Shown one piece after another: positions 1 through 64,000 of a DNA stretch of 64,000 bases; the stretch's first letter is position 1; each line of letters begins with the position of its first letter. Below the pieces are notes generated by a model that ran no database searches, was not told the origin of the DNA, and saw nothing but the letters and a program-made list of their open reading frames with translations. The DNA comes from Amycolatopsis sp. cg9 (GTDB lineage Bacteria > Actinomycetota > Actinomycetes > Mycobacteriales > Pseudonocardiaceae). The position numbers and the translations under genes were made by a program. Where the stretch lies: the NCBI RefSeq assembly GCF_041346945.1, contig NZ_CP166850.1, positions 9,842,501 through 9,906,500 on the forward strand, written 5' to 3'.

Positions 1-598
1 GCTGCGACTTCTGCTCCGCCTCCGCCGCGGTCTGGTTCGCGATCGCCTGCGCGATCTGCGCGTCGCGCTGGATGGCGGCGTTGTGCGGAGCGGCCATCGC
101 GGCGATGTAGCCGAGTTTCATGTCGTCGATCGACTGGATCTGCAACGCGTCGACGCTGAGCCCGATCTTCGCCATCTCGACCGCCGAACCGTCGAGCACC
201 TCGGTCGCGAGCTTCTGCCGCTCGGTGATGATCTCCTCGACCGTCATCGACCCGATGATGGACCGCAGGTGACCGGAGAAGATCCGGCCGGTCAGCACGG
301 ACATCTGGTCCTGGTCGGAGAGGAACCGCTGCCCGGCGTTGACGATGCTCTCGGTGTCGTTGCCGACCTTGAACGCGATCACCGCCCGGACGGTCAGGGC
401 GATGGCCTGCTTCGTGACGCACACTTCGGTCACTTCGGCCTCGCACATGGAAAGCGTGAGGAACCGGACTTTCCGGAAGACCGGCATGACGAACGCGCCG
501 TGGCCGGTGACGACCCGGAACGGCGACGAGCCCTTGCTGTGCTTGCCCCCGGAGATGAGCATCGCCTCGTTGGGGGCCGGAACGCGATAACCGAACAC
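1..598 (-). CDS. SPFH/band-7 (flotillin-like) membrane scaffold protein, C-terminus off the left edge
   Basis: Translates from a GTG preceded by GGAAGGAC as MFGYRVPAPNEAMLISGG and then a typical SPFH domain: a V-[KR]-F pattern, FKVGNDTESI, RSIIGSMTVEEI and ERQKLATEV. It then passes into the Ala/Gln/Glu-rich coiled-coil region (AIANQTAAEAEQKSQ), where the window ends, so about 199 residues are visible. Flotillins oligomerise on the inner leaflet of the membrane and organise lipid domains. The upstream gene on the same strand encodes an NfeD-like OB domain, the usual partner of SPFH proteins, which supports the call. No hydrophobic hairpin is obvious at the N-terminus, as is normal for the flotillin class. 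Confidence 0.9.
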   Translation of the reverse strand, partial: MFGYRVPAPNEAMLISGGKHSKGSSPFRVVTGHGAFVMPVFRKVRFLTLSMCEAEVTEVCVTKQAIALTVRAVIAFKVGNDTESIVNAGQRFLSDQDQMSVLTGRIFSGHLRSIIGSMTVEEIITERQKLATEVLDGSAVEMAKIGLSVDALQIQSIDDMKLGYIAAMAAPHNAAIQRDAQIAQAIANQTAAEAEQKSQ

Positions 599-617
599 CG
601 CTGTCCTTCCGCGAACA

Positions 618-845
618 CTAAGAAGCCGGATCCGAGACGTCCCACGCCACGACGTCGACCGTGCGCCGTCCCCGGGCTTCCACGACCAGGACGGTCGTGC
701 CCTTCGGCAGCTCCGTGTCGGACCAGGCAAGGAAGGTTTCCAGGCCACCCCTGATCCTGATCAGCACCTCCCCGGGGCCCCGCTGCCCGCGGGTGCCGAC
801 CAGGAGGACTCCCGTCCGGCCCGCCGGGGAGAGGTCGGAGTGCAT
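618..845 (-). CDS. Short NfeD-like OB-fold protein
   Basis: A 75-residue protein starting at an ATG with GGGAGG upstream. Its pattern, GRTGVLLVGTRGQ, GEVLIRIRGG, then TVLVVEARGRRTVDVVAWD, is that of the C-terminal OB-like domain of NfeD proteins: G-x-G-x2-G turns and alternating beta strands ending in V-x-V. It lacks the membrane segments and ClpP-like protease domain of full NfeD. The gene lies 19 bp upstream of the flotillin start on the same strand, so the two probably form an operon in which the OB domain binds the flotillin scaffold. The partner role is inferred from family knowledge. Confidence 0.75.
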   Translation of the reverse strand: MHSDLSPAGRTGVLLVGTRGQRGPGEVLIRIRGGLETFLAWSDTELPKGTTVLVVEARGRRTVDVVAWDVSDPAS

Positions 846-999
846 GGCGCCGACCTCCCTCGCTGACCGCCTCGGTGCGGGTTGCGCCCCCGCTGAACCC
901 CATTGTGCTCCTGGTGGCCACGGGCGGTGGGCGCTGTGAGGTTCCGATCAGGGGGCAACCGGGCGGGTCGTTCGAGCGTGGAGGGGCTTTCCGCTTGGC

Positions 1000-1005
1000 T
1001 ATACT
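1000..1005 (+). promoter_or_regulatory. -10 element TATACT for a probably leaderless tetR transcript
   Basis: TATACT lies 7 bp before the GTG of the tetR gene, which is the spacing expected if transcription starts at the start codon itself. No Shine-Dalgarno sequence is visible in front of that GTG, which agrees with a leaderless message. No good -35 hexamer was seen. Confidence 0.5.
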
Positions 1006-1012
1006 CCGGAGC

Positions 1013-1555
1013 GTGACCGTCGACCACCGTCCCCTGCGCGCGGACGCCCGGCGCAACCGGGAGGCGCTGGTCGCCGCCGCCCGGGAGGTCTTCGGGGCCA
1101 AGGGCGTCGACGCTCCGCTCGACGAAGTCGCGCGGCGGGCCGAAGTCGCCATCGGGACGCTCTACAACCGGTTCCCCACCCGGGCCGACCTCGTCGAGGC
1201 CGCGTTCCTGCCGACGCTCCGGGAAGCCGAAGCCATCACCGAAGAAGCGCTCGCCTGCGAGGACCCCTGGGACGGTTTCGTGCTCTTCCTCGAACGCTCG
1301 ATCCTCATGCAGGTCGCCGATCGCGGGTTCACCGAGGTGTGCTCGCGGGTGTTCGACCCGGACTCGGGAATCGAGAAGGCCAAGCACGCCAACGCTTCCC
1401 GGATGAACCGGATCATCGAGCGGGCGCAGGAGGCCGGCGCGTTGCGGGCGGATTTCCGCGGGCCCGACCTCGCCGTCGTCTTCGCCGCGGCGACCGCCAC
1501 CCCGGATTGGCGGCGGGCGCTCGGCATGGTCCTCGACGGCCTGCGCGCGCGATGA
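1013..1555 (+). CDS. TetR/AcrR family transcriptional regulator
   Basis: 180 residues from a GTG that directly follows a TATACT element. The N-terminal helix-turn-helix is clear: NREALVAAAREVFGAKG, then PLDEVARRAEVAIGTLYNRFPTRADLVEA at about residues 14-62. The rest is an all-helical ligand domain with the DPDSG and DLAVVFAAAT segments usual for this subfamily. The stop codon overlaps the ATG of the following methyltransferase (ATGA), so the two are translationally coupled and the methyltransferase is probably the regulated partner or part of the response. The ligand is unknown. Confidence 0.9.
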   Translation: MTVDHRPLRADARRNREALVAAAREVFGAKGVDAPLDEVARRAEVAIGTLYNRFPTRADLVEAAFLPTLREAEAITEEALACEDPWDGFVLFLERSILMQVADRGFTEVCSRVFDPDSGIEKAKHANASRMNRIIERAQEAGALRADFRGPDLAVVFAAATATPDWRRALGMVLDGLRAR

Positions 1556-2169
1556 GCTGGCTCGCGGACACCCGCACCTCCTACGACACCGTCGCCGAGA
1601 GCTACGCCGAGTTCATGCGCGACGCCGTCGCCACGCGGCCGTACGTGCGGGCCGCGCTCGACGTGCTGGCGGCCCGGGCCGACGGGCCCGTGCTGGACGC
1701 CGGGTGCGGGCCCGGCCACGTCACCGCGCACCTGCACGCACTGGGGGTCGACGCCGCCGGGGTCGACCTCTCGCCGAACATGGTCGAGCTCGCGCGGCGG
1801 AACCACCCCGGGCTGCGGTTCGACGTCGGCTCGATGACCGACCTGGACCGGCCCGACGCGTCGGTGGCCGGGGTGCTCGCGTTCTGGTCGCTCATCCACG
1901 TGCCGGACGACGAAGTCCCCGTGGCGCTGGCGCAGTTCCGGCGGGTGCTGCGGCCCGGCGGCGTACTCGTGCTCGGCTACCACGTCGGGGCCGGGAGCCG
2001 GCTGAAGACCCAAGGGTACGGCGGGCACCCGATGCGGGTGCACGTCCACCTGCGGCAGCCGTGGTGGCTGGCCGGGCGGGTGCGGAAAGCCGGGTTCACG
2101 GTCGATGCCGAGTGGTTGCTCGACCAGGAAGCCGAAGTGCCGCAAGGGATCCTGTTCGCGAAGCGCTAG
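1552..2169 (+). CDS. Class I SAM-dependent methyltransferase
   Basis: 205 residues. Motif I is VLDAGCGPGHVTAHL, followed by the acidic loop GVDLSPNMVELARRNHP and the post-motif strand FDVGSMTDLD. VAGVLAFWSLIHVPDDEV and FRRVLRPGGVLVLGYH complete the Methyltransf_11/25 fold. The substrate cannot be read from the sequence; a small molecule is likely given the size. The ATG sits inside the stop of the upstream tetR gene, indicating an operon. The 3' end overlaps the convergent esterase gene by 4 bp. Confidence 0.9.
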   Translation: MSWLADTRTSYDTVAESYAEFMRDAVATRPYVRAALDVLAARADGPVLDAGCGPGHVTAHLHALGVDAAGVDLSPNMVELARRNHPGLRFDVGSMTDLDRPDASVAGVLAFWSLIHVPDDEVPVALAQFRRVLRPGGVLVLGYHVGAGSRLKTQGYGGHPMRVHVHLRQPWWLAGRVRKAGFTVDAEWLLDQEAEVPQGILFAKR

Positions 2170-2981
2170 ATCCGCTCCCCCACGAACTTCAGGACGTCCG
2201 GCAGGATCCCGCGCCAGTACGCGTCCTTGTGCCCGCCCGGCGAAAACCGGGACACCGCGGGCGAAACCGCCTTCACCAGTTTCTTGTCCGCGCCCAGGAA
2301 CGGGTCCGACTCACCGCACCAGACGCCGAGGGTGGCCGGGCGGAGGTCCGGGGTGTGCAGCAGCGGTTCTTCCGCGCGCCAGTTGTCCTCGCCGGAGAAC
2401 ACCTTGCGGCTGCGGGCGTCGGGCCAGTCCACGAACAGGGCCGCGCTCGCCGTCGCCACCGCCTTCAGGTCCGGGTGGGCGCGGGCGAACCTCAGCGCGC
2501 CGAAGCCGCCCATCGAAATGCCGAACACCGCCGACGCCGGGCGCAGGTCGCGGGCCACGAGCCAGGCCGGGACCTCCTCGGTGAGCATCCGCTGCGGGTC
2601 GTCCCCGGAACCGACGTCCACCCAGTAGGTGTCGCCGTCGACGGCCGCGACCGCGAACGGCGGCGTACCGGCGCGAACGGCCTCCGTCAGGAGGTCCGGG
2701 ACGCCCAGCGAGAGGAACGTCCGCGCCCGCGCGCCACGGCCGTGCAGGGCCAGGCACACCGGCAGCCCCGCCGCCGGGATCCCGGCCGGGGTGATGAGCA
2801 CCAGGTCCACGTCGGTGCCGCGGGCCGCCGATCGCATCCGCTGGACCGTCACCGGGTCGCGCGGCGCCGAGGGGCGGGTCGGCGCCGGCACCGGGGCCGG
2901 GCCGGGTGGGGGTTCGGCAGGCGAGCAGCCCGCCAGCAGCGCGAGTGCGCTGCCGGCGAGCAGGCCGCGGCGGGAAAGCAC
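2166..2981 (-). CDS. Esterase-like alpha/beta hydrolase lipoprotein
   Basis: 271 residues with a basic n-region, MLSRRGLLAGSALALLAGCS, whose LAGC is a lipobox, so the mature protein is probably lipid-anchored outside the membrane. A short Pro-rich linker follows. The hydrolase part has the oxyanion region LALHGRG, a nucleophile elbow GISMGG, an acidic residue in GESDPF and a C-terminal His in SPGGHKDAYW, as in esterase D / mycolyl-transferase-like enzymes. The GTG start is 3 bp beyond the rbfA stop, so it is probably read through from the translation operon. The substrate is unknown. Confidence 0.85.
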   Translation of the reverse strand: MLSRRGLLAGSALALLAGCSPAEPPPGPAPVPAPTRPSAPRDPVTVQRMRSAARGTDVDLVLITPAGIPAAGLPVCLALHGRGARARTFLSLGVPDLLTEAVRAGTPPFAVAAVDGDTYWVDVGSGDDPQRMLTEEVPAWLVARDLRPASAVFGISMGGFGALRFARAHPDLKAVATASAALFVDWPDARSRKVFSGEDNWRAEEPLLHTPDLRPATLGVWCGESDPFLGADKKLVKAVSPAVSRFSPGGHKDAYWRGILPDVLKFVGERI

Positions 2982-2984
2982 GGG

Positions 2985-3461
2985 TCAGCCCCGGCTCTCC
3001 TCCTCCGCGAACTCGTCGTCTTCGGCCTCTTCGCGAGGCGCCTTGTACGGGTCGGCTTCGCCGGCGTGCTGGGCGCCGGTCGCGCGGCGGGCGACCTCCG
3101 CGTCGGCCTCGCGGGCCTTGGCGAGGAGGTCTTCGATCCGCTTCGACTCCTCCGGAATCGTGTCGGCGACGAACGTCAGCGTCGGCGTGTAGCGGACGCC
3201 GGTGCCCTGCCCGACCTTGGTGCGCAGCACGCCGCGCGCCGATTCGAGCGCGGCGGCCGCGCCCGCGAAGTCCGGGACGGAGTCCAGCTTCTCGCCGAGC
3301 ACCGTGTAGTAGACGGTCGCGTCGTGCAGGTCGCCGGTGACCTTCGTGTCCGTGATGGTCACGTAGTCCAGGCGCGGGTCCTTGACCTCGTGTTCGATCG
3401 CGGACGCGACGATCTGCGAGATCCGCTTGGCGAGCTTGCGAGCCCGAGCAGGATCGGCCAT
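2985..3461 (-). CDS. rbfA: 30S ribosome-binding factor A
   Basis: 158 residues. RbfA binds the 16S 5' region and helps late 30S maturation. The KH-like fold is recognisable: [25 protein letters not shown], then [45 protein letters not shown] and [10 protein letters not shown]. There is an acidic C-terminal tail ([12 protein letters not shown]), common in actinomycetes. The start ATG has AGGAG upstream. It follows infB and DUF503 on the same strand, the classic nusA-infB-rbfA order. Confidence 0.97.
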
Positions 3462-3480
3462 GTCGTTCTCCTAGGAAGAT

Positions 3481-3774
3481 CTAATCGTCTGGACCGAGCA
3501 GCCGGCGGTGGGCGGACAGGAGTTCGAACTCCGGTCTGCTCGCCACGTACCGCTCACACGAGTCGAGCACGTCCCGGACGTGCTCGCCACCTTCGGCGAC
3601 CACGGCCACCCCGATGAGGGTCCGGCGGTGCAGGTCGGTGTGCCCGGCCTCGGCCACCGACACGGCGAAGCGCTTGCGCACCTCGGCCAGCACCGGACGG
3701 ACCACGGACCGCTTCTGCTTCAGCGAATGGACGTCGCCGAGCAGGATGTCGAGCTCGAGAGCTCCGACGAACAT
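3481..3774 (-). CDS. DUF503 family protein (YlxP-like)
   Basis: 97 residues from the ATG giving MFVGALELDILLGDVHSLKQKR, which is the conserved DUF503 opening (F-x-G-x-L...LKxKR). It continues VRPVLAEVRKRFAVSVAEAGHTDLHRRTLIGVAVVAEG. An upstream in-frame start would add about 17 residues that do not fit the family, so the internal ATG was chosen although its ribosome-binding site is weak. Small alpha/beta protein found beside infB and rbfA in many bacteria; implicated in ribosome maturation in Firmicutes. It lies between infB and rbfA, after a strong hairpin. Confidence 0.88.
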   Translation of the reverse strand: MFVGALELDILLGDVHSLKQKRSVVRPVLAEVRKRFAVSVAEAGHTDLHRRTLIGVAVVAEGGEHVRDVLDSCERYVASRPEFELLSAHRRLLGPDD

Positions 3775-3800
3775 AGGCAGTTTTGGTGGTGTAGTAGGGA

Positions 3801-3835
3801 GACACCGGGTGTGCGCGGAACGCACACCCGGTGTC
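3801..3835 (-). terminator. Strong hairpin downstream of infB
   Basis: A perfect 15-bp stem (GACACCGGGTGTGCG at 3801-3815 against 3821-3835) with a 5-nt loop CGGAA lies 8 bp after the infB stop. There is no T-run, so it may act as an attenuating or processing hairpin between infB and the DUF503/rbfA genes rather than a full intrinsic terminator. Confidence 0.7.
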
Positions 3836-3843
3836 GATCGTCC

Positions 3844-6834
3844 TTACGCGCGGGGCTTTTCGCGCTGCTCGTACGTCTCGATCAGGTCGTCGACCTTGAT
3901 GTCACCGTACGAACCGAGCGTCAGACCGCACTCGTAGCCTTCGCGAACCTCGACCACGTCGTCCTTGAACCGCCGCAGCGAGCTGATCGGCAGGTTCTCC
4001 GCCACGACGGTGCCGTCGCGGAGCAGACGCGCCCGGGCGTTGCGCCGGATCTCGCCGGACATGACCAGGCAACCCGCGATCGTGCCGATCTTGGAGGACT
4101 TGAAGACCTCGCGGACCTCCGCGCGGCCCAGCTCGACCTCTTCGTACTCCGGCTTGAGCATGCCCTTGAGGGCCTGCTCGATCTCGTCGATCGCCTGGTA
4201 GATGACCGTGTAGTACCGGACGTCGACGCCCTCGCGGGTGGCCCGCTCGGTCGCCTTGCCCTGGGCGCGGACGTTGAACCCGAGGACGATCGCGTCGGAC
4301 GCGGTCGCCAGGTCGATGTCCGACTCGGTCACGCCACCGACACCGCGGTGGACCACGTTCAGCTCGACCTCGTCGCCGACGTCCAGCTGGAGCAGCGAGG
4401 CTTCGAGGGCCTCGACCGTACCCGAGTTGTCACCCTTGATGATCAGGTTGAGGCTGTTCGTCTCCTTCAAGGCGGAGTCGAGGTCCTCGAGGCTGACCCG
4501 CTTGCGGCGCGACGCGTTGAGCGCGTTGCGCGTACGAGCGGCGCGGCGCTCGGCGATCTGCCGGGCGACGCGGTCCTCGTCGACCACCAGGAAGGTGTCG
4601 CCCGCACCCGGCACCGAGGTGAACCCGATGACCTGGACGGGACGCGACGGCAGCGCCTCGGTGACGTCGACGTTGTGCTCGTCGACCATCCGGCGGACGC
4701 GGCCGTAGGCGTCACCCGCCACGACCGAGTCGCCGACACGCAGCGTGCCGCGCTGGACCAGGACGGTGGCCACCGGGCCGCGGCCGCGGTCGAGGTGCGC
4801 CTCGATCGCGACACCCTGGGCCTCCATGTCCGGATTGGCCCGGAGGTCCAGAGCGGCGTCCGCGGTCAGCAGGATCGCCTCGAGCAGGCCGTCGATGTTG
4901 ATGTTCTGCCGCGCGGAGATCTCGACGAACATCGTGTCGCCGCCGTACTCCTCGGCGACCAGGCCGTACTCGGTCAGCTGCTGCCGGATCTTGTCCGGGT
5001 TCGCGCCTTCCTTGTCGATCTTGTTGATCGCGACCACGATCGGGGCCTTGGCGGCCTGCGCGTGGTTGATCGCCTCGACCGTCTGCGGCATCACACCGTC
5101 GTCGGCCGCCACCACGATCACCGCGATGTCGGTCGAGTTCGCACCACGGGCACGCATGGCGGTGAACGCCTCGTGACCCGGGGTGTCGATGAAGGTGATC
5201 AGGCGCGGGTTGCCCTCGAGCTCGGTCTCGATCTGGTACGCACCGATGTGCTGCGTGATGCCGCCGGCCTCGCTCTCGCGGACCTTCGTCTTCCGGATCG
5301 TGTCGAGCAGGCGGGTCTTACCGTGGTCGACGTGACCCATGATGGTCACGACCGGCGGCCGGACCTGCAGATCCTCTTCGCCACCCGCGTCGTCGCCGTA
5401 GGTGATGTCGAAGGTCTCCAGCAGCTCGCGGTCCTCTTCCTCGGGGCTGACGACCTGAACCGTGTAGTTCATTTCGCCGCCGAGCAGCTCGAGGATGTCG
5501 TCCGACACGGACTGCGTCGCGGTGACCATCTCGCCGAGGTGGAAGAGCACCTGCACCAGCGAAGCCGGGTTGGCGTCGATCTTCTCGGCGAAGTCGGTCA
5601 GCGAAGCACCCCGCGGCAGCCGGATCGTCTCGCCCTGCCCCTTGGGCAGGCGGACGCCGCCGACGCTGGGCGCCTGCATGTTGTCCATGTACTCCTGGCG
5701 CTTCTGCCGCTTCGACTTGCGGCCCTTGCGCGAGGGACCACCGGGCCGCCCGAAGGCACCCGCCGTGCCGCCACGGCCGCCGGGGCCGCCACGGCCACCG
5801 CCGCCGCCGCGGAAGCCGCCGCCGCCGGCCGGGGCACCGGTGCCGCCACCCGGGCGGAAACCGCCGCCACCGCCACCGCCACCGGGACCGCCGCGGAAGC
5901 CACCGCCGCCGCCACCGCCACCGGGACCGCCGCGGAAACCGCCGCCACCGCCACCGGGACGACCGCCGCCGCCACCGGGGCCGCCACGGGCGCCGCCACC
6001 GGGGCCACCGCGGGCGCCGCCACCGGGACCGGCGGGACGCTGCGTGCGGCCCGGCATCATGCCGGGGTTCGGCCGCGGGGGCATGTTGCCCGGGCTCGGC
6101 CGGTTGCCACCGGCGCCGCCGCCGGGCCGCGGGGCCGGACGGTCACCGCCGCCCTGACCGCCACCGGGACGCGGCGGGCGGTTGTCGCCGCCCTGCCCGC
6201 CACCGGGGCGCGGGGCCTGCGGACGCGGAGCCGGGGCGCCGGAACCGACGCCGAACGGGTTGTTGCCGACGCGCGGGGTGCGCGGGCCGGGCTTGGGACC
6301 GCCGGGCTTGGGGCCCTGCGGCTTCGGCGGGACGACCGAGCCGGTGCCGCCCTGTGCGGGCGCGGCCGGGGTGTCCTGCTTGGGCGCGGCAGGAGCTTCG
6401 GCTTTCGCGGCCGGGACCTGCTGCTGGGGTGCGGGCGTCGCCGGCCGGGGGCCGGGCCGCGGGCCGGGGCGCTGCCCCGGAGCGGCCGGCTTCGAGGCGA
6501 CGGGCGCCTGCTGCTGGGGCGCGGCCGGAGCCGGCGCGGCCGGAGCGGGTGCCGCCTTGGCCGCCGGAGCCTGCTGGGCAGGCGCGGGGGGCTTCGGGGC
6601 GGCGGGCGCGCCGGGCTTGGCGGCCGGCGGGCCGGGACGCGCCGACGGACCGGGGGTGGGCTTCTTGGCGCCCTTGGGCGCATACGCGTCGCGGAGACGG
6701 CGGGCGACGGGCGCCTCGACCGTGGACGACGCGGACTTGACGAACTCGCCCTGTTCCTTCAACTTCGCGAGAACGTCCTTGCTGGTGATGCCGAGCTCTT
6801 TCGCGAGCTCGTGTACGCGGGCCTTGCCTGGCAC
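3844..6834 (-). CDS. infB: Translation initiation factor IF-2
   Basis: About 996 residues. IF-2 is the GTPase that places initiator tRNA on the 30S subunit. The start is taken at the GTG giving (M)[21 protein letters not shown], which has AGGAGA 4 nt upstream; an ATG four codons earlier has no ribosome-binding site. Residues 5-55 are the IF2_N domain. About residues 60-365 are a Pro/Ala- then Gly/Arg-rich low-complexity region (repeated [12 protein letters not shown]). The G domain follows with G1 GHVDHGKT near residue 500, G3 DTPGH and G4 NKID, then domains II-IV including the C-terminal fMet-tRNA-binding part. It sits in rimP-nusA-ylxR-infB-rbfA. Confidence 0.98.
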
Positions 6835-6912
6835 AACTCTCCTCATCTAGGGGAGGCCAGGCGGAAAACCCGCTGACCTCGTCCTTATTGTCTGACGCTC
6901 ATGGCTTCAGCT

Positions 6913-7311
6913 TCACGGCTGACTCATGACGGGTCGACCTGCTTCCTTGCTTCCTCGCGACTCCGGGGACGTCCCGGGTTCGTGGTGCGTGGCGGTGTGC
7001 TCGACGTGCTCGCGGACCTCCCGGGCGTCGAGCGCCCCCGTCGCCCGCAGGGCTCTGGGGAAGGCCCGCCGCCGTTCGGCCTTGGCCAGGCAGTCCGGGT
7101 CGGGGTGCAGCCAAGCTCCCCGGCCCGGCAGCCGCCGACGTCCGTCGACGACCACCCGCCCGGCCACCGCGACCACGCGCAGCAGCTCACCGATCAATGC
7201 CCGCCGCTTGCAGCCGACACAAGTCCGCACCGGGGAAATCCGGTGGGGCTGGTGCTCGGCTACCCGCCGCGGGCGTTGAACCACTCCTGAGTCTAGCGCT
7301 TCGACCTTCAC
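6913..7311 (-). CDS. ylxR: YlxR/RnpM family RNA-binding protein (DUF448)
   Basis: 132 residues as called, with the DUF448 signature [19 protein letters not shown], then [39 protein letters not shown]. Family members are small, basic, RNA-binding proteins between nusA and infB. The GTG start overlaps the nusA stop (GTGA), which suggests coupled translation. A later GTG in [12 protein letters not shown] would shorten the N-terminus and cannot be excluded. The tail after about residue 100 is not conserved in the family. Confidence 0.9.
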
Positions 7312-8354
7312 TCAGCCGAACCGGTTGTCGCGGCGGGCCGCGTCGGACCGGCGTGGTCTTGATCACCCTCGTCTTCGGCCGGCGCGGCATCGCTGCGGAT
7401 GTCGATCCGCCAACCGGTCAGGCGGGCGGCGAGGCGGGCGTTCTGGCCCTCCTTGCCGATCGCCAGCGACAGCTGGAAGTCCGGCACCACGACGCGGGCG
7501 GTCTTCGCCCGCTCGTCCACGACTCGTACCGAAACAACCTTGGCGGGCGACAGCGCATTCCCGACGAAGCGGGCCGGGTCGTCGGAGAAGTCGATGATGT
7601 CGATCTTCTCGCCGGCCAGCTCGCTCATCACGTTGCGCACGCGCGCGCCGACCGGGCCGATGCAGGCGCCCTTGGCGTTGACGCCCGGCACGGTGGACTT
7701 GACCGCGATCTTGGTGCGGTGCCCCGGTTCGCGCGCGACGGCGGCGATCTCGACGGTCCCGTCGGCGATCTCCGGCACCTCGAGCGCGAACAGCTTGCGC
7801 ACCAGGTTGGGGTGCGAGCGCGAGAGCGTGATCTGCGGGCCGCGGTTGCCGCGCGAGACGGTGACCACGTACGCCTTGATCCGGCTGCCGTGCTCGTAGG
7901 ACTCCCCCGCCACCTGCTCGGCGGACGGCAGCACGCCCTCGGTGTCGCCCACCTGGACCACGACCATGCCGCGGGCGTTGGCGCGGGCGTCGCGCTGGAT
8001 CACGCCGGCGACGATCTCGCCCTCCTTGGTGGAGAACTCGCCGAAGGTCTTCTCGTGCTCGGCGTCGCGCAGCCGCTGCAGGATGACCTGGCGCGCGGTG
8101 GTGGCGGCGATCCGGCCGAAGCCCTCGGGGGTGTCGTCCCACTCCTCGTCAACCTGGCCGTCGTGGGTCAGCGTGTGCGCGAGGACGCGCACCAGGCCCG
8201 TCTTGCGGTCGATGTCGATGCGGGCGTGCGGCTGGTGGCCCTCGGTGTGCTTGTACGCGGTGAGCAAGGCCGTCTCGATGGCCTCGATCACCGTTTCGAA
8301 GGGGATGTCCTTGTCCCGTTCGATCGCCCGCAGCGCGGCGATGTCGACGTTCAC
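7308..8354 (-). CDS. nusA: Transcription termination/antitermination factor NusA
   Basis: 348 residues, the usual length of actinobacterial NusA, which lacks the C-terminal acidic repeats. N-terminal RNA-polymerase-binding domain ([20 protein letters not shown]), S1 domain ([11 protein letters not shown]...[15 protein letters not shown]), KH1 ([28 protein letters not shown]) and KH2 ([34 protein letters not shown]). The ATG overlaps the rimP stop (ATGA). It controls pausing, termination and rRNA antitermination. Confidence 0.98.
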
Positions 8355-8884
8355 TTCGACCCCTTCTCCGTCTCGGCCGCGATGATGCCGGACGCGTCGT
8401 CTTCGAGCAGTTTCAGGTCCTCGGCGGGCGGCTGCTTGAACTCGATCTCCACGACCGCCTTCGCCACGTCGGCGTAGCGGACGTCGCGGAGCTTGCCGCC
8501 TTCGAGGACGCGGGCGGCGGACGCGCCCGCGTGGCCGACCCGGCCGATGAAGGCCGTGCCGTCGGCCGGGGTGATCTTCACGAGCCGGAACCGCGCGCGC
8601 CGCCAGTGGCGGGCCTGCGTGAGCGGGCGGTCGAGCCCCGGCGAGGTGACCTCCAGCGTGTAGGCGCTCGCGAGCACGTGGTCGTTCTCGTCGAGCACCG
8701 CCGAGACCTTGCGGCTGACCTCGGCGACCTCGTCCAGCCCGACCCCGTCGTCGGCGTCGACGACGACCTTGACCAGCTGCCGCCGGCCGGCCTGTTGCAC
8801 CTCGAACGAGTCGAGGTCGAAACCCGCGGCGGTGACGGCTTCGGCCACTATCGGCTGGAGCCGGCTGGCGAGTTCTCCTGGCAC
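8351..8884 (-). CDS. rimP: Ribosome maturation factor RimP
   Basis: 177 residues from a GTG with AAGGAGA seven nt upstream, giving (M)[28 protein letters not shown]. The two RimP domains are visible: [25 protein letters not shown] with SPGLDRPL, then a C-terminal SH3-like part [19 protein letters not shown]. RimP assists 30S subunit assembly. A much longer open frame upstream contains no RimP-like sequence. First gene of the translation operon, divergent from the ferritin-like gene. Confidence 0.95.
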
Positions 8885-9001
8885 GTGGGGGTCTCCTTGC
8901 TCGGACTGGGTGTCGGGTCGGTGGTGGACCAGCTTATCCGGTCGCCCGCTCGGGCCGCGCGAGCGGCGGGGGCGGCCGGGGGCCTGGCAGGATGGGCCGA
9001 C

Positions 9002-9931
9002 GTGACCGGAAGACCGACCGACCTGACCCGTCGTGCCGCCCTCCGCGCGGGGGCGCTGGCCGCGCTGGCCGTCCCGCTCGCCGCCTGCGGGCCCGGCTAC
9101 GACGAAAGCCCCGACCCCCTGCAGCCGTTGCTGGCCGCCGCCGACGCGGACGCCACGGCCGCGAAGGCCCTCGCCAAGGGCGACGACGCCGCCGGCCAGC
9201 TCGCCGCCGCGCGCGCGGCGCACGCGGCCGCGCTCAAGTCCGAAGTGGACCGCTTGAACCGGCCGAAACCGTCGTCGTCACCGGCCCCGCCCGCCCCGGC
9301 GGCGCTGGGCGACCTGAAGGACCGGCTGGCGGCGGCCCGCAAGCAGGCCGAAGACCTCGTCGGCGGCCTGCCGCGCTACCGCGCCGGGCTGGTCGCGGCG
9401 GTGGCGGCGGGCTGCGCGGCGCTGCAGCGCATCGACCCCGCGCTGGGCCCGGGCGAGGACGCGCCGAAGGTGGGCGTCGCGCCCGGGGGCGCGGTGCCCG
9501 CGGAGGTGGTGGACCCGCTGCAGACGGCGCTGGCCGCCGAGCACGCCGCCGTCTGGGTGTACGGACTGGTGGGCGCGTTCCTGCCGGCCGACTTCAGCGA
9601 GGGCGAGAAGAGCGGCGCCGCGGAACACGCCCTGCGCCGCGACTTCCTGCAGACGACGCTGGCGGCCTCGGGGGCGACACCGGTCGCGCCCGAAGCCGCG
9701 TACGTGCCGAAGAACCCGGTGACGGACGCGAAGTCGGCGTCCCAGGTCGTCGCGACGGCCGAGGCCGACTGCGCTTCGGCGTGGCTGGCCGTGGTGAACC
9801 ACACCGACGACGCGGGGCTGCGGACGACGGCGCTGCACGCGCTGGTCGCCGCGTCCCGCCGCGGCACCCCGTGGCGCTCCGAGGCGGGCGAGAAGCCCAC
9901 GGCGATCGCGATGCCAGGCCAGGCGAGCTGA
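9002..9931 (+). CDS. Ferritin-like DUF4439 lipoprotein
   Basis: 309 residues from a GTG. N-terminus TGRPTDLTRRAALRAGALAAL then VPLAACGPG, which has a basic/Arg-Arg pair, a hydrophobic stretch and a lipobox (LAAC). A long Ala/Lys/Arg helical region with a Pro linker (SSSPAPPAPAA) follows, then the DUF4439 four-helix part: LQTALAAEHAAVWVYGLVGA, AAEHALRRDFLQTTL and SAWLAVVNHTD. Family knowledge places DUF4439 in the ferritin-like superfamily; metal binding is not shown here. Divergent from rimP and bounded downstream by a perfect palindrome. Confidence 0.85.
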   Translation: MTGRPTDLTRRAALRAGALAALAVPLAACGPGYDESPDPLQPLLAAADADATAAKALAKGDDAAGQLAAARAAHAAALKSEVDRLNRPKPSSSPAPPAPAALGDLKDRLAAARKQAEDLVGGLPRYRAGLVAAVAAGCAALQRIDPALGPGEDAPKVGVAPGGAVPAEVVDPLQTALAAEHAAVWVYGLVGAFLPADFSEGEKSGAAEHALRRDFLQTTLAASGATPVAPEAAYVPKNPVTDAKSASQVVATAEADCASAWLAVVNHTDDAGLRTTALHALVAASRRGTPWRSEAGEKPTAIAMPGQAS

Positions 9932-9933
9932 TG

Positions 9934-9976
9934 TTCGTGAAGGCCACCTCGAGGACCTCGAGGTGGCCTTCACGAA
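9934..9976. terminator. Perfect palindrome at a convergent gene end
   Basis: Twenty-base arms (9934-9953, beginning TTCGTGAAGGCCACCTCGAG, and 9957-9976) pair perfectly around a 3-nt loop GAC. It occupies nearly all of the 51 bp between the convergent DUF4439 gene and the next minus-strand gene, as expected for a bidirectional terminator. It belongs to the group of intergenic palindromes described in the findings. Confidence 0.75.
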
Positions 9977-9982
9977 CGGCGG

Positions 9983-10657
9983 TCAGGAGTGGAGGTCGGC
10001 CGAGAGGCGGAGGGCGTCGTCGGCGATCTTCTCGATCAGGGCCTTGTCGGAGTGCTTGTCGTAGAAGTCGGCCAGCACGATCACCGTGTCCGTGCCGTCC
10101 ACCTTCGACGCGTATGCCGCGTCGGCGCCGCTCACGCTCGGGGTGCCCGTGCCCGCGAACGTCTTGTCGCGGACCAGGTCCGTCACGTTGCCGGTGCCGT
10201 CCTTCTCGGTCAGCGCCTTGAGCGACTTGGCCTTCGACGAGTCCGGCATCCCCACGACGGCCACGGAGACCAGCGCCTTGGCGCCGCCGGTCTCGGTCGT
10301 GTACAGCGCGCGGACCAGCGACTGGCACGGGTTGTCCTGGAAGAACTCCTTGGTCTTGCCGTAGGACTTCGCCGGGCAGTCGTCCGAGCGCACCGGCCCC
10401 GCGACCTTCGTGAATTGGTAGGCCCCCGAGCTCTGGGCCGGCGGCTGCGCGACCGGCTCGTCGGAGGTCGAGTCGTGCCGGATCAGGAACCACAGCAGCC
10501 CGGCGACGACGGCGATCGCGACCAGCCCGGCGCCCCTGAGCAGCAGGGACCGGGTGTCGCGCGCCGGCGGGCCCGGCGCCGGCGGGCGGGGCTGCGGGGG
10601 CACCGCGCCCAGCGGGGCCGTGTCGGACGGGCCTGGGGTGAAACGAGCACCAACCAC
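9983..10657 (-). CDS. Hypothetical single-pass membrane-anchored protein
   Basis: 224 residues from a GTG. A Pro-rich cytoplasmic segment of about 35 residues is followed by one transmembrane helix (LLLRGAGLVAIAVVAGLLWF, about residues 38-57) and an extracytoplasmic domain of about 160 residues with two cysteines (DDCPAKSYG, DNPCQSLVRALY) that could form a disulfide. The outer domain has a mixed alpha/beta look (ALVSVAVVGMPD, TDTVIVLADFYD). No named family was recognised. A TACCGT element lies about 10 bp before the start, and no ribosome-binding site is visible, so the gene may be leaderless. Confidence 0.7.
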   Translation of the reverse strand: MVGARFTPGPSDTAPLGAVPPQPRPPAPGPPARDTRSLLLRGAGLVAIAVVAGLLWFLIRHDSTSDEPVAQPPAQSSGAYQFTKVAGPVRSDDCPAKSYGKTKEFFQDNPCQSLVRALYTTETGGAKALVSVAVVGMPDSSKAKSLKALTEKDGTGNVTDLVRDKTFAGTGTPSVSGADAAYASKVDGTDTVIVLADFYDKHSDKALIEKIADDALRLSADLHS

Positions 10658-10691
10658 GGGGTCATACGGTAGTTCACCGCCGCGGCGAGGT

Positions 10692-11708
10692 TCACTCGAA
10701 TGCGGGTAAGACGCGTTCGACGTCGTCAGCGGTGTTGTAGAGGTGGAAGCCGACCCGCACCCGGCCGCCGCGGACGCTCGCCGCGATCCCGGCCGAGGCC
10801 AGCCGCTCGGGATCGGCGTCGAGCGAGACGATCGCGGTGCCGCGCGGGGGCAGCCCGAGCTTCTCCAGCAGCGCGTCGGCCAGCCCGGTGTTGTGCGCGT
10901 GGACCTGCGCCAAGTCCACCCCGTCGAGGTACTCCAGCGCCGCCGCGGCGCCGACCTGGGCGAGCCACACCGGCGAGAGGTCGAACGCGCGCGCGTCGCC
11001 GGCCAGGCGCAGCGGGAGGCCGTAGACGGTGGTCCACGGGTCGTCCTCCCCCGCGTACCAGTTCGCCGCGACCGGCCGGGTGCGCTCGTGCGCGTCCGGC
11101 CGCACGTGGAGCCACGCGCAGCCGCGCGGCGAGAGCAGCCACTTGTAGCCCGCCGCGACCACCCAGTCGGCCCAGGCGACGTCCAGCGGCAGCCAGCCGG
11201 CCGCCTGGGTGGCGTCCAGCAGCACCGCCGCCCCCGCGGCTTCGGCGGCCGCGCGCAGGGCCGGCAGGTCCGCGATCCGGCCGTCGGCGGACTGGACGAC
11301 GCTCACCGCGACGACGTCGTGGCCTTCGACGCGCTCGGCCAGCAGCGCCAACGGCACTTCGGTGACCGCGACGCCCGGGTTCGCCGCGAAGGGGAACGTG
11401 ACGCTGGTGAAGTCGCCCTCGGCGGCCAGGACGCGGGTGCCCGGGGGCAGGGCCGCGGCGACGTTGGCGACGAGCTGCGAGGCCGACGCCCCGATCGCGA
11501 CCCGCGCGGGGTCGACGCCGAGCAGCCGGGCGAACCCGGCCCGCGACCGCACGACGTACTGGTCGAACTCGCCCGGCCGGGTCGCGCCGGTCCGCCAGCG
11601 CTCGACCGACTCGGCCACGGCTTCGGCCACCGGCGCCGGCGGGACGCCCACGCTGGGCGTGTTCAGGTAGCCGGGCGGGACGGCGAAGTCGGTTCCGAAG
11701 GCGCGCAT
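10692..11708 (-). CDS. Aminotransferase class V-fold PLP enzyme
   Basis: 338 residues. Fold-type I PLP enzyme of the class V (NifS/CsdA-like) group: YLNTPSVGVPP at the N-terminus, ASASQLVANVAAAL for the phosphate cup, LDATQAAGWLPLDVAWAD carrying the Asp and Gln that contact PLP, and VAAGYKWLLSPRG with the Schiff-base Lys. There is no conserved active-site Cys loop, so a desulfurase role is unlikely; an isopenicillin-epimerase-like or aminotransferase reaction is more likely. The next gene on the same strand, 32 bp upstream of its stop region, is a PEP-mutase-like gene. Confidence 0.85.
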   Translation of the reverse strand: MRAFGTDFAVPPGYLNTPSVGVPPAPVAEAVAESVERWRTGATRPGEFDQYVVRSRAGFARLLGVDPARVAIGASASQLVANVAAALPPGTRVLAAEGDFTSVTFPFAANPGVAVTEVPLALLAERVEGHDVVAVSVVQSADGRIADLPALRAAAEAAGAAVLLDATQAAGWLPLDVAWADWVVAAGYKWLLSPRGCAWLHVRPDAHERTRPVAANWYAGEDDPWTTVYGLPLRLAGDARAFDLSPVWLAQVGAAAALEYLDGVDLAQVHAHNTGLADALLEKLGLPPRGTAIVSLDADPERLASAGIAASVRGGRVRVGFHLYNTADDVERVLPAFE

Positions 11709-11740
11709 GCCTCCGACTCAAGCAGACCGGGGCAAGCCGA

Positions 11741-12505
11741 TTACGGCAGCAGCGCGGCGACGTCGGCGTAGGACGGCGGGCTCAGCGGCAGGTCACGGCC
11801 GTCGCGCACGGCCCGCGCGGTCTCGGCGGCGGCCGCGAGGGCCATCCGGTACGGCAGCGAGCCCAGGCTGATCCGCGCGACCCCCAGCTCCGCCAGCCCG
11901 GCGACGGTGACCTTCCCGGGCAGGAACAGCAGGTTGAGCGGGAGGCCGGCGGCGACGATCCGCTCGACGTCCGCCGGCTCGGCGAGGCCGGGCACGAACA
12001 CGCCGTCCGCGCCCGCCGCCGCGTAGGCCCGCACCCGCTGCTCGGCCTCGGCGACCGAGCGGTCGCCCGCCCAGTGCGTGTCCGTCCGCGCGTTGACGAA
12101 CAGCTCCGGCACCCGCTCCTTCACGGCCGTGACCAGCGCGCACTGGACGTCGACCGTGGCCAGCGAGCCGTCGGCGCGGCCGTCTTCGAGGTTGACGCCC
12201 ACGACCCCGGCGCCGGCCAGCTCGGCCGCGAGGTCGGCGACCGCGGCCGGGTCCGCGCCGAAGCCGTCGGCGAGGTCGACGCTCACCAGCGCGTCCAGCC
12301 GGGTCAGGCGGGTGGCCAGTGCGACGGTCGCGGCCCGCGTCGACGGCGCGCCGTCCGGCTCCCCGGCCGCCGCGGACACGCCGAGGCTCGTCGTGCCCAG
12401 TGCGCGGAAGCCCTGCGCGGCGAGGAAGGCGCCGACGCCGAACTCCCACGCGTTGGGCAGCAGCAGCGGGGAACCGGGGACGTGCAGGGCACGGAATTCG
12501 TCCAT
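11741..12505 (-). CDS. Isocitrate lyase/PEP mutase family protein
   Basis: 254 residues, the size of the oxaloacetate decarboxylase / 2-methylisocitrate-lyase-like branch. Visible features are LLLPNAWEFGVGAFLAAQGFRALGTTS at the N-terminus, ALVSVDLADGFGADP (metal-binding Asp), VGVNLEDGRAD, FVNARTDTHW and GADGVFVPGLAEP. In catalytic lyases a K-C-G loop carries the general acid; it is not present here, so a C-C lyase reaction is doubtful and the substrate is unknown. It reads in the same direction as the neighbouring aminotransferase-fold gene. Confidence 0.85.
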   Translation of the reverse strand: MDEFRALHVPGSPLLLPNAWEFGVGAFLAAQGFRALGTTSLGVSAAAGEPDGAPSTRAATVALATRLTRLDALVSVDLADGFGADPAAVADLAAELAGAGVVGVNLEDGRADGSLATVDVQCALVTAVKERVPELFVNARTDTHWAGDRSVAEAEQRVRAYAAAGADGVFVPGLAEPADVERIVAAGLPLNLLFLPGKVTVAGLAELGVARISLGSLPYRMALAAAAETARAVRDGRDLPLSPPSYADVAALLP

Positions 12506-12515
12506 GCCCCGAACC

Positions 12516-13988
12516 CTAGGTCCGCGACGCTTCGGCGGGCGCCGAAGCGAACGGCGCCAGGACGCCGGGCACGGCCGCCGCCGCGAACTCGAGTCCTTCG
12601 GCGGCGTCGGCGTCGAGGATCGAGTAGGCGCCGGCGCCCGCCGCGGTCGTCGCGGTGAAGGTCGCGAGCCCGCGGCGGCGCTGGAACACCGACTGCTTCA
12701 CGGTCCAGCCGATCACCCCGTCCCGCGCCAGGACGGCCGTGCTGCGCCGGATCGTGCCCGCGCGCAGCACCAGGTAGCGGCCGCGAGAGCCGTGCCCGAG
12801 GCCGCGGTAGGCGTCCCGGGCCAGCAGGACCGCGACCGGGAGGGCGACGACGGCGAAGGCTCCGCCCAGCACGAGCAGGACGTCGGTGAGCAGCGCGCCG
12901 AGCAGCAGCAGGACCAGCACCGGCACCAGCGCGGTCAGCAGGGCCCAGCGCAGCCGGCGGCCGCGGGCGGCCCGCGGGTGCGGGACCAGCGGGACGTCCG
13001 CGACGGGCTCGCCCGCCACCCGCGTCGCCACGTCCCGGGCCACCGCGCGCGGCGCGACGGGCAGCAGCGTCTTGGCTTCGGTCTTGCCGTCGTCGCGCTT
13101 CATGCCGGTGGCGATGGCGTCCACGCGAGCGGCGCCGGCCAGCCGGGCCCCGAGCGGCTCGACGAGCTCGACCCCGCGCAGGCGCCGCTCCTCGATGGTG
13201 ACCGACCGGGTCGTGAACAGGCCGCGGCGGACGCGCAGGGTGCCACCGGGTTCGCGGTCGAGCCGGTAGTGCCACCACATTTCGACGAACAGGCCCGCGG
13301 CCCCGGCCACGCCGATGACGAGGGCCAGGACCAGCAGGAGCAGGACGCTCGCGACCAGCGGGAGGTCGCCGAAGAGGTCGAGCAGCCACTTCAGCAGGCC
13401 ACCGCCGGCGTCGAACCAGTCCGCGACCTTGAACAGCGCGCCGAACGCGGACAGGCCGAGCGCCGGCGCGACGAACGACACCGGCGCGTACCGGATCCAG
13501 CTCGGATCGAGGCTCGCCAGCGGCCCGTCGGCGGTCTCGGCGCTTCCGGTGGCCGTGCCGCGACGCAGCAGCTCGGTGCGCAGCGCTTCGGCGTCCGCCC
13601 GGGCCAGCGGGGCGAGGGTGATACCGCCCTGGCCGGACTTCTCGTGCTGCCCGGTGCCGACGGTGAGGACGGCGACGCCGAACGCGCGGTGCAGCGGGTT
13701 GGCCGTCAGGTCGGCGGTGCGGATCCGCTCGCGCGGCAGCGACTTGCGCGTGTGGGCGAGGAACCGGAACTCGAGCTCGAGGCGCTCGGGCGTGCAGCGG
13801 TACCGGGTGGACCGCCAGCGGACGAAGTCGGCGAGCACGCCGGCGCCGACGAACAGGACGGCCGCCGGGACGAGCCACGGCGACCGGGTGCCGATCGCGA
13901 TCGGCACCCCCGCCGAGACCGCGATCCCGGCCGCGACGAGGGCGGTGACGCCGAGGGTGCGCCGGTCGAGCCGGCGCCAGCCGGTCAC
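12516..13988 (-). CDS. Bacterial PH-domain membrane protein (YdbT-like)
   Basis: 490 residues from a GTG that overlaps the stop of the upstream gene (GTGA). It alternates pairs of transmembrane helices with bPH2 modules. One is RWRSTRYRCTPERLELEFRF..RERIRTADLTANPLHRAFGVA; the others include TLRVRRGLFTTRSVTIEERR and GRYLVLRAGTIRRSTAVLARDGVIGWTVKQSVFQRRRG. Together with the next upstream gene it forms the common YdbS-YdbT pair. The molecular role is poorly defined in the family; in Bacillus the pair is linked to antimicrobial resistance. Control by the divergent TetR is likely (operators at 14507-14557). Confidence 0.88.
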   Translation of the reverse strand: MTGWRRLDRRTLGVTALVAAGIAVSAGVPIAIGTRSPWLVPAAVLFVGAGVLADFVRWRSTRYRCTPERLELEFRFLAHTRKSLPRERIRTADLTANPLHRAFGVAVLTVGTGQHEKSGQGGITLAPLARADAEALRTELLRRGTATGSAETADGPLASLDPSWIRYAPVSFVAPALGLSAFGALFKVADWFDAGGGLLKWLLDLFGDLPLVASVLLLLVLALVIGVAGAAGLFVEMWWHYRLDREPGGTLRVRRGLFTTRSVTIEERRLRGVELVEPLGARLAGAARVDAIATGMKRDDGKTEAKTLLPVAPRAVARDVATRVAGEPVADVPLVPHPRAARGRRLRWALLTALVPVLVLLLLGALLTDVLLVLGGAFAVVALPVAVLLARDAYRGLGHGSRGRYLVLRAGTIRRSTAVLARDGVIGWTVKQSVFQRRRGLATFTATTAAGAGAYSILDADAAEGLEFAAAAVPGVLAPFASAPAEASRT

Positions 13989-14482
13989 GTCGCGTCCCCG
14001 GGCGTGGCCTCGGTGCGGTCGGTCAGCCGCTCGGCGACCTCCGCCGCGAGCTGGGCGTCCAGGCCGCGGAGCTTGACCGCGCCGCGCGCCGACGCCGTGG
14101 TCACGGTGACCGTGGCGAGCCCGAAGCGCTGCTGCAGCGGCCCGCGCAGCGTGTCGACGGTCTGGACGCGCGAGAGCGGCGCCACCCGCCATTCCTGCCA
14201 CAGGAAGCCCGAGCGGACGTAGACCGCGGTGCCGGTGACCTCCCAGCGGTGCAGGCCGAACCACCACACCGGCAGGACGGCGCACCAGGCGGCGCCGAGC
14301 ACCGCGACCACGGCGGCCGGGACCAGCAGCCAGAACGCCGCCGGCGGGATCAGCACGCCGAGCACCGCGAGGACGAGCACCACCGGCCCGAACACGAGTG
14401 CCCACTGCGTGCGCCACCAGGCGATCGCCCGGCGGTCGAGCGCGTTGCGCGGCGGCCTCAGCCGCACGACACCGTCAGACAC
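13985..14482 (-). CDS. Bacterial PH-domain membrane protein (YdbS-like)
   Basis: 165 residues from a GTG with GGGGG six nt upstream. A short cytoplasmic N-terminus (SDGVVRLRPPRNALDRRAI) is followed by two transmembrane helices (LVFGPVVLVLAVLGVLIPP and FWLLVPAAVVAVLGAAW). A bPH2 domain follows: RWEVTGTAVYVRSGFLWQEW, RVAPLSRVQTVDTLRGPLQQRFGLATVTV. A GTG two codons upstream is possible but too close to the ribosome-binding site. It is cotranslated with the larger PH-domain gene, and its promoter lies beside two TetR-type palindromes. Confidence 0.85.
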   Translation of the reverse strand: MSDGVVRLRPPRNALDRRAIAWWRTQWALVFGPVVLVLAVLGVLIPPAAFWLLVPAAVVAVLGAAWCAVLPVWWFGLHRWEVTGTAVYVRSGFLWQEWRVAPLSRVQTVDTLRGPLQQRFGLATVTVTTASARGAVKLRGLDAQLAAEVAERLTDRTEATPGDAT

Positions 14483-14506
14483 GAACACCCCCGAAGTTGT
14501 TTTACA

Positions 14507-14557
14507 ATGCGACCGCATCGTAACGGCGGGGACGGGGTCTTCGCAATGCGATCGCAT
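14507..14557. promoter_or_regulatory. Two TetR-type operators between a PH-domain operon and tetR
   Basis: ATGCGACCGCAT (14507-14518) and the perfect 12-bp palindrome ATGCGATCGCAT (14546-14557) have identical half sites (ATGCG/CGCAT) and centres 39 bp apart. They fill the space between the divergent PH-domain operon and the tetR gene, the expected place for autoregulation and repression of both directions. Confidence 0.75.
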
Positions 14558-14573
14558 GACAACGGGAGCGGAC

Positions 14574-15170
14574 GTGCCGAAACAGGTGGACCACGAGCAG
14601 CGCCGGGTGCAGATCGCCGAAGCGCTGCAGCGGCTGACCACGCGAGCCGGACTGGAAGGCGTCAGCCTGCGCCACGTCGCCGCCGAAGCGGGCATGTCCA
14701 TGGGGTCGGTGCAGCACTACTTCAAGACCAAGGACGATATGCTGCGGTTCGCCCTGGCGCACCGGCACAAGCTGCGCAGCGAGCGGATCGCGGCGAAGGT
14801 GCTCGCCGAGGGGCCGCCGACCCCGCGGTCGATCCTGCGCGCGTGCCTGGTCGAGGTCCTGCCGCGCGACCCGGACAGCGAGGGCGACTTCCTGATGGGC
14901 GTCGCGTACTTCATCCGCGCCGTCGCCGACCCGGCGATGTCGGAGGTGTTCGGCGAGGGCATGCCCGAACTGCTGGCGTTCTTCGCCGACCAGGTCCGCC
15001 AGGCACAGGAAGCCGGCGCCGTCCCGGCCTCGGCCGACCCGGCGGCCGAGGCGGCGATCCTGTGGGCACTCGCGGACTCACAGGGCTCGGAAATCCTGAT
15101 GGGGCACCGGACACCGGCCGAGGCAGTGGCCACTGTGGACTACTACCTCGGCCGGCTGTTCACCGGCTGA
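14574..15170 (+). CDS. TetR family regulator, probable repressor of the PH-domain operon
   Basis: 198 residues from a GTG with GGGAG six nt upstream; an ATG six codons earlier lies inside the second operator and has no ribosome-binding site. HTH: RRVQIAEALQRLTTRAGLEGVSLRHVAAEAGMSMGSVQHYFKTKDDML (residues about 8-55). The C-terminal part (FLMGVAYFIRAVADPAMSEVF, WALADSQGSEILMG) resembles TetR_C domains of the BetI-like group. Two matching palindromes directly upstream are its likely binding sites. Confidence 0.92.
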   Translation: MPKQVDHEQRRVQIAEALQRLTTRAGLEGVSLRHVAAEAGMSMGSVQHYFKTKDDMLRFALAHRHKLRSERIAAKVLAEGPPTPRSILRACLVEVLPRDPDSEGDFLMGVAYFIRAVADPAMSEVFGEGMPELLAFFADQVRQAQEAGAVPASADPAAEAAILWALADSQGSEILMGHRTPAEAVATVDYYLGRLFTG

Positions 15171-15301
15171 CGCCAGCGAGCCCCCTCGGCTCCCTGGTTC
15201 GCCGGCCTCCGCGGAGCGAAGTGCCGTGGAGGACGCCCGCTCCGCAGTTTTCCCGCGGCGGCACCGCAGTCACCTGCAGTCACCTGCGCGGCACCGGATC
15301 C

Positions 15302-15363
15302 GCCGCTTCCCCGCGGCGGCACCACCCGCACGCCACACGAGCCGCTTCCCCGCGGCGGCACCA
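15302..15363. repeat. 23-bp direct repeat in an intergenic region
   Basis: GCCGCTTCCCCGCGGCGGCA plus CCA occurs exactly at 15302-15324 and 15341-15363, with a diverged third copy (TTTTCCCGCGGCGGCACC) at about 15248-15265. The CCGCGG core of each copy is itself palindromic. The copies fill the space between the convergent tetR and GPP34 genes; the last copy abuts the GPP34 stop codon. No function can be assigned. Confidence 0.7.
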
Positions 15364-15365
15364 GC

Positions 15366-16019
15366 TCAGCCGCCACCCCCACCGCCGCCGGAGGCCGCCG
15401 AAATCGCCGCCGTGCGGGCCGCGTTCACCTCGCGGATCACCTTGCGCAGGGCCGGGACCGCCGCGCCCGCCTGGTCCTCCAGCTGCGCGATCCGTTCCTT
15501 GTGCCGGCGGCGGTCCGCGCGCGGGAGGACCGCGCCCAGCTCGACCGCCGCGGCCAGCGCCGTCAGCGCCGCGATACCCGGTGGTACCCGGTCGGTGCTC
15601 CGCAGCGCCGAGGCGACCTCGTCGTGGAGCGCGGCCGCCGCGGCGCGGTCGCGGACCACCGGGCGGCGGCGCGGGAACAGCCCCAGCACGCGGGACGTCC
15701 GCAGCGTGATCACCCCGGCCGCGCCGAGCTGCGCCTCCAGCGATTCGAGCGTGCCGCGGGCACCGCGGCGGACCCGGGCGCGCCACTTGCGGTGCGGGTC
15801 CGCCGACAGTTCGACGAGCAGGTCGTCGAGCACCAGGTGCCCGGTGCCACCGGCCCCGGTCACGACCGGGCGGCCGTCGTCGTCGGCGACCAGGCCGCGC
15901 AGCACCAGGTCCGTCAGCGCCGCCGCGCGGACCAGCAGCGCCACGCGCTCGCGGTCCGGCAGCCGGTCGCGCCGGGTGTCGCAGGCGAGCAGGTACGCCC
16001 GTGCGGGCAGGGAAAGCAT
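15366..16019 (-). CDS. GPP34 family phosphoprotein
   Basis: 217 residues from an ATG with GAGGAG upstream. MLSLPARAYLLACD followed by RAAALTDLVLRGLVADDDGRPVV is the GPP34/Vps74-like start, in which the eukaryotic members bind phosphatidylinositol-4-phosphate on Golgi membranes. Bacterial homologues are frequent in actinomycetes and their function is unknown. The helical middle (ALHDEVASALRSTDRVPPGIAALTALAAAVE) fits the family. The protein ends in seven glycines. The gene is 11 bp from the glycosyltransferase stop on the same strand. Confidence 0.88.
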   Translation of the reverse strand: MLSLPARAYLLACDTRRDRLPDRERVALLVRAAALTDLVLRGLVADDDGRPVVTGAGGTGHLVLDDLLVELSADPHRKWRARVRRGARGTLESLEAQLGAAGVITLRTSRVLGLFPRRRPVVRDRAAAAALHDEVASALRSTDRVPPGIAALTALAAAVELGAVLPRADRRRHKERIAQLEDQAGAAVPALRKVIREVNAARTAAISAASGGGGGGG

Positions 16020-16030
16020 CGTCGTTCTCC

Positions 16031-17473
16031 TCACTGCCGCTTCAGCGCGGGCCAGATGTCCCGCCACGGCGCCGTCCGGCCGTCGTAGTGCCACAGCAGC
16101 CCGTCGACCACCGTCGTCTCGTGCGCGAAGTACGGGCGCAGCAGGCCGGGGTCGAAACCCAGGAACAGCACCGCGTCCGCCGACTCCGGCGGCGGCCCGA
16201 AGTACCAGTACCCGCGGTGTCCACTGTAGACACGCTGGATGCCGGCCGGCGGCCCGTAGAACTCCGTCACCGCCGCGAACGGGTAGATCTCGGCGTACAC
16301 CGCCGTCCGCGCCCGGGCGTCGGCGGGCAGCGCCGCGTACGCCTGCCCGACCGCCTTCGCCAGTTCCTGCTGCGGCAGCTCACCCTGCGCGAACGTGCTG
16401 CCGAGCAGGAACGGCCCGTACGACGTCCGCGCCGTCGCCGGCCACACCGGCAGCGCGACGAGCGTCACGACGGCCGACACCGCGAACACCGGCCACACCA
16501 CCGCTTTCCACCACCGGACCAGGTTCCGCCAGCTGAGCTCGGTGGCCGCGGCCGCGAACGGCACCGCGTACAACCCCATGACGTAGTTCGACCGGCCCTG
16601 CATGACCAGCACGGCCACCGACACCACGAGCGCCGCGACGCCGAGGTAGCGGTACGGCCGCAGCTCGGGCGAGCGCAGCAGCCGCCAGACCCCGTAGAGC
16701 AGCGCGAGCACACCGGCCCCGACCCCGGCGCCGAGCAGCGCGTCCCGCGCGAAGCCGCCGTAGCCGGGGAACTCCGCCGCGACGACGTCACTCATGTGGG
16801 TGTACGGCCAGCCGTGGGTGGCCTGCCAGACCAGTGTCGGCAGGGTGGCGGCGACGGCGATCGCGGCGCCCAGCCAGAGCTTCGGCCGGGTGAGCAGCTC
16901 TCGCGGGCCCAGCCACAGCGCGGCGAGCAGCACCGCCGCCCAGAGCGCGGGGATCAGGAACTTCGTTTCCAGCGACACCGCCGTCACGACGCCGGCCCAG
17001 ACGAGCAGGCCGTCGCGGCGGGTGCGGGTCCAGCGGACCAGCAGCCACGTGACGACCGTCCAGAGGAACGGGTCGAGCACGTAGGTCGCCAGCCAGTGGC
17101 TCGCGATGATGATGCCGGAGGTCGCGTAGCACCCGGCCGCCAGCACCTGGGCGCCGCGGCCGCCGCCGAACTCGCGGGCGATCAGCGCCGTGACGACCAC
17201 CCCGGCGGCCGCGGCCAGCGTCATCGGCAGGCGCAGCACGACGAGCGAGTCCGGCGCGAGCCAGTCCATCGCCGCCGCCAGCGCCGGGATGAGCGGTGGC
17301 TGGTCGAAATACCCCCAGGCCAGGTGATCTCGACCGGCCACCAGGAAGTAGAGCTCGTCGAACCCGCCGGCGTAGCGCCCGCTGGTCAGCAGCAGCGCGA
17401 GCCCGGCCAGGCCCGCGACCACGAGCACCGGGCCCGTGGCGAACGTCGTCTTCGGTCGCGTCAGGACAGTCAC
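16031..17473 (-). CDS. GT39/ArnT-type membrane glycosyltransferase
   Basis: 480 residues from a GTG with GGGGAG upstream. The first extracytoplasmic loop has the catalytic-acid signature SGRYAGGFDELYFLVAGRDH, followed by GYFDQPPLIPALAAAMDW, as in PMT_2/ArnT enzymes that use polyprenyl-phosphate sugars. Ten or more hydrophobic segments follow (for example LVVLRLPMTLAAAAGVVVTA, LTRPKLWLGAAIAVAATLP), and a soluble C-terminal domain ends in YFGPPPESADAVLFLGFDP. The acceptor (wall polymer, lipid or protein) is unknown. Possibly cotranscribed with the GPP34 gene. Confidence 0.9.
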   Translation of the reverse strand: MTVLTRPKTTFATGPVLVVAGLAGLALLLTSGRYAGGFDELYFLVAGRDHLAWGYFDQPPLIPALAAAMDWLAPDSLVVLRLPMTLAAAAGVVVTALIAREFGGGRGAQVLAAGCYATSGIIIASHWLATYVLDPFLWTVVTWLLVRWTRTRRDGLLVWAGVVTAVSLETKFLIPALWAAVLLAALWLGPRELLTRPKLWLGAAIAVAATLPTLVWQATHGWPYTHMSDVVAAEFPGYGGFARDALLGAGVGAGVLALLYGVWRLLRSPELRPYRYLGVAALVVSVAVLVMQGRSNYVMGLYAVPFAAAATELSWRNLVRWWKAVVWPVFAVSAVVTLVALPVWPATARTSYGPFLLGSTFAQGELPQQELAKAVGQAYAALPADARARTAVYAEIYPFAAVTEFYGPPAGIQRVYSGHRGYWYFGPPPESADAVLFLGFDPGLLRPYFAHETTVVDGLLWHYDGRTAPWRDIWPALKRQ

Positions 17474-17639
17474 TTTCTCCCCCCTCGCCGTGGTGTCCCA
17501 GTCCACCGGTCCGCCGGGGTCGCGCGAAACCGGACGAGGGTGGTGATCGCGGCGACGAACGTTGCGAGCACCCGGCGCGCGGTGCAACTTTGGTTGTGGT
17601 CCGGGCGCGGCGAGCCCGCCCGGCGATTACCGTGACCGC

Positions 17640-18878
17640 GTGACCACCGCCCGGCGGCCGCTGTGGCCGAGCCGCTCCGACGCCTGCTGGCTGTTCGTCG
17701 CCGCGTTCGCGTTCGCCGGCATGAACACGCTCTTCTTCGCGCTCGGCGACCGGACGACGGGAGCGCTCGGCCCGGCGGCCGGGCTGGTGCTGCAGGTGGT
17801 CTGCGACTTCACCCTGGTGCTGCTGTTCCGCTTCCCGGTGCCGGTGTGCGCCTTCGTCACCGCGGCGGCGTTCGCGATGCTCGCGTCCGACGTCTTCGCG
17901 CCCGGCCTGCTCGTGCCGCTCCACCCGCTCGCCCTGCTGACCGTCCCGACGATCGCCCCGGTGATCCTTTCGCAGGCGGCGCGGGTGCTGGACCGGCGGA
18001 CCGTGCTGTGGGTCGCCGGAGTCCTGGCCGTCGTGGCGTCGCGGCCGTGGACGCCGAACTGGGCGGTCACCCCGTTCGGGCTGCTCAGCACGGCGCTGCC
18101 GGCGCTGGTTTCCCTCTACTTCGAGGCGCGGCGCCAGCTGCTGCAGTCGCTGCGCGACCGCGCGGAACGGGCCGAGCGGGAGCAGCACCTGCTCGCCGAG
18201 CAGGCCCGCGCGGAGGAACGGCGGCGGCTCGCGGGCGAGATGCACGACGTCGTCACGCACCGGCTCAGCCTGATGGTGCTGCACGCCGGCGCGCTCGGCG
18301 TGACGTCGGCCGAGCCGGCGGTCCGGACGGCGGCGGAGGACATCCGCCGCGAGGGCGCCCAGGCGCTCGACGAGCTGCGCGAACTGGTCGGCGTCCTGCG
18401 CAACGGCACCGAAGTCGTGGGCGCGCGGACGCTCAGCCCGGCCGAGCCCGGCGACCCGGCGCGGCTGGTCGAGGAGTCCCGGTCGGTCGGGGTGGCGACG
18501 GTGCTGGTGGTGGCCGGCGACCCGGCGCGGGTGTCCCCGACCGTCGCGCGCACCGCGTACCGGCTGGTCCAGGAAGCGCTGACGAACGTGCGCAAGCACG
18601 CACCGGGCGCGTCGGCGACGGTGTCCCTGCGCTACCGCGACGACGGGCTGGACGTCTCGGTCGGCAACACGGCCGCGGTGCGCCCCCCGGACCCGGCGCT
18701 GGCCGGCAGCGGCTCCGGTGCCGGGCTGGCGGGCCTGCGGCAGCGCGTCGAGCTGGTCGGCGGCCGCTTCGACGCGGGCCCGGCACCCGGCGGCGGGTTC
18801 CGGGTCGGTGCGATACTGCCCGCTTACGTACCGACGGCGGAAGGCACGCACTGTGATCCCGGTGCTCGTGGTCGATGA
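17640..18878 (+). CDS. NarL-family sensor histidine kinase
   Basis: 412 residues from a GTG. About five transmembrane helices in residues 15-160 form an unrecognised sensor. The HisKA_3 box RRLAGEMHDVVTHRLSLMVLHAG carries the phospho-acceptor His202. The ATPase part has RLVQEALTNVRKHAPGA (N box) and GSGAGLAGLRQRVELVGG (G box). The 3' end overlaps the start of the response regulator by 26 bp, so the two are cotranslated. The signal is unknown. Confidence 0.95.
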   Translation: MTTARRPLWPSRSDACWLFVAAFAFAGMNTLFFALGDRTTGALGPAAGLVLQVVCDFTLVLLFRFPVPVCAFVTAAAFAMLASDVFAPGLLVPLHPLALLTVPTIAPVILSQAARVLDRRTVLWVAGVLAVVASRPWTPNWAVTPFGLLSTALPALVSLYFEARRQLLQSLRDRAERAEREQHLLAEQARAEERRRLAGEMHDVVTHRLSLMVLHAGALGVTSAEPAVRTAAEDIRREGAQALDELRELVGVLRNGTEVVGARTLSPAEPGDPARLVEESRSVGVATVLVVAGDPARVSPTVARTAYRLVQEALTNVRKHAPGASATVSLRYRDDGLDVSVGNTAAVRPPDPALAGSGSGAGLAGLRQRVELVGGRFDAGPAPGGGFRVGAILPAYVPTAEGTHCDPGARGR

Positions 18879-19503
18879 CGAGCCGATGGTGTGCGCGCAC
18901 CTGCGCACGATCCTGGGCTCGGCGGGCGACATCGACGTGGTGGCCCAGGCGGCCGACGGCGCCGAAGCCGTCGAGGCCGTGGTCCGGCACCGGCCCCGCG
19001 TGGTCCTGATGGACCTGCGGATGCCGGGCGTGGACGGCCTGACGGCGATCGCGCGCATCACGGCCATGCCGGACCCGCCGGCGGTGGTCGCGCTGACGAC
19101 GTTCGACGCGGACACGTATGTCATCCGGGCCCTGCGCGCGGGAGCGGCGGGCTTCCTGGTGAAGTCGACGCCGCCGGAGGACTTGATCGGCTTGGTCCGG
19201 GTGGCGGCGGACGGTCATACGGTGCTTTCGCCTTCGGCGGCGCGTCGCTTGGTGGCGCTGTCTTCGGACGGCCGCGAGCGCGGCGAGGACGCGCGCCGCC
19301 GGACTGCGGGTCTCACCGACCGCGAGCGCGATGTGCTGGCGTGCCTGGGCGAGGGACTGTCCAATGCGGACATCGCGGGGCGGCTGCACCTGGCTGAGGC
19401 GACGGTGAAGAGTTATGTGTCGCGGATGCTGGTGAAGCTGGAGTGCGCCAACCGGACGCAGGCTGGGTTGCTGGCCCACGAGGCAGGTTTGGTGGCTCGC
19501 TAG
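18853..19503 (+). CDS. NarL/FixJ-family response regulator
   Basis: 216 residues from a GTG with GGAAGG eight nt upstream, inside the end of the kinase gene. Receiver domain: VLVVDDEPMV (acidic pair), MDLRMPG with phospho-acceptor Asp54, ALTTFD and FLVKS. LuxR-type HTH: LTDRERDVLACLGEGLSNADIAGRLHLAEATVKSYVSRMLVKLECANRTQAG. Partner of the upstream kinase. It ends 4 bp inside the convergent M50 gene. Confidence 0.96.
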   Translation: MIPVLVVDDEPMVCAHLRTILGSAGDIDVVAQAADGAEAVEAVVRHRPRVVLMDLRMPGVDGLTAIARITAMPDPPAVVALTTFDADTYVIRALRAGAAGFLVKSTPPEDLIGLVRVAADGHTVLSPSAARRLVALSSDGRERGEDARRRTAGLTDRERDVLACLGEGLSNADIAGRLHLAEATVKSYVSRMLVKLECANRTQAGLLAHEAGLVAR

Positions 19504-20228
19504 GGCCACAGCATCGGGAAGGCGTGCCAGACCGCCCACCCGATCAGCGTGAACCAGGCGGCGATCCACACGAAGCTGGGGATCCCGGTCCGTTCGGCGA
19601 GCGACGAGGCATCGTCGTCCTGCCCGCGGAACCCGCCCCGGGCCCGGTTCGCGACGAGCGCGGCCAGCCCGCCGAGCTCACTCGTCAGCAGCAGCCACGC
19701 TTCGGCGTAAGCGACCCCGTTCTGCAGCCACACCGGCGCCCACCGCAGGGCGCAGAAGGCGACCGCCCCGACGGCGACGACCGCCACCAGGGTGATCGCG
19801 TCCCGGGTGACCAGCAGGATCAGCACCATCGCGGCGACGGTCAGGAACAGCACGGCGGGCGCGAGCCCGCGGTGCAGCAACGCCGCCGCACCGAGCCCGG
19901 CCAGCGGCGGCATCGCGTACCCGGAAGCGGTCGCCAGCACCCGGGCGAACGGCGAGGGGTTCCAATGCCAGGTACCCCCGGACTCGGCGCTGGTGATCTC
20001 GATGCGGAAGACGCCCCCGCCGGTCAGGATGCTCACCAGCGCGTGGCCGCCTTCGTGGAAGAGCGTTCCCAGCACGTTGACCCGGTTCAGGACCGTCCAC
20101 GTCCCGGTGGCCACGAGCACCGAGGAGGTGGCGGACACCGCGACGGCGAAGACGGCCGTCACCCCGACGAGCCCCCACCCGGGAGCCGGGACGGTCTCGT
20201 TGAGCACTGAGAACACGCCGGACGCCAT
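19500..20228 (-). CDS. M50-like membrane metallopeptidase
   Basis: 242 residues with about six transmembrane helices. The zinc motif HEGGH (HExxH) lies in NVLGTLFHEGGHALVSILTGGGVFRIEI, typical of the M50B-like proteins of actinomycetes. The second M50 motif (N-x2-P-x4-D-G) is not obvious, so proteolytic activity is inferred only from the first motif. The start ATG has GGGAGGGG upstream. Substrate and membrane-signalling role unknown. Confidence 0.82.
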   Translation of the reverse strand: MASGVFSVLNETVPAPGWGLVGVTAVFAVAVSATSSVLVATGTWTVLNRVNVLGTLFHEGGHALVSILTGGGVFRIEITSAESGGTWHWNPSPFARVLATASGYAMPPLAGLGAAALLHRGLAPAVLFLTVAAMVLILLVTRDAITLVAVVAVGAVAFCALRWAPVWLQNGVAYAEAWLLLTSELGGLAALVANRARGGFRGQDDDASSLAERTGIPSFVWIAAWFTLIGWAVWHAFPMLWP

Positions 20229-20269
20229 GGAACCCCTCCCCGGAGCCGTTTCCGCCCAGTTTCGCCGAT

Positions 20270-23200
20270 TCAGGAGCCGGGCGGGAGTCCGTTCGCGGAC
20301 TGTCCAGGAGCTGTCCGGTGAGCGCCGGCTCGTTCGCGATCGGCCTCCTCGAGACGGCTCTCGAAGACCGACATACCGTCCGGACCCGAGAGGACCGCTT
20401 GGTAGTCCGGCCCGAGGATCCGGGTGCAGATCGCTCCCAGGAGCCGGTATTCACGAGCGGCCTCGGCCTGCCGTCCCAGCTCGAGCAGAAGGGCTGCCCG
20501 CTTGACCCGGCAGACCACGGTGTCGCGGCTCGTGGGGCCGAGCACCTGCACCCGGATTTCGATCGCGGAGCGGAACTCCCGCTCGGCCTCCGCGAGCCAT
20601 CCCAGTTCACACAAGACGGCGATGAGCGCGTCCCGGCTCTTCAGCGCATCCGGGTGGTCCGGTCCCAGCACCCGCGAGCACACCTCGAGCTCGGCACGGT
20701 GTTCGCGCTCGGCTTCCTCCAGCCGACCAAGCTTGCCGACTACCTTTGCGAGGTGGTATCGGCTGGTCAACGTGCTGCGGTCTTCCGGACCGAGGACGCG
20801 ATCGCGAAGTTCGAGCACCGCACGGTGCTCCCGCTCGGCCTCCCTGAGGCGACCCAGCTCACCGAGGGCGATCGCCCGGTTGGCGCGGCTGGTCAGAGTG
20901 TCGGCGTGGTCCCGCCCGAGGACACGGGTCCGGGCGTCGAACAGCCTTCGGTAGTGCTCCTCGGCTTCCTCCGTCCGCCCCGAGTCGCGCAAGGTGGCTG
21001 CCAGCAGATCCCGTCGGAACAACGTGTCGTGGTGGTCCGGGCCCAGCACCCGGACGCAGGTGTCGAGCCCGGCACGAACCTCACGCTCTGCCTCTTCCAG
21101 CCGTCCCATGGCTCGGAGCGTGGTGGCGAGATCGGCGTGACAGCTCCGGGTGTACGGGTGGTCAGGACCGAGGAGCCGAGTGCGCACTTCGAGGACGACG
21201 CGGTGTTCCCGCTCGGCCTCGTCGAGCCGGTCGAGGTCGTGGAGCAGGGCCGCCCGGTTGTTGCGGGTGATCAGCGTGTCCGGGTGTTCCGCGCCGAGGA
21301 CGAGTACCCGCGCGTCGAGTACCGCGCGGTGCTCCTGCTCCGATTCTTCGAGACGTCCCAGGTGCATCAGTTCGAACGCGAGGTTGCTGCGGCTCGTGAG
21401 TGTGTCGGGGTGGTCTGCGCCGAGGACGCGGGCGGGTGTCGAGGACCGCGCGGTGTTCCTCCTCGGCCTCCTCATGCCGGCCCAGCAGGCACACTGCGAC
21501 CATGAGGTTGTTCCGGCTGGTCAACGTGTCGGGGTGGTCCGGGCCGAGAACCCGGCGGCGGGCCTCCAGCGTGATGCGACCCTCGTGTTCGGCCTCGTCC
21601 AGCCGCCCCAGCCGGCTCAACGGAAGCGCGAGGTTGCTACGGCTGGTCAGGGTCTCGGGGTGATCCGCGCCGAGCGTGCGCGTGCGGAGCTCGAGCACGG
21701 CGCGGTGCTCGCGTTCGGCCTCCTCCCAGCGGCCCGCTTGGTAGAGCATGCGCGCCAAGTGGTCGCGGTTGCCGAAGGTCTGGGGGTGGTCCTCGCCGAA
21801 CAAGTCGATCATCCCGTCGAGCGCGGCGCGATGCTCGTGTTCGGCCTCCAGTAGCTTTCCCTGCCGGTCGTGGACGAGAGCGAGGTTGCTTCGAACGGTC
21901 AGGGTGAGCCTGCTCTCGGGACCGGACAGTCGCAGCATCGCGTCGAGGGTGACGAGGTGTTCCCGCTCGGCCTCGTCGAACTTGCCCCGCGCGCAGAGCA
22001 GGCAGGCGAGGTTGTTGCGACTGCGCAGTGTGTCGAGGTGTTCGCCGCCGAGTGAACCGCTGCGGATCGCCAGCACAGCGCGGGCTTCTTTCTCGGCCTC
22101 GTCCCACAATCCCATCTCGTGGAGCGCGCTGGCCAGCGCTGCGCGGCTCACCAAGGTGTAGGGGTGGTCGGCCCCGTGGTCGCTCGTCAGCCGTTGCGCG
22201 GCCCGCGAAAGTGCATCGAGTGCCAGAGCGTAGTGCCCCTGCGTGGTGCACTTGGCTCCGATGGCCATCGCTTCGGCACCGTCGGCGGTGTCGAGCGCTG
22301 CTCGCAGTGTGAACTCCGGGACGTACCCTTCCGGACCGCCGATGCGCTGCGCGGCATCCACCAGGTAGTCGAACACGTCGTAGCCGGCCTTGGCCGAGCC
22401 CGTCATCAGCGAGGTGGTCGCCCGGCGAGCGCCCAGCGCCCACGTCCAGGCATCGCCCAACGACTCGGGTCGAAGTCGATCACCCCCTCGCCGGCGCAGG
22501 TGTTCATCCGCCAGTTCCTCCACCAGCCGCCCGGACAGCGGCGGCTCGAGGCCCGCGCGGCGCGCATCGACCGCGGCGGTCACCAGAGCCGCCCCGCGAG
22601 GGTGGGCTCCGACGTCCCACCCGTTGTGCCAGGCACGCAACAGTTCCGGGCCGGCGGCGAGGTACTCGGCGAGCCCGTATTCGCCGCCGTGGCCGATCGC
22701 CTCGGCGATGCGCCGATCCCACACACGATCCGCGGCGCGCTCACTTTCGGCCCTGCTCAGGAAGCGCTCGACGCGGACCTCGTCGTCGACCAGGGCCAGC
22801 GCCTCTCGCGCCGTGCGGAACATGTCTCGGGTCGCTTCGTCGAGGCCCGCCTGTTCGGCGAACCGAGCTCGCTCCGACGCCCGGATCGTGCCCACGACCA
22901 CGGTGTGCCGCGGTCCGGACAGCAAGCGGCTCAGCAACTCACGAGTGACACCCGCCGGTCCCAGGTAGTGCTCCAGATCGTTCAACCAGATCACGCAGTT
23001 CCCAGCCCGCATCGCCCGATCGAGCGCGGGCTTCACCGCGGCGCGGTCTTTGGGAGCCACCAGCACGTGCTCGGGAACCGTGGCCGCGATCGCTTCGAAC
23101 GCGGTGCGCGTCTTCCCCGCCGTCGAGTCACCGACGAGCAGCACGAAGCCACCTCGCGCGATCCGGGCTCGCACTCGCTCGTCGACGTCTCGCGGTACGT

Positions 23201-23582
23201 ACACCGGCATCATCTCCGCCGGCCCCTGCTGGTCGGCGGAATCGAGCTGGGCAGCCGGGTGCACCCCGAGGCGGCGCGGGTCGTCGACCTCCCGCACCTT
23301 CGGGAGACTTCCGCGCGCAGTCACCAAACACCCGTCGACGACGGCCAGGTCGCCTTCGTCACGGCGGGAAACGAGACGGCGCAGCCGCTCGGCGATGATC
23401 TTGCCGAACGGCGTCACGAGGGCCGCCACCGCCGCCGCGCCGCCCACCCACCAGGAGCCCTTGACCCCGGCCGCGCCCAGCACGGCCGGAACGGCGATCA
23501 CCGCGGTCGCGGCGATCAGCGCGAACACCACCCAGCCCCAGCGGCCCCACCTCTGCACCCGCACCAAATGCCCCGCTATCAC
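20270..23582 (-). pseudogene. STAND-like P-loop protein with about 14 kinesin-light-chain-type TPRs, interrupted by a frameshift
   Basis: Reading from 23582: two transmembrane helices (VVFALIAATAVIAVPAVLGA; WWVGGAAAVAALVTPFG), a P-loop GDSTAGKT and Walker B-like CVIWLNDLEHYL, then TPRs of the pattern LGRLDEAEREHRAVLE..RVLGPDHPDTLTSRNNLA. Six repeats lie in the first frame. At about 21433-21440 the frame changes after HRAVLDTR: one base stands where one codon is expected, equal to a 2-bp deletion. Eight further repeats continue in another frame to the stop at 20270. Without the shift the protein would be about 1,100 residues. It may be a true pseudogene, a phase-variable gene or an assembly error. 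Proteins of this design act as signal-sensing NTPases. The exact start (GTG 23582 or GTG 23564) is uncertain. Confidence 0.8.
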
Positions 23583-23624
23583 TCACGGCTTCGTGGAATC
23601 CGGCAGTCTCCGGCCCGGGGTGAC

Positions 23625-23999
23625 CTACGCCGACGCCGGGGTGTGCTCCGCGTCGTACGCCTCACGCGCGTCCTGCACCGACGACATGTGCACCCTCGCC
23701 CACCGGTCCAGCATCTCCAGCGGCTCCGACAGGTTCCGCCCCAGCGGGGTCAGCTCGTACTCCACCTTCGGCGGGATCGTCGCGTACGCCGTGCGGGTGA
23801 GGATGCCGTCGCGGACCAGGCTGCGCAGCGTCTGCGTCAGGACCTTCTGCGAGATCCCGTCCACGCGGCGGCCGATCTCCGTGAAGCGGAGGGGGCCGTC
23901 CTTCAGTGCGCCCACGATCAGCACGGTCCACTGGTCGCCGATGCGGTCGAGCAGCTGGCGGGTCGGGCAGTTGCGGTCGTACGGGTCGGGCTGCCACAC
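23625..23999 (-). CDS. HxlR family transcriptional regulator
   Basis: 124 residues from the GTG giving (M)WQPDPYDRNCPTRQLLDRIGDQWTVLIVGAL, which has GAGGAG seven nt upstream; a GTG five codons earlier lacks proper spacing. The HxlR winged helix is complete: GDQWTVLIVGALKDGPLRFTEIGRRVDGISQKVLTQTLRSLVRDGILTR, then PPKVEYELTPLGRNL. The single Cys near the N-terminus (NCPTRQ) is the position often used for redox or electrophile sensing in this family. A dyad at 24014-24026 just upstream is the likely autoregulatory site. Confidence 0.93.
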   Translation of the reverse strand: MWQPDPYDRNCPTRQLLDRIGDQWTVLIVGALKDGPLRFTEIGRRVDGISQKVLTQTLRSLVRDGILTRTAYATIPPKVEYELTPLGRNLSEPLEMLDRWARVHMSSVQDAREAYDAEHTPASA

Positions 24000-24011
24000 G
24001 GCGCGTCTCCT

Positions 24012-24030
24012 CACTCTCCTGGAGAGAGTA
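24012..24030. promoter_or_regulatory. Dyad upstream of hxlR
   Basis: CTCTCC-T-GGAGAG (24014-24026) is a perfect 6-bp dyad, flanked by CA on one side and AGTAAC on the other. It lies just upstream of the hxlR ribosome-binding site, in the short gap after the tetR gene. A candidate HxlR operator. Confidence 0.5.
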
Positions 24031-24039
24031 ACACGCGTT

Positions 24040-24672
24040 TCAGCTGGTGGGAGCCATCAGCGCGGTGAACAGGATCCGCAGGTGGTGGCGCGCGCGGTCC
24101 CAGCGGGCTTCCAGCTCCTCCTGGTCGCGAGTGGCCCAGCTGGCGATGAGGATGCCGCGCACGACGTCCATCGCCGTGTACACCGCGTGCAGGAATTCGT
24201 GGTGCTCGGCGTGCTCCGGCAGCAGCGCCGTGCCGAACTCGACCAGGCTGGACGTCGCGATCGGCTCGACCACCGCCATCTGGCGGCGCAGGTCGGGGTC
24301 CGTGCGCGAAGCGACCCACAGCTCCACCGTCGCCGAAAAGACCGGGCCCTGGTGCATCTCCCACATCAGCTGCAGCGCGTCGCCGACCGGGTCGGTGGAC
24401 GCGCGGAGCCGGTCGAGCTCGGCCATCGCGACCTCGGTGCGCTTGGCCGCCAGGTGCCGGATCGCCGACGTCACCAGGTCGGCCTTCGTCGGGAAGTGGT
24501 GCACCTGCGCGCCGCGCGTGACGCCGGCGCGGTCGGCGACGCGGGTGGTCGTCGTGCCCGCGTAGCCGTACTCGACGAGGCAGTCGATCGTCGCGTCCAG
24601 CAGCCGGACGCGCATCGCCGCGCTGCGCTCTTCCTGCGTACGGCCGGTCGATCCCCGTCGTGGCGCTGACAT
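24040..24672 (-). CDS. TetR family transcriptional regulator
   Basis: 210 residues. HTH: RVRLLDATIDCLVEYGYAGTTTTRVADRAGVTRGAQVHHFPTKADLV (residues about 21-68), which is close to the consensus. The ligand domain includes ALQLMWEMHQGPVFSATVELWVASRTDPDLR and EHAEHHEFLHAVYTAMDVVRG. It follows the SRPBCC gene by 9 bp on the same strand, so the two are probably cotranscribed. Confidence 0.92.
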   Translation of the reverse strand: MSAPRRGSTGRTQEERSAAMRVRLLDATIDCLVEYGYAGTTTTRVADRAGVTRGAQVHHFPTKADLVTSAIRHLAAKRTEVAMAELDRLRASTDPVGDALQLMWEMHQGPVFSATVELWVASRTDPDLRRQMAVVEPIATSSLVEFGTALLPEHAEHHEFLHAVYTAMDVVRGILIASWATRDQEELEARWDRARHHLRILFTALMAPTS

Positions 24673-24681
24673 GCGCCCACC

Positions 24682-25116
24682 TTATGGGGCCACCGGCGCC
24701 GCCTCGACCAGCCCCGCCACGACCCGCCCGAGGAAGCGCCCGAGGAACCGCCGGTAGAACCAGCCGGTGCCGGGGATCTTCGCCGTGAACGTCGAGTGCC
24801 AGTGGACCTCGGTGCCGCCGTCGCGCGGGGAAAGGTCGACGTAGGCGACGTAGTCCCGCAGCGGCAGGCCGTGCTCCAGCGCGTAGCCGAACCGGCGGCC
24901 CGGCTCCAGCGCGACGATCTTCTCGTACGACTTGATGCCGCCGGTCCGGAACAGCCGGATCGCGCCGAGCCCTTCCGGCTCCCCTTCACCCGCGCGGACC
25001 AGCTCGAACGAGCCCAGCGGCGACCACTCCGGCCAGCTCGCGCCGTCACGGAGGAGCGCGTACACGGCGTCGGGCGGAGCGGACGTCCGGCCGCGCACGG
25101 AAATTCTTTGTACCAT
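24682..25116 (-). CDS. SRPBCC (START-like) family protein
   Basis: 144 residues starting MVQRISVRGRTSAPPDAVYALLRD, the first strand and helix of the polyketide_cyc2/SRPBCC fold. ASWPEWSPLGSFELV, FRTGGIKSYEKIVALEPGRRFGYALEHG and VDLSPRDGGTEVHWHSTFTAKIPGTGWFY follow. The fold forms a deep hydrophobic pocket; the ligand or enzymatic role is unknown. Its start codon lies only 23 bp from that of the divergent tetR gene and inside one of two operators, so repression by that TetR is very likely. Confidence 0.88.
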   Translation of the reverse strand: MVQRISVRGRTSAPPDAVYALLRDGASWPEWSPLGSFELVRAGEGEPEGLGAIRLFRTGGIKSYEKIVALEPGRRFGYALEHGLPLRDYVAYVDLSPRDGGTEVHWHSTFTAKIPGTGWFYRRFLGRFLGRVVAGLVEAAPVAP

Positions 25117-25139
25117 TTGGTACGTGTACCATCTGGTAC
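25110..25139. promoter_or_regulatory. Tandem TetR-type operators overlapping two divergent start codons
   Basis: GTACCATTTGGTAC (25110-25123) and GTACCATCTGGTAC (25126-25139) share the dyad GTACCA-NN-TGGTAC and are spaced 16 bp apart. The first overlaps the ATG of the SRPBCC gene and the second ends one base before the ATG of tetR. TACCAT (25127-25132) is also placed like a -10 element for a leaderless tetR message. Confidence 0.8.
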
Positions 25140-25673
25140 ATGATCGAGGCAAGCCCGCGCGACCGGCTCCTGGCCGCGGCGATCGACCACATCGCCCACC
25201 ACGGCGGGGCGGGCAAGAGCCTGCGGGCGCTGGCGGCCGGCCTCGGCACCAGCCACCGCATGCTGATCTACCACTTCGGCTCGAAGGAAGGCCTGCTCAC
25301 GGCGGTCGCCCGCGAAGTCGAAGCCCGGCAGCGCGCCGCACTCGCCGACCTCGACCCGGCGGAGTTCTGGCAGCGACTCACCGACGACGACCTGCGCGCC
25401 AACGAGAAGCTCTTCTTCCAGCTCTACGGCCAGGCCCTCGGCGGCACCCCGGGCACCACCGGGCTCCTCGACGGCGTCATCGACGACTGGCTCGGCCCGA
25501 TCGAAGCGCTGCTCGCGCAGTACGGCGTCCCCGAAGCCGACCGCGCGGCCCACGCCCGGCTCGGCCTCGCCGTCGCGCGCGGGCTGCTGCTCGACCTCGT
25601 GACGACCGGCGACCGCGCCGCCGTCGACGCGGCGATGGAACGGTTCCTGGCCATGCACGAAGGACTCCCGTGA
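25140..25673 (+). CDS. TetR family transcriptional regulator (divergent from SRPBCC gene)
   Basis: 177 residues. HTH region PRDRLLAAAIDHIAHHGGAGKSLRALAAGLGTSHRMLIYHFGSKEGLLTAV. The C-terminal part (LFFQLYGQALGGTPGTTGLLDGVIDDWLGPIEALL) belongs to the TetR_C type seen near small transport and resistance genes. It has no ribosome-binding site and its ATG follows an operator directly, so it is probably leaderless and autoregulated. Its stop is 10 bp before the S15 hydrolase start, which may be cotranscribed. Confidence 0.92.
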   Translation: MIEASPRDRLLAAAIDHIAHHGGAGKSLRALAAGLGTSHRMLIYHFGSKEGLLTAVAREVEARQRAALADLDPAEFWQRLTDDDLRANEKLFFQLYGQALGGTPGTTGLLDGVIDDWLGPIEALLAQYGVPEADRAAHARLGLAVARGLLLDLVTTGDRAAVDAAMERFLAMHEGLP

Positions 25674-25683
25674 TACTGGCGCG

Positions 25684-27408
25684 ATGCGCTTGCTGCTGGG
25701 GATGTCCGCCGCACTGCTCACGATGACCGGGCTGACACCCGTGGCGGGGGCGGCCGAAAGCCCGCCCGTCCGCGAGACGGCGTGGGTCGAAACCGGCACC
25801 GACCACGACCACGACGGCAAGATCGACCGCGTCGCCGCCGACATCGCCCGGCCGGCGACCGACGGCCGCGTCCCGGTGATCCTCGACGTCAGCCCGTACT
25901 ACGCCTGCTGCGGCCGCGGCAACGAGTCGCAGAAGAAGACCTACGAACCGGACGGCGGCCCGAAGCAGTTCCCGCTCTTCTACGACAACTACTTCGTCCC
26001 GCGCGGCTACGCGGTGGTGCTCGCCGACGTCGGCGGGACGAACCGCTCGTCGGGGTGCTTCGACGACGTCGCGAGCGGCAACGCCGTCGTGAACTGGCTC
26101 AACGGCCGCGCGAAGGCCTTCGACGCCCCCGAAGGCGGCCGCCCGGTGACGGCGGGCTGGGCCACCGGGGACGTCGGCGCGATCGGCAAGTCCCAGGACG
26201 GCGCCACCGCGATCGGCATGGCCGCCTCCGGCATCGAGGGGCTGAAGACCGTGGTGCCGATCGAGGGCGTCGCCGACAACTACGCCCAGCTCGTGGCCAA
26301 CGGCGCGCCGCTGGCCACGCCGGAGCACACCGGCTCGTCGTTCACCTACAACGAGCGCGCGGCCGGGCTGTGCCAGCCGTTCGAAGCGGACCTCAAGGCG
26401 CGGATGGGCACGAACGGCGACTACAACGCCTACTGGCGCAGCGTGAACTACGTGCCGGAACCCGGCCGCGCGAGCGTGCTCGTCGCGCAGGGGTTCGGGG
26501 ACAGCGTCGTGGGGCCGAACCAGTTCGCCGCCTACTGGGACGCGCTCGGCCGCGCCGGGGTCCCGCGCAAGGCGTGGCTGAGCCAGGCCGGGCACGTCGA
26601 CCCGTTCGACCTGCAGCGCTCCCAGTGGGTGGCGACGCTGGGCCGCTGGTTCGACCGCTGGCTGAAGGGCGTCCGCAACGGCGTCGAGCACGAGCCCGCC
26701 GTCCACCTCGAGACCACGCCGGACCACTGGACCGACGTCCGGAGCTGGCCGCCCGCGACGGCGCCGCTGACGGTGCGCCCGTCGGCCGGCGGCACGCTCG
26801 GGCTCCGCGGCTCGGGCACGGCCACGGTCGCCGACGACCCCGCCGTGGGCCGCGAGGCGTGGGCGGCCGGGGTCTCGGCCGCGCGGTTCACCGGCGCTCC
26901 CGTGCCCGCCGCGGTGCGGATCGCCGGGTCGCCGTCGGTGACGATCACGGCGTCGTCCGACAAGACCGCCGCGCGGCTCGGCGTCGCGCTCGTCGATTAC
27001 GGCCCGGCCGACGTGCGCAACACCGCGAACTACGGCAGCGGGACCAAGAACCTGACGACGACGTCGTGCTGGGGCGAGAGCCGGCCCGGCGATTCCGCGT
27101 GCTTCCTCGACACGGCCACCGACCTGGTGCGCGCCGACCACCGGATCGTCGCCGCGGGCTGGGCGGACCTGGGGCACCACGCGTCGCTGCGCCACGGAGA
27201 GCCGCTCGTGCCGGGCCGGGCATACACCATGACGTTCACCCTCAGCGCGCTCGACCACGTCCTCCCGGCCGGGCACCGGCTCGGCCTGCTCCTCGGCGGC
27301 ACCGACGGGCAGCTCTTCGACCCGGCGCTGCCGGTGCTGGGCGACACGCTGACGTTCGACCTCGCGCGGACGTCGGTCACCCTCGGCCTTACAAAGCCCG
27401 AACACTAG
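25684..27408 (+). CDS. Secreted CocE/NonD (S15 X-Pro dipeptidyl-peptidase family) hydrolase
   Basis: 574 residues. Signal peptide MRLLLGMSAALLTMTGLTPVAGAAES. The alpha/beta hydrolase domain runs from VLDVSPYYACCG through YVPRGYAVVLADVGGTNRSSGC to the nucleophile region GAIGKSQDGATAIG, with Ser170 in G-K-S-Q-D-G. KAWLSQAGHVDPF carries the likely catalytic His. A C-terminal beta-jelly-roll of the PepX_C type follows (LGVALVDYGPADVRN, SFRLGLLLGG-like LGLLLGGTDGQLFDP). Exported; may cleave proline-containing peptides or esters. Confidence 0.9.
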   Translation: MRLLLGMSAALLTMTGLTPVAGAAESPPVRETAWVETGTDHDHDGKIDRVAADIARPATDGRVPVILDVSPYYACCGRGNESQKKTYEPDGGPKQFPLFYDNYFVPRGYAVVLADVGGTNRSSGCFDDVASGNAVVNWLNGRAKAFDAPEGGRPVTAGWATGDVGAIGKSQDGATAIGMAASGIEGLKTVVPIEGVADNYAQLVANGAPLATPEHTGSSFTYNERAAGLCQPFEADLKARMGTNGDYNAYWRSVNYVPEPGRASVLVAQGFGDSVVGPNQFAAYWDALGRAGVPRKAWLSQAGHVDPFDLQRSQWVATLGRWFDRWLKGVRNGVEHEPAVHLETTPDHWTDVRSWPPATAPLTVRPSAGGTLGLRGSGTATVADDPAVGREAWAAGVSAARFTGAPVPAAVRIAGSPSVTITASSDKTAARLGVALVDYGPADVRNTANYGSGTKNLTTTSCWGESRPGDSACFLDTATDLVRADHRIVAAGWADLGHHASLRHGEPLVPGRAYTMTFTLSALDHVLPAGHRLGLLLGGTDGQLFDPALPVLGDTLTFDLARTSVTLGLTKPEH

Positions 27409-27470
27409 GCGGACGCCCTCCGAACACCGCCGCGCGAAAGTTCTCCTCGTACCCGACACGAGGAGAAACG

Positions 27471-27875
27471 ATGCGAGGAACCACCTGGACGCGGCTGGCG
27501 CTGGCGGGCTGCGGGAGCGCGGCCTGCCTGCTGGTGGCGGCACCGCTGGCCTCGGCCCAGACGACGTCGCCGGCGCCGGTCGCGCCGATCACGCTCAGCC
27601 CCGAGGAGTCGCAGCAGGTCTGCTCGGACTGGGTGCCGAAGCTGCAGAAGAAGGCCGACAACCTGAAGAAGCGGATCAACGGCGGCGCCGAGATCAGCGG
27701 CTCGGTCGCCAACCTCAAGGCGCGGGCCGCCGACCAGCGCGCCAAGGGCCACACGCAGCGCGCCGACCAGCTCGACCAGCGGGCCACCAAGCGCCAGGGC
27801 CGCATCGGCGAGCTGGACGCGGCCAAGCAGAAGCTCGACGCGTTCGCGTCCGCGCACTGCAAGCCGGCGAAGTGA
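27471..27875 (+). CDS. Small secreted helical protein
   Basis: 134 residues from an ATG with AGGAG six nt upstream. The signal peptide ends LLVAAPLASAQ. The mature part has two cysteines (QQVCSDWVPK near its start, SAHCKPAK at the end) that could bridge a long helical hairpin rich in Lys, Arg, Gln and Asp (LKARAADQRAKGHTQRADQLDQRA). No family was recognised. It overlaps the following lipoprotein gene by 4 bp and precedes a two-component pair, so it may be part of an envelope-sensing operon. Confidence 0.8.
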   Translation: MRGTTWTRLALAGCGSAACLLVAAPLASAQTTSPAPVAPITLSPEESQQVCSDWVPKLQKKADNLKKRINGGAEISGSVANLKARAADQRAKGHTQRADQLDQRATKRQGRIGELDAAKQKLDAFASAHCKPAK

Positions 27876-28060
27876 GGGCGGCGAGGATCGCGGCAGCGGT
27901 CGGGGCCGCCGCGCTCATCGCGCTCGGCTGCTCCGGCTGCCGCGACAACCTGATGGGCTCGCCGGACTCCGGCAGCGCGCCCGCGTCGTCCGAGTTGAGC
28001 GGCGTCGAGTCGACGCTGAACGGCATCGAATCCGACATGAACAGCGATGGCACGCCCTGA
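27872..28060 (+). CDS. Very small lipoprotein
   Basis: 62 residues from a GTG overlapping the previous stop (GTGA). ARIAAAVGAAALIALGCSGC is a lipoprotein signal with the lipobox ALGC. The mature peptide is only about 43 residues, polar and acidic (SSELSGVESTLNGIESDMN). Position between a secreted helical protein and an OmpR-type regulator suggests an accessory sensor component, which is inference only. Confidence 0.7.
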   Translation: MRAARIAAAVGAAALIALGCSGCRDNLMGSPDSGSAPASSELSGVESTLNGIESDMNSDGTP

Positions 28061-28105
28061 CCGGCTAGCGTCTCCCCGCACACGGTGGTGGAGACGGGAG
28101 TAGGC

Positions 28106-28792
28106 ATGGGGTCACCGGGGCGCGGCCTCGTCCTCGTGGTCGAGGACGAGGCCGCGATCGCCGAGCTGGCGGCGCTGTACCTCAAGCGCGACGGCTTCGG
28201 GGTGCACGTCGAGGCGGACGGCGGACGGGCCCTCGACGCCGTCCAGCGGTTGAAGCCGGTCGCGATCGTGCTCGACATCGGACTGTCCGGAATGGACGGT
28301 ATCGAGATCTGCAAGGCGTTGCGCGCGGCCGGGGACTGGACGCCGGTGCTGTTCGTCACCGCCCGCGACGACGAGCTGGACCGCCTGCTGGGCCTGGAGA
28401 TCGGCGCGGACGACTACCTGACCAAGCCGTTCAGCCCGCGCGAGCTGGCCGCCCGGGTCCGGACGGTCCTGCGCCGCGCGTCGGGGGCGACGCCGGCCGC
28501 GGAGACGTTCACCGTCGGAGGGGCCCGGGTCGACGTGCTTTCCCGGCGAGCTTGGGCGGGTGACGCCGAAATCTCCCTGACGTCGACCGAGTTCGACCTC
28601 CTCACGCACCTGCTCCGGCACCCGGGGCAGGTGCTTTCGCGCGACCAGCTGCTCAGCGCGGTCTGGGGCTACGCCGCAGCGGCGGGCACGCGCACGGTCG
28701 ACGTCCACGTGGCGCAGCTGCGGGCGAAGCTCGGGGCGTCGAGCCCGATCCGGACGGTGCGCGGCATCGGCTACGCGGCGGACCCGGCATGA
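28106..28792 (+). CDS. OmpR/PhoB-family response regulator
   Basis: 228 residues from the ATG preceded by GGGAG. Receiver domain: LVLVVEDEAAIAELA, VLDIGLSGMDGIEICK with phospho-acceptor Asp57, LFVTARDDE and YLTKPFSPREL. Winged-helix output domain: ISLTSTEFDLLTHLLRHPGQVLSRDQLLSAVWG, RTVDVHVAQLRAKL and TVRGIGYAA. The stop overlaps the kinase start (ATGA), so this is a cotranslated two-component pair. Confidence 0.96.
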   Translation: MGSPGRGLVLVVEDEAAIAELAALYLKRDGFGVHVEADGGRALDAVQRLKPVAIVLDIGLSGMDGIEICKALRAAGDWTPVLFVTARDDELDRLLGLEIGADDYLTKPFSPRELAARVRTVLRRASGATPAAETFTVGGARVDVLSRRAWAGDAEISLTSTEFDLLTHLLRHPGQVLSRDQLLSAVWGYAAAAGTRTVDVHVAQLRAKLGASSPIRTVRGIGYAADPA

Positions 28793-30171
28793 GGGGCACG
28801 CTCGCCGGCCGGATCACCCTGGTGTGCCTGGCGGTCGCGGGGGTCGCGGTGATCGTCGCCGGGCTGGTCGCGGCGCGGCTGATCCGGACGACGGCGGACA
28901 ACGTGCTGCAGTCGTCGCTGTCCGCGCAGGCCGACGTGGTTGCGACGCAGCTCGACGAAACCGGCATCGGCAACCGCCTGGGCGTCGGCAAGGTGGCCGA
29001 CGTCGTGCGCGGCCAGGGCATCTCGGTGGTGGTCCGGCGCGCGGGCGGGCAGGCGCTCGGCGAAGCGGTCGCGGTGCAGGCCGCGGGCAAGCTCGGCCTC
29101 GGCGCCGACCACTCGGGGCGCGTCACGGTGGCGGGCTCGCAGTACCTGGTCGAGACGCGGGTGGTCGGCACGCGCGGGGCGGCGTTCGCGCTGGTCCTGC
29201 CCGCCCGCAACGCCGAAGCGACGCAGCGCGCGCTGGTGCGCACCATCGCGCTGGCCCTGGGCATCGGGCTGCTGGTGGCGGCCGCGGCCGGGTTCGTGTC
29301 GGGCCGGCTCCTGGGCCGGCCCCTGCGCCGGGCCGCACTCGCCGCGGGCTCACTGCGCGCGGGACGGCGGGACGTGCGGGTGCCCGTGCAGGGCCCGCGC
29401 GAGGTGGCGGAGGTCGCGGGATCGTTGAATTCCCTGGCCGACGCCCTGGCGGTGAGCGAGTCGCGGCAGCGGGAGTTCCTGCTGTCGGTGTCCCACGAGC
29501 TGCGGACCCCGCTGACGGCGGTGACGGGCTTCGCGGAGGCGATCGCGGACGGCGTGGCGTCCGGTGACGACGCCGTGCGCGCCGGCCAGACGATCCAGCG
29601 CGAGGCAGCCCGCCTCGAACGGCTCGTGACGGACCTGCTGGAGCTGGCGCGGCTGGGTGCCGACGAGTTCCGCCTCGACCTGGCCTCGGTGGACCTGGCC
29701 GCGCTGGTTCGTGATTGTGCGGAGGTGTGGCAGCTGCGCTGCGCCCGGGAAGACGTCCGGCTGTCGGTTTCGGCGCCTGCCTCTCCGGTGCCGGTGGTCG
29801 CGGACGCCCGGCGGCTGCGTCAGGTGGTCGACGGGCTGGCGGAGAACGCGCTGCGGGTGACGCCGGGCGGCGCCCCGATGGTGTTCGCTCTCGAGGTGAC
29901 CGCCTCCGGCGCTTCCCTTTCGGTGCGCGACGGCGGGCCGGGACTGGCCCCGGAGGACTACCCGGTGGCGTTCGAGCGCGGCGTGCTGAACAAGCGCTAC
30001 CGCGACCGGCGGCCGGTGGGATCGGGAATCGGCCTGGCACTGGTCCACGGCCTGGTGACGCGCATGGGCGGAACGCTGACCGCGGGCCCGGCCCCCGAAG
30101 GCGGCGCGGCGTTCACGATGACGTTCCCGTTGGCAGCCTCGACCGCCACGGTTCCCCTCCGGCTGGGCTGA
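28789..30171 (+). CDS. EnvZ-type sensor histidine kinase
   Basis: 460 residues. TM1 (ITLVCLAVAGVAVIVAGLVAA), an extracytoplasmic sensor of about 110 residues with no cysteine, TM2 (TIALALGIGLLVAAAAGFVSG), HAMP (LLGRPLRRAALAAGSLRAG) and HisKA with SVSHELRTPLTAVTGF (His236). The ATPase domain has LAENALRVTPGG (N box), VRDGGPGLAPED (G1) and GSGIGLALVHGLVTRMGG (G2). The stop codon lies inside the first 79-bp repeat element. The signal is unknown; the two small exported proteins upstream are candidates. Confidence 0.95.
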   Translation: MRGTLAGRITLVCLAVAGVAVIVAGLVAARLIRTTADNVLQSSLSAQADVVATQLDETGIGNRLGVGKVADVVRGQGISVVVRRAGGQALGEAVAVQAAGKLGLGADHSGRVTVAGSQYLVETRVVGTRGAAFALVLPARNAEATQRALVRTIALALGIGLLVAAAAGFVSGRLLGRPLRRAALAAGSLRAGRRDVRVPVQGPREVAEVAGSLNSLADALAVSESRQREFLLSVSHELRTPLTAVTGFAEAIADGVASGDDAVRAGQTIQREAARLERLVTDLLELARLGADEFRLDLASVDLAALVRDCAEVWQLRCAREDVRLSVSAPASPVPVVADARRLRQVVDGLAENALRVTPGGAPMVFALEVTASGASLSVRDGGPGLAPEDYPVAFERGVLNKRYRDRRPVGSGIGLALVHGLVTRMGGTLTAGPAPEGGAAFTMTFPLAASTATVPLRLG

Positions 30172-30245
30172 AGGGGACGTTGGTCGCATCAGATGCGCTG
30201 AAGGGGACTTTCCTGGCATCTGATGCCAGGAAAGTCCCCTTCAGC
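30167..30245. repeat. 79-bp composite repeat, copy 1, with 24-bp palindrome
   Basis: A 30-bp unit beginning GCTGAAGGGGACGTTGGTCG (30167-30196) is followed by a perfect inverted repeat with 24-bp arms (30197-30220 and 30222-30245) and a 1-nt loop. The same 79-bp structure recurs at 31283-31361 in the same orientation with seven substitutions. It spans the whole gap between the convergent kinase and AbiEi-like genes and could work as a terminator in both directions. Confidence 0.85.
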
Positions 30246-31202
30246 TCACGCCACCATACGGACCGTTGGCCGGGGAAGCGCTGCAGCCGCCGCGTATGCG
30301 TCCTTGAGCTCTGCGATCACCATCTCGGGGTGGGTGCGCAGGCGCGAAGGCAACGTCGGCAGGACCAGGACTCCCGCGGCCGCGTACCGGGCGTTTCGGG
30401 CCAGAGTCCGCGCGAACCCATCCGCATCGGAGTGGAAGGCGAGCGAATCGATTTCCCACGCCAGTCCAGCCTGCTCGAACCAGGCATCCGGCTTGCCGAC
30501 GTAGGCCCCAGAGCGCGTGAAAAGCGGCCTGTTCCACTTCGGCTCCGGCAGCCCGCTTCGCTTCCAGAGCCGGACCGCGTCGAGCTCAGCCACTGATTCC
30601 GCGCCGCCGGCCATCTCGGCGAGAACCAGACGCGGGACCGCACTACCGCGCCGGCTGCCGCTCGCGAGTTCCCTGGTGAGCTGCTCGTACGTCGTGAAAG
30701 AACGCTGCACGGCTTCGGTCAGAAGAGCGCGAACGGGCCGGAGTTCGGTCATCCGACGGCATGCGTCGAGCACCGAACGGGTCGGTTCGGCGACCGGCAG
30801 ACCACGCCGGAAGAAAACTTTCGGCGTGCGGTGCGTACGTTCGATGTGTACATAGTCGTAGTTGTGCAGCCGCCGGCCATGCGGAACAAGCAAGTGGATG
30901 ACGGAGCAGCCCTCCGGGACGTTCCGCAAGCCCACCGTTCGACAGGCTTCCGTACCGGTGAGGATCGCATCCGGTCCGCCGTACTGGAGAGCGGCCGCGA
31001 TCTGCTGCCGACGCGTCGGCGGAGCATTGGACAGGAGGACGATGCCGGGCAGAAGCCGCGTCCACGGTCCTCCCGGCCCACATCTTCGATAAGCCGTCGT
31101 CGCGGGCACGCCCAGTTCCTCGAGCCGCCGGACGCGGATCACGCCTTCGAGACTGCTGTCCCTGAGTAGTTCGGGGTCTTCGCCCCAATGACCGACTTTC
31201 AC
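30246..31202 (-). CDS. AbiEi-antitoxin-like / DUF559-type protein
   Basis: About 318 residues from GTG 31202; other in-frame starts exist up to 31235. The N-terminal half has the winged-helix layout of AbiEi-type proteins (VIRVRRLEELGVPATTAYRRC, PWTRLLPGIVLLSNAPPTRRQQIAAALQYG, ILTGTEACRTVGL). The C-terminal half has PDAWFEQAGLAWEIDSLAFH followed by a basic helix and AAGVLVLPTLPSRLR, which resembles the Vsr/PD-(D/E)xK nuclease fold of DUF559. Family members are common orphan genes in actinomycetes. No toxin partner is adjacent. It is bracketed by two copies of a 79-bp repeat. Confidence 0.75.
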   Translation of the reverse strand: MKVGHWGEDPELLRDSSLEGVIRVRRLEELGVPATTAYRRCGPGGPWTRLLPGIVLLSNAPPTRRQQIAAALQYGGPDAILTGTEACRTVGLRNVPEGCSVIHLLVPHGRRLHNYDYVHIERTHRTPKVFFRRGLPVAEPTRSVLDACRRMTELRPVRALLTEAVQRSFTTYEQLTRELASGSRRGSAVPRLVLAEMAGGAESVAELDAVRLWKRSGLPEPKWNRPLFTRSGAYVGKPDAWFEQAGLAWEIDSLAFHSDADGFARTLARNARYAAAGVLVLPTLPSRLRTHPEMVIAELKDAYAAAAALPRPTVRMVA

Positions 31203-31282
31203 ACCATGATCGTCACCGCAGCCCGGCAACCACACCAGACCCGAACCGAACGCCTGTGGATAACCGGGGTGGTGTGGACAAA

Positions 31283-31361
31283 GCTGAAGGGGACGTTCGT
31301 CGCACCAGATCCGCTGAAGGGGACTTTCCTCTCATCAGATGCCAGGAACGTCCCCTTCAGC
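31283..31361. repeat. 79-bp composite repeat, copy 2
   Basis: Same layout as copy 1: a 30-bp unit beginning GCTGAAGGGGACGTTCGTCG (31283-31312), then an inverted repeat (31313-31336 and 31338-31361) with three mismatching arm positions and a 1-nt loop. It lies between the divergent AbiEi-like gene and lysR, so a terminator role for converging genes does not explain this copy. Confidence 0.85.
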
Positions 31362-31396
31362 CCGGGTGACCAGCGGCAACGGCTAGGGTGATCACC

Positions 31397-32302
31397 GTGG
31401 AGATGCTGCACCTGCGCTACTTCGTCGCGGTCGCCGAGGAGCTGAACTTCTCCGCCGCCGCGCGGAAGCTGCACATGGCCGCGTCGCCGCTCAGCCAGCG
31501 GATCAAGGATCTCGAGCACGAGCTCGGGCAGCAGCTGTTCGACCGCAGCACCCACCACGTCACCCTCACCGAGGCCGGGACCGCGCTGCTGCCGCTCGCG
31601 CGGGACGTGCTCGAGCGGGTCGGCGCCATCCCGTGGAAGCTCGCCGAGGCGACCAAGCCGCAGCGGCGGACCGTTTTCCTCGGGATGCCCGCCGGCGTGC
31701 ACCCCGATCTGCGGGAACGCGTCAACGCCCTCGCCGGGCGCGTCCGGGACGAATACGAGCTCAAACGCTGGCCCGGGACCACCGCCGATCTCGTGCAGGG
31801 GGTCCACGAGGGCAAGCTCGCCCTCGCGCTGGCGCGGCTGCCGGTCACCGATCCGGAGCTGGAGCAGCTGCCCGTGATGACCGAACGGCTCGGGGCCGTC
31901 GTGCCCGCCGAGCTGTTCGCCGGGCGGGACTCCGTCAGCCTGGCCGAGCTGGCCGACTTCCCCTACGTCGCCTCGCCGGGTGAAATCGTCCCCGCCTATT
32001 TCGAGCAGCTGGACCACCAATTGAGCGAACTCGGCGTCAAGAAACGCATCCGGTTGACCAACACCGGGTACAGCGGGACGTCCGAAATCATTTCCAGCGG
32101 CGAGGCGTTTTCCATTTCCATGCTCGACGACAAGTCGCCCATGCACGGCTACCGGCTCGACAACGTCATCGTGCTGCCCTTCAGCGACTTCCGGCCCCAG
32201 CTGGACACCGGCCTGCTCTGGCGGCGCGATCGCACCGACGGCGACCTGCGAAGGCTCGTCGAGGCCGCGAAAGCGATCTTCGCCGAACCCCTCACCAGCT
32301 GA
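31397..32302 (+). CDS. LysR family regulator of the adc/CoA-transferase cluster
   Basis: 301 residues from the GTG giving (M)EMLHLRYFVAVAEELNFSAAARKLHMAASPLSQRIKDLEHELG, with AGGG eight nt upstream; an earlier GTG three codons upstream is possible. Complete LysR HTH and a periplasmic-binding-protein-like effector domain (FLGMPAGVHPDLRERV, LVQGVHEGKLALALARLP, YVASPGEIVPAYFEQL). It reads in the same direction as the metabolic genes, 116 bp upstream of the first. A 29-bp palindrome in that gap is its probable site. Confidence 0.92.
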   Translation: MEMLHLRYFVAVAEELNFSAAARKLHMAASPLSQRIKDLEHELGQQLFDRSTHHVTLTEAGTALLPLARDVLERVGAIPWKLAEATKPQRRTVFLGMPAGVHPDLRERVNALAGRVRDEYELKRWPGTTADLVQGVHEGKLALALARLPVTDPELEQLPVMTERLGAVVPAELFAGRDSVSLAELADFPYVASPGEIVPAYFEQLDHQLSELGVKKRIRLTNTGYSGTSEIISSGEAFSISMLDDKSPMHGYRLDNVIVLPFSDFRPQLDTGLLWRRDRTDGDLRRLVEAAKAIFAEPLTS

Positions 32303-32304
32303 CA

Positions 32305-32333
32305 AATGGTATGACCGCTGCGGTCATACCATT
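32305..32333. promoter_or_regulatory. 29-bp perfect palindrome upstream of the CoA-transferase gene
   Basis: AATGGTATGACCGC (32305-32318) and its exact complement (32320-32333) flank a single T. It starts 2 bp after the lysR stop. It may be the lysR terminator or, because GTATGACC/GGTCATAC looks like an activator or repressor dyad, the operator of the operon that begins at 32419. Confidence 0.65.
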
Positions 32334-32418
32334 GTTCGTATCATGATCATTCCCTTTCGGTGCCACCGCTATTAGCTTCGTGGGTAGAGCGAAACAGCAA
32401 GGCGCGAAAGGACGAACG

Positions 32419-33561
32419 ATGAACAGCACCGGACCGCTGGACGGCGTGCGCGTGATCGACCTCTCGACCGTGGTCATGGGCCCGTACGCGGCCCAGATCC
32501 TGGGCGACCTGGGCGCCGACGTGATCAAGATCGAGTCCCCCGCGGACACGGTGCGGGTGGGCAGCTACCGGACCACGCCGGGCATGACCGCGCTGAACCT
32601 GAACGTGAACCGCAACAAGCGCAGCGTGGCCCTCAACCTCAAGGACGAGACCGAGCGCGAGCAGGCGCTCAAGCTGATCGACACCGCCGACGTGCTGATC
32701 ACCAACATGCGCCCCGGCGCGCTGAGCCGGCTCGGCCTGAACTACGGCGACGTCGCCGAGCGCAACCCGCGGCTGGTCTACGCCCACGCGCAGGGCTTCC
32801 GCGGCGACTCCCCGCAGGCCGGCAACGCCGCCTACGACGAGACCGTGCAGGCCTCCTCCGGCCTGGTCGACGTGGCCAACCGCGCCCTGGGCCAGCCGGT
32901 CTACCTGCCAACGATCATCGGCGACAAGGTTTCGTCGCTGACCATCGCCTACAGCGTGCTCGCCGCGCTGGTCCACCGCGACAAGACCGGCGAGGGTCAG
33001 CAGATCGAGATCCCGATGACCGACACGCTGCTCGCGTTCAACCTGGTCGAACACCTCGCCGGGCACACCTACGAGCCGGCCGAAGGCCCCACCGGGTTCG
33101 GGCTGTCGATGACGAAGGGCCACGCCGCGGTCCACACCAAGGACGGCCTCGCCTGCGTCATCCCCTACAACCCGAAGAACTTCCGCGACTTCTTCGCCGC
33201 GGCCGGGCGCCCGGAGCTGGCCGGGGACCCGCGCGTGAACGGCGAAGCCATCGACCGCGTGGACAACGAGTGGCTGACCGAGCAGATCGCCGCCTGCGCC
33301 CCGGCGCTGACCACCGAGGAGTGGGCCGAGGTCTGCGCGAAGCACAGCATCCCGATGGCGCCGGTGCTCGAACTGGACCGCGCGCACGAGGACCCCTACG
33401 TCCGCGACGGCCACCTGCTCGACACCGTCGAGCACCCGAGCGAGGGCACCATCCGCACGGTCGGCATCCCGGTGAAGTTCTCCGCGACGCCCGGCTCGAT
33501 CCGCCGCCTGGCCCCGCTGGCCGGCCAGGACACCGCCGAAGTCCTCGCCGAACTGGTCTGA
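32419..33561 (+). CDS. Family III CoA-transferase (CaiB/BaiF-type)
   Basis: 380 residues from an ATG with AAAGGA upstream. GPLDGVRVIDLSTVVMGPYAAQILGDLGADVIKIE is the family III opening; NRNKRSVALNLKD and ITNMRPGALSRLGLNYGDV follow. The catalytic Asp is probably Asp140 in AAYDETVQASSGL. Family III enzymes move CoA between two acids through a mixed anhydride without net energy cost. As first gene of the cluster it probably activates the substrate acid using the CoA ester of a later intermediate as donor; that pairing is inferred from context. Confidence 0.93.
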   Translation: MNSTGPLDGVRVIDLSTVVMGPYAAQILGDLGADVIKIESPADTVRVGSYRTTPGMTALNLNVNRNKRSVALNLKDETEREQALKLIDTADVLITNMRPGALSRLGLNYGDVAERNPRLVYAHAQGFRGDSPQAGNAAYDETVQASSGLVDVANRALGQPVYLPTIIGDKVSSLTIAYSVLAALVHRDKTGEGQQIEIPMTDTLLAFNLVEHLAGHTYEPAEGPTGFGLSMTKGHAAVHTKDGLACVIPYNPKNFRDFFAAAGRPELAGDPRVNGEAIDRVDNEWLTEQIAACAPALTTEEWAEVCAKHSIPMAPVLELDRAHEDPYVRDGHLLDTVEHPSEGTIRTVGIPVKFSATPGSIRRLAPLAGQDTAEVLAELV

Positions 33562-33565
33562 ACCA

Positions 33566-33589
33566 CCGCACTTTCACGTGAAAGTGCGG
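33566..33589. repeat. 24-bp perfect palindrome between CoA-transferase and crotonase genes
   Basis: CCGCACTTTCAC followed immediately by its complement GTGAAAGTGCGG, with no loop. It lies 5 bp after the CoA-transferase stop and 18 bp before the next ATG. Possible roles are an intra-operon attenuator or mRNA-stability hairpin, or a protein-binding site. Confidence 0.7.
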
Positions 33590-33607
33590 CACTTGGGAAG
33601 TGAAGTC

Positions 33608-34351
33608 ATGAGTGAAGTACGCACCGAACGGATCGGCGGCACCCTGCTGATCACGATCGACCGCCCGCAGGCTCGCAACGCGGTCGACGCCGCCGTCGCG
33701 GCCGGGCTGGCCGCCGCCCTCGACGAGCTGGAAGCCGATCCCACGCTCCGGGCGGGCGTCCTGACCGGCGCCGAAAACACCTTCAGCGCCGGGATGGACC
33801 TCAAGGCCGCGCTCAAGGGCGAGTCCCCGGAGATCCCGGGCCGCGGGTTCGGCGGCCTGACCGAAGCCGAGCTGGGCAAGCCCCTGATCGCCGCGGTCGA
33901 AGGGTTCGCCATGGGCGGCGGGTTCGAACTGGCGCTGGGCTGCGACCTGATCGTCGCCGCCGAAGACGCGAAGTTCGGCCTCCCCGAGGTGAAGCGTGGG
34001 CTGATCGCCGCGGGCGGTGGCGTGATCCGGCTGCCGAAGCGGATCCCGCACCACCTGGCGATGGAGTTCCTGCTCACCGGCGAGCCGGTCACCGGCCGCC
34101 GCGCCGGGGAGCTGGGCCTGGTCAACCGCGTGACGCCGAGCGGTGACGCCGCCGCCGTCGCGCTGCAGCTGGCCGAGAGGCTGGCGGAGAACGCGCCGCT
34201 CGCGCTCGCCGCCGTCAAGAAGATCGTGCGTGCCGCGGATCCCACCGCCGTGCAGCGCGAAGAAATCAAGAAGCTGATGCAGTCCGCCGACGTCCGCGAA
34301 GGCATGACCGCCTTCGCCGAGCGCCGCGCTCCGAAGTGGACAGGCGAATAG
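33608..34351 (+). CDS. Enoyl-CoA hydratase (crotonase family)
   Basis: 247 residues. Crotonase features: LITIDRPQARNAVDAAV, the oxyanion-hole segment NTFSAGMDLKA, AMGGGFELALGCDLIVAA and AKFGLPEVKRGLIAAGGG. Both hydratase glutamates are present, Glu107 in GGGFE and Glu127 in LPE, equivalent to Glu144 and Glu164 of the rat mitochondrial enzyme, so real hydration of an enoyl-CoA is plausible. It is followed 1 bp later by the decarboxylase gene. Confidence 0.93.
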   Translation: MSEVRTERIGGTLLITIDRPQARNAVDAAVAAGLAAALDELEADPTLRAGVLTGAENTFSAGMDLKAALKGESPEIPGRGFGGLTEAELGKPLIAAVEGFAMGGGFELALGCDLIVAAEDAKFGLPEVKRGLIAAGGGVIRLPKRIPHHLAMEFLLTGEPVTGRRAGELGLVNRVTPSGDAAAVALQLAERLAENAPLALAAVKKIVRAADPTAVQREEIKKLMQSADVREGMTAFAERRAPKWTGE

Positions 34352-34352
34352 G

Positions 34353-35099
34353 ATGAAGATCGACGAAGTCCGCCGGCACGTGACCACTCCCCTGACCGCC
34401 CCGGCGTTCGCGCCGGTGGTCCCGAGGTTCACGAACCGCGAGTACCTGAACATCGTCTACCGCACCGACGCCGACGCCCTGCGCGCGGTCGTCCCGGAGC
34501 CGCTGAAGGTCGAAGAACCCTTGGTGCGCTTCGAAGTCATGAAGATGGGCGACGTCTCCGGCTACGGCCCGTACACCGAGTCCGGCCAGGCGATCGAGGT
34601 CAGCTTCGACGGCGAGCGCGGCGAGTACCTGCACGCGATGTACCTCGACAACTTCCCCGCCACGGCGTCCGGCCGCGAGGTCAGCGCGTACCCGAAGACC
34701 GTCGGCAGCCCGGACCTCTATGTCGACAACGGTGTCCTCGTGGGCACTTTGGACTACGGGACGCTCCGGGTGGCCACCGCGACCATGGGCTACAAGCACC
34801 ACGAGCTGGACACCCGCGAGGCCGAGCGGCAGATCACCGTCCCGACGTTCATGCTCAAGACGATCCCGGGCTACGACGGCGCGCCGCGCGTGCAGGAGCT
34901 GGTCCGCACCGAGATCACCGACGTCGTGGTCAAGGAGGCCTACACCGGCCCCGCGCGGCTGCAGCTGTTCCAGCACGTCCTGGCCCCGCTGGCCGACCTG
35001 CCGGTGCTGGAGGTCGTCGCCGCGAGCCACATCCGCACCGACCTGACGCTCGCCCCGGTCAAGCCGGTCTTCGACTACCTGGAAGGAGCGCGGTCATGA
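34353..35099 (+). CDS. adc: Acetoacetate decarboxylase
   Basis: 248 residues that can be followed along almost the whole clostridial acetoacetate decarboxylase: TPLTAPAF, NREYLNIVYRTDADALR, VPEPLKVEEPLVRFEVM, YTESGQAIEVSF, GEYLHAMYLDN, GTLDYGTLRVATATMGYKHHEL and TGPARLQLFQHVLAPLADLPV. The Schiff-base lysine is at residue 115 (EVSAYPK), exactly the clostridial number, and Glu76 is kept. The neighbouring Lys116 of the clostridial enzyme is Thr here. It should decarboxylate acetoacetate or another beta-keto acid to a ketone and CO2. Its stop overlaps the next start by 4 bp. Confidence 0.93.
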   Translation: MKIDEVRRHVTTPLTAPAFAPVVPRFTNREYLNIVYRTDADALRAVVPEPLKVEEPLVRFEVMKMGDVSGYGPYTESGQAIEVSFDGERGEYLHAMYLDNFPATASGREVSAYPKTVGSPDLYVDNGVLVGTLDYGTLRVATATMGYKHHELDTREAERQITVPTFMLKTIPGYDGAPRVQELVRTEITDVVVKEAYTGPARLQLFQHVLAPLADLPVLEVVAASHIRTDLTLAPVKPVFDYLEGARS

Positions 35100-36001
35100 A
35101 GCACGCGGCAGTCATCGGTGCCGGCACCATCGGCCTGTCCTGGACGGCGCTGTTCGCCCACCACGGCCTGACCGTCCGGGTCACCGACCCCCGCCCGGAC
35201 CTAGCCGAGGCCGTCACCGAGGCACTGAAGACGTTCGCGCCGCACCTGGGCACCACCGCCGCCGAGCTGGCGAGCCGCGTGAGCATCGCCGAGGACGTCA
35301 CTGAATCAGTGAAAGAAGCGGATGTTGTGCAGGAGAACGGGCCCGAGAACGTCGAGTTCAAAAAGGACTTGTTCAAGCAGCTGGTCGAGGCGGCGCCGGA
35401 GCACGCGCTGCTGCTGAGCTCGTCGAGCGCCATCCCGTCGACGGCGTTCACCGAGGAGATCGACGGCAGCCGGGTCCTCATCGGACACCCGTTCAACCCG
35501 CCGCACCTGATCCCGCTGGTCGAGGTCGTCCCCGGCGAGCGCACCAGCGACGAGTCGGTCGAGCGGGCCGTCGAGTTCTACACCTCCCTCGGCCGCACGC
35601 CGGTCGTGGAGCGCAAGGAGATCCCCGGGTTCGTCGGCAACCGGCTGCAGAACGCGCTCAGCCGCGAGGCGATCTACCTCGTCGAGCAGGGTGTCGTGAC
35701 GCCGGAAGAGCTCGACAGGGTCATCACGAACTCGCTCGGGATCCGCTGGGCCACGGTCGGGCCGTTCCTCGGTTCGCACCTCGGCGGCGGCCCCGGTGGC
35801 TACCGGCACATGGCCGAGCACATCGGCAAGTCCATGAAGAAGATGTGGGCCGGGCTGGGCACTCCCAGCCAGAGCCCGGAAGAGCAGGAACGGCTCATCG
35901 AAGCCGTCGAAACCGCTTACGGCTCCTCCACGTACTCGGACCTGGCCGAGACGCGCGACCGCAAGCAGCTCGCCGTTTTGCACGCAGTGGAGGAGAACTG
36001 A
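35096..36001 (+). CDS. 3-hydroxyacyl-CoA dehydrogenase family protein, hydroxyacid-type
   Basis: 301 residues. Rossmann motif GAGTIGLSW (8-16) with Asp31 closing strand 2, indicating NAD preference. Catalytic dyad His131 and Glu143 in HPFNPPHLIPLVEVV, spaced as in classical enzymes, and FVGNRLQNALSREA. The HP-x-NPP-x3-PLVE form is that of L-gulonate 3-dehydrogenase, lambda-crystallin and carnitine dehydrogenase, which oxidise free hydroxy acids, rather than the HFFNP form of CoA-ester enzymes. It probably makes the keto acid for the decarboxylase encoded just upstream. Confidence 0.9.
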   Translation: MKHAAVIGAGTIGLSWTALFAHHGLTVRVTDPRPDLAEAVTEALKTFAPHLGTTAAELASRVSIAEDVTESVKEADVVQENGPENVEFKKDLFKQLVEAAPEHALLLSSSSAIPSTAFTEEIDGSRVLIGHPFNPPHLIPLVEVVPGERTSDESVERAVEFYTSLGRTPVVERKEIPGFVGNRLQNALSREAIYLVEQGVVTPEELDRVITNSLGIRWATVGPFLGSHLGGGPGGYRHMAEHIGKSMKKMWAGLGTPSQSPEEQERLIEAVETAYGSSTYSDLAETRDRKQLAVLHAVEEN

Positions 36002-36002
36002 C

Positions 36003-37193
36003 ATGGAACCGCTCAAGGACAAGCTGACCGCCGACTTCTACGACTTCGAGGCGCTGCTCGCCGACGACGAGCGCAAGCTGCTCGTGAAGGCGCGCGAGTT
36101 CATGACGAACGACGTCAAGCCGCTGGTGAACGAGAACTGGGAAGCCGGCACCTTCCCGCAGGAACTCATCGGGATGTTCCGCGAAAGCGGTCTCGCCGGT
36201 CTGCCCTACGAGGGCTACGGCGAGCACAAGCCCGCCGTCAGCCACCTGCTCACCGGCATGATGGCGATGGAGATGAGCCGCACGGACGCGTCCGTGGCGA
36301 CGTTCTTCGGTGTCCACAACGGACTCGCGATGTACTCCATCTACAGTGGCGGCAGCCAGGAGCAGCGCGACCGCTGGCTCCCCGAAATGGCCGCGATGGA
36401 CAAGATCGGCGCGTTCGCGATGACCGAGCCGCTCGGCGGGTCCGATGTGGCCGGTGGCATGCGCACCACGGCGCAGCGGCAGGGTGACACCTGGATCCTC
36501 AACGGCGCCAAGAAGTGGATCGGCAACGCGACCTTCGCCGACTACGTCGTCGTGTGGGCCCGCGACCTGGCCGACAACCACGTCAAGGGTTTCGTCGTCG
36601 AGAAGGGCACGCCGGGCTTCGTGCCGGAGAAGATCCAGGGCAAGACGGCGTTCCGGATCGTCGAGAACGCCGAGATCACCCTGACCGACGTCCGCGTGCC
36701 GGAGGCGAACCGCCTGCAGGGCATCGACTCCTTCCGGGACGTCGCCGAGATCCTGCGCGCCACCCGCGGCGGGGTCGCCTGGCAGGCCCTCGGTGTGATG
36801 ATCGGCGCGTACGAAGCCGCGCTGGCCTACTCGCAGGAGCGCACGCAGTTCGGCCGGCCGATCGCGCGGTTCCAGCTGGTGCAGGACCTGCTCGTGAAGA
36901 GCCTCGGCAACATCACCGCGTCGTGGGGCATGCTCGTGCAGCTCGCCCGCCTGCAGGACGCCGGGATCTTCAAGGACGAGCAGTCGTCGCTGGCCAAGGC
37001 GTTCGTCACCTCGCGGATGCGTGAGGTCGTCGCCTGGAGCCGGGAGATCTTCGGCGGCAACGGGATCGTGCTCGAATACGACGTCGCGCGGTTCTTCGCC
37101 GACGCCGAGGCGATCTACTCGTTCGAGGGCACGCGCGAGATGAACACCCTGATCGTCGGGAAGGCGATCACGGGACAGTCCGCGTTCGTGTGA
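36003..37193 (+). CDS. Acyl-CoA dehydrogenase, glutaryl-CoA dehydrogenase/ACX4-like clade
   Basis: 396 residues. AFAMTEPLGGSDVAGGMRTTA and GAKKWIGNATFADYVVVWARD are FAD-domain signatures; RTQFGRPIARFQLVQDLL and GGNGIVLEYDVARFFAD mark the C-terminal helical domain. The catalytic base is the Glu in YSFEGTREMNTLIVGKAITG, the position used by glutaryl-CoA dehydrogenase. The KWIGN-TFAD segment also recalls plant short-chain acyl-CoA oxidase ACX4, so a short substrate is likely. Last gene of the cluster; FAD-dependent alpha,beta-desaturation of a CoA ester. Confidence 0.93.
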   Translation: MEPLKDKLTADFYDFEALLADDERKLLVKAREFMTNDVKPLVNENWEAGTFPQELIGMFRESGLAGLPYEGYGEHKPAVSHLLTGMMAMEMSRTDASVATFFGVHNGLAMYSIYSGGSQEQRDRWLPEMAAMDKIGAFAMTEPLGGSDVAGGMRTTAQRQGDTWILNGAKKWIGNATFADYVVVWARDLADNHVKGFVVEKGTPGFVPEKIQGKTAFRIVENAEITLTDVRVPEANRLQGIDSFRDVAEILRATRGGVAWQALGVMIGAYEAALAYSQERTQFGRPIARFQLVQDLLVKSLGNITASWGMLVQLARLQDAGIFKDEQSSLAKAFVTSRMREVVAWSREIFGGNGIVLEYDVARFFADAEAIYSFEGTREMNTLIVGKAITGQSAFV

Positions 37194-37197
37194 CGGG

Positions 37198-38394
37198 CTA
37201 GTTCACGCAGCCGGCGGCCGCACTGGTCGCCGGCTGCTTGCTGTCCGCCGTCCTGGTGGTGGTCGCCGCGACCGGCTTGACGCCGCCGGTCGTGTCGTCG
37301 CCCGAAGCCTGCACCGCGGGCGTGCTGATCGCCGTGCGCACGAACTGCTGGACCTGCGCGGGGTCGACCTTCACCGCGTCGCCGTCGGACGGCGTCTGCA
37401 GCGACAGGCTCTGCACCGGGATGGTGGCGAACGCGATCGCGCCCGACGTCATGCCCCGCAGCTGCTGCGCGAAGCTCAGGACGTCCCAGCCCTTGTCCAG
37501 CACCACCGCGCCCTGCACGGCGCTGACCAGCGAGTTCAGCTTCGACACGTCGGTGAACGTGCCCGCGTTGAGCACCTTCTTCGCCATCCCGGACAGGAAC
37601 GCCTGCTGCCGCGCGATCCGGTCGAGGTCGCCGTTGGCCAGGCCGTGGCGCTGCCGGACGAACGCGAGCGCCTGCGCCCCGGACAGCGTCTGCGGCCCGG
37701 CCGCGAAGTCCGCGCCCGAGTAGCTGTCGTGCACCGGCGCCTTGAGGCAGACCTCGACGCCGCCGACCGCCTGCGAAAGCGCGTCGAACCCGGCGAGGTT
37801 GATGGCCGCGTAGTGGTTGATCGTCAGCCCGGTGAACTTCTCCACGGTCTGGATCGCCGTCTTCGCGCCCGCCGCGTTCGCCGCGACCTCCAGCTGCGCG
37901 CCGCTCAGCCCCTCGGCGCGCAAACCGGACATCGAAGCGTTCTTGCCGCGGCTGTACGCGGAGTTGATCTTGTGCTTGCCGTACCCGCCCGCGATGTCCA
38001 CATAGGAGTCGCGCGGGATGGAGATCGCGGTGGCCGCGGCGCCGCCCGCCGGGATGTGCACGACGATCATCGTGTCGGTGGTGTCCCCGCCGTCGTCCCC
38101 GCTCCCGGCGTGCAGGGCGTCGAGCACGTTCTGCGGCAACGGGTTGCCGTACGCGTCGGTGCGCGCGTCGATCCCGACGAGCAGGATGTTCTGGGCCACT
38201 TCGAGCGGTTCGCCGGGAACGACGTCTTCCTCGTCGATCTGCGCCGAGGGCGGGATGACGTCCGCGGTGACGATGCCCGCGTCCAGCTTGCTCAGCTGCG
38301 TCCACGCGTACCCGGTGGCGGCGAGCACCAGCGTCGACACGACGCCGATGGCCACGCGCCCGCCGATGCGGCGCCCCCGGGACGACAGCAGCAC
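37198..38394 (-). CDS. LytR-CpsA-Psr (LCP) family wall glycopolymer ligase
   Basis: 398 residues from a GTG. One N-terminal transmembrane helix (VAIGVVSTLVLAATGYAW) and an outer LCP domain: NILLVGIDARTD, DTTDTMIVVHIPAGG, ATAISIPRDSYVDIAGG, KINSAYSRG, INHYAAINLAGFDALSQAVGGVEVCL, and the arginine-rich RQRHGLANGDLDRIARQQAFL. LCP enzymes transfer polyprenyl-linked polymers to peptidoglycan (arabinogalactan in mycolata). The C-terminal Thr/Ala tail ends in Cys. Convergent with the acyl-CoA dehydrogenase gene. Confidence 0.95.
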   Translation of the reverse strand: MLLSSRGRRIGGRVAIGVVSTLVLAATGYAWTQLSKLDAGIVTADVIPPSAQIDEEDVVPGEPLEVAQNILLVGIDARTDAYGNPLPQNVLDALHAGSGDDGGDTTDTMIVVHIPAGGAAATAISIPRDSYVDIAGGYGKHKINSAYSRGKNASMSGLRAEGLSGAQLEVAANAAGAKTAIQTVEKFTGLTINHYAAINLAGFDALSQAVGGVEVCLKAPVHDSYSGADFAAGPQTLSGAQALAFVRQRHGLANGDLDRIARQQAFLSGMAKKVLNAGTFTDVSKLNSLVSAVQGAVVLDKGWDVLSFAQQLRGMTSGAIAFATIPVQSLSLQTPSDGDAVKVDPAQVQQFVRTAISTPAVQASGDDTTGGVKPVAATTTRTADSKQPATSAAAGCVN

Positions 38395-38604
38395 GACACT
38401 TCCCCTTGCTTCCCTCTGGTGGATCCCCTCCTCCGAGGATCACCGGGTTAGCTGGGAATCACCTGAGAAAATTGTAGGAAGGTCGTGACGCTGCCCGATC
38501 GGCCGAGCCGGTTCGAGCCGATCGGCCGGTTTTCGCGACGGACCGTGCCGGAGCGCGCACGGGAAGGTGCTGTGGCACTGGCCACAGCGGCCACCGCGAT
38601 CGCG

Positions 38605-39348
38605 TCAGCGCGGCATCCGGCGCCAGATCGCGCGCGGCAGGAGACGCATCGCGAAGAACACCGGGCGGAGCACTCCCGGCACCCAGACGACCCCACGACC
38701 CCGGCGCAACGCGGCCGCCGTCGCCTCGGCCACCTGGTCCGGGGTGCTCGAGAACGGCGCCGGTGCCATGCCGTCGGTCATCCGGCCGATCACGAAGCCC
38801 GGGCGGACCAGCAGCAGGTGGACGCCCGAGCCGTGCAGCGCGTCCGCGAGTCCGCTCGCGAAGCCGTCGAGACCGGCCTTGGCCGAGCCGTAGACGTAGT
38901 TCGCGCGGCGCACGCGGATCCCGGCCACCGACGAGAACACCACCAGGTTGCCGTGGCCCTGGGCGCGCAGCAGGTTCGCGGCGTGGGTCAGCACGCCGAC
39001 CTGGGCGACGTAGTCGGTGTGCACGACCGCCGCGGCGTGGGCCGCGTCGGTCTCCGCGCGGGCCTGGTCGCCGAGGATGCCGAAGGCGAGCACCACCGTC
39101 TCCAGGGGACCGTGCTCGGCTGCCACCTTCTCCAGGAACGGGCCGTGGGCGGCGAGGTCGTCGGCGTCGAAGTCCGCGGTCTCGACGCTCTTCGCGCCGG
39201 CCTCCCGCAGCGCGGCGACCTCCGCGGTCAGGTCCGCGCCCGGCCGCGCGGCCAGCACGAACCGCCGGGTGTCCCCGCTGACCAGGCGTTTCGCCAGGGC
39301 CAGCCCGATTTCACTGCGTCCGCCGAGCACCAGCACCGTTCCGCTCAC
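38605..39348 (-). CDS. dprE2: Decaprenylphospho-2-ketoribose reductase-like SDR (DprE2)
   Basis: 247 residues from a GTG overlapping no other gene. Short-chain dehydrogenase with GGRSEIGLALAKRL for NAD(P) binding, GAKSVETADFDADD, AFGILGDQ, SSVAGIRVRRANYVYGSAKAGLDGF (Tyr153, Lys157) and a C-terminus ending RLLPRAIWRRMPR. These segments match mycobacterial DprE2, which with DprE1 epimerises decaprenylphosphoryl ribose to arabinose for arabinan synthesis. DprE1 is not next to it here. Divergent from the ECF sigma gene. Confidence 0.85.
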   Translation of the reverse strand: MSGTVLVLGGRSEIGLALAKRLVSGDTRRFVLAARPGADLTAEVAALREAGAKSVETADFDADDLAAHGPFLEKVAAEHGPLETVVLAFGILGDQARAETDAAHAAAVVHTDYVAQVGVLTHAANLLRAQGHGNLVVFSSVAGIRVRRANYVYGSAKAGLDGFASGLADALHGSGVHLLLVRPGFVIGRMTDGMAPAPFSSTPDQVAEATAAALRRGRGVVWVPGVLRPVFFAMRLLPRAIWRRMPR

Positions 39349-39387
39349 GGCAGCAGTGTCGCAGCCCGGGTGCGCTAGCGTGCCCGG

Positions 39388-40386
39388 GTGGGTCGCACTC
39401 CGGACTTCGAGACGCTCGTCGAACGGCACCGCCGGGAGATCCAGGTGCACTGCTACCGGATGCTCGGCTCGCTGAGCGACGCCGAAGACCTGGCGCAGGA
39501 GACGTTCCTGCGGGCGTGGAAGGCCCGCGACGGCTTCGAAGGCCGGGCGAGCGTGCGCACCTGGCTGTACCGGATCGCGACGAACGCGTGCCTCGACGTG
39601 CTCGCCCGCCGCCCCCGGCGGGTGCTGCCCGACCAGCTCGGGCCGGCCGGGGAGCCGGACGGCCCGATCGCGGCCGCCGACCTGCCGTGGCTCGAGCCGT
39701 ACCCGGACCGGCTGCTCGACGGGGCCGCGCCGGACGACGCCGTGGTCGACCGGGAGACCATCGAGCTCGCCTACCTCGCCGCCCTCCAGCACCTGCCGCC
39801 CCGGCAGCGGGCCGCGCTCGTCCTGCGCGACGTGCTCGGCTGGCCGGCGAAGGAGACGGCGGCGGCGCTGGAGACGAGCGTGGCTTCGGCGAACAGCGCG
39901 CTCCAGCGGGCGCGGACGACGCTGCGTGAACGCCTGCCCGCGCGCCGTGCCGAGTGGCCGGCCGGCGACCCGACAGCCGAGGAAGCGGCGCTGCTCAAGC
40001 GGTTCATCGCCGCGTACGAGAACGGCGACCCCGGCGCGGTCGCGCGGCTGCTGCGCGAGGACGCCCAGGCGATCATGCCGCCCTACACGCTGTGGTTCGC
40101 CAGTCGCGCCTCGATCGTCCGGGCGCTGTCGCTCTCGATGGACCCGGCGTCGCCGCACTGCGTCGGGCGGTTCCGGATGCGGCCGGTCCGCGCCAACCGC
40201 CAGCCCGCCGTGGCCACCTACCTGCGGCGGCCGGACGAGGACGGCTTCCGGTGGTTCGGCGTCAGCCTGCTGACGGTCGAAGCCGGGCTGATCACGGCGA
40301 TGGCCGCGTTCGAGTCGGTGCCGGCCGCCGCCTGGGGACTGCCCGAAGCGTGGCCAGGTGAGCACGATGGGCCCGGGTCGCGCTGA
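39388..40386 (+). CDS. ECF sigma factor with SnoaL-like C-terminal extension
   Basis: 332 residues from a GTG. Sigma region 2: YRMLGSLSDAEDLAQETFLRAWKARDGFEGRASVRTWLYRIATNACLDVLARRPRR. Region 4: LAALQHLPPRQRAALVLRDVLGWPAKETAAALETSVASANSALQRARTTLRE. The last 125 residues (KRFIAAYENGDPGAVARLLREDAQAIMPP) form an NTF2/SnoaL-like domain that in related ECF groups controls activity in place of a separate anti-sigma factor. No anti-sigma gene is adjacent, in agreement. Confidence 0.93.
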   Translation: MGRTPDFETLVERHRREIQVHCYRMLGSLSDAEDLAQETFLRAWKARDGFEGRASVRTWLYRIATNACLDVLARRPRRVLPDQLGPAGEPDGPIAAADLPWLEPYPDRLLDGAAPDDAVVDRETIELAYLAALQHLPPRQRAALVLRDVLGWPAKETAAALETSVASANSALQRARTTLRERLPARRAEWPAGDPTAEEAALLKRFIAAYENGDPGAVARLLREDAQAIMPPYTLWFASRASIVRALSLSMDPASPHCVGRFRMRPVRANRQPAVATYLRRPDEDGFRWFGVSLLTVEAGLITAMAAFESVPAAAWGLPEAWPGEHDGPGSR

Positions 40387-40435
40387 CGACAATGGCGCTG
40401 TGAAGTGAATTGAGCACCCTACGTGGACGTGAAAA

Positions 40436-40477
40436 TGCCCGGGCGGGTGATTCGCACAGGAATCACCCACCCGGGCA
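40436..40477. terminator. Hairpin between convergent ECF sigma and whiB genes
   Basis: Arms of 18 bp (TGCCCGGGCGGGTGATTC at 40436-40453 against 40460-40477) with one mismatch and a 6-nt loop GCACAG. Position in the convergent gap fits a bidirectional terminator. No other gene is seen in the 170 bp between the two coding regions. Confidence 0.75.
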
Positions 40478-40556
40478 CGCACACTCCCGGATCCGATTTT
40501 CTTCCGGATTCGGTGTTATTGCTCGAGGCCGCCGGGAAGAGGTCACCGGGCGGCGG

Positions 40557-40808
40557 TCAGGCCACTCGGTGCCGCTGCGGCGCGGTGCGCGCCAGCCGGC
40601 GTCGGTCCTCGGCGGTGGTCCCGCCGAAAACACCGTGGTCGAGCCCGTTGTCGAGCGCGTAGCCCAGGCATTCGGCGCGCACCGGGCAGCGTGCGCACAC
40701 GGCCTTGGCCTGCGCTGTCTGCCGGGCGCCGGGGCCTACCGCGGAGATCGGGAAGAACAGTTCCGGGTCCTCGTCCTTGCAGGCCGCGAGTTCCGCCCAG
40801 CCCGTCAT
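40557..40808 (-). CDS. WhiB-family iron-sulfur transcription regulator
   Basis: 83 residues from the ATG giving MTGWAELAACKDEDPELFFP, with GGAAG five nt upstream; an ATG four codons earlier (40820) sits too close to AAGGA. The four cluster cysteines are Cys10, Cys38, Cys41 and Cys47 (C-x27-C-x2-C-x5-C), which hold a [4Fe-4S] cluster. The turn motif reads GVFGG instead of the usual GVWGG. The ACKDEDPELFFP start and the spacing are most like WhiB1/WblE. The basic C-terminal tail (RRRLARTAPQRHRVA) would contact DNA. Confidence 0.93.
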   Translation of the reverse strand: MTGWAELAACKDEDPELFFPISAVGPGARQTAQAKAVCARCPVRAECLGYALDNGLDHGVFGGTTAEDRRRLARTAPQRHRVA

Positions 40809-41458
40809 CGTGGCTTCCATTTCCTTCGTTCACCTCCCTCGGTTCTTCTGTTTCCCATTGTCATCGCGCGTCAACCGACTTGACCGCCGCGGGCGCGCGA
40901 GCGAACCCGCGTCGGTCAAGGGGGTTTTGGCTTCGGTCCCCGGCTCACCCTCCGGGCAACCAAGACTGCAACACATGAGAGTACGCCCTTCTTCCCGGGA
41001 TCTCGATGTCGATCACGTCACCCGATCGGCGCGGTCACGCCCCGGCGCGTCCCTTGCGACGGTCGCCCGAACGTGCTCCACCGACCGGCCCCGGCCGGTG
41101 GCCGCCGATGAGCTTTCCGCTGTCCGGCAAGGCTTTCCCGCGCGGGCGCGGCCGAAACCGCGACCGCCCGAGCCGATCTTCCCGCCGGCGGCGCCCACCG
41201 GGGGGACCCGGCCCGCGACACCCCGCCGGCGTCCGGAATCCGCCGTTCGCGGCTTCGCGCCCGCACCGGCCCGCCACCGGACCTCGTCTCAGTGATCATC
41301 GGGCTCGGGTACCCGACCTGTCCGCGGTCATTCGTCACATCGCGTCACCAAGGAGAAGCGTCCCATTACTCCTACCGGGCAGTCTTGATCTAATCGTTAC
41401 ACGTAGCGGTCACCTCGCCGCACCTGTCCTTGTGGAGGCGAGGGGTGGTGAGGGGTCG
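40809..41458. other. 650-bp gap upstream of both whiB and the sigma-factor pair
   Basis: No convincing gene is seen. CTTGACCG (40879-40886) and CGGTCAAG (40913-40920) form an 8-bp inverted repeat with a 26-bp spacer in the whiB leader, and the stretch 41340-41410 is clearly less GC-rich than its surroundings, as expected for promoter DNA of the sigma-factor genes. Long open frames here have no family-like sequence. Confidence 0.5.
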
Positions 41459-41947
41459 GTGGGCGGTCACGACGATTTCGACGCGTTCTTCCGCGCCGAC
41501 TTCGCGCCGCTGGTGGCGTTCCTCTGCAAGGCCGGGTTCGAGGTCGAGACCGCGCGGGACGCGGCCGCGGAGGCGATGGTCCACGCGCTGGAGGCGTGGC
41601 ACACCCTCGAGGACCCGCGGGCGTGGGTCCGCCGGGTCGCCGGGCGGCTGCTCGACGGCACGGGCGACGCGCGGGCGGACTGGACGCTGGCGGGTGATCC
41701 GCGGGCCGACCACGAGCTCGCCGTGCTGGTCGACCAGCACGCCGGGCTCATCGACCTGCTCGCGTCCCTGCCCGGCCGGCAGCGGATGGTCCTGGCGTGG
41801 TCCCTCGACGGGTTCACCCCGGCGCAGATCGCGGACGCGCTGCGGATCGCACCCGCGACCGTCCGCTCCACCCTCCGCCACGTGCGGGAACGCCTTCGGC
41901 GACTCCGGGCCGTTCGGCCCGGTGACCAGCGGGACAGGGAAAGGTGA
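41459..41947 (+). CDS. ECF-like sigma factor, divergent
   Basis: About 162 residues from GTG 41459 (AGGGG just upstream); GTG 41432 is an alternative. A region-2-like part is recognisable but poor in the usual aromatic and acidic signature (FDAFFRADFAPLVAFLCKAGFEVETARDAAAEAMVHALEAW, PRAWVRRVAGRLLDG). Region 4 is better (LASLPGRQRMVLAWSLDGFTPAQIADALRIAPATVRSTLRHVRERLRRL). The stop overlaps the GTG of the SigD-like gene by 4 bp, so two sigma-type proteins are cotranslated. Confidence 0.78.
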   Translation: MGGHDDFDAFFRADFAPLVAFLCKAGFEVETARDAAAEAMVHALEAWHTLEDPRAWVRRVAGRLLDGTGDARADWTLAGDPRADHELAVLVDQHAGLIDLLASLPGRQRMVLAWSLDGFTPAQIADALRIAPATVRSTLRHVRERLRRLRAVRPGDQRDRER

Positions 41948-42687
41948 GCACCATGCCGGCAACCGAGTACGGGGACCGGGCGATCACCGAGCTGCTGCGG
42001 GAGTCCAACACCGCGCTGCACGACTCGCTGCGGGCCGGCCTCGACGTGGAGGGAACCCTGCTGCGGGTGCGCAGCAGGGTGCTGGTCCGGGAGATCGCCG
42101 CGGCGCAGCCCGCCGACGCCTTCCCCGCGCACTGGCGCCGGCACGACGAGCCGGTCGCGGACGCCATCGCCGGTGACGACGCCGCGACCGCCCGGCTGCT
42201 CGCCACCATCCGCCCGCTGGTCGTGCGCTACTGCCGGGCCCGCGTCGGCCGCCACGAGCGTTCGTTCGCTTCGGCCGACGACGTCGCGCAGGAGGTGTGC
42301 CTCGCCGTGCTCACCGCGCTGCCGGCCTACCGCGACCAGGGCCGGCCGTTCCTCGCGTTCGTCTACGGCATCGCCCAGCACAAGGTCGCGGACGCCCACC
42401 GCGCCGCGGCCCGCAACCGCACCGACCCGGTGCCCGAGATCCCGGACGGCGTCAGCGAAGCCGCCGGCCCCGAGCAGCACGCGCTGCGGTTCGAGCTGAA
42501 CGAGCGGCTGGCCCGGCTGCTGGACGTGCTCCCGGCGAAGCAGCGCGAAATCGTCGTGCTGCGGATCGTGGTCGGGCTGTCGGCGGAGGAGACGGCAGCC
42601 GCGGTCGGCTCCACCCCCGGCGCCGTCCGCGTCGCCCAGCACCGCGCGCTCGGCCGGCTCCGAAGACTCCTGGGCGACGACGACTGA
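41944..42687 (+). CDS. sigD: SigD-like ECF sigma factor
   Basis: 247 residues from a GTG overlapping the previous stop (ATG 41953 is possible). From about residue 85 it follows mycobacterial SigD closely: TIRPLVVRYCRARVGRHERS, SADDVAQEVCLAVLTALPAYRDQGRPFLAFVYGIAQHKVADAHRAA and LPAKQREIVVLRIVVGLSAEETAAAVGSTPGAVRVAQHRALGRL. Residues 1-80 are an added N-terminal segment with no clear family. In Mycobacterium the anti-sigma gene rsdA follows sigD; here the next gene is a convergent lysR, so RsdA is absent from this locus. Confidence 0.9.
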   Translation: MSTMPATEYGDRAITELLRESNTALHDSLRAGLDVEGTLLRVRSRVLVREIAAAQPADAFPAHWRRHDEPVADAIAGDDAATARLLATIRPLVVRYCRARVGRHERSFASADDVAQEVCLAVLTALPAYRDQGRPFLAFVYGIAQHKVADAHRAAARNRTDPVPEIPDGVSEAAGPEQHALRFELNERLARLLDVLPAKQREIVVLRIVVGLSAEETAAAVGSTPGAVRVAQHRALGRLRRLLGDDD

Positions 42688-42688
42688 C

Positions 42689-43522
42689 TCAGCGCCGCAC
42701 CCGCTCCAGGACGAACTCCGCCAGCGCCGCGGCCGGCCCGGCCATCGACTCCCGCGCCAGCAGCATGAACTCGATGTCGCCGGGTTCGGGCAGGCCGTCG
42801 AGCTCGACCAGGTCGGCCGGGACGAGGCTGCGCGCGTGCAGGGTGACGCCGAGGCCGGCCGCCGCCGCGGCGCGCAGGCCGGTCAGGCTCGACGTCTGGC
42901 ACGCCGCGCGCCACTCGAGACCCGCGCGTTCGAGGCACTCGACCGCCAGCTGCCGCGTGATGGACGGCATCGGGTACTGCACCAGCGGCACCGGCTGACC
43001 GGGCTCCAGCACCGTGGCCGCCGAGCCGATCCAGACCAGCGGCTCCCGCCAGAGCAGCCGCCCGTGGTGCGCGCCCGGACGGCGCTTGCCCAGCACCAGG
43101 TCCAGCTGCCCGGCGCGCAGCCGCTGCGCCAGGACGTCCGAGAGCTCGACCGTCAGCTCGACGTCCACCAGCGGGTGGCTGCGCCGCAGCCGGTGCAGGA
43201 TCTCCGGCAGCTCGCCGAGCGCGAAGTCCTCGGACACCCCGAACCGGACGCGGCCGCGCAGTTCGGCGCCGCGGAAGTGCCGCTCCGCGCGCTCTTCGGT
43301 GTCGACGACCGTCTGCGCGAACCCCAGCATCGCCTGCCCGCGCGCGGTGAGCTCGACGGTGTGGGTGTCGCGGGCGAACAGCAGGCCGCCGGAATCGCGT
43401 TCGAGCCGCCGGACGTGCTGGCTGACGGTCGGCTGGCCGACGCCCAGCCGTCGCGCGGCCGCGGTGAAGCTGCGCGTCTCGGCGACGGCGAGGAACGAAC
43501 GGCACAGGCGGGGGTCCAGCAC
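42689..43522 (-). CDS. LysR family transcriptional regulator
   Basis: 277 residues from a GTG. HTH: LDPRLCRSFLAVAETRSFTAAARRLGVGQPTVSQHVRRLERDSG; effector domain with VRFGVSEDFALGELPEILHRLRRSHPLVDVEL and LRAGQLDLVLGKRRP. It is divergent from an SBF-type transporter gene, which it probably controls. The intergenic dyad at 43571-43583 is a candidate site. Confidence 0.93.
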   Translation of the reverse strand: MLDPRLCRSFLAVAETRSFTAAARRLGVGQPTVSQHVRRLERDSGGLLFARDTHTVELTARGQAMLGFAQTVVDTEERAERHFRGAELRGRVRFGVSEDFALGELPEILHRLRRSHPLVDVELTVELSDVLAQRLRAGQLDLVLGKRRPGAHHGRLLWREPLVWIGSAATVLEPGQPVPLVQYPMPSITRQLAVECLERAGLEWRAACQTSSLTGLRAAAAAGLGVTLHARSLVPADLVELDGLPEPGDIEFMLLARESMAGPAAALAEFVLERVRR

Positions 43523-43570
43523 GCGGCCACTTTATCGCGATTCACGATGACAGTCAGTCCGGTCATCGGG

Positions 43571-43583
43571 GTTCACAATGAAC
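43571..43583. promoter_or_regulatory. Candidate LysR-binding dyad
   Basis: GTTCA-CAA-TGAAC is a perfect 5-bp dyad in the 96-bp gap between the divergent lysR and transporter genes. A related half site (GATTCACGATGAC) lies about 30 bp away. This layout is usual for LysR recognition and activation sites. Confidence 0.5.
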
Positions 43584-43618
43584 GCGACGCCGCCGACAAT
43601 GGCTGTGGAAGGAGATCC

Positions 43619-44593
43619 ATGTCCCGGTTGCGTCTCGACCCGTTCGTCCTCGCCATCCTCGCCACCGTCGGCGTCGCCACCCTGCTGCCCGCTTCGGGCG
43701 CGGTGGCCGGTGGCTTCGGCACCGCCACCACGGTCGCCGTCGGCCTGCTGTTCTTCCTGTACGGCGCCCGGCTGTCCACGCAGGAAGCCCTCGACGGCCT
43801 GCGGCACTGGCGGCTCCACGCGGTCGTGCTCGGCGCGACGTTCGTGCTGTTCCCGCTGCTCGGCCTGGCCCTGTTCGCGCTGCCGTCGTCGGTGCTGCCC
43901 GCGCAGCTGGCCGCCGGGGTGCTGTTCCTCGCCGTGCTGCCCTCGACCGTGCAGTCGTCGATCGCGTTCACCTCGATCGCCCGCGGCAACGTCGCGGCGG
44001 CGATCTGCAGCGCGTCGCTGTCCAACCTGGCCGGGATCGTGCTCACCCCGCTGCTGGTGGCGCTGCTGCTCGCGGGCGACGGCGCCGGCGTCGACGGGTC
44101 GGCCGTGCTGGGGATCGTGCTGCAGCTGCTCGCGCCGTTCGTGGCGGGCCAGCTGGCGCGGCGCTGGATCGGCGGCTGGATCTCGGCGCACGCGGCGCCG
44201 CTCAAGCTGGTCGACCGCGGCTCGATCCTGCTGGTGGTCTACACGGCGTTCAGCGCGGGCATGACCGAAGGCATCTGGCACCGGCTCGACCTGGGCCACC
44301 TGCTGGTGCTCGGCGCCGTGTGCTGCGCGCTGCTGGCGGTCGTGCTGGCCGCGACCGGCTGGGGCGCCCGCCTGCTGGGCTTCGCCCGCGCCGACCGGAT
44401 CACCATCGTGTTCTGCGGGTCGAAGAAGAGCCTGGCGAGCGGCCTGCCGATGGCGACGGTGCTGTTCGGGCACGCGCAGGTGGGGCTGATCGTGCTGCCG
44501 CTGATGCTGTTCCACCAGATCCAGCTGATCGTCTGCGCGACACTGGCCCGGCGCTACGCCGCTTCGGAAGAGCGGGAACTCGTGCCCGCCTGA
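43619..44593 (+). CDS. SBF/BASS-type (bile acid:sodium symporter-like) transporter
   Basis: 324 residues from an ATG with AAGGAG five nt upstream. Nine or ten hydrophobic segments; FFLYGARLSTQEALDGLRHWRLH, LPSTVQSSIAFTSIARGNVAAAICSASLSNLAGIVLTPLL and FCGSKKSLASGLPMATVLFG are the SBF_like (DUF4137/YfeH-type) signatures. Substrates of this branch are mostly unknown. Likely regulated by the divergent LysR protein. Confidence 0.92.
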   Translation: MSRLRLDPFVLAILATVGVATLLPASGAVAGGFGTATTVAVGLLFFLYGARLSTQEALDGLRHWRLHAVVLGATFVLFPLLGLALFALPSSVLPAQLAAGVLFLAVLPSTVQSSIAFTSIARGNVAAAICSASLSNLAGIVLTPLLVALLLAGDGAGVDGSAVLGIVLQLLAPFVAGQLARRWIGGWISAHAAPLKLVDRGSILLVVYTAFSAGMTEGIWHRLDLGHLLVLGAVCCALLAVVLAATGWGARLLGFARADRITIVFCGSKKSLASGLPMATVLFGHAQVGLIVLPLMLFHQIQLIVCATLARRYAASEERELVPA

Positions 44594-44657
44594 CCGATGA
44601 GTTCCCGCGGCCGCACTCGTCGGTACCTGGTGTCACCCCTCCAGGAAAGGCGGCCCC

Positions 44658-45206
44658 GTGGCCAAGGTCCTCTACCACATCACGATGTCCCTCGACGGCT
44701 TCGTCGCCGGCCCCGCCGACGACATGTCCTGGCTGGGCGGCTTGTCCACCGGCCCGAACCCGGTCGTCGAGCGGCTGCTGGGCGAGATCGGCGCGGTCGT
44801 CATGGGGCACAACACGTACGCTCCGGCGACGAGCGCGGAGGGCGAGGTCTACGGCGGCCGCGTCCGGGTCCCGATCTTCGTGGTCACCCGCGACGACCCG
44901 GCGTCGGCCGAGCCGGGGTTCACGTTCGAGCCGGACTTGCGGACAGCGGTCGCGTCGGCGTCCACCGCGGCGGGGGACGGTTACGTCGCGGTACTGGGCC
45001 CGACGACGGCCCGCCGTTGCCTGGAGGCGGGCCTGCTCGACGAGGTCCTGGTCCACGTGGCCCCGATCCTCCTCGGCGACGGCGTCCGGCTCTTCGACCA
45101 CCCGGGTGGGACGCAGATCCGGCTGGAGCCGGTGGAGCTGACGACGGCCGGGGGTTTCGGGACGTTCCGATACCGGGTTGAGTCCGCTGTGGACAGTCGG
45201 GCGTAA
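44658..45206 (+). CDS. RibD C-terminal-domain (dihydrofolate reductase-fold) protein
   Basis: 182 residues from a GTG with AAAGG upstream. AKVLYHITMSLDGFVAGPADDMSWL is the RibD_C opening; GAVVMGHNTYAP, PIFVVTRDDP, YVAVLGPTTARRCLEAGLLDEVLVHVAPILLGDGVRLFD follow. It should bind NADPH. Free-standing members are not proven riboflavin enzymes; the substrate is unknown. A second, more distant relative lies at 46345-46935. Confidence 0.92.
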   Translation: MAKVLYHITMSLDGFVAGPADDMSWLGGLSTGPNPVVERLLGEIGAVVMGHNTYAPATSAEGEVYGGRVRVPIFVVTRDDPASAEPGFTFEPDLRTAVASASTAAGDGYVAVLGPTTARRCLEAGLLDEVLVHVAPILLGDGVRLFDHPGGTQIRLEPVELTTAGGFGTFRYRVESAVDSRA

Positions 45207-45261
45207 CGGCGGCGGGCGGCGGAGCGATCCCGGTGGCGTCGTTCCCAGGGGAGGATCCACC

Positions 45262-45741
45262 ATGGCACTTCAGGTTCGAACCGCATTGGCCGCGCTGGGC
45301 GGCGCCGTCGTCGTCACCGCGGGGGCGGTCGCGTTCTCGGGCGCGTCCGCCGCCGTCGGCCCGGCACCGGCCCCGATCGTCCAGGCGGCGCAGGCCACCT
45401 GCGTGACCGACGGCAGCGGGTTCTGCACGGTCACCCACGGCCTCGGCGCGGTGCCGGAGGCGGTCGTGGTCTCGGCGAACACGCCGGGGCCGTTCAACGC
45501 GTTCATGCTCAACACGGTGCAGGGCTCGTTCACGGCGACCACGTTCCAGGTACGGGCGATGTTCACGCAGACCGCGCCGAAGACGTTCGGCCAGATCTGG
45601 TTCACCTACGCGGCTTACGGCGCCGCGGCGGCCCCGCCGACCACGACTCCCAAGCCGCCGACGACCACGCCTCCGCCCACCACGACCGTGCCGACCACGC
45701 CGACCACGCCACCGCCGACCACCACCCCCGCCGGCACCTGA
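45262..45741 (+). CDS. Secreted protein with Thr/Pro-rich C-terminal tail
   Basis: 159 residues from an ATG with GGAGG upstream. A signal peptide (RTALAALGGAVVVTAGAVAFSGASAA) is followed by a compact beta-rich domain of about 75 residues with a Cys pair (ATCVTDGSGFCTVTHGLG) and VPEAVVVSANTPGPFNAFM. The last 35 residues are repeats of PPTTT, like linkers that are glycosylated or pass through the wall. The domain has the look of H-type lectin-like surface domains but no family was identified with certainty. Confidence 0.82.
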   Translation: MALQVRTALAALGGAVVVTAGAVAFSGASAAVGPAPAPIVQAAQATCVTDGSGFCTVTHGLGAVPEAVVVSANTPGPFNAFMLNTVQGSFTATTFQVRAMFTQTAPKTFGQIWFTYAAYGAAAAPPTTTPKPPTTTPPPTTTVPTTPTTPPPTTTPAGT

Positions 45742-45782
45742 GCGGATTCCGCGGTCTTGGTCTTGCTCCGCAACGACTTCCG

Positions 45783-46052
45783 TCACCGAGGCCGTGGTGA
45801 AGGCTTGTCCCGCAGTTCTTCCGCCAATATCGCGTCGACGCGCGAGCCCGCCCGGAACAGGGCTCGCGCGGCGGCGCGGATCAGGTAGCCGAGTGCGCAC
45901 AGGAAGACCAGCGACAGGCCGATGACCGCGAGGTTCGCCACGAGCTCCTCCCGGTACCGGTGCGCGAGGAAGCCCAAGCCCGCCCCCGCGGTGAACGCGT
46001 CCAGCAGCGCCAGCCCGAGCGCCCGGCGGTGGGGCGGAGTGGCTCCGGCCAT
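45783..46052 (-). CDS. Small two-helix membrane protein
   Basis: 89 residues from an ATG with GGGAGGG upstream. Two hydrophobic segments (RALGLALLDAFTAGAGLGFLA and LAVIGLSLVFLCALGYLIRAAARAL) are separated by a short basic/acidic loop; the tail is basic. No family recognised. Convergent with the preceding secreted-protein gene. Confidence 0.7.
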   Translation of the reverse strand: MAGATPPHRRALGLALLDAFTAGAGLGFLAHRYREELVANLAVIGLSLVFLCALGYLIRAAARALFRAGSRVDAILAEELRDKPSPRPR

Positions 46053-46225
46053 CGGTCCCTCCCGCCGTCCGTTCAGCGGTGACGCCCTTGCAACCTAGAC
46101 GAGCGTGCCCCGGTCGGCGGTCACTTCAACCTGTTTGGCCTACCGGATCTGCCCGGATGGCCGCTGTGATAACTTGAAACGAACTGAGACTTCTGTGCGG
46201 ATGCAAATCCGCGTGCCGGGGTCAG

Positions 46226-46299
46226 GGGGCGGTAGCTCAGTTGGTTAGAGCAGGGGACTCATAATCCCTTGGCCGCGGGTTCGAGCCCCGCCCGCCCCA
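46226..46299 (+). tRNA. tRNA with CAU anticodon (elongator Met, or Ile2)
   Basis: 74 nt that fold completely: acceptor GGGGCGG/CCGCCCC, D arm GCTC/GAGC, anticodon stem GGGGA/TCCCT with loop CTCATAA, T arm GCGGG/CCCGC with loop TTCGAGC, discriminator A. The anticodon is CAT. The paired G1-C72 excludes the initiator tRNA. Elongator tRNA-Met is the default call; the lysidine-modified tRNA-Ile2, which has the same gene anticodon, cannot be excluded by eye. CCA is not encoded. Confidence 0.93.
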
Positions 46300-46344
46300 C
46301 CCACTTCCCCACCCGAGCCGAACCGACCGTCCACTGCGGACTGG

Positions 46345-46935
46345 TCAGCGCACGCGGTCGTAGACCACCGCCGTCTCCCCCAGCTCGCCCGTTTCGTGGT
46401 GGGTCAGCCGCCACTTCGACGCGGGCAGGCCGTCGTCGAACAGCCGGGGGCCGCCACCCGCGATTTCCGGGCAGATCATCAGGTACAGGCGGTCGAGCAG
46501 GTCGGCTTCGAGCACCGCCTTGATGACGCTCGCGCTGCTGTTGACCAGGATCTCGCCCGATCCCGCGGCCTTGAGCTCGGCGACGACGTCCGCGGCCGGG
46601 GCGTTCACCAGGCGGGTGCGCTCCCACGGGGCCTCGGTCAGCGTGGTCGAGAAGACCACCTTTTCCACGTCCACCAGCCACTTCGCGTAGCCGCGGTCGC
46701 GCGGGTCGGCGTTCTCGTCCGCGGCCACGGCCGGCCAGAAGCCGAGGAAGCCCTCGGCGTTGCGGCGGCCGAGCACCGCCGTCGTCGCCCCTTCCCAGAT
46801 GCGGGTGAGGTGGCGGCGCGCGACGTCGGTCATCGCGTACGTGACGATCGCGCCCATGTCGGCGGGCCCGGCGGGGCCGTGGTAGCGGCCGTCGAGGGTG
46901 AGGCTCAGGTTCGCGGTCACCTTGCGGTCGGTCAT
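46345..46935 (-). CDS. Dihydrofolate reductase family (RibD C-terminal-like) protein
   Basis: 196 residues from ATG, 5 bp after the ArsR-fusion stop. KVTANLSLTLDGRYHGPAG, WEGATTAVLGRRNAEGFLGFWP, KVVFSTTLTEAPWERTRLV, GEILVNSSASVIKAVLEADLLDRLYLMICPEIAGGGPRLFDDG. Typical of the YyaP/YqjY-like stand-alone reductases. It forms an operon with the upstream ArsR-SRPBCC fusion gene; the product's substrate is unknown. Confidence 0.92.
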   Translation of the reverse strand: MTDRKVTANLSLTLDGRYHGPAGPADMGAIVTYAMTDVARRHLTRIWEGATTAVLGRRNAEGFLGFWPAVAADENADPRDRGYAKWLVDVEKVVFSTTLTEAPWERTRLVNAPAADVVAELKAAGSGEILVNSSASVIKAVLEADLLDRLYLMICPEIAGGGPRLFDDGLPASKWRLTHHETGELGETAVVYDRVR

Positions 46936-46940
46936 GGTGG

Positions 46941-47729
46941 TCAGCCCTTCTCGGTGAGTACGGCGGTGAGGTTGTCGAGGACCTGGCCCCAGCCGGTTTC
47001 GATGCCGGCGATGGCGGGGACGGCCTCGGGGGTCGTGGCGGTGATGCGCAGGCCGAGGCGCAGCCGGGTGCCCCCGGGTTCTTCGGTGAGCACCAGGTCG
47101 TAGTGGCCGGTGAACGAAGCCGGGCCCGCCACCGCGAGGTCGAACGCGAGGTGCCCGGGTTCCTCGGCGGCCCGGACCCGCCCTTCGGAGCGGTATTCGC
47201 CGTCGGCGTCGCGGTAGGCGACCACGGCCCGCCCGCCCGGCCGCGGCTCGAGGACGCAGTCGGTGATCGTCAGCGGCGCCGGGACCCACCAGGACGCCAG
47301 CAGGTCCGGGTCGGTCCAATACCGCCAGACGGTCTCGCGCGGCACGGCCAGCGAGCGGTCGAACGCGAACTCGCGCCCGTCCGCCCAGCGGTCCCGGTCC
47401 GCGGCCGCGGAGTCCGCCTCGATGGCCGCCCGGTAGCGCGCGACGACGTCCCGGTCGCCCGCGTGGCCCGCCGTGGCCTCGGCCAGCTCCCGCAGCCGGT
47501 CCGCGAAGGCGGCGAGCGGCTCCGCCTCGAGGGCGTAGACGCGGCGCTGCCCCAGCGGGAAGACGGCGACGAGGCCGGCCCGGGCGAGGGTCTGCAGGTG
47601 CTTGGTGGTCTGCGGCTGCCGCAGGCCGGTCAGCTCGGCGAGCTCGCCGACCGAGCGGGGGCGCTCGGCCAGGAGCTCGACGATGCGCCACCGCGCGGCG
47701 TCCCCGAGTGCTGCAGCGATCCCGTCCAT
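46941..47729 (-). CDS. ArsR-type HTH fused to an SRPBCC/AHSA1 domain
   Basis: 262 residues. Residues 1-75 are an ArsR winged helix: IAAALGDAARWRIVELLAERPRSVGELAELTGLRQPQTTKHLQTLARAGLVAVFPLGQRRVYALE. Residues about 120-260 are an AHSA1-type SRPBCC domain: FAFDRSLAVPRETVWRYWTDPDLLASWWVP, GHLAFDLAVAGPASFTGHYDLVL, GIETGWGQVLDNLTAVL. Such fusions are thought to sense a small hydrophobic ligand in the SRPBCC pocket. It lacks metal-binding cysteines. The dyad at 47739-47756 is the likely operator. Confidence 0.93.
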   Translation of the reverse strand: MDGIAAALGDAARWRIVELLAERPRSVGELAELTGLRQPQTTKHLQTLARAGLVAVFPLGQRRVYALEAEPLAAFADRLRELAEATAGHAGDRDVVARYRAAIEADSAAADRDRWADGREFAFDRSLAVPRETVWRYWTDPDLLASWWVPAPLTITDCVLEPRPGGRAVVAYRDADGEYRSEGRVRAAEEPGHLAFDLAVAGPASFTGHYDLVLTEEPGGTRLRLGLRITATTPEAVPAIAGIETGWGQVLDNLTAVLTEKG

Positions 47730-47738
47730 GCCGCCAAG

Positions 47739-47756
47739 TATTCACACAGTGGAATA
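47739..47756. promoter_or_regulatory. Candidate ArsR operator
   Basis: TATTCACACAGTGGAATA is an imperfect dyad (TATTC...GAATA) 9 bp upstream of the ArsR-fusion start, in one of the most AT-rich stretches nearby. A related GGAATATC follows at about 47767. ArsR proteins favour such AT-rich dyads close to the start. Confidence 0.55.
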
Positions 47757-47762
47757 TTCATG

Positions 47763-48734
47763 TCAAGGAATATCTTGGTCCGGCAGCCAGCGCAGCCCGT
47801 AGGCGTACCCGAGCTGCGGCGCGGTGAACTCCTGCGCGACCTCGCCGGCGCCGTCCAGGTCCAGCGGCGCGCCCGGCTGCGGCGGGTCGGTGAGCACCGA
47901 GGGCGCGACCCGGTCGAGGCGCCACACCGACCGCGGCGGCCGGTCCGGGTCGAACCGGACCCGCACCGTGAACGACTCGCACGTCACCAGCGGCACGAAC
48001 GTGTAGGACGGCCGGATCGGCCGGCCGTCGCGGATCCGCAGGACCAGCGAGAACGTGTGGCTGTCGCCGCGGGACAGGGGCCGCGGCAGGTCGAGCAGCC
48101 AGCGGAAGTGCCGCTGGCCCTCCCGGCTCCGCTCGCTGATCCGGACGCCGTGCTGGGCGTCGGCGGCGACGTGCCGCTCGCCGTCCGGGCCGTCGCCCGT
48201 GCGGGGCACGGTCAGCTGCGCCGAGATCCGGCGGAGCCCGTCCTGGGTCGCCACGATCTCGCGCTCCTCGATCAGCTCCGGCTCGGCGGTGTCCAGCCGC
48301 ACGAGGGCCTTGAGCCGCTTGACGAACCAGCCCCGGTCCGGGTCGGGCACGCCCTCGGCCGGCTGCGAGCCGGCCTGGATCTCCGCGGCGAGCCGGGCGA
48401 ACGCCCGGTCGATGCGGCGCCGCGCCGTGCGTTCGGAGACCTGGAGGCGGTCGGCGAGGATCCCGATCCGGTCCCGGAGCCGGGCGTGCTGCGTGCCGGC
48501 GGCGATGCCGAGCGCGACGTCCACCGCCAGCCGGTCGTCGGCCGGGAAATCCGCGATCACCGCCGAAATCGCGTCACGCAGAACTCGCCGGGCGTCGCGG
48601 TCGCTCGTCGTCCGGTGGATTTCGCACCAGCCCGAGACGAGCGGCCCGAGCCGGCTCCGCAGCCGTTCGGCTTCCAATCCCCAGCCGCGCCGCAAAGTGG
48701 TGAGTTCCCGGAGCAGACCGTCCTCGTGTGCCAT
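47763..48734 (-). CDS. Uncharacterised actinobacterial protein with HTH-like middle
   Basis: 323 residues from the ATG giving MAHEDGLLRELTTLRRGWGLEAERLRSRLGP. The middle, LRDRIGILADRLQVSERTARRRIDRAFARLAAEI, looks like a DNA-binding helix-turn-helix. The C-terminal 150 residues are beta-rich (FRWLLDLPRPLSRGDSHTFSLVLRIRDG, YTFVPLVTCESFTVRVRFDPDRPP, VWRLDRVAPSV) and could be a ligand or signal domain. I do not recognise a named family. Divergent from the sigma-like gene that begins near 48912. Confidence 0.75.
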   Translation of the reverse strand: MAHEDGLLRELTTLRRGWGLEAERLRSRLGPLVSGWCEIHRTTSDRDARRVLRDAISAVIADFPADDRLAVDVALGIAAGTQHARLRDRIGILADRLQVSERTARRRIDRAFARLAAEIQAGSQPAEGVPDPDRGWFVKRLKALVRLDTAEPELIEEREIVATQDGLRRISAQLTVPRTGDGPDGERHVAADAQHGVRISERSREGQRHFRWLLDLPRPLSRGDSHTFSLVLRIRDGRPIRPSYTFVPLVTCESFTVRVRFDPDRPPRSVWRLDRVAPSVLTDPPQPGAPLDLDGAGEVAQEFTAPQLGYAYGLRWLPDQDIP

Positions 48735-48911
48735 GGGAATTCGATTGTGACACGGGGACTTCCGGGCGATCGGCCGCACTCGGTGCGCCGATCAGGTGAT
48801 TCCGGGATGGCCAGTGTTTGGCCATTTCCGCCGCGATTGGGACCGCGCGTGGACATTTCCGGTTCGTCGGCTGTCCGACCATTTTCCCGTCGACGACATC
48901 GGGAGGACGGG

Positions 48912-49874
48912 TTGCTCGACAGCACCGACGTCGCGGCCGTCCGCCGGTTGGCCCGCGACGGGCTGCTCGCCGATTCGGCCGCGGGCGCGACGCCCGGCGT
49001 CCGCGCCCGGCTGCGTGGCGCCGTCTACAGCGTGGCGTGGCCGCTGGTGTTCACGCGGATCACCAAGCCGCTGGAACGGCGGCGACGGCACCCGGACTGC
49101 GCCCGCGGCCTCGAGTGGCTGCGCCCCGACTGCCTCGACCGCTTCCACGACGACGTCGAGGCGGTGGTGGAGCACGCGCTGCGGCGCGCGACCGGCCCGA
49201 TCGAAAACCTCGAAGGCTGGCTGGCCACCCGCCTGAGCCCGGCGACGGTCGACGCCCACCGGCGCCGGCGCGGCGAAATCGGGGCCCTGCAACGACCTCG
49301 CCTCCCGTCCTGGCTCGGCGACGCCCTCTTCGGCGACGTCTGGTTGTGCGATCTGGCGGTGCAGGTCCTGACCTGGGCCGGCGTCCCGACGACGGCGGGC
49401 GCCGAGCTGTGGCCCCTCGACGCCTGGGCCGCCCGCCGCGCCGAGGTGACCGGCGAGCCGGTGGCCGACCGCGACACGATCGACCGCGAAGTGCGGAAGG
49501 TGCTGACGGCGATGCGGTCCCGCCCGAAGTGGTACGGCGAACACGTCGAGCGGCCGCTGGGCCACAAGCGGGCACCGGTGGCCCCGATGCCGGCGGACAG
49601 CGCGGCGGAACTGCCGGCCCTGGAGCTGGTCGGGCGCGACGAGATCGAAGACGCGCAGCTGGTGGAGCTGGCCGAGGAGGCGCTGGCGGCGATCGAGACC
49701 CGGCTGGCGCGCGGCGATCCGCCGCACGAGGTGATCGCGGTCGTGATCCGCCTGCTGTTCGGGGCGGCGGAGGCCGGCGACTCCGCCCGCGACGACTGGC
49801 TGGCGGCCGCGCTCGCCGACCGGCGGCGGCTCGACGAGATCGTGGCCGCGGTGCTGGCCATCCTCGGCCGCTGA
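48912..49874 (+). CDS. Uncharacterised protein with sigma region 2-like segment
   Basis: About 320 residues, start uncertain: TTG 48912 has AGGA upstream and opens the conserved-looking part; ATG 48807 and GTG 48849 are in frame but lie in lower-GC DNA that looks like promoter. Residues about 75-120 (FHDDVEAVVEHALRRATGPIENLEGWLATRLSPATVDAHRRRRGE) resemble ECF sigma region 2 with a W-L-x3-L...DAHRRR core. The rest is helical (EIEDAQLVELAEEALAAIETRLARGDPPHEVIAVVIRLLFG) without a standard region 4. Function unknown. Confidence 0.72.
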   Translation: MLDSTDVAAVRRLARDGLLADSAAGATPGVRARLRGAVYSVAWPLVFTRITKPLERRRRHPDCARGLEWLRPDCLDRFHDDVEAVVEHALRRATGPIENLEGWLATRLSPATVDAHRRRRGEIGALQRPRLPSWLGDALFGDVWLCDLAVQVLTWAGVPTTAGAELWPLDAWAARRAEVTGEPVADRDTIDREVRKVLTAMRSRPKWYGEHVERPLGHKRAPVAPMPADSAAELPALELVGRDEIEDAQLVELAEEALAAIETRLARGDPPHEVIAVVIRLLFGAAEAGDSARDDWLAAALADRRRLDEIVAAVLAILGR

Positions 49875-49906
49875 CCACCGGGATCGGCCGGGCCGCGATG
49901 TCCGGA

Positions 49907-49945
49907 ATGAGTCGTTCAGGTCCCCCACGGTCCTGAACGACTCGT
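49907..49945. terminator. Inverted repeat at a convergent gene end
   Basis: ATGAGTCGTTCAGG (49907-49920) and CCTGAACGACTCGT (49932-49945) pair with one mismatch at the outer end around an 11-nt loop. It lies in the convergent gap between genes ending at 49874 and 49981 and resembles the palindrome at 53606-53654 in its TGAACGAC core. Confidence 0.7.
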
Positions 49946-49980
49946 TGAGGACACCGGGACCGGGTTCGGCGGACATCGGG

Positions 49981-50181
49981 CTAGGCCGATTTGGGTGGGG
50001 CCGTCCGGCCGGCTTCGGCCAGCCAGTTCCGGCGTGCCTCGAGCACCCGCGCCAGCACGTCCGGCGGGCACCCGGCCGCCTGCCACCGCCGCCGGGCGGC
50101 GGTCAGCTCGGCCAGCAGCAGCGCCCGGATCGCCGCGCGCGCCGGGTCCGGGATTCTTCTGAGCGGGGCCGCTTCGGTCAC
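49981..50181 (-). CDS. Small hypothetical helical protein
   Basis: 66 residues from a GTG with GAGGAGG five nt upstream. Two amphipathic helices, PDPARAAIRALLLAELTAARRRWQAAG and PPDVLARVLEARRNWLAEAG, joined by a Cys-Pro-Pro turn. No family recognised. It lies on the same strand as the next upstream gene (50245-50760) and may be cotranscribed. Confidence 0.65.
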   Translation of the reverse strand: MTEAAPLRRIPDPARAAIRALLLAELTAARRRWQAAGCPPDVLARVLEARRNWLAEAGRTAPPKSA

Positions 50182-50244
50182 CCCGGCCTCCTCTCCACGG
50201 CACCGGCGCAGCGCCGCCGGCCCAGACTTCACCTGACGGACACG

Positions 50245-50760
50245 TCAGCGCCACCACGGCGGCGGGGGTACCGGGAGGCGCAGCGGGCAGCCCGCGTGCC
50301 GGCCGGTCCAGCAGTCCGCGAGCCAGCTCGTCAGCGCGACCGGCCCGAGCAGGCTGTCTTCCCACACCGGCGTCAGCTCGCCCGCCCGGCGCAGGACCCC
50401 GCCGGCCGTGCCGCAGAACGACACGATCGCCGCGACCGCCGCGGCGGCCCGCTCCTCCGGCCAGGCGACGGCGGCTCGCGGCAGCCGGGCGGGGATGGCC
50501 AGGCCGGTGGCGATGGTGCAGTCGCGCGCCAGCTGCACGGCGAGGTCGAATTCGACGGATTCGGCGTGGCGCTGCCGGGTTCGCCAGCGGGGCGAAGCCG
50601 CGGCCGCGTGCAGTCCGGCCAGCCGGGCGGCGGCCAGCCCGTCCCACACCGTCAGGAGCACCGCTCGCGTGTCCGCCGGAGGCGTGACGGCGAGCTCGTG
50701 GCTGACGGCACTGAGCCAGGCACACGGGTCCTTGACTTGACGATCGACGACGACGGTCAC
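50245..50760 (-). CDS. Hypothetical helical protein
   Basis: 171 residues from GTG 50760; an ATG at 50808 is in frame but sits inside a dyad. Ala-rich helices (AVLLTVWDGLAAARLAGLHAAAA, EFDLAVQLARDCTIATGLAIPARLPRAAVAWPEERAAAAVAAIVSF) and a Trp/Pro-rich C-terminus (LADCWTGRHAGCPLRLPVPPPPWW). No catalytic motif or transmembrane segment is evident. Function unknown; neighbours give no hint. Confidence 0.65.
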   Translation of the reverse strand: MTVVVDRQVKDPCAWLSAVSHELAVTPPADTRAVLLTVWDGLAAARLAGLHAAAASPRWRTRQRHAESVEFDLAVQLARDCTIATGLAIPARLPRAAVAWPEERAAAAVAAIVSFCGTAGGVLRRAGELTPVWEDSLLGPVALTSWLADCWTGRHAGCPLRLPVPPPPWWR

Positions 50761-50878
50761 GGCTGCCAGTTTCCCACCGGAACACCGCGGTGAACCCGAG
50801 ATGATCATGGTTCACCCGAGGACCACCCGGTCGGTGGCGAACCGTTGAGCGGCGCCGTCCCTCCTTCGGGCACTCCGG

Positions 50879-50894
50879 GTGACCGGTTGGTCAC
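50879..50894. promoter_or_regulatory. Inverted repeat GTGACC-N4-GGTCAC upstream of the CBM48 gene
   Basis: GTGACC-GGTT-GGTCAC is a perfect 6-bp dyad 74 bp before the start of the CBM48-like gene. A further dyad (GGTGAACC at 50789-50796 and GGTTCACC at 50809-50816) lies upstream of the divergent gene. Both are candidate operators in a divergent promoter region. Confidence 0.45.
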
Positions 50895-50967
50895 GGCTGT
50901 GCGACCATGTCGGCGCTCAGTGCCGAGCACGCCCTCCCGACCGTCCTCCGCGAAAGGCCGCCACCGA

Positions 50968-51249
50968 GTGATCAAGATCAGCAAGAGCCGGGCCGGCACC
51001 CAGCGCGTCACCTTCAGCCTCCCGCTCGGCGCCCCGCCCGGAAGGGTGAGCGTCGTCGGTTCGTTCAACGACTGGACGCCCGGCCGCCACCACCTGACCC
51101 CGCGCTCCAACGGCCGCCGCTCGGCGTCGGTCGACGTCACCCCCGGCACGGTGCTGCAGTTCCGCTACCTCGGCGAGAACGGCCACTGGTTCGACGACCC
51201 CGACCTGGCCGACCGCGCCGACGGCAACTGCGTCTGCACGACCGCCTGA
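50968..51249 (+). CDS. Stand-alone CBM48/isoamylase N-terminal-domain protein
   Basis: 93 residues from GTG. It consists of a single early-set domain: TQRVTFSLPLGAPPGRVSVVGSFNDWTPGRHHLTPRSNGRRSASVDVTPGTVLQFRYLGENGHWFDDP. V-x-G-x-F-N-x-W is the CBM48/AMPK-beta glycogen-binding signature. No catalytic domain is attached. It probably binds glycogen or another alpha-glucan; C-terminal CVC may bind a metal or form a disulfide. Confidence 0.85.
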   Translation: MIKISKSRAGTQRVTFSLPLGAPPGRVSVVGSFNDWTPGRHHLTPRSNGRRSASVDVTPGTVLQFRYLGENGHWFDDPDLADRADGNCVCTTA

Positions 51250-51273
51250 CCCCGGCACCGGGCGGGACCGGAC

Positions 51274-51969
51274 TCAGGACCGGCGGCGCCGCTTTCCCGC
51301 GCCGCCGCCGGTGCGCCGGGCCGGCTTCGGCGGCGCCGGCTTCCGGACCGGGCGCTTGCGCTCCGCCGGGGCCTGCTGGCGGCCGCGCGTGCTGTTGACC
51401 GTGCGGCCGCGGACGATGCCGATGAACTGCTCCATCAGGTCCGTCGTCTCGTCCTCGAGCCACGACAGCGCCACGCTCGACTGCGGCGCGTCCTCGACCG
51501 GCCGGTAGGTCAGGTCGCGGCGGTGGTGCAGGCGGGCCAGCGACTGCGGGACGACGAGCACCCCGACGCCGGCCGCCACGAGCTCGATCGCGTCGGCCGT
51601 CGTCTCCGGGCGCGAGACCGCCGGGCGGCCCGGCCGGGACGGCCACTCGAGGGTGTCGTCCAGCGGGTGCAGCACGACTTCGTCCGCCAGGTCCACCGTG
51701 GACACTTCGTCCGCCGCCGCGATCAGGTGGTCCTTGGCCACCACGACCACGGTCGTCTCGGTGTAGAGCGGGATCGCGTGCAGGCCGTCGCGGTCGATCG
51801 GCGAGCGCAGCAGCGCCGCGTCCGCCTCCCGCGAGCGCAGCAGGCCCGTCGCGTCCGCGGCTTCGACCGGGACCAGGGTGAGCGGTACCTCCGGCACCCG
51901 CTCGCCCCAGGTCCGCACCCACTTGGCGGGGGTCGCTCCGGGAACGTAGGCGAGGCGGAACGAGGTCAC
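51274..51969 (-). CDS. LysR-type substrate-binding domain protein lacking an HTH
   Basis: 231 residues from a GTG that appears leaderless (TAACCT 7 bp upstream). MTSFRLAYVPGATPAKWVRTWGERVPEVPLTLVP starts directly at the effector domain of LysR proteins, and DATGLLRSREADAALLRSPID, TVVVVAKDHL, DAIELVAAGVGVLVVPQSLARL complete it. There is no N-terminal DNA-binding domain. The last 45 residues are strongly basic (ERKRPVRKPAPPKPARRTGGG), perhaps for nucleic-acid contact. Divergent from the DUF5997 gene, a pairing seen often in actinomycetes to my knowledge. Confidence 0.88.
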   Translation of the reverse strand: MTSFRLAYVPGATPAKWVRTWGERVPEVPLTLVPVEAADATGLLRSREADAALLRSPIDRDGLHAIPLYTETTVVVVAKDHLIAAADEVSTVDLADEVVLHPLDDTLEWPSRPGRPAVSRPETTADAIELVAAGVGVLVVPQSLARLHHRRDLTYRPVEDAPQSSVALSWLEDETTDLMEQFIGIVRGRTVNSTRGRQQAPAERKRPVRKPAPPKPARRTGGGAGKRRRRS

Positions 51970-51975
51970 CGGGTC

Positions 51976-52003
51976 AGGTTACCGGGCACCAGCTGGCTAC
52001 CCT
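51976..52003. promoter_or_regulatory. Back-to-back leaderless promoters
   Basis: On the minus strand TAACCT (51981-51976) lies 6-7 bp before the GTG at 51969; on the plus strand TACCCT (51998-52003) lies 7 bp before the ATG at 52011. Neither gene has a Shine-Dalgarno sequence. The -35 region of each promoter would overlap the -10 of the other. Confidence 0.5.
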
Positions 52004-52010
52004 GGACGGC

Positions 52011-52382
52011 ATGACGTCGCACAAGACCGCCCAGACCATGAAGCCCGCGACGGCGGCGAAGAAACTGGGCGTGTACCTCGAAGCCACCCCCGCGGAGTTC
52101 CAGGAGGGTGTCGTCTCGCGCGACGAACTGAACGCGCTGCAGGCCGACCCGCCCGAGTGGCTGCGGGAGCTGCGCCGCACCGGGCCGCACCCGCGGCCGG
52201 TCGTCGCGGCGAAGCTGGGGGTGTCCATCGGCGGCCTCACGCGCGGTGGCATCACCGAAGCGCTCACCACCGAAGAGATCGAAGCACTGAAGGCGGAAAG
52301 CCCCGACTGGCTGGTGCGCGAGCGCGCCACGCAGGCCGAGGTGCGCAAGGAAACCGTGCGCGTGAAGGAGAAGAACCGCTGA
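52011..52382 (+). CDS. DUF5997 family protein
   Basis: 123 residues. MKPATAAKKLGVYLEATPAEFQEGVVSRDELNALQADPPEWLRELRRTGPHPRPVVAAKLGVSIGGLTRGG contains two related segments (KKLGVYL...; AKLGVSIGGL...LTTEEIEALKAESPDWLV), each like a small helical repeat that may bind nucleic acid. Very charged C-terminus. It precedes and overlaps kynureninase, which starts at its stop codon, so the two are cotranslated. Function unknown. Confidence 0.87.
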   Translation: MTSHKTAQTMKPATAAKKLGVYLEATPAEFQEGVVSRDELNALQADPPEWLRELRRTGPHPRPVVAAKLGVSIGGLTRGGITEALTTEEIEALKAESPDWLVRERATQAEVRKETVRVKEKNR

Positions 52383-53584
52383 CCACCCTGGCGGAGGCCG
52401 CGCGCCTCGACGCGGAAGACGAGCTGGCGGACTTTCGCGAGCGGTTCGTCCCGATCACCGATCCCGGCGTCGTCGCCTACCTGGACGGCAATTCGCTCGG
52501 CCGTCCCCTGCGCGCCACCGCGGACCGGCTGCAGCAGCTCGTCGCCGAAGAGTGGGGCGGCCGGCTGATCCGGTCCTGGGAAGAACGCTGGCTCGCGCTG
52601 CCCGAAGCGATCGGGGACGAGCTCGGCCGCGTCGCGCTCGGCGCCGCGCCCGGCCAGACGATCGTCGCCGACTCGACGTCCGTGTGCCTCTACAAGGTGC
52701 TGCGCGCGGCCGTCGCGCTGCGGCCGGGGCGCGACGAGATCGTCACGGACACCGCGAACTTCCCCACCGACCGGTTCCTCGTCGAAAGCGTCGCCGCCGA
52801 ACTCGGGCTCACGGTCCGGTGGATCGAGACCGGCGACGTCCGCCCCGAAGACGTCGCGGCGGTGACCGGGCCGCGCACCGCGGCGGTCGTGCTGTCCCAT
52901 GTGGACTACCGCTCGGCCGCGATCGCCGACCTGGCCGCCATCACGCGGCTGGTGCACGACCGCGGCGGCCTCACCGTCTGGGACCTCTGCCACAGCGTCG
53001 GCTCGATCCCGGTCGCGCTCGACGCGGCGGGCGCCGACTTCGCCGTCGGCTGCACCTACAAGTTCCTCAACGCCGGGCCCGGCGCACCCGCTTTCCTCTA
53101 CGTCAACGCCCGCCACCACGCGGAGTTCGGCCAGCCGATCACCGGCTGGATGGGCGCGGCCGACACCTTCGGCATGGCCGCGGAGTACGTCCCCGCGCCG
53201 GGGATCCGCCGGGCGCTGTCCGGCACGCCGCCGGTGCTCGGCATGGCGGGCGTCCAGGAAGGCGTCGCGCTGCTGGCCGAGGCGGGGATCGACCGCGTGC
53301 GCGCCAAGGCCGTGGCACTGGGCCGGTGGGTGCTCGCCCTCGCCGACGAGTGGCTGGGCCCGCTCGGGTTCACCGTCGCCTCGCCCCGCGACGACGACCG
53401 CCGCGGCGGCCACGTCACCCTCCGCCACCCCGACGCGGAACGGCTTTCCCGCGTGCTGATCGACAACGGCGTGCTGATCGACTTCCGCCGTCCCGACGGC
53501 ATCCGCGTCGGGCTGAGCCCGCTCACCACCGGCTTCACCGAAGTCCGGGCGGCAATGGACCGGATCCGCGAGCTCGCCGGCTGA
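52379..53584 (+). CDS. kynU: Kynureninase, apparently with a CTG start
   Basis: 401 residues. Kynureninase is a PLP enzyme that cleaves kynurenine to anthranilate and alanine. VAYLDGNSLGRPL, DSTSVCLYKVLRAAVAL, DTANFPTDRF, LSHVDYRSAAIADLAAI, WDLCHSVGSIPVAL and the PLP Lys228 in CTYKFLNAGPGAPAF are all present. No ATG, GTG or TTG exists in frame between the upstream gene's region and deep inside the fold; CTG 52379 overlaps the DUF5997 stop (CTGA) and has AAGGAG eight nt upstream, so it is taken as start. No other tryptophan-catabolic gene is adjacent. Confidence 0.92.
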   Translation: MTTLAEAARLDAEDELADFRERFVPITDPGVVAYLDGNSLGRPLRATADRLQQLVAEEWGGRLIRSWEERWLALPEAIGDELGRVALGAAPGQTIVADSTSVCLYKVLRAAVALRPGRDEIVTDTANFPTDRFLVESVAAELGLTVRWIETGDVRPEDVAAVTGPRTAAVVLSHVDYRSAAIADLAAITRLVHDRGGLTVWDLCHSVGSIPVALDAAGADFAVGCTYKFLNAGPGAPAFLYVNARHHAEFGQPITGWMGAADTFGMAAEYVPAPGIRRALSGTPPVLGMAGVQEGVALLAEAGIDRVRAKAVALGRWVLALADEWLGPLGFTVASPRDDDRRGGHVTLRHPDAERLSRVLIDNGVLIDFRRPDGIRVGLSPLTTGFTEVRAAMDRIRELAG

Positions 53585-53605
53585 ACCGAACACCCGCCCG
53601 CACGT

Positions 53606-53654
53606 CATGAAAGGGTCGTTCACCTCGCCAGACGACATGAACGACCCTTTCATG
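53606..53654. terminator. Inverted repeat downstream of kynU
   Basis: CATGAAAGGGTCGTTCA (53606-53622) pairs perfectly with 53638-53654 around a 15-nt loop. It is 22 bp after the kynU stop and upstream of the marR promoter, so it probably terminates the DUF5997-kynU transcript. Confidence 0.75.
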
Positions 53655-53674
53655 GCATCCCGCGCGGCCGATTA

Positions 53675-53706
53675 GTAGCCATGGCTACAGTAGCCATGTA
53701 CATTAT
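53675..53706 (+). promoter_or_regulatory. MarR operator and leaderless promoter
   Basis: GTAGCCATGGCTAC (53675-53688) is a perfect 14-bp palindrome; a second half site GTAGCCATG follows at 53690. TACATT (53699-53704) lies 7 bp before the ATG at 53712, a -10 element spaced for a leaderless message. A MarR dimer on the palindrome would cover the promoter. Confidence 0.65.
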
Positions 53707-53711
53707 CTGGC

Positions 53712-54149
53712 ATGAGCACTCCGGGACACCTGGTCTGGCGCCTCTCCATGAAGTGGCGGGTGGCCGTCGACCGCGCACTGGCGCCCGTCGGCCTGACCCA
53801 CGCCCAGTACGTCTTCCTGGCCTCGCTGCTCGACCTCCAGCGCACGGAAGCACCGAGCCAGCGGGAACTCGCCGACCACACCGGCCTCGAAGCCCTTTAC
53901 GTCTCCAAGCTCGCCCGCACCCTCGACGCCGACGGCCTGATCGAACGCACCCGCGACCCCGCCGACACCCGGACCATCCGGCTGGCCCTCACCGAGCGCG
54001 GCCGCGAGGTCGTCGAGGCGGCGATCACCACCGTCGGCGCGCTGCTCGACCGGCTGCTCGCGCCGCTCGGCGGCCGCCGCGGCGACCGCACCGCCGCGCT
54101 GACCCGGGAGCTCACCCTGCTGCTCGACACCCCGCTCGAAGGAGCCTGA
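53712..54149 (+). CDS. MarR family transcriptional regulator
   Basis: 145 residues. Winged helix: LTHAQYVFLASLLDLQRTEAPSQRELADHTGLEALYVSKLARTLDADGLIERTRDPADTRTIRLALTERGREVV, including the D-x-R wing motif (DPADTRTIRL). One bp separates its stop from the dehalogenase start, so the two form an operon. The upstream palindrome is the probable autoregulatory site. Confidence 0.94.
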   Translation: MSTPGHLVWRLSMKWRVAVDRALAPVGLTHAQYVFLASLLDLQRTEAPSQRELADHTGLEALYVSKLARTLDADGLIERTRDPADTRTIRLALTERGREVVEAAITTVGALLDRLLAPLGGRRGDRTAALTRELTLLLDTPLEGA

Positions 54150-54150
54150 C

Positions 54151-54987
54151 ATGCTCACCCTCCACCACGAAGAAACCGGCAGCGGCACCCCGATCGTGTT
54201 CCTGCACGGCAACCCCGGCTCGTCGCACGGCTGGCGCCACGTCCTCCCCCACGTCGGTCCCGGGCGGCTGCTGGCGCCCGACCTCATCGGCATGGGGCGC
54301 TCGCCCAAGCCCGACCTCGCCTACGCCTTCGCCGACCACGCCCGCCACCTCGACGCCTGGTTCGACGAGCTCGGCCTGGCCGACGTGGTCCTCGTCGGCC
54401 ACGACTGGGGCGGCGCGCTCGCCTTCGACTGGGCCGCCCGCCACCCGGGCCGGGTCCGCGGGCTCGCCTTCTTCGAGACGATCGTGAAGCCGATGGCGTG
54501 GGACGACCTGTCCCCGCAGGCGGCGGAGCGGTCCCGCAAGATCCGCACGCCGGGTGTCGGCGAAGAGATGGTGCTGACGCAGGACCTGTTCATCCGCCAG
54601 GCGTTCACCGGCGGCGTCCGCACGCCGGTCGCCGACGAGGACCTGGCCGCCTACCTCGCCCCGTTCCCCACGCCGGAAAGCCGCCGTCCCGTCCTCGCCT
54701 GGGCCCGCCAGCTGCCGCTCGGCGGGGAGCCGGCCGAGCTCGTCGAGCGCGTCGAGGCCTACGACCGGTGGCTGGCCGGCAGCGACGGCACCCCGAAGCT
54801 GCTGCTGACGTTCGAGGGCTCCCCCACCCTGCTCATCGGCGAAGCGATGGCGAAGTGGTGCGCCGCGAACATCACCGCGCTGGACATCGTCGCGTGCGGG
54901 GAGGCCGGGCACCACGCCCAGGAGGACCGGCCCAAGGAGATCGCCGCCGAGCTGTCGGCGTGGCTGGACCGGCACGGGCTCCGGTGA
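54151..54987 (+). CDS. Haloalkane dehalogenase-like alpha/beta hydrolase
   Basis: 278 residues. HGNPGSSHGWRHVLP supplies the oxyanion region and the halide-binding Asn21; the nucleophile elbow is GHDWGGALAFDWAARHPG with Asp85 and the halide-binding Trp86; the catalytic His254 is in EAGHHAQED. These match the DhaA/LinB family, which hydrolyses carbon-halogen bonds to an alcohol, halide and proton. Specificity is set by the cap domain (about 130-210) and cannot be read. Controlled by the adjacent MarR; an alkane hydroxylase operon follows on the other strand. Confidence 0.88.
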   Translation: MLTLHHEETGSGTPIVFLHGNPGSSHGWRHVLPHVGPGRLLAPDLIGMGRSPKPDLAYAFADHARHLDAWFDELGLADVVLVGHDWGGALAFDWAARHPGRVRGLAFFETIVKPMAWDDLSPQAAERSRKIRTPGVGEEMVLTQDLFIRQAFTGGVRTPVADEDLAAYLAPFPTPESRRPVLAWARQLPLGGEPAELVERVEAYDRWLAGSDGTPKLLLTFEGSPTLLIGEAMAKWCAANITALDIVACGEAGHHAQEDRPKEIAAELSAWLDRHGLR

Positions 54988-54991
54988 GCCG

Positions 54992-55618
54992 TCAGGTGTG
55001 CCGCAGCGGCGGCACGGCCTCCAGGCCGAGCACGCGGGTCGCCACCCACGCCAGGGAATCCGCCGTGCGGGCCGGGGTGTCCGACGGCTGCATGACGTGG
55101 CTGAGGACGGCGCGCACCACCAGGTCGATCACCACGTCGACCTGGTCGTCGGCGAGCGGCAGCCGATAGGGCCGCACGCGCTCGGCGAGCACGACCTTCG
55201 CGCGGGCGAGCAGCGCGCCCGCGTCGGTGGTCAGCAGCGGCAGGAGCTCGGGGGCGGCACCGTGCGACGCCGAGACGATCGCCCGCAGCAGGACGTTGTC
55301 CTCGGCGAGCTCGAGCACCGAGCGGACGGCCTCGTAGAAGGCCTCGATGAGGTTGTCCGGGTGGTGCTCGAAGGCGGCGTCGACGACCGTGAGGAACCGG
55401 TCGAGTTCGTGCGCGACCATCGCTTCGGCCAGCGCGGCCTTGGAGCCGATCTCGTTGTACACGGTCTGGCGGCTGACGCCGACCAGCTCCGCCAGCCGGG
55501 CCATGGTGACCGACGGCCAGCCGGACCGCGCGGTCAGCTCGATCGCCGCGGTGATGATCGGCCGCCGGTGCTGACCACCTTCGGGCGGCGCCGGAGGTGC
55601 CCCGCTCATGATCGTCAT
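54992..55618 (-). CDS. TetR regulator of the alkane hydroxylase operon (AlkX-like)
   Basis: 208 residues; ATG 55618 is 1 bp after the reductase stop, with ATG 55609 as an alternative. HTH: PIITAAIELTARSGWPSVTMARLAELVGVSRQTVYNEIGSKAALAEAMV. It is the last gene of alkB-ferredoxin-reductase-tetR, the order in which alkX-type repressors are found in actinomycetes. The dyad at 58405-58429 upstream of alkB is the likely target, giving autoregulation through the operon. Confidence 0.9.
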   Translation of the reverse strand: MTIMSGAPPAPPEGGQHRRPIITAAIELTARSGWPSVTMARLAELVGVSRQTVYNEIGSKAALAEAMVAHELDRFLTVVDAAFEHHPDNLIEAFYEAVRSVLELAEDNVLLRAIVSASHGAAPELLPLLTTDAGALLARAKVVLAERVRPYRLPLADDQVDVVIDLVVRAVLSHVMQPSDTPARTADSLAWVATRVLGLEAVPPLRHT

Positions 55619-55619
55619 T

Positions 55620-56771
55620 CTAGGCGGTCCCGGCGACGGCCAGCGCGTCAGCCCAGGGCGCGCGGGTGGCGATCCGCCTGCGGTGCTTCATGATCTCGCG
55701 CGGGCGGTCGACGGTGAGCGCGCCGACGAGCCGGTCGCCGCGGCGGTACAGCGTCGTGTCCCCGGCGGTCACGACCTCGTCGGCCACCGGCGTCCCGACG
55801 AACTGGATCCGGTGGCCGTACCAGTCGGACCAGAAGTACGGCACGGCTTCCAGCGGCCGCGCCGACGCCGGGTCGAGCGCGTGGCGAGCGGCGGCCGCAC
55901 CCTGCTCGGCCGCGTTCGTCCAGTGCTCGGGCCGCAGGTGGCCGTCGAACAGCGGGTTCGCCACGTGCGCGACGTCGCCCGCCGCGTAGACGCCCGGCGG
56001 CCCGGCGGACAGGGTCGCGTCGCAGACCACGCCGCGGTCCCGCTCGTGCAGGCGCAGCCCGCTGCCCTCGAGCCAGCCGGTGGCCGGGACGGCGCCGATG
56101 CCGGCGACCACCAGGTCCGCGGGCAGGACTTCGCCACCGGCCAGGTGCACGCCGTCGCCGGTGACGCGCGTGACCTCGGCGCCGAGCCGCAGCTCGGTGC
56201 CGGCTTCGCGGTGCAGCCCGGCCAGCGCCACCCCGGCGGTCTCCCCGACCGCGCGGGCGAGCGGGACGGGGGCCGCTTCCACGATCGTCACCGGCAGGCC
56301 GCGGCCGCGGGCGGCGGACGCGACCTCCGAGCCGATGAACCCGGCGCCGATCACGACGGTCCGCGCGCCGCGATCGAGCCCTGCGCGCACCGCGACGGCG
56401 TCTTCGGCCGTGCGCAGCGCGCGGGTGCCCGGCAAGGTGCGGGCGGTGGCGCCGGTGGCGATGACCAGGGCGTCGTAGCGCACGGCTGCGCCCGCGACGG
56501 TCACTTCGCGCGAGCCGATGTCGAGTCCTTCGGCCGGCGCGCCCAGCAGCAGTTCGACGCCGAGGACGTCCCGGAGCACCTCCTCGGTGTGGAACGGCTC
56601 GACCGCCACCGGACCGTCCGCGGCGAGGAACGCCTTGGACAGCGGCGGCCGGTCGTAGGGCAGGTGTTCCTCGGCCCCGATCAGCACGATCCGGCCGCGG
56701 TACCCGGTGCGGCGGGCGGCTTCCACGGCACGCAGCCCCGCCAGCGACGCGCCCACGACGACGAGCGTCAT
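55620..56771 (-). CDS. FAD-dependent ferredoxin/rubredoxin reductase
   Basis: 383 residues. Two dinucleotide-binding folds: VVVGASLAGLRAVEAARRTGY (FAD) and VVIGAGFIGSEVASAARGRG (NAD(P)H), with EEHLPYDRPPLSKAFL, ALVIATGATARTLPG and GVYAAGDVAHV. Class of rubredoxin/putidaredoxin reductases that pass electrons from NAD(P)H to small iron proteins. Its ATG overlaps the ferredoxin stop. It should supply the rubredoxin domain of AlkB, the ferredoxin, or both. Confidence 0.93.
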   Translation of the reverse strand: MTLVVVGASLAGLRAVEAARRTGYRGRIVLIGAEEHLPYDRPPLSKAFLAADGPVAVEPFHTEEVLRDVLGVELLLGAPAEGLDIGSREVTVAGAAVRYDALVIATGATARTLPGTRALRTAEDAVAVRAGLDRGARTVVIGAGFIGSEVASAARGRGLPVTIVEAAPVPLARAVGETAGVALAGLHREAGTELRLGAEVTRVTGDGVHLAGGEVLPADLVVAGIGAVPATGWLEGSGLRLHERDRGVVCDATLSAGPPGVYAAGDVAHVANPLFDGHLRPEHWTNAAEQGAAAARHALDPASARPLEAVPYFWSDWYGHRIQFVGTPVADEVVTAGDTTLYRRGDRLVGALTVDRPREIMKHRRRIATRAPWADALAVAGTA

Positions 56772-56956
56772 GTCAGCTTCAAGGCCAGCACGGGGCAGGC
56801 GTCCACGGCGGCGGCGAGGTCCTGCCGGTGCTCCTCACCGGGCCGCTCGTCGAGCACGACGACCGTGCCGTCCTCGCCGACCTCGAAGAAGTCGGGGGCC
56901 ATCGCTTCGCACATGCCGAGGCCGTCGCACTTGCCGCGGTCCGCTTCGATCCGCAT
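56768..56956 (-). CDS. [3Fe-4S]-type ferredoxin
   Basis: 62 residues. MRIEADRGKCDGLGMCEAMAPDFFEV and DACPVLALKL: cysteines at 10, 16 and 54 in the pattern C-x5-C-xn-C-P, with no Cys at the fourth cluster position, which indicates a [3Fe-4S] cluster. Such ferredoxins usually serve cytochrome P450 systems. Its start overlaps the alkB stop (TGATG) and its stop overlaps the reductase start. Confidence 0.92.
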   Translation of the reverse strand: MRIEADRGKCDGLGMCEAMAPDFFEVGEDGTVVVLDERPGEEHRQDLAAAVDACPVLALKLT

Positions 56957-58356
56957 CACGCACCCACCCGGCCCGGCGCGACGAAGTCGACCTTCTCGCG
57001 GACGCCGCAGTCGGGGCAGCACCAGGAGTCCGGGATCGCGGCCCACGGGGTGCCGGCCGGGAAACCTTCGCGCGGGTCGCCGAGCTGCTCGTCGTAGACG
57101 TACCCGCAGCCGGGGCACATCCCGCCCTCGGTCGCGTCGCCGCGGGTGTCCGTCGGTGCGGGCCCGGCGGCCGTGACGCGGGTTCCGTACCGGGCGAGGA
57201 CCTTCTCGCGCTTCGACGGCTGAATGTTGGCGCGGGAGACGTCGCCGCCGAAGTGGGCGAGCACCCGCGGGTCCATCACCCGGCGCCACACCGGCGGGAC
57301 GAGCGCCAGCACGATCATCCCGGCGTACCCGGTGGGCAGCACCGGCGACTCGGCGAAGTCGCGCAGGGTCTGGTACCGCCGCGTCGGGTTCGCGTGGTGG
57401 TCGCTGTGCCGCTGCAGGTGGTAGAGCAGGACGTTGGTGGCGATGTTGTTGGAGTTCCAGCTGTGGCTGGGATCCACCCGCTCGTAGCGCCGCTTCCCGG
57501 CCGCGCCGACCCGCTGCCGCAGCATGCCGTAGTGCTCCATGTAGTTGACGACCTCCAGCAGCGAAAACCCGACGACGGCCTGGATCACCAGGTACGGCAG
57601 GATCCCCACGCCGAGCCACGCGATCATCGCCGCCCACAGCACCGCGGACATCAGCCAGGCGTTGAGCACGTCGTTGCCGATGCGGAAGGGGTGCTTGTTT
57701 CGGCGGGCGTAGCGCTTGCGCTCCAGGCGCCACGCCGACTTCAGCGAACCGAAGACCGTGCGCGGCCAGAAGCGGTAGAAGCTCTCGCCGAGGCGGCTGC
57801 TCGCCGGGTCCTCCGGCGTCGCCACGCGGACGTGGTGGCCGCGGTTGTGCTCGATGTAGAAGTGCCCGTAGAAGCTTTGCGCCAGCGCGATCTTCGACAG
57901 CCAGCGCTCGTGGCTCTCCTTCTTGTGCCCCAGCTCGTGCGCGGTGTTGATGCCGATCCCGCCGATGCAGCCGATGGACACGGCCAGCCCGATCTTGTCC
58001 GCGACGGAGACGTCCCCGCGGGCGATGAGCCAGAACGCGGCGACGAAGCCGACGTACTGGACGGGCAGGAAGGCGAACGTGATCCAGCGGTAGTACCGGT
58101 CGTTCTCCAGCCGCTCGATGACGTCGTCGGGCGGGTTGCTCCGGTCCAGCCCGGCGAGCAGGTCGATCAGCGGGACGATCACCAGGATCACGACCGGGCC
58201 GATCCAGAACCACCCGCCCCAGCCGGTGGCCGCGTGCAGCCCGATGGCGAGGAACGCCAGGGACGGCACGACCAGGCCGATCAGCCACAGGTACCGCTTG
58301 CGGTCACGCCACAGTTCGGTCGAACCGGCGGGGACGGTTCCGGTCACTTCGCTCAT
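56956..58356 (-). CDS. alkB: Alkane 1-monooxygenase fused to rubredoxin
   Basis: 466 residues from the ATG behind GAGGAGG. Six hydrophobic segments and the membrane di-iron His motifs: HELGHKK (140-146), HNRGHH (170-175), NYMEHYG (271-277) and LQRHSDHH (314-321). After a linker the C-terminus is a rubredoxin with Cys414, Cys417, Cys447 and Cys450 (CPGCGYVYD ... CPDCG). AlkB hydroxylates terminal carbons of alkanes. The fused rubredoxin is known from several actinomycete AlkB enzymes. Operon with ferredoxin, reductase and TetR. Confidence 0.96.
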   Translation of the reverse strand: MSEVTGTVPAGSTELWRDRKRYLWLIGLVVPSLAFLAIGLHAATGWGGWFWIGPVVILVIVPLIDLLAGLDRSNPPDDVIERLENDRYYRWITFAFLPVQYVGFVAAFWLIARGDVSVADKIGLAVSIGCIGGIGINTAHELGHKKESHERWLSKIALAQSFYGHFYIEHNRGHHVRVATPEDPASSRLGESFYRFWPRTVFGSLKSAWRLERKRYARRNKHPFRIGNDVLNAWLMSAVLWAAMIAWLGVGILPYLVIQAVVGFSLLEVVNYMEHYGMLRQRVGAAGKRRYERVDPSHSWNSNNIATNVLLYHLQRHSDHHANPTRRYQTLRDFAESPVLPTGYAGMIVLALVPPVWRRVMDPRVLAHFGGDVSRANIQPSKREKVLARYGTRVTAAGPAPTDTRGDATEGGMCPGCGYVYDEQLGDPREGFPAGTPWAAIPDSWCCPDCGVREKVDFVAPGRVGA

Positions 58357-58404
58357 CACGCCTCCTCGAGTGATTTACGAAACGATAGGTGATGTAAAGT
58401 CAGT

Positions 58405-58429
58405 TTGACAAGAGGGGCCTGTTTGTCAA
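58405..58429. promoter_or_regulatory. Dyad in the alkB promoter
   Basis: TTGACAA (58405-58411) and TTGTCAA (58423-58429) are exact inverted copies 11 bp apart, about 50 bp upstream of alkB. On the minus strand TTGTCA and TATCGT (18 bp apart) could be the -35 and -10 elements, so a repressor at the dyad would cover the -35. Candidate site for the TetR encoded by the last gene of the operon. Confidence 0.6.
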
Positions 58430-58495
58430 TCGAGCCTTGCCCGCACCGGTACCCTGGTGAGCGGGTGAGGAGCAGCGGCGGATGAACCGCGGCCG

Positions 58496-58768
58496 GTGGT
58501 CGTGCCGGACTTCCGGGGCAGGCAAGCGCTCGACGCGTGGCTGTCGGGCCACGACGCGGGCTTGACGCTGCAAGGACCGGATCCGGACAGCCCCCACCCG
58601 TTGCTGAACGGCTTGGTCGTGGCCCAGCTCCCCGCCGCGGGGACCCGGCTGGACCGGTGGGGCGCGGTGACCGTGTGGGTGGCCGGCGGCGGCGACCCCA
58701 GCGGAGTCCGTGAACCCCGGCGGCCACCGCCTCAGGTCCGGGAGGAACCCGGCTACGGCGAGCCCTGA
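58496..58768 (+). CDS. Small single-PASTA-domain protein
   Basis: About 90 residues from GTG 58496 (GTG 58502 is also possible; no clear ribosome-binding site). VVPDFRGRQALDAWLSGHDAGLTLQGPDPDSPHPLLNGLVVAQLPAAGTRLDRWGAVTVWV matches the PASTA pattern (VPD-x2-G, G-x-V-x2-Q-P-x-x-G-T, V-T-V). There is no kinase, transmembrane helix or signal peptide. PASTA domains usually bind peptidoglycan fragments outside the cell, which does not fit an unanchored protein; a cytoplasmic role or a remnant is possible. Confidence 0.65.
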   Translation: MVVPDFRGRQALDAWLSGHDAGLTLQGPDPDSPHPLLNGLVVAQLPAAGTRLDRWGAVTVWVAGGGDPSGVREPRRPPPQVREEPGYGEP

Positions 58769-59238
58769 CCCGGCCCGACACGCCGGAACGGGCGCCTTGT
58801 GGTCAAGATCATCGAGTGCGACACCCCGTGACCGCGCCGACCCTCGCCGGGTGCGCCGGGGCAATACCCGTGCCCCTTCTTTCCCGCAACGCGGACTCCC
58901 CGTCCGGCGCATCGGACGAATTCACATTCACCCGTTCGGCCCAGCGTGCAAGGCGCGGAAAACCGTCGCGGGGCCGTTACCAGAGGAAATGGCGGTAACC
59001 GCGCCAATGCACTCGGTAAACACCGTTCGCGCCTTGCCGGACAACCGTCCGCCGACCGGGTCAGCACCACCGGCCCCCGGTGGTTCGTGGTAAAAAACGG
59101 ACCCTGATCGATTCCGCGGCAACACGGAGGGTGAGGCGAAGACGGGTGACGGCGGCCGCTGTGTCCCATCGTCGTGTCCGCTTCCTCGTCCGGGTCCCCT
59201 TTCCTCGCCGACCGTCACTCAGGAGTTCGTGAACCGCC
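58769..59238. other. 470-bp intergenic region upstream of the conservon
   Basis: No credible gene on either strand. ACCACCGG and CCGGTGGT form a perfect 8-bp hairpin with a CCC loop at 59066-59084, directly before an A-rich stretch (GTGGTAAAAAACGG). This may be part of the promoter or leader of the cvn operon. Confidence 0.5.
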
Positions 59239-61644
59239 GTGCTGAACAAAGACGCCAAGGACGAGTCGGACAAGCCGTACGACAAGTCGATCCGCAAAAG
59301 GCTGACCAGGACCGTTCTCATTCCCAGCGTGACCCTGCTGGTGCTGTGGATCGCGGTCTCTTCGTACTTCCTCTTCAACGGCGTTTACGTGCGGCTGGTC
59401 GCCGCGTCGGTGCGCGAGGTGTCCATCCCCGCGGCCACCGCGCTGGCCGAGTTCCAGAAGGAACGCCAGAGCGCGCTGCAGTACCTGGACGACCCGGCGC
59501 TGGGCCCGGGCCGGCTGCAGGCGCAGCAGAAGGTCACCGACGAGAAGCTCGGCACGCTGCAGGACGCGTTCGCCGCGACGATCTCGACCGCCCCGGACGA
59601 GATCGCGTCCAAGGTCAACGCGCTGAAGTCCCAGTTCGACCAGCTGCCCGTGCTGCGCTCGCAGATCAGCTTCCGCAGCATCGACCGCGCGCAGGTCAAC
59701 AGCTACTACAACGGCGTGATGGACACCGCGTCGAACCTGTTCGACACCCAGGCCCGCGTCGTGCCGGACGCCGAAGCCGCGACCGGCGGCATCACCGCGA
59801 CCTCGGTCTTCCGCGCCGGTGACGCGATGTCGCGCGAGACGTCGCTCGTGTCGACGGCCTTCTCGGCCGGCACCTTCGCCCCCGACGACTTCGCCCAGTT
59901 CGCCCAGCTGTCCGGGACCTACCGCGCCCAGCTGGCGCAGGTCGAGCCGTTCCTCGACGCGACCGTCCGCGACCGGTACCGGGCGCTGACCAAGAGCACC
60001 GCCTGGCAGCAGCTGGCCACCGCCGAGCAGGCGATCGTCAAGCACGGCCCGTGGTCGCCGAGCGAGCAGAACTCCGTGCCGGTGTCCGAAACGGACTGGC
60101 TGAACGCGACCACCCAGGTCGCCCAGGGCCTCAACGACCTCGCGATCACCCAGGCGGACAAGGTTTCCGCGGCCGCGATCGACTCCGGTGACGCCCAGCT
60201 GCGCAACGTCATCATCGGGTCGATCCTGGCCCTGCTCGCCTCGCTGGCGGCGATCATCGTCGCGGTGCGGGTGTCCCGCTCGCTCGTCGACCGCGCGCTG
60301 ATGACGCGCCTCGCGCGGCTGCGCAACGACTCGCTCGACCTCGCCCGCAACCGGCTGCCGAACATCGTGGAGCGGCTGAAGAACGGCGAGTCGGTGGACC
60401 TCAAGGAAGAACTGCCGCAGCTCGACCACGGCCGCGACGAGATCGGCCAGGTGGCGGAGGCGTTCAACACCGCCCAGCTGACCGCGGTCAACGCCGCGGC
60501 GAGCGAGGCGAAGGCCCGCAGCGGCGTGCACAACGTGTTCCTCGGCATCGCGCACCGCAACCAGGTCCTGGTCCACCAGCAGCTGCAGATCCTCGACGAG
60601 ATGGAAGCGCGGGAGGACGACTCGACGCAGCTGGCGTCGCTGTTCCAGCTCGACCACCTCGCCGCCCGGGCGCGGCGCACCACCGAGAACCTGATCATCC
60701 TCGGCGGCAAGCAGCCCGGCCGCCGCTGGCGCAAGCCGGTCGCGCTGATGGAGGTCCTGCGCGCGGCCGTCTCGGAAACCGAGCAGTACGCGCGGGTCCA
60801 GGTGGAGCAGGTCGCCGACGTCGCCATCCTCGGCGCCGCGGTGGCCGACACCATCCACCTCATCGCCGAGCTCGTCGACAACGCGACGTCGTTCTCGCCG
60901 CCCGGTTCGCCGGTCGAGGTGACCAGCCGCATGGTCGCGCGCGGCGTCGTCGTCGACGTGTCGGACCAGGGTCTCGGCATGAAGGACGGCGTCCGCGAGT
61001 GGGCGAACTCGATGATGGCGGAGGCGCCCGAGTTCGACGCGATGGCGCTGCGGGCCGACTCGAGCCTCGGCCTGTTCGTGGTCGCGCGCCTGGCGGCCCG
61101 GCTCGGCATCACCGTCACCTTCGACCCGTCCCGCTACGGCGGCCTCCGCGCCACCGTCCTCATCCCGGTCCAGCACCTGGCGGGCCGGGACAACGCCGGG
61201 GCCGAAGAGCCCGGCAGCTCCCCGGCGGAAACGACCGCGGTCCTCGCCCCGGTGGGCGCCCCCGCCGCGCGGGCCGCAGAAAGCTCGCTCGGTTCGATGG
61301 ACTCTCCCAGCTCGTTCACCGGCCAGATCCCGATGAAGCGAGAGACCAAGCCGAGGCCGTACCCGGCGCGGGCGCTCACCCCGCCCGACGCCCTGCCCTC
61401 CGTGCCGGCCGCGGTGCCGGAGCCGGAGCCGGCGCCCGCCGGGGAGCCCGCGGTCGCGCAGCGCCCGACCGACGACCGGCCCCGGCTGCCCCGGCGCGAG
61501 CCGCAGCAGAACCTCGTCGCCCAGCTCGAGGCCGAGCCGGACGACGGCGACGACGACGTCGTGGCGCCGGGCGAAGGCACCGCGCGCACGCTGGCGGCGT
61601 TCCACAAGGGCACCCGCCGCGGCCGCGGGCCGGACGAAGCGTAG
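59239..61644 (+). CDS. cvnA: Conservon sensor kinase-like protein with nitrate-sensing domain (CvnA)
   Basis: 801 residues from a GTG. TM1 (RTVLIPSVTLLVLWIAVSSY), an outer NIT (nitrate- and nitrite-sensing) helical domain of about 230 residues (AATALAEFQKERQSALQYLDD), TM2 (IIGSILALLASLAAIIVAV), a HAMP-like linker and an ATPase domain with HLIAELVDNATSFSPPG and VSDQGLGM, LGLFVVARLAARLG. The C-terminal 150 residues are Pro/Ala-rich. No standard H box is seen, as in other CvnA proteins. First gene of cvnA-B-C-D, whose products form a membrane complex comparable to a G-protein system. Confidence 0.93.
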   Translation: MLNKDAKDESDKPYDKSIRKRLTRTVLIPSVTLLVLWIAVSSYFLFNGVYVRLVAASVREVSIPAATALAEFQKERQSALQYLDDPALGPGRLQAQQKVTDEKLGTLQDAFAATISTAPDEIASKVNALKSQFDQLPVLRSQISFRSIDRAQVNSYYNGVMDTASNLFDTQARVVPDAEAATGGITATSVFRAGDAMSRETSLVSTAFSAGTFAPDDFAQFAQLSGTYRAQLAQVEPFLDATVRDRYRALTKSTAWQQLATAEQAIVKHGPWSPSEQNSVPVSETDWLNATTQVAQGLNDLAITQADKVSAAAIDSGDAQLRNVIIGSILALLASLAAIIVAVRVSRSLVDRALMTRLARLRNDSLDLARNRLPNIVERLKNGESVDLKEELPQLDHGRDEIGQVAEAFNTAQLTAVNAAASEAKARSGVHNVFLGIAHRNQVLVHQQLQILDEMEAREDDSTQLASLFQLDHLAARARRTTENLIILGGKQPGRRWRKPVALMEVLRAAVSETEQYARVQVEQVADVAILGAAVADTIHLIAELVDNATSFSPPGSPVEVTSRMVARGVVVDVSDQGLGMKDGVREWANSMMAEAPEFDAMALRADSSLGLFVVARLAARLGITVTFDPSRYGGLRATVLIPVQHLAGRDNAGAEEPGSSPAETTAVLAPVGAPAARAAESSLGSMDSPSSFTGQIPMKRETKPRPYPARALTPPDALPSVPAAVPEPEPAPAGEPAVAQRPTDDRPRLPRREPQQNLVAQLEAEPDDGDDDVVAPGEGTARTLAAFHKGTRRGRGPDEA

Positions 61645-61695
61645 TTCCCGACCACACAGGAAAGTCCACACAGGAAAGTCAGGGTCTGACGTCGA

Positions 61696-62121
61696 ATGAA
61701 CGAGTACGGGAACCCCAAACCCGATCTCAACTGGCTGCTCGACGACGTGGTGAGCCGCGTGGTCGGCGCGCAGAACGCGATCGTGCTCTCCGCCGACGGG
61801 CTGCTCATCGGCAAGTCGGCGGGCATGAGCAAGGACGACTCGGACCAGCTGTCGGCGATCGCCTCCAGCTTGCAGAGCCTCGCCAAGGGGGTGAGCAAGC
61901 AGTTCAACCGCGGCCCGGTGCTGCAGAACATGATCGAGATGGAGCGCGGCTACCTGTTCGTCTCGGCGGCGGGCCAGGGCGCCTGCCTCGCCGTGCTGGC
62001 CGCGGACAACGTCGACGTCGAGATGATCGCCTACGAGATGAGCCGGCTGGTGAAACGGGTCGGCGACTACATGGCGTCCGCGCCGCGTGAAGCGGCGCAC
62101 GTCCTGCGGGAGGCCACGTGA
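61696..62121 (+). CDS. cvnB: Roadblock/LC7 protein (CvnB)
   Basis: 141 residues. LNWLLDDVVSRVVGAQNAIVLSADGLLIGKSAGM and QGACLAVLAADNVDVEMIAYEMSRLVKRVGDYM are the Roadblock/LC7 signature. In other bacteria these proteins act on small GTPases (MglB on MglA). Here the partner is CvnD, encoded two genes later. Overlaps the next gene by 4 bp. Confidence 0.94.
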   Translation: MNEYGNPKPDLNWLLDDVVSRVVGAQNAIVLSADGLLIGKSAGMSKDDSDQLSAIASSLQSLAKGVSKQFNRGPVLQNMIEMERGYLFVSAAGQGACLAVLAADNVDVEMIAYEMSRLVKRVGDYMASAPREAAHVLREAT

Positions 62122-62489
62122 GCTCGGACGACGGCTGGTACGACGAGGCCGCCGGGCCACTGGTCCGGCCGTACACGATCACGAGCGGCCGGACGCCGGC
62201 CGACACCGCGCGGCTGGACCTGTCCACGCAGGTGATGACGCTGCGGTCGGAGCAGGAGCCGGTCGGGCTGGGCCCGGAGCACGTGGCGATCGTGCAGCTG
62301 TGCCGCCACCCGGTTTCGATCGCCGAGATCGCCGTGTACGTGAAGATCCCGCTGGGGGTCGTGCGCGTGCTCGTCGGCGACCTGATCGAACGCGGCCTCG
62401 TGATCACGCGCTCCCCCACCCACCACCCGGCGCAGTCGCCGGACCTCGAAACACTCCAGGCGGTTCTCGATGGCCTCATCAAGTACTGA
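62118..62489 (+). CDS. cvnC: DUF742 protein (CvnC)
   Basis: 123 residues from a GTG. PLVRPYTITSGRTPADTARLDLSTQVMT, VQLCRHPVSIAEIAVYVKIPLGVVRVLVGDLIERGLV: the DUF742 family, which looks like a winged helix. Third member of the conservon. Its 3' end overlaps the start of cvnD by 20 bp. Confidence 0.94.
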   Translation: MSSDDGWYDEAAGPLVRPYTITSGRTPADTARLDLSTQVMTLRSEQEPVGLGPEHVAIVQLCRHPVSIAEIAVYVKIPLGVVRVLVGDLIERGLVITRSPTHHPAQSPDLETLQAVLDGLIKY

Positions 62490-63060
62490 CGGCACGGGGA
62501 CCGACCTGGTCCCGACGCCGGTCAAGATCATCGTCGCCGGCGGGTTCGGCGCCGGGAAGACCACGATGGTCGGTTCGGTCAGCGAGATCCCGCCGCTGAC
62601 GACCGAAGAGGTGCTCACCGAGGCGAGCGCCGGGATCGACGACCTGTCCGGCGTGGAGCGCAAGACCACCACGACGGTCGCGCTCGACTTCGGCCGGATC
62701 ACCATCTCGCCGCGGCACGTGCTGTACCTGTTCGGGACGCCGGGGCAGGCGCGCTTCTGGTTCATGTGGGACGACCTGGCGCGCGGGGCGATCGGGACGG
62801 TCGTGCTGGTCGACACCCGGCGGCTGGAAACCAGCTTCGCCGCCATCGACTTCTTCGAGCGGCGGAAGATCCCGTTCGTCGTCGCGGTGAACTGCTTCGA
62901 CAACGCGCCGCGCTACACCGCCGACGAGATCCGCGAGGCCCTCGTGGTCCCGGATCGAGTGCCGATCGTCATGTGTGACGCGCGTGACAGGGACTCCAGC
63001 AAGCTCGCGCTGATCCGGTTGGTGAAGCACGCGATGACGGTCGTGCCCGCCCGGGTCTGA
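62470..63060 (+). CDS. cvnD: Conservon Ras-like GTPase (CvnD)
   Basis: 196 residues. P-loop GGFGAGKTT, switch region TTTTVALDFGRI, DTPGQ-like FGTPGQARFWFMW (the usual Asp of motif G3 is Phe-Gly here), and NCFD in place of NKxD, all typical of the conservon ATP/GTP-binding protein. It is the switch of the system, controlled by CvnA-C. Last gene before a T-run terminator. Confidence 0.95.
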   Translation: MASSSTDGTGTDLVPTPVKIIVAGGFGAGKTTMVGSVSEIPPLTTEEVLTEASAGIDDLSGVERKTTTTVALDFGRITISPRHVLYLFGTPGQARFWFMWDDLARGAIGTVVLVDTRRLETSFAAIDFFERRKIPFVVAVNCFDNAPRYTADEIREALVVPDRVPIVMCDARDRDSSKLALIRLVKHAMTVVPARV

Positions 63061-63164
63061 GACCTGCGCGTTGTCCGTTTGTTGTCCGGTCCGGACTCGC
63101 CGGTGTCCGATGTGTCCCTCCGTGTCCACGGCGGACACCGGCTTACCCACATGGCGCAATTGGT

Positions 63165-63188
63165 TGCACCACCCGGGTGCAGCTTTTT
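63165..63188 (+). terminator. Intrinsic terminator after the cvn operon
   Basis: TGCACC (63165-63170) pairs with GGTGCA (63176-63181) around ACCCG and is followed by GCTTTTT. It separates the conservon from the prenyltransferase gene, which therefore probably has its own promoter in the AT-richer stretch 63184-63222. Confidence 0.65.
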
Positions 63189-63222
63189 AGTTGAGCAAGC
63201 ATCCAACTGATAGCATCCGCTC

Positions 63223-64000
63223 GTGACCAGTCGCGTGCCGGACTTTCCTGAATATATAAGGGAAAACTATCCGGCACTGGGCCGTCTCTTCGGTGACTTT
63301 CTGTGCGGGCTTTGGTCTACTGCCTGTGAAGCGCTCGAGGTCCCGGTGGAACAGTCCGTCCGGACGACCAGGATGCTGCGCGCCGCGCTCCCCCGCTGGG
63401 CGCGCGAACGGATCGGGCTCGCGCCCGCCCACCCGTCCTACGTGGCGGACGACGGTTTCCCGGCCGAGATGTCGGTGAACTGGTCCGGCGGGCACCCCGA
63501 GCTGCGCGTGCTGTTCGACAGCCTCGGCCACGACGTCGTCTGGCCGGGGGACGCCGAGCCCGTCACCCGCCGGCTGGACCGCGTCCACGAGACGTTCACC
63601 CCGCGGGCGGGCCGCCCGTCCCCCGCGCCGGTGTGGCACTCGATCGCCTGGCGCCCGCCGTCGCGGGTCGTCCACAAGACCTACTTCGGGCTCTACGCGT
63701 GGCCGCACGCGCACCGCGAGGCCGCCGTCGCGGAGGCGATGGACCGGCTCGGCATGGGCGTGGCCTGGGACGACGCCCGCCGCCGCGTCGAAACCGTCGA
63801 CGGGGAACGGGAAATCGAGTTCTTCGCGGTCGACCTGGCCGACGAAGCCGAAGCCAGGGTCAAGGTCTACTACCGCAACCACGAGGCCGGCCTCGCCGAG
63901 GTCAACGCCGTCGCTTCGGTGGCGCTGAGCCACGACGCGGCCGCCGCGGCGGCCGCGTACCGCACGCTGACCGGCGACCGGCCCGACGCCGGTGAAGCCG
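63223..64000 (+). CDS. Aromatic (indole) prenyltransferase of the ABBA/DMATS type, C-terminus off the right edge
   Basis: 259 residues visible from a GTG giving (M)TSRVPDFPEYIRENYPALGRLFGDFL. AEMSVNWSGGHPELRVLFDSLG, SRVVHKTYFGLYAWPHAH and EARVKVYYRNH are the successive diphosphate-binding strands of tryptophan dimethylallyltransferase-like enzymes (conserved E near the start, K-x-Y and K-x-Y-Y-R). These soluble enzymes attach a dimethylallyl group to an aromatic ring without Mg-binding DDxxD motifs. The first 35 codons include ATA, AGG, TTT and TCT, which are rare in this window. It follows the conservon behind a terminator. Confidence 0.85.
   Translation, partial: MTSRVPDFPEYIRENYPALGRLFGDFLCGLWSTACEALEVPVEQSVRTTRMLRAALPRWARERIGLAPAHPSYVADDGFPAEMSVNWSGGHPELRVLFDSLGHDVVWPGDAEPVTRRLDRVHETFTPRAGRPSPAPVWHSIAWRPPSRVVHKTYFGLYAWPHAHREAAVAEAMDRLGMGVAWDDARRRVETVDGEREIEFFAVDLADEAEARVKVYYRNHEAGLAEVNAVASVALSHDAAAAAAAYRTLTGDRPDAGEA

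Follow-up and report, generated by a model that had tools for sequence, protein, structure and literature searches.

A candidate LysR-controlled cassette for the formation of ketones from carboxylic acids in Amycolatopsis sp. cg9 and related bacteria

An acetoacetate decarboxylase (ADC) gene that lies among genes of acyl-CoA metabolism raises the question of what is degraded there, and of how the free 3-oxo acids on which the ADC family acts would be reached from CoA esters. Such a cluster was analyzed in a 64,000-nucleotide stretch of DNA from Amycolatopsis sp. cg9 (the window; contig NZ_CP166850.1, positions 9,842,501 to 9,906,500), for which a preliminary description had proposed a CoA-recycling, ketone-forming pathway encoded by six tightly spaced genes on one strand. 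Pfam matches and reading of the sequence placed all six genes where they had been described (Table 1), and neither a thiolase nor a CoA ligase was among them, as had been claimed. The six likewise include no ketone-using gene. A query of the organism's own genome with acetone carboxylase gave no match, but it gave none in any of the control genomes either and is therefore uninformative.

Table 1. Features of the cassette, with positions numbered from the first nucleotide of the window
Feature	Position	Strand	Start, domains and location
lysR-type regulator	31397..32302	+	start GTG; PF00126 + PF03466 (Pfam HTH_1 + LysR_substrate)
Palindromic operator (candidate) AATGGTATGACCGCTGCGGTCATACCATT, 14-bp arms, one central base	32305..32333	.	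between lysR and CoAT
CoAT, family III CoA-transferase, 380 aa, catalytic Asp169	32419..33561	+	start ATG; PF02515 (CoA_transf_3) 339 bits
ECH, enoyl-CoA hydratase, both hydratase Glu	33608..34351	+	start ATG; ECH_1 198 bits; PRK08252
ADC, acetoacetate decarboxylase, Schiff-base Lys115, Thr116	34353..35099	+	start ATG; PF06314; PRK02265
HAD, 3-hydroxyacyl-CoA-dehydrogenase family, putative free-acid type	35096..36001	+	start ATG; 3HCDH_N 157 + 3HCDH 52 bits
ACAD, ACX4-like short-chain acyl-CoA dehydrogenase, catalytic Glu375	36003..37193	+	start ATG; Acyl-CoA_dh N/M/C; PDB 2ix5

With starts read from the sequence, the gene-to-gene spacings from lysR through ACAD were 116, 46, 1, −4 and 1 nt, the start of HAD overlapping the end of ADC by 4 nt. 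No NCBIfam equivalog stood above its cut-off among the best 25 of 52 matches of the regulator. A promoter search of the cassette gave no promoter-like site, and a terminator search gave one minus-strand terminator-like site only, not above chance.

ADC was full-length, as previously described, scoring 271 bits with PF06314 (cut-off 29.8) and 367.6 with PRK02265 (cut-off 150), and it aligned without gaps to PDB 3bh2 (337 bits), which we take to be Adc of Clostridium acetobutylicum. It carries Lys115, presumably the Schiff-base residue, together with Arg29, Glu61 and Glu76, to which we assign active-site roles; Lys115, Glu61 and Glu76 were found in all 80 orthologues and Arg29 in 79, with one unresolved. 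A difference from the clostridial enzyme lies at position 116, where Lys is replaced by Thr in the window and was never found in the 80 orthologues (Thr in 43, Val in 35, Ile in 1 and Ala in 1); in the variant loci it is Lys in L115–L118 and L141 and Val in L137, L143 and L146. The importance of this second lysine is disputed. In C. acetobutylicum, Adc forms acetone after CoA transfer by CtfAB, which belongs to family I of the CoA-transferases and uses acetoacetyl-CoA; an HAD step is not involved.

The catalytic residues of ECH and ACAD are likewise intact. ECH passed the cut-off of subfamily PRK08252 (366.7 bits, cut-off 282), and its pair of hydratase Glu residues was present as claimed (69 of 70 orthologues, one unresolved, and 70 of 70). 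ACAD matched PDB 2ix5 at 326 bits. Of its earlier assignment as a glutaryl-CoA/ACX4-type dehydrogenase, the ACX4-like part was retained and the other part withdrawn, the Arg of glutaryl-CoA dehydrogenase (Arg94, which presumably binds the gamma-carboxylate, and which alignments place in 2eba, 3sf6 and 3swo) being replaced by Ala99; the 72 resolved orthologues have Ala (54), Ser (17) or Thr (1). A route from glutarate through crotonyl-CoA to acetone was rejected on the same residue. Butyrate to acetone is a guess, for which the sole sequence basis is the short-chain type of ACAD.

We read the locus as a LysR-controlled catabolic cassette for a beta-oxidation of which one half would proceed on CoA and the other on free acids, yielding a ketone and CO2, and we put the probability of this reading at about 0.5. 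CoAT would activate a short or branched carboxylic acid by transfer of CoA, ACAD would convert the product to the alpha,beta-enoyl-CoA, and ECH would hydrate this to the (S)-3-hydroxyacyl-CoA. Because ACAD and ECH are CoA enzymes, CoA must leave between hydration and oxidation, and CoAT is the sole candidate for its removal within the cassette. The 3-hydroxyacyl-CoA would hand its CoA to the next acid through CoAT, in a CaiB-like cycle suggested by the gene content, and the 3-hydroxy acid so freed would be oxidized by HAD and NAD+ to a 3-oxo acid, which ADC would cleave to the ketone and CO2 via the Lys115 Schiff base. All of these reactions, like the CoA cycle, the direction of the route and the release of a ketone, are predictions from sequence.

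The catalytic Asp of CoAT was found in 73 of 74 orthologues (Gly in one), and the protein fell below the cut-off of all seven NCBIfam models that it matched. Its best profiles, all far under their cut-offs, were those of formyl-CoA, succinyl-CoA:mesaconate and succinate-glutarate CoA-transferases; it was closer to the formyl-CoA transferase profile (205 bits) than to that of CaiB, the L-carnitine CoA-transferase (145.9 bits, cut-off 413), which we take to be a family III enzyme. These profiles would suit a ketone route lacking CoA recycling, in which CoAT uses succinyl-CoA or acetyl-CoA and a thioesterase from elsewhere frees the hydroxyacyl-CoA; so would the CoA ligase carried by variants L116 and L140, which makes loading and unloading separable. 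Such a route is unlikely, however, given that the six genes include no thioesterase, that no other neighbour family spanning Amycolatopsis and other genera exceeded 15 of 80 loci (the commonest additional family of any kind reached 27 of 80; the gene calls were rough and incomplete), and that three types of CoAT are paired with HAD, mostly also with ADC. Besides the type in the window, a distant lineage serves the Burkholderia/Paraburkholderia sets, and a third type of about 500 aa adjoins ADC-HAD in L170 and HAD in L138.

The genome survey proposed in the preliminary description was run, and all six genes stood together in 63 of 80 related loci; the grouping is therefore not due to chance. 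The set was found in many soil actinobacteria, and lysR adjoins it in most related loci. ADC and HAD were both present in 76 of the 80. CoAT was kept in 74 of these 76, including a 146-aa remnant in L056, where a CoAT of the second lineage lies downstream of the gutted first one; the misses are L044 and L052, both with other genes cut short. ACAD was also kept in 74 of the 76, and two of the 80 loci lack it while retaining CoAT, ADC and HAD; in L057 an HsaA-like flavin monooxygenase and a flavin reductase stand in its place. ECH was absent from 6 of the 80 loci (ADC being damaged in one of them), and of 15 further loci with ADC and HAD, 9 lacked it; clusters that retain CoAT, ADC and HAD were among those without it. 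A housekeeping hydratase would take the hydration step in such cassettes. Distances correlated between the genes with r 0.58–0.94 across 61 loci; as some CoAT rows apparently represent a second CoAT (minimum identity 0.29), we draw no conclusion from this. Streptantibioticus and Burkholderia/Paraburkholderia have the five enzymes in different arrangements, namely ADC-HAD-ACAD-CoAT-ECH in L141 and ECH-CoAT-ADC-ACAD-HAD in L137, L143 and L146, where CoAT is just 28% identical. The smallest recurring unit is ADC-HAD alone, in L169. From this locus and from the ECH gaps it follows that the full five-step line is not obligatory. The pathway first proposed is supported in part, by the free-acid grouping of HAD and the recurrence of the set, and was loosened as a strict five-step line, ECH and ACAD both having gaps. 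No description of this gene set was found in the open-licence literature searched; in a suberin proteome, ADC of Rhodanobacter is next to acyl-CoA dehydrogenases by accession order only (PMC5158114, in the excerpted text).

The minimal ADC-HAD unit and the dispensability of ECH and ACAD could also mean that the true substrate is a free 3-hydroxy acid, converted to the ketone by HAD and ADC, while CoAT, ECH and ACAD feed in related acids or side products. A parallel two-step module exists in Shinella as 3-hydroxybutyrate dehydrogenase-ADC-patatin (the rhizobial matches were to ADC and patatin). It runs from 3-hydroxy acid through 3-oxo acid to ketone and thus, like the cassette, ends in ADC, but CoAT, ACAD and ECH are not annotated beside its ADC, and its dehydrogenase is presumably an SDR, of a family other than HAD. 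The retention of CoAT and of ACAD each in 74 of 76 clusters and the reassembly of the five enzymes in different orders speak against this reading, which we hold to be quite improbable.

HAD has the motif HPFNPP plus Ser, His, Glu and Asn. HPFNPP had been taken as the mark of action on free hydroxy acids; it was common to all related HADs examined, the own-genome paralogue included, and is not peculiar to this cassette. The assignment itself was supported by grouping with free-acid enzymes in profiles, PDB matches and tree. The best PDB matches were lambda-crystallins. Carnitine-dehydrogenase profiles gave 212 bits (cut-off 414) and 205 bits (cut-off 592), versus at most 113.5 for 3-hydroxybutyryl-CoA and FadB-type profiles; no equivalog cut-off was reached. 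In the tree an L-carnitine dehydrogenase joined the base of the group of the window HAD, RED1-like proteins of two Streptomyces plasmids fell inside its clade, and three own-genome relatives taken as CoA-type sat apart on long branches. By these sequence comparisons HAD groups with the free-acid dehydrogenases (carnitine dehydrogenase, lambda-crystallin), apart from the 3-hydroxybutyryl-CoA and FadB types. The own-genome paralogue (44%) overlaps the end of the gene for an adenylating enzyme that contains an ACAS_N domain and would act on a free acid. The predicted structure of HAD (mean pLDDT 61) was too low in confidence for a fold search. An ordinary beta-oxidation operon, with HAD acting on CoA esters and ADC just clearing acetoacetate, would be consistent with the 3HCDH domains, with the top NCBIfam profile (PRK06129, named 3-hydroxyacyl-CoA dehydrogenase; 258 bits, below the cut-off of 347) and with the same name borne by most related HADs in databases, but the profile scores, the position of the CoA-type relatives and the lack of a thiolase among the six genes make it very unlikely.

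We know of no ADC or CoAT partner of the HAD-family enzymes ActVI-ORF1 and Med-ORF12. These share with the window enzyme the family, the His-Glu dyad and a free-acid product, which for ActVI-ORF1 is (S)-DNPA (PMC4498746, excerpted text). They differ in serving polyketide biosynthesis in the reductive direction, and their link to the clade is through the RED1-like plasmid proteins. The cai system of E. coli and Proteus is a published precedent for such CoA cycling, since like the cassette it combines an acyl-CoA dehydrogenase, a CoA-transferase and a crotonase, and CoA passes between its products and substrates; in aerobic L-carnitine degradation, L-carnitine dehydrogenase oxidizes a free 3-hydroxy acid to a free 3-oxo acid (both from the excerpted text of PMC2131755). 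The former differs in having the ligase CaiC and the transporter CaiT and in being without HAD, ADC and ketone; the latter shares free-acid oxidation by a basal HAD. A gamma-butyrobetaine/carnitine pathway, in which CaiA/CaiB/CaiD-type enzymes, carnitine dehydrogenase and ADC would yield trimethylaminoacetone, can scarcely apply, for although the families match caiA, caiB and caiD (PMC2131755, excerpted text), HAD is carnitine-dehydrogenase-like and the L-carnitine dehydrogenase profile scored a Burkholderia HAD at 327 bits (against a cut-off of 414), CoAT, ECH and ACAD are far under the carnitine-specific cut-offs, no widespread candidate transporter gene was noticed in the neighbour-family counts (rough gene caller), and in L148 the carnitine dehydrogenase is accompanied by an annotated 3-keto-5-aminohexanoate cleavage protein, ADC being absent.

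Control of the cassette may lie in the palindrome AATGGTATGACCGCTGCGGTCATACCATT, which occurs as a single exact copy in the 10.6-Mb own genome and is conserved 5' of CoAT in related loci. With up to 2 mismatches in 18, its core was found in 65 of 70 lysR-CoAT spacers, whereas none of 3500 simple shuffles contained it. Of 68 core sites in 1.55 Mb scanned, 67 lay within 400 bp upstream of CoAT. In 200 family genomes each of the 25 matches to the exact pattern lay no more than 3 kb from a match to ADC; 40 of 69 ADC-bearing family genomes had no operator site near ADC at up to one mismatch. LysR would bind this palindrome, making the cassette self-regulated. At up to two mismatches the own genome has two sites per strand, and the reversed control gives an equal number. 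We therefore attribute the second site, which has two mismatches and lies at C1:8146571 inside a large open frame, to chance. A wider regulon that might hint at the substrate was rejected on the single exact copy. A palindrome in the CoAT-ECH spacer was rejected as a cassette element, since only some of the Amycolatopsis loci compared contain it.

On a broader view, to which we lean rather less than halfway, the cassette would represent a distinct and widespread beta-oxidation that dispenses with ATP activation and thiolase, cycles CoA by CoAT between the substrate and the 3-hydroxyacyl product, and exits as ketone once the free acids have been oxidized and decarboxylated. It would have been put together from two or more lineages of CoAT, in Actinomycetota and Pseudomonadota, and RED1-type (ActVI-ORF1-like) polyketide ketoreductases lie in the clade of its HAD. 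If the ketone-forming reading is true, soil bacteria have an ATP-sparing branch of fatty and branched acid catabolism that standard annotation masks under beta-oxidation names. The cassette would then offer a compact enzyme set for turning acids into ketones, and its regulator-operator pair a possible reporter of the inducing acid, while natural ADCs without Lys116 would inform the tuning of the active-site lysine.

The cassette of six genes placed at window 31397..37193 by the preliminary description was recovered there, on the plus strand. The families assigned by Pfam and NCBIfam were LysR, CoA_transf_3 (CoAT, a family III CoA-transferase), ECH (enoyl-CoA hydratase), ADC (acetoacetate decarboxylase), 3HCDH (HAD, a 3-hydroxyacyl-CoA-dehydrogenase-family protein) and acyl-CoA dehydrogenase (ACAD). 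Consecutive genes from lysR to ACAD were separated by 116, 46, 1, -4 and 1 nt. NCBIfam cut-offs were exceeded by ECH (PRK08252) and ADC (PRK02265). CoAT carried the catalytic Asp and scored below cut-off for each of the 7 NCBIfam models matched.

Features of the cassette, with gene starts taken from the sequence
Feature	Start or location	Description
lysR	31397	GTG start
Operator	lysR-CoAT spacer	putative operator; perfect palindrome, core GGTATGACC-N5-GGTCATACC
CoAT	32419	ATG start
ECH	33608	
ADC	34353	
HAD	35096	
ACAD	36003	

Relatives were collected by scanning the ADC protein against species genomes; the best 80 of 140 loci were retained, and gene presence was scored by tblastn. The nearest named loci were from Amycolatopsis. 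Conservation of the gene set, for which a genome survey had been proposed, was evident, all six genes being found in 63 of these 80 loci and ADC together with HAD in 76. ECH was missing from six (L058, L060, L063, L064, L079, L082), along with lysR in L064 and the start of ADC in L082; ACAD was missing from L057 and L075; and lysR alone was missing from L019 (close to a contig end), L055 and L081. CoAT was missing from L044, where ECH was cut to 56% and a contig end lay about 1.5 kb away, and from L052, where most genes were cut short. Four loci, three Mycobacterium records and L080, held ADC alone. The solitary Mycobacterium ADCs (L029, L032, L033) were 85–86% identical to that of the window and had neither cassette nor operator. 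Using a rough gene caller, the commonest neighbour family beyond the cassette occurred in 27/80 loci, and families spanning Amycolatopsis and other genera in at most 15/80. ADC matches were found in 69/200 genomes of the same family (E 1e-20), in 21/200 of another family, presumed to be Streptomycetaceae (E 1e-30), and, in a phylum-wide sample of 396 genomes (E 1e-30), in the strain's own genome only.

Among reassembled sets, Burkholderia pyrrocinia, B. stagnalis and one Paraburkholderia had the order ECH-CoAT-ADC-ACAD-HAD, with a CoAT 28% identical to that of the window, and Streptantibioticus pSCAT had ADC-HAD-ACAD-CoAT-ECH, with a CoAT 55% identical. The order in Bradyrhizobium sp. 186 was ligase-phasin-ADC-HAD-CoAT-SDR-MFS. 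Three Streptomyces loci (L046, L056, L059) had, in addition to the usual cassette, another CoAT, of Burkholderia lineage, after ACAD; in L056 the first CoAT had shrunk to 146 aa (8762-9202) with the other downstream (12928-14142). In L170 the CoAT downstream of ADC-HAD is 498 aa long and represents a third type; a 51% relative of it adjoins HAD, downstream, in Bradyrhizobium CB82. The strongest argument that CoAT, HAD and ADC act jointly is this repeated pairing of a CoA-transferase with HAD, usually with ADC as well.

Twenty further divergent loci (ADC identity 62–78%) were picked from matches in genomes of the same family. ADC and HAD occurred together in 15, accompanied by CoAT of the usual type in 13 and of the 500-aa type in 1, by ACAD in 12 and by ECH in 6; L169 had ADC-HAD alone. 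The remaining five had ADC with a distant HAD (2) or ADC alone (3). Loci lacking ECH or ACAD, or reduced to ADC-HAD, argue against a rigid pathway. The best ECH elsewhere in five ECH-lacking genomes was 44–58% identical, so that hydration may fall to general crotonases or may be dispensable.

The closest solved structures to HAD were lambda-crystallins (147 bits, versus 90 for the best 3-hydroxybutyryl-CoA dehydrogenase). Its top NCBIfam score was 258, to PRK06129, a model named 3-hydroxyacyl-CoA dehydrogenase, followed by 212 and 205 to carnitine dehydrogenase models, 163 to pyridine-carboxylate dehydrogenase and at most 113.5 to 3-hydroxybutyryl-CoA and FadB-type models; the cut-off was reached for none of these. 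In a tree of 28 rows, three own-genome relatives, taken as CoA-type, fell outside the group of the window HAD, carnitine dehydrogenase attached to its base, and RED1-like proteins from two Streptomyces plasmids lay within its clade. Support was 98/95 (14 rows) and 94/93 (10 rows), the deep joins being unsure on account of long branches. The label RED1-like reflects polyketide-type neighbours and the name "ketoreductase RED1", borne by 19/120 window-HAD relatives among the matches listed. RED1 is presumably a name for ActVI-ORF1, which is linked to the tree by name only. PMC4498746 states that ActVI-ORF1 turns a bicyclic intermediate into (S)-DNPA, an acetic acid.

In the 10.6-Mb own genome the next best HAD relative scored 228 bits and the remainder at most 73. 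A 44% paralogue belongs to a gene run (L133:5199-11188, C1 about 6.47 Mb) that also includes an AMP-binding ligase, an amidohydrolase, an ECH-like frame and an ACAS_N adenylating enzyme; the run may encode another free-acid pathway. A rhizobial plasmid protein annotated as 3-hydroxyacyl-CoA dehydrogenase (L140:6015-6950) looks misnamed, since its sole Pfam match was the LDL-receptor class B repeat.

ADC aligned without gaps to the solved structure 3bh2, the enzyme of Clostridium acetobutylicum. All 80 orthologues had Lys115, Glu61 and Glu76, and none had Lys at position 116, where Thr, Val, Ile or Ala was found instead. Lys116 was retained in the Streptantibioticus five-gene set (L141) and in L115-L118; Burkholderia-type sets had Val. 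In L113, L114, L172 and L173, ADC adjoins a divergent HAD (33–34%), a possible separate two-gene module; in the HAD of L113 and L114 the Phe-Asn of HPFNPP is replaced by Tyr-Met, and the catalytic Glu by Asp. Two distant ADC-family proteins stand beside an ACAD-ECH-CoAT-HAD-ligase run in Rhizobium (L140:9724-11489), one scoring 115 bits to PF06314 and 181 of 380 to the MppR profile.

ACAD had been described as glutaryl-CoA/ACX4-type. The ACX4 half of this description held, ACX4 being the closest match; glutaryl-CoA dehydrogenase was ruled out because, where 2eba, 3sf6 and 3swo have Arg, the window protein has Ala and 72/72 resolved orthologues have Ala, Ser or Thr. In Streptomyces sioyaensis (L057:7690-9658) the ACAD slot is occupied by an HsaA-like flavin monooxygenase (153 bits, cut-off 450) and a flavin reductase.

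The operator was compared over 18 core bases in 70 spacers (the window and 69 others), with 0 mismatches in 33, 1 in 21, 2 in 11, 3 in 1 and ≥4 in 4; none of 3500 simple shuffles of the same spacers had fewer than three. The three pairs immediately outside the core and at its edge were complementary in 56, 55 and 58 of 60 spacers, with A-T or G-C depending on the locus, so that the outer arms covary. In 1.55 Mb of locus sequence, 67 of 68 sites with ≤2 mismatches lay ≤400 bp upstream of CoAT. L046:15379 was the sole such site outside the lysR-CoAT region in the 80 loci. The window had one site at ≤3 mismatches (shuffle mean 0.13), and the own genome one exact copy; at ≤2 mismatches the own genome had two sites per strand for the pattern and likewise for its reversed control. 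Across 200 family genomes, 40 sites with ≤1 mismatch were found in 37 genomes (control sites in 3). All 25 exact sites lay ≤3 kb from an ADC match, as against 4 of the 15 one-mismatch sites; 29/69 ADC-bearing genomes had a site near ADC, and 40/69 had none at ≤1 mismatch. From this concentration at the cassette and ADC, the strict regulon seems limited to the cassette. The operator was retained at L055 and L064 despite no adjacent lysR, and had four mismatches in L070, L076 and L079. None with ≤4 mismatches was found within 1500 bp upstream in L074, Kutzneria L081 or the four ADC-alone loci.

Other repeats lie nearby. Two copies of a CTGAAGGGGACNTTC repeat element (window 30168-30244 and 31284-31360) stand either side of a minus-strand ORF (30246-31235) that is AbiEi-like by eye; the repeat gave 6 matches at ≤1 mismatch versus 0 expected. 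The CoAT-ECH spacer (about 33566-33589) holds a perfect palindrome, and a similar CTTTCACGTGAAAG stretch occurs in some of the Amycolatopsis loci compared, with two copies each in L007 and L012. It seems to be a dispersed repeat and not to belong to the cassette.

Each enzyme family of the cassette is already known; no description of the combination, the operator or the recurrence of the set was found in the open-licence literature searched. ACAD and ECH require CoA esters. The ADC family is a free-acid family, and HAD and ADC, as members of such families, would act on free acids, leaving CoAT as the sole cassette enzyme able to remove and reattach CoA. CoA cycling of this kind has a published precedent in the cai system (PMC2131755). 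Adding a carnitine-dehydrogenase-like HAD and ADC to such a system would give the scheme originally proposed, in which CoA is recycled, a free 3-hydroxy acid oxidised and a ketone formed; we put the probability of this whole at about one half. That HAD supplies ADC with free acid is likelier than the complete scheme, and we are less sure of CoA recycling by the window CoAT. A ketone-forming exit would best suit acids whose 3-oxoacyl-CoA is not usefully thiolysed.
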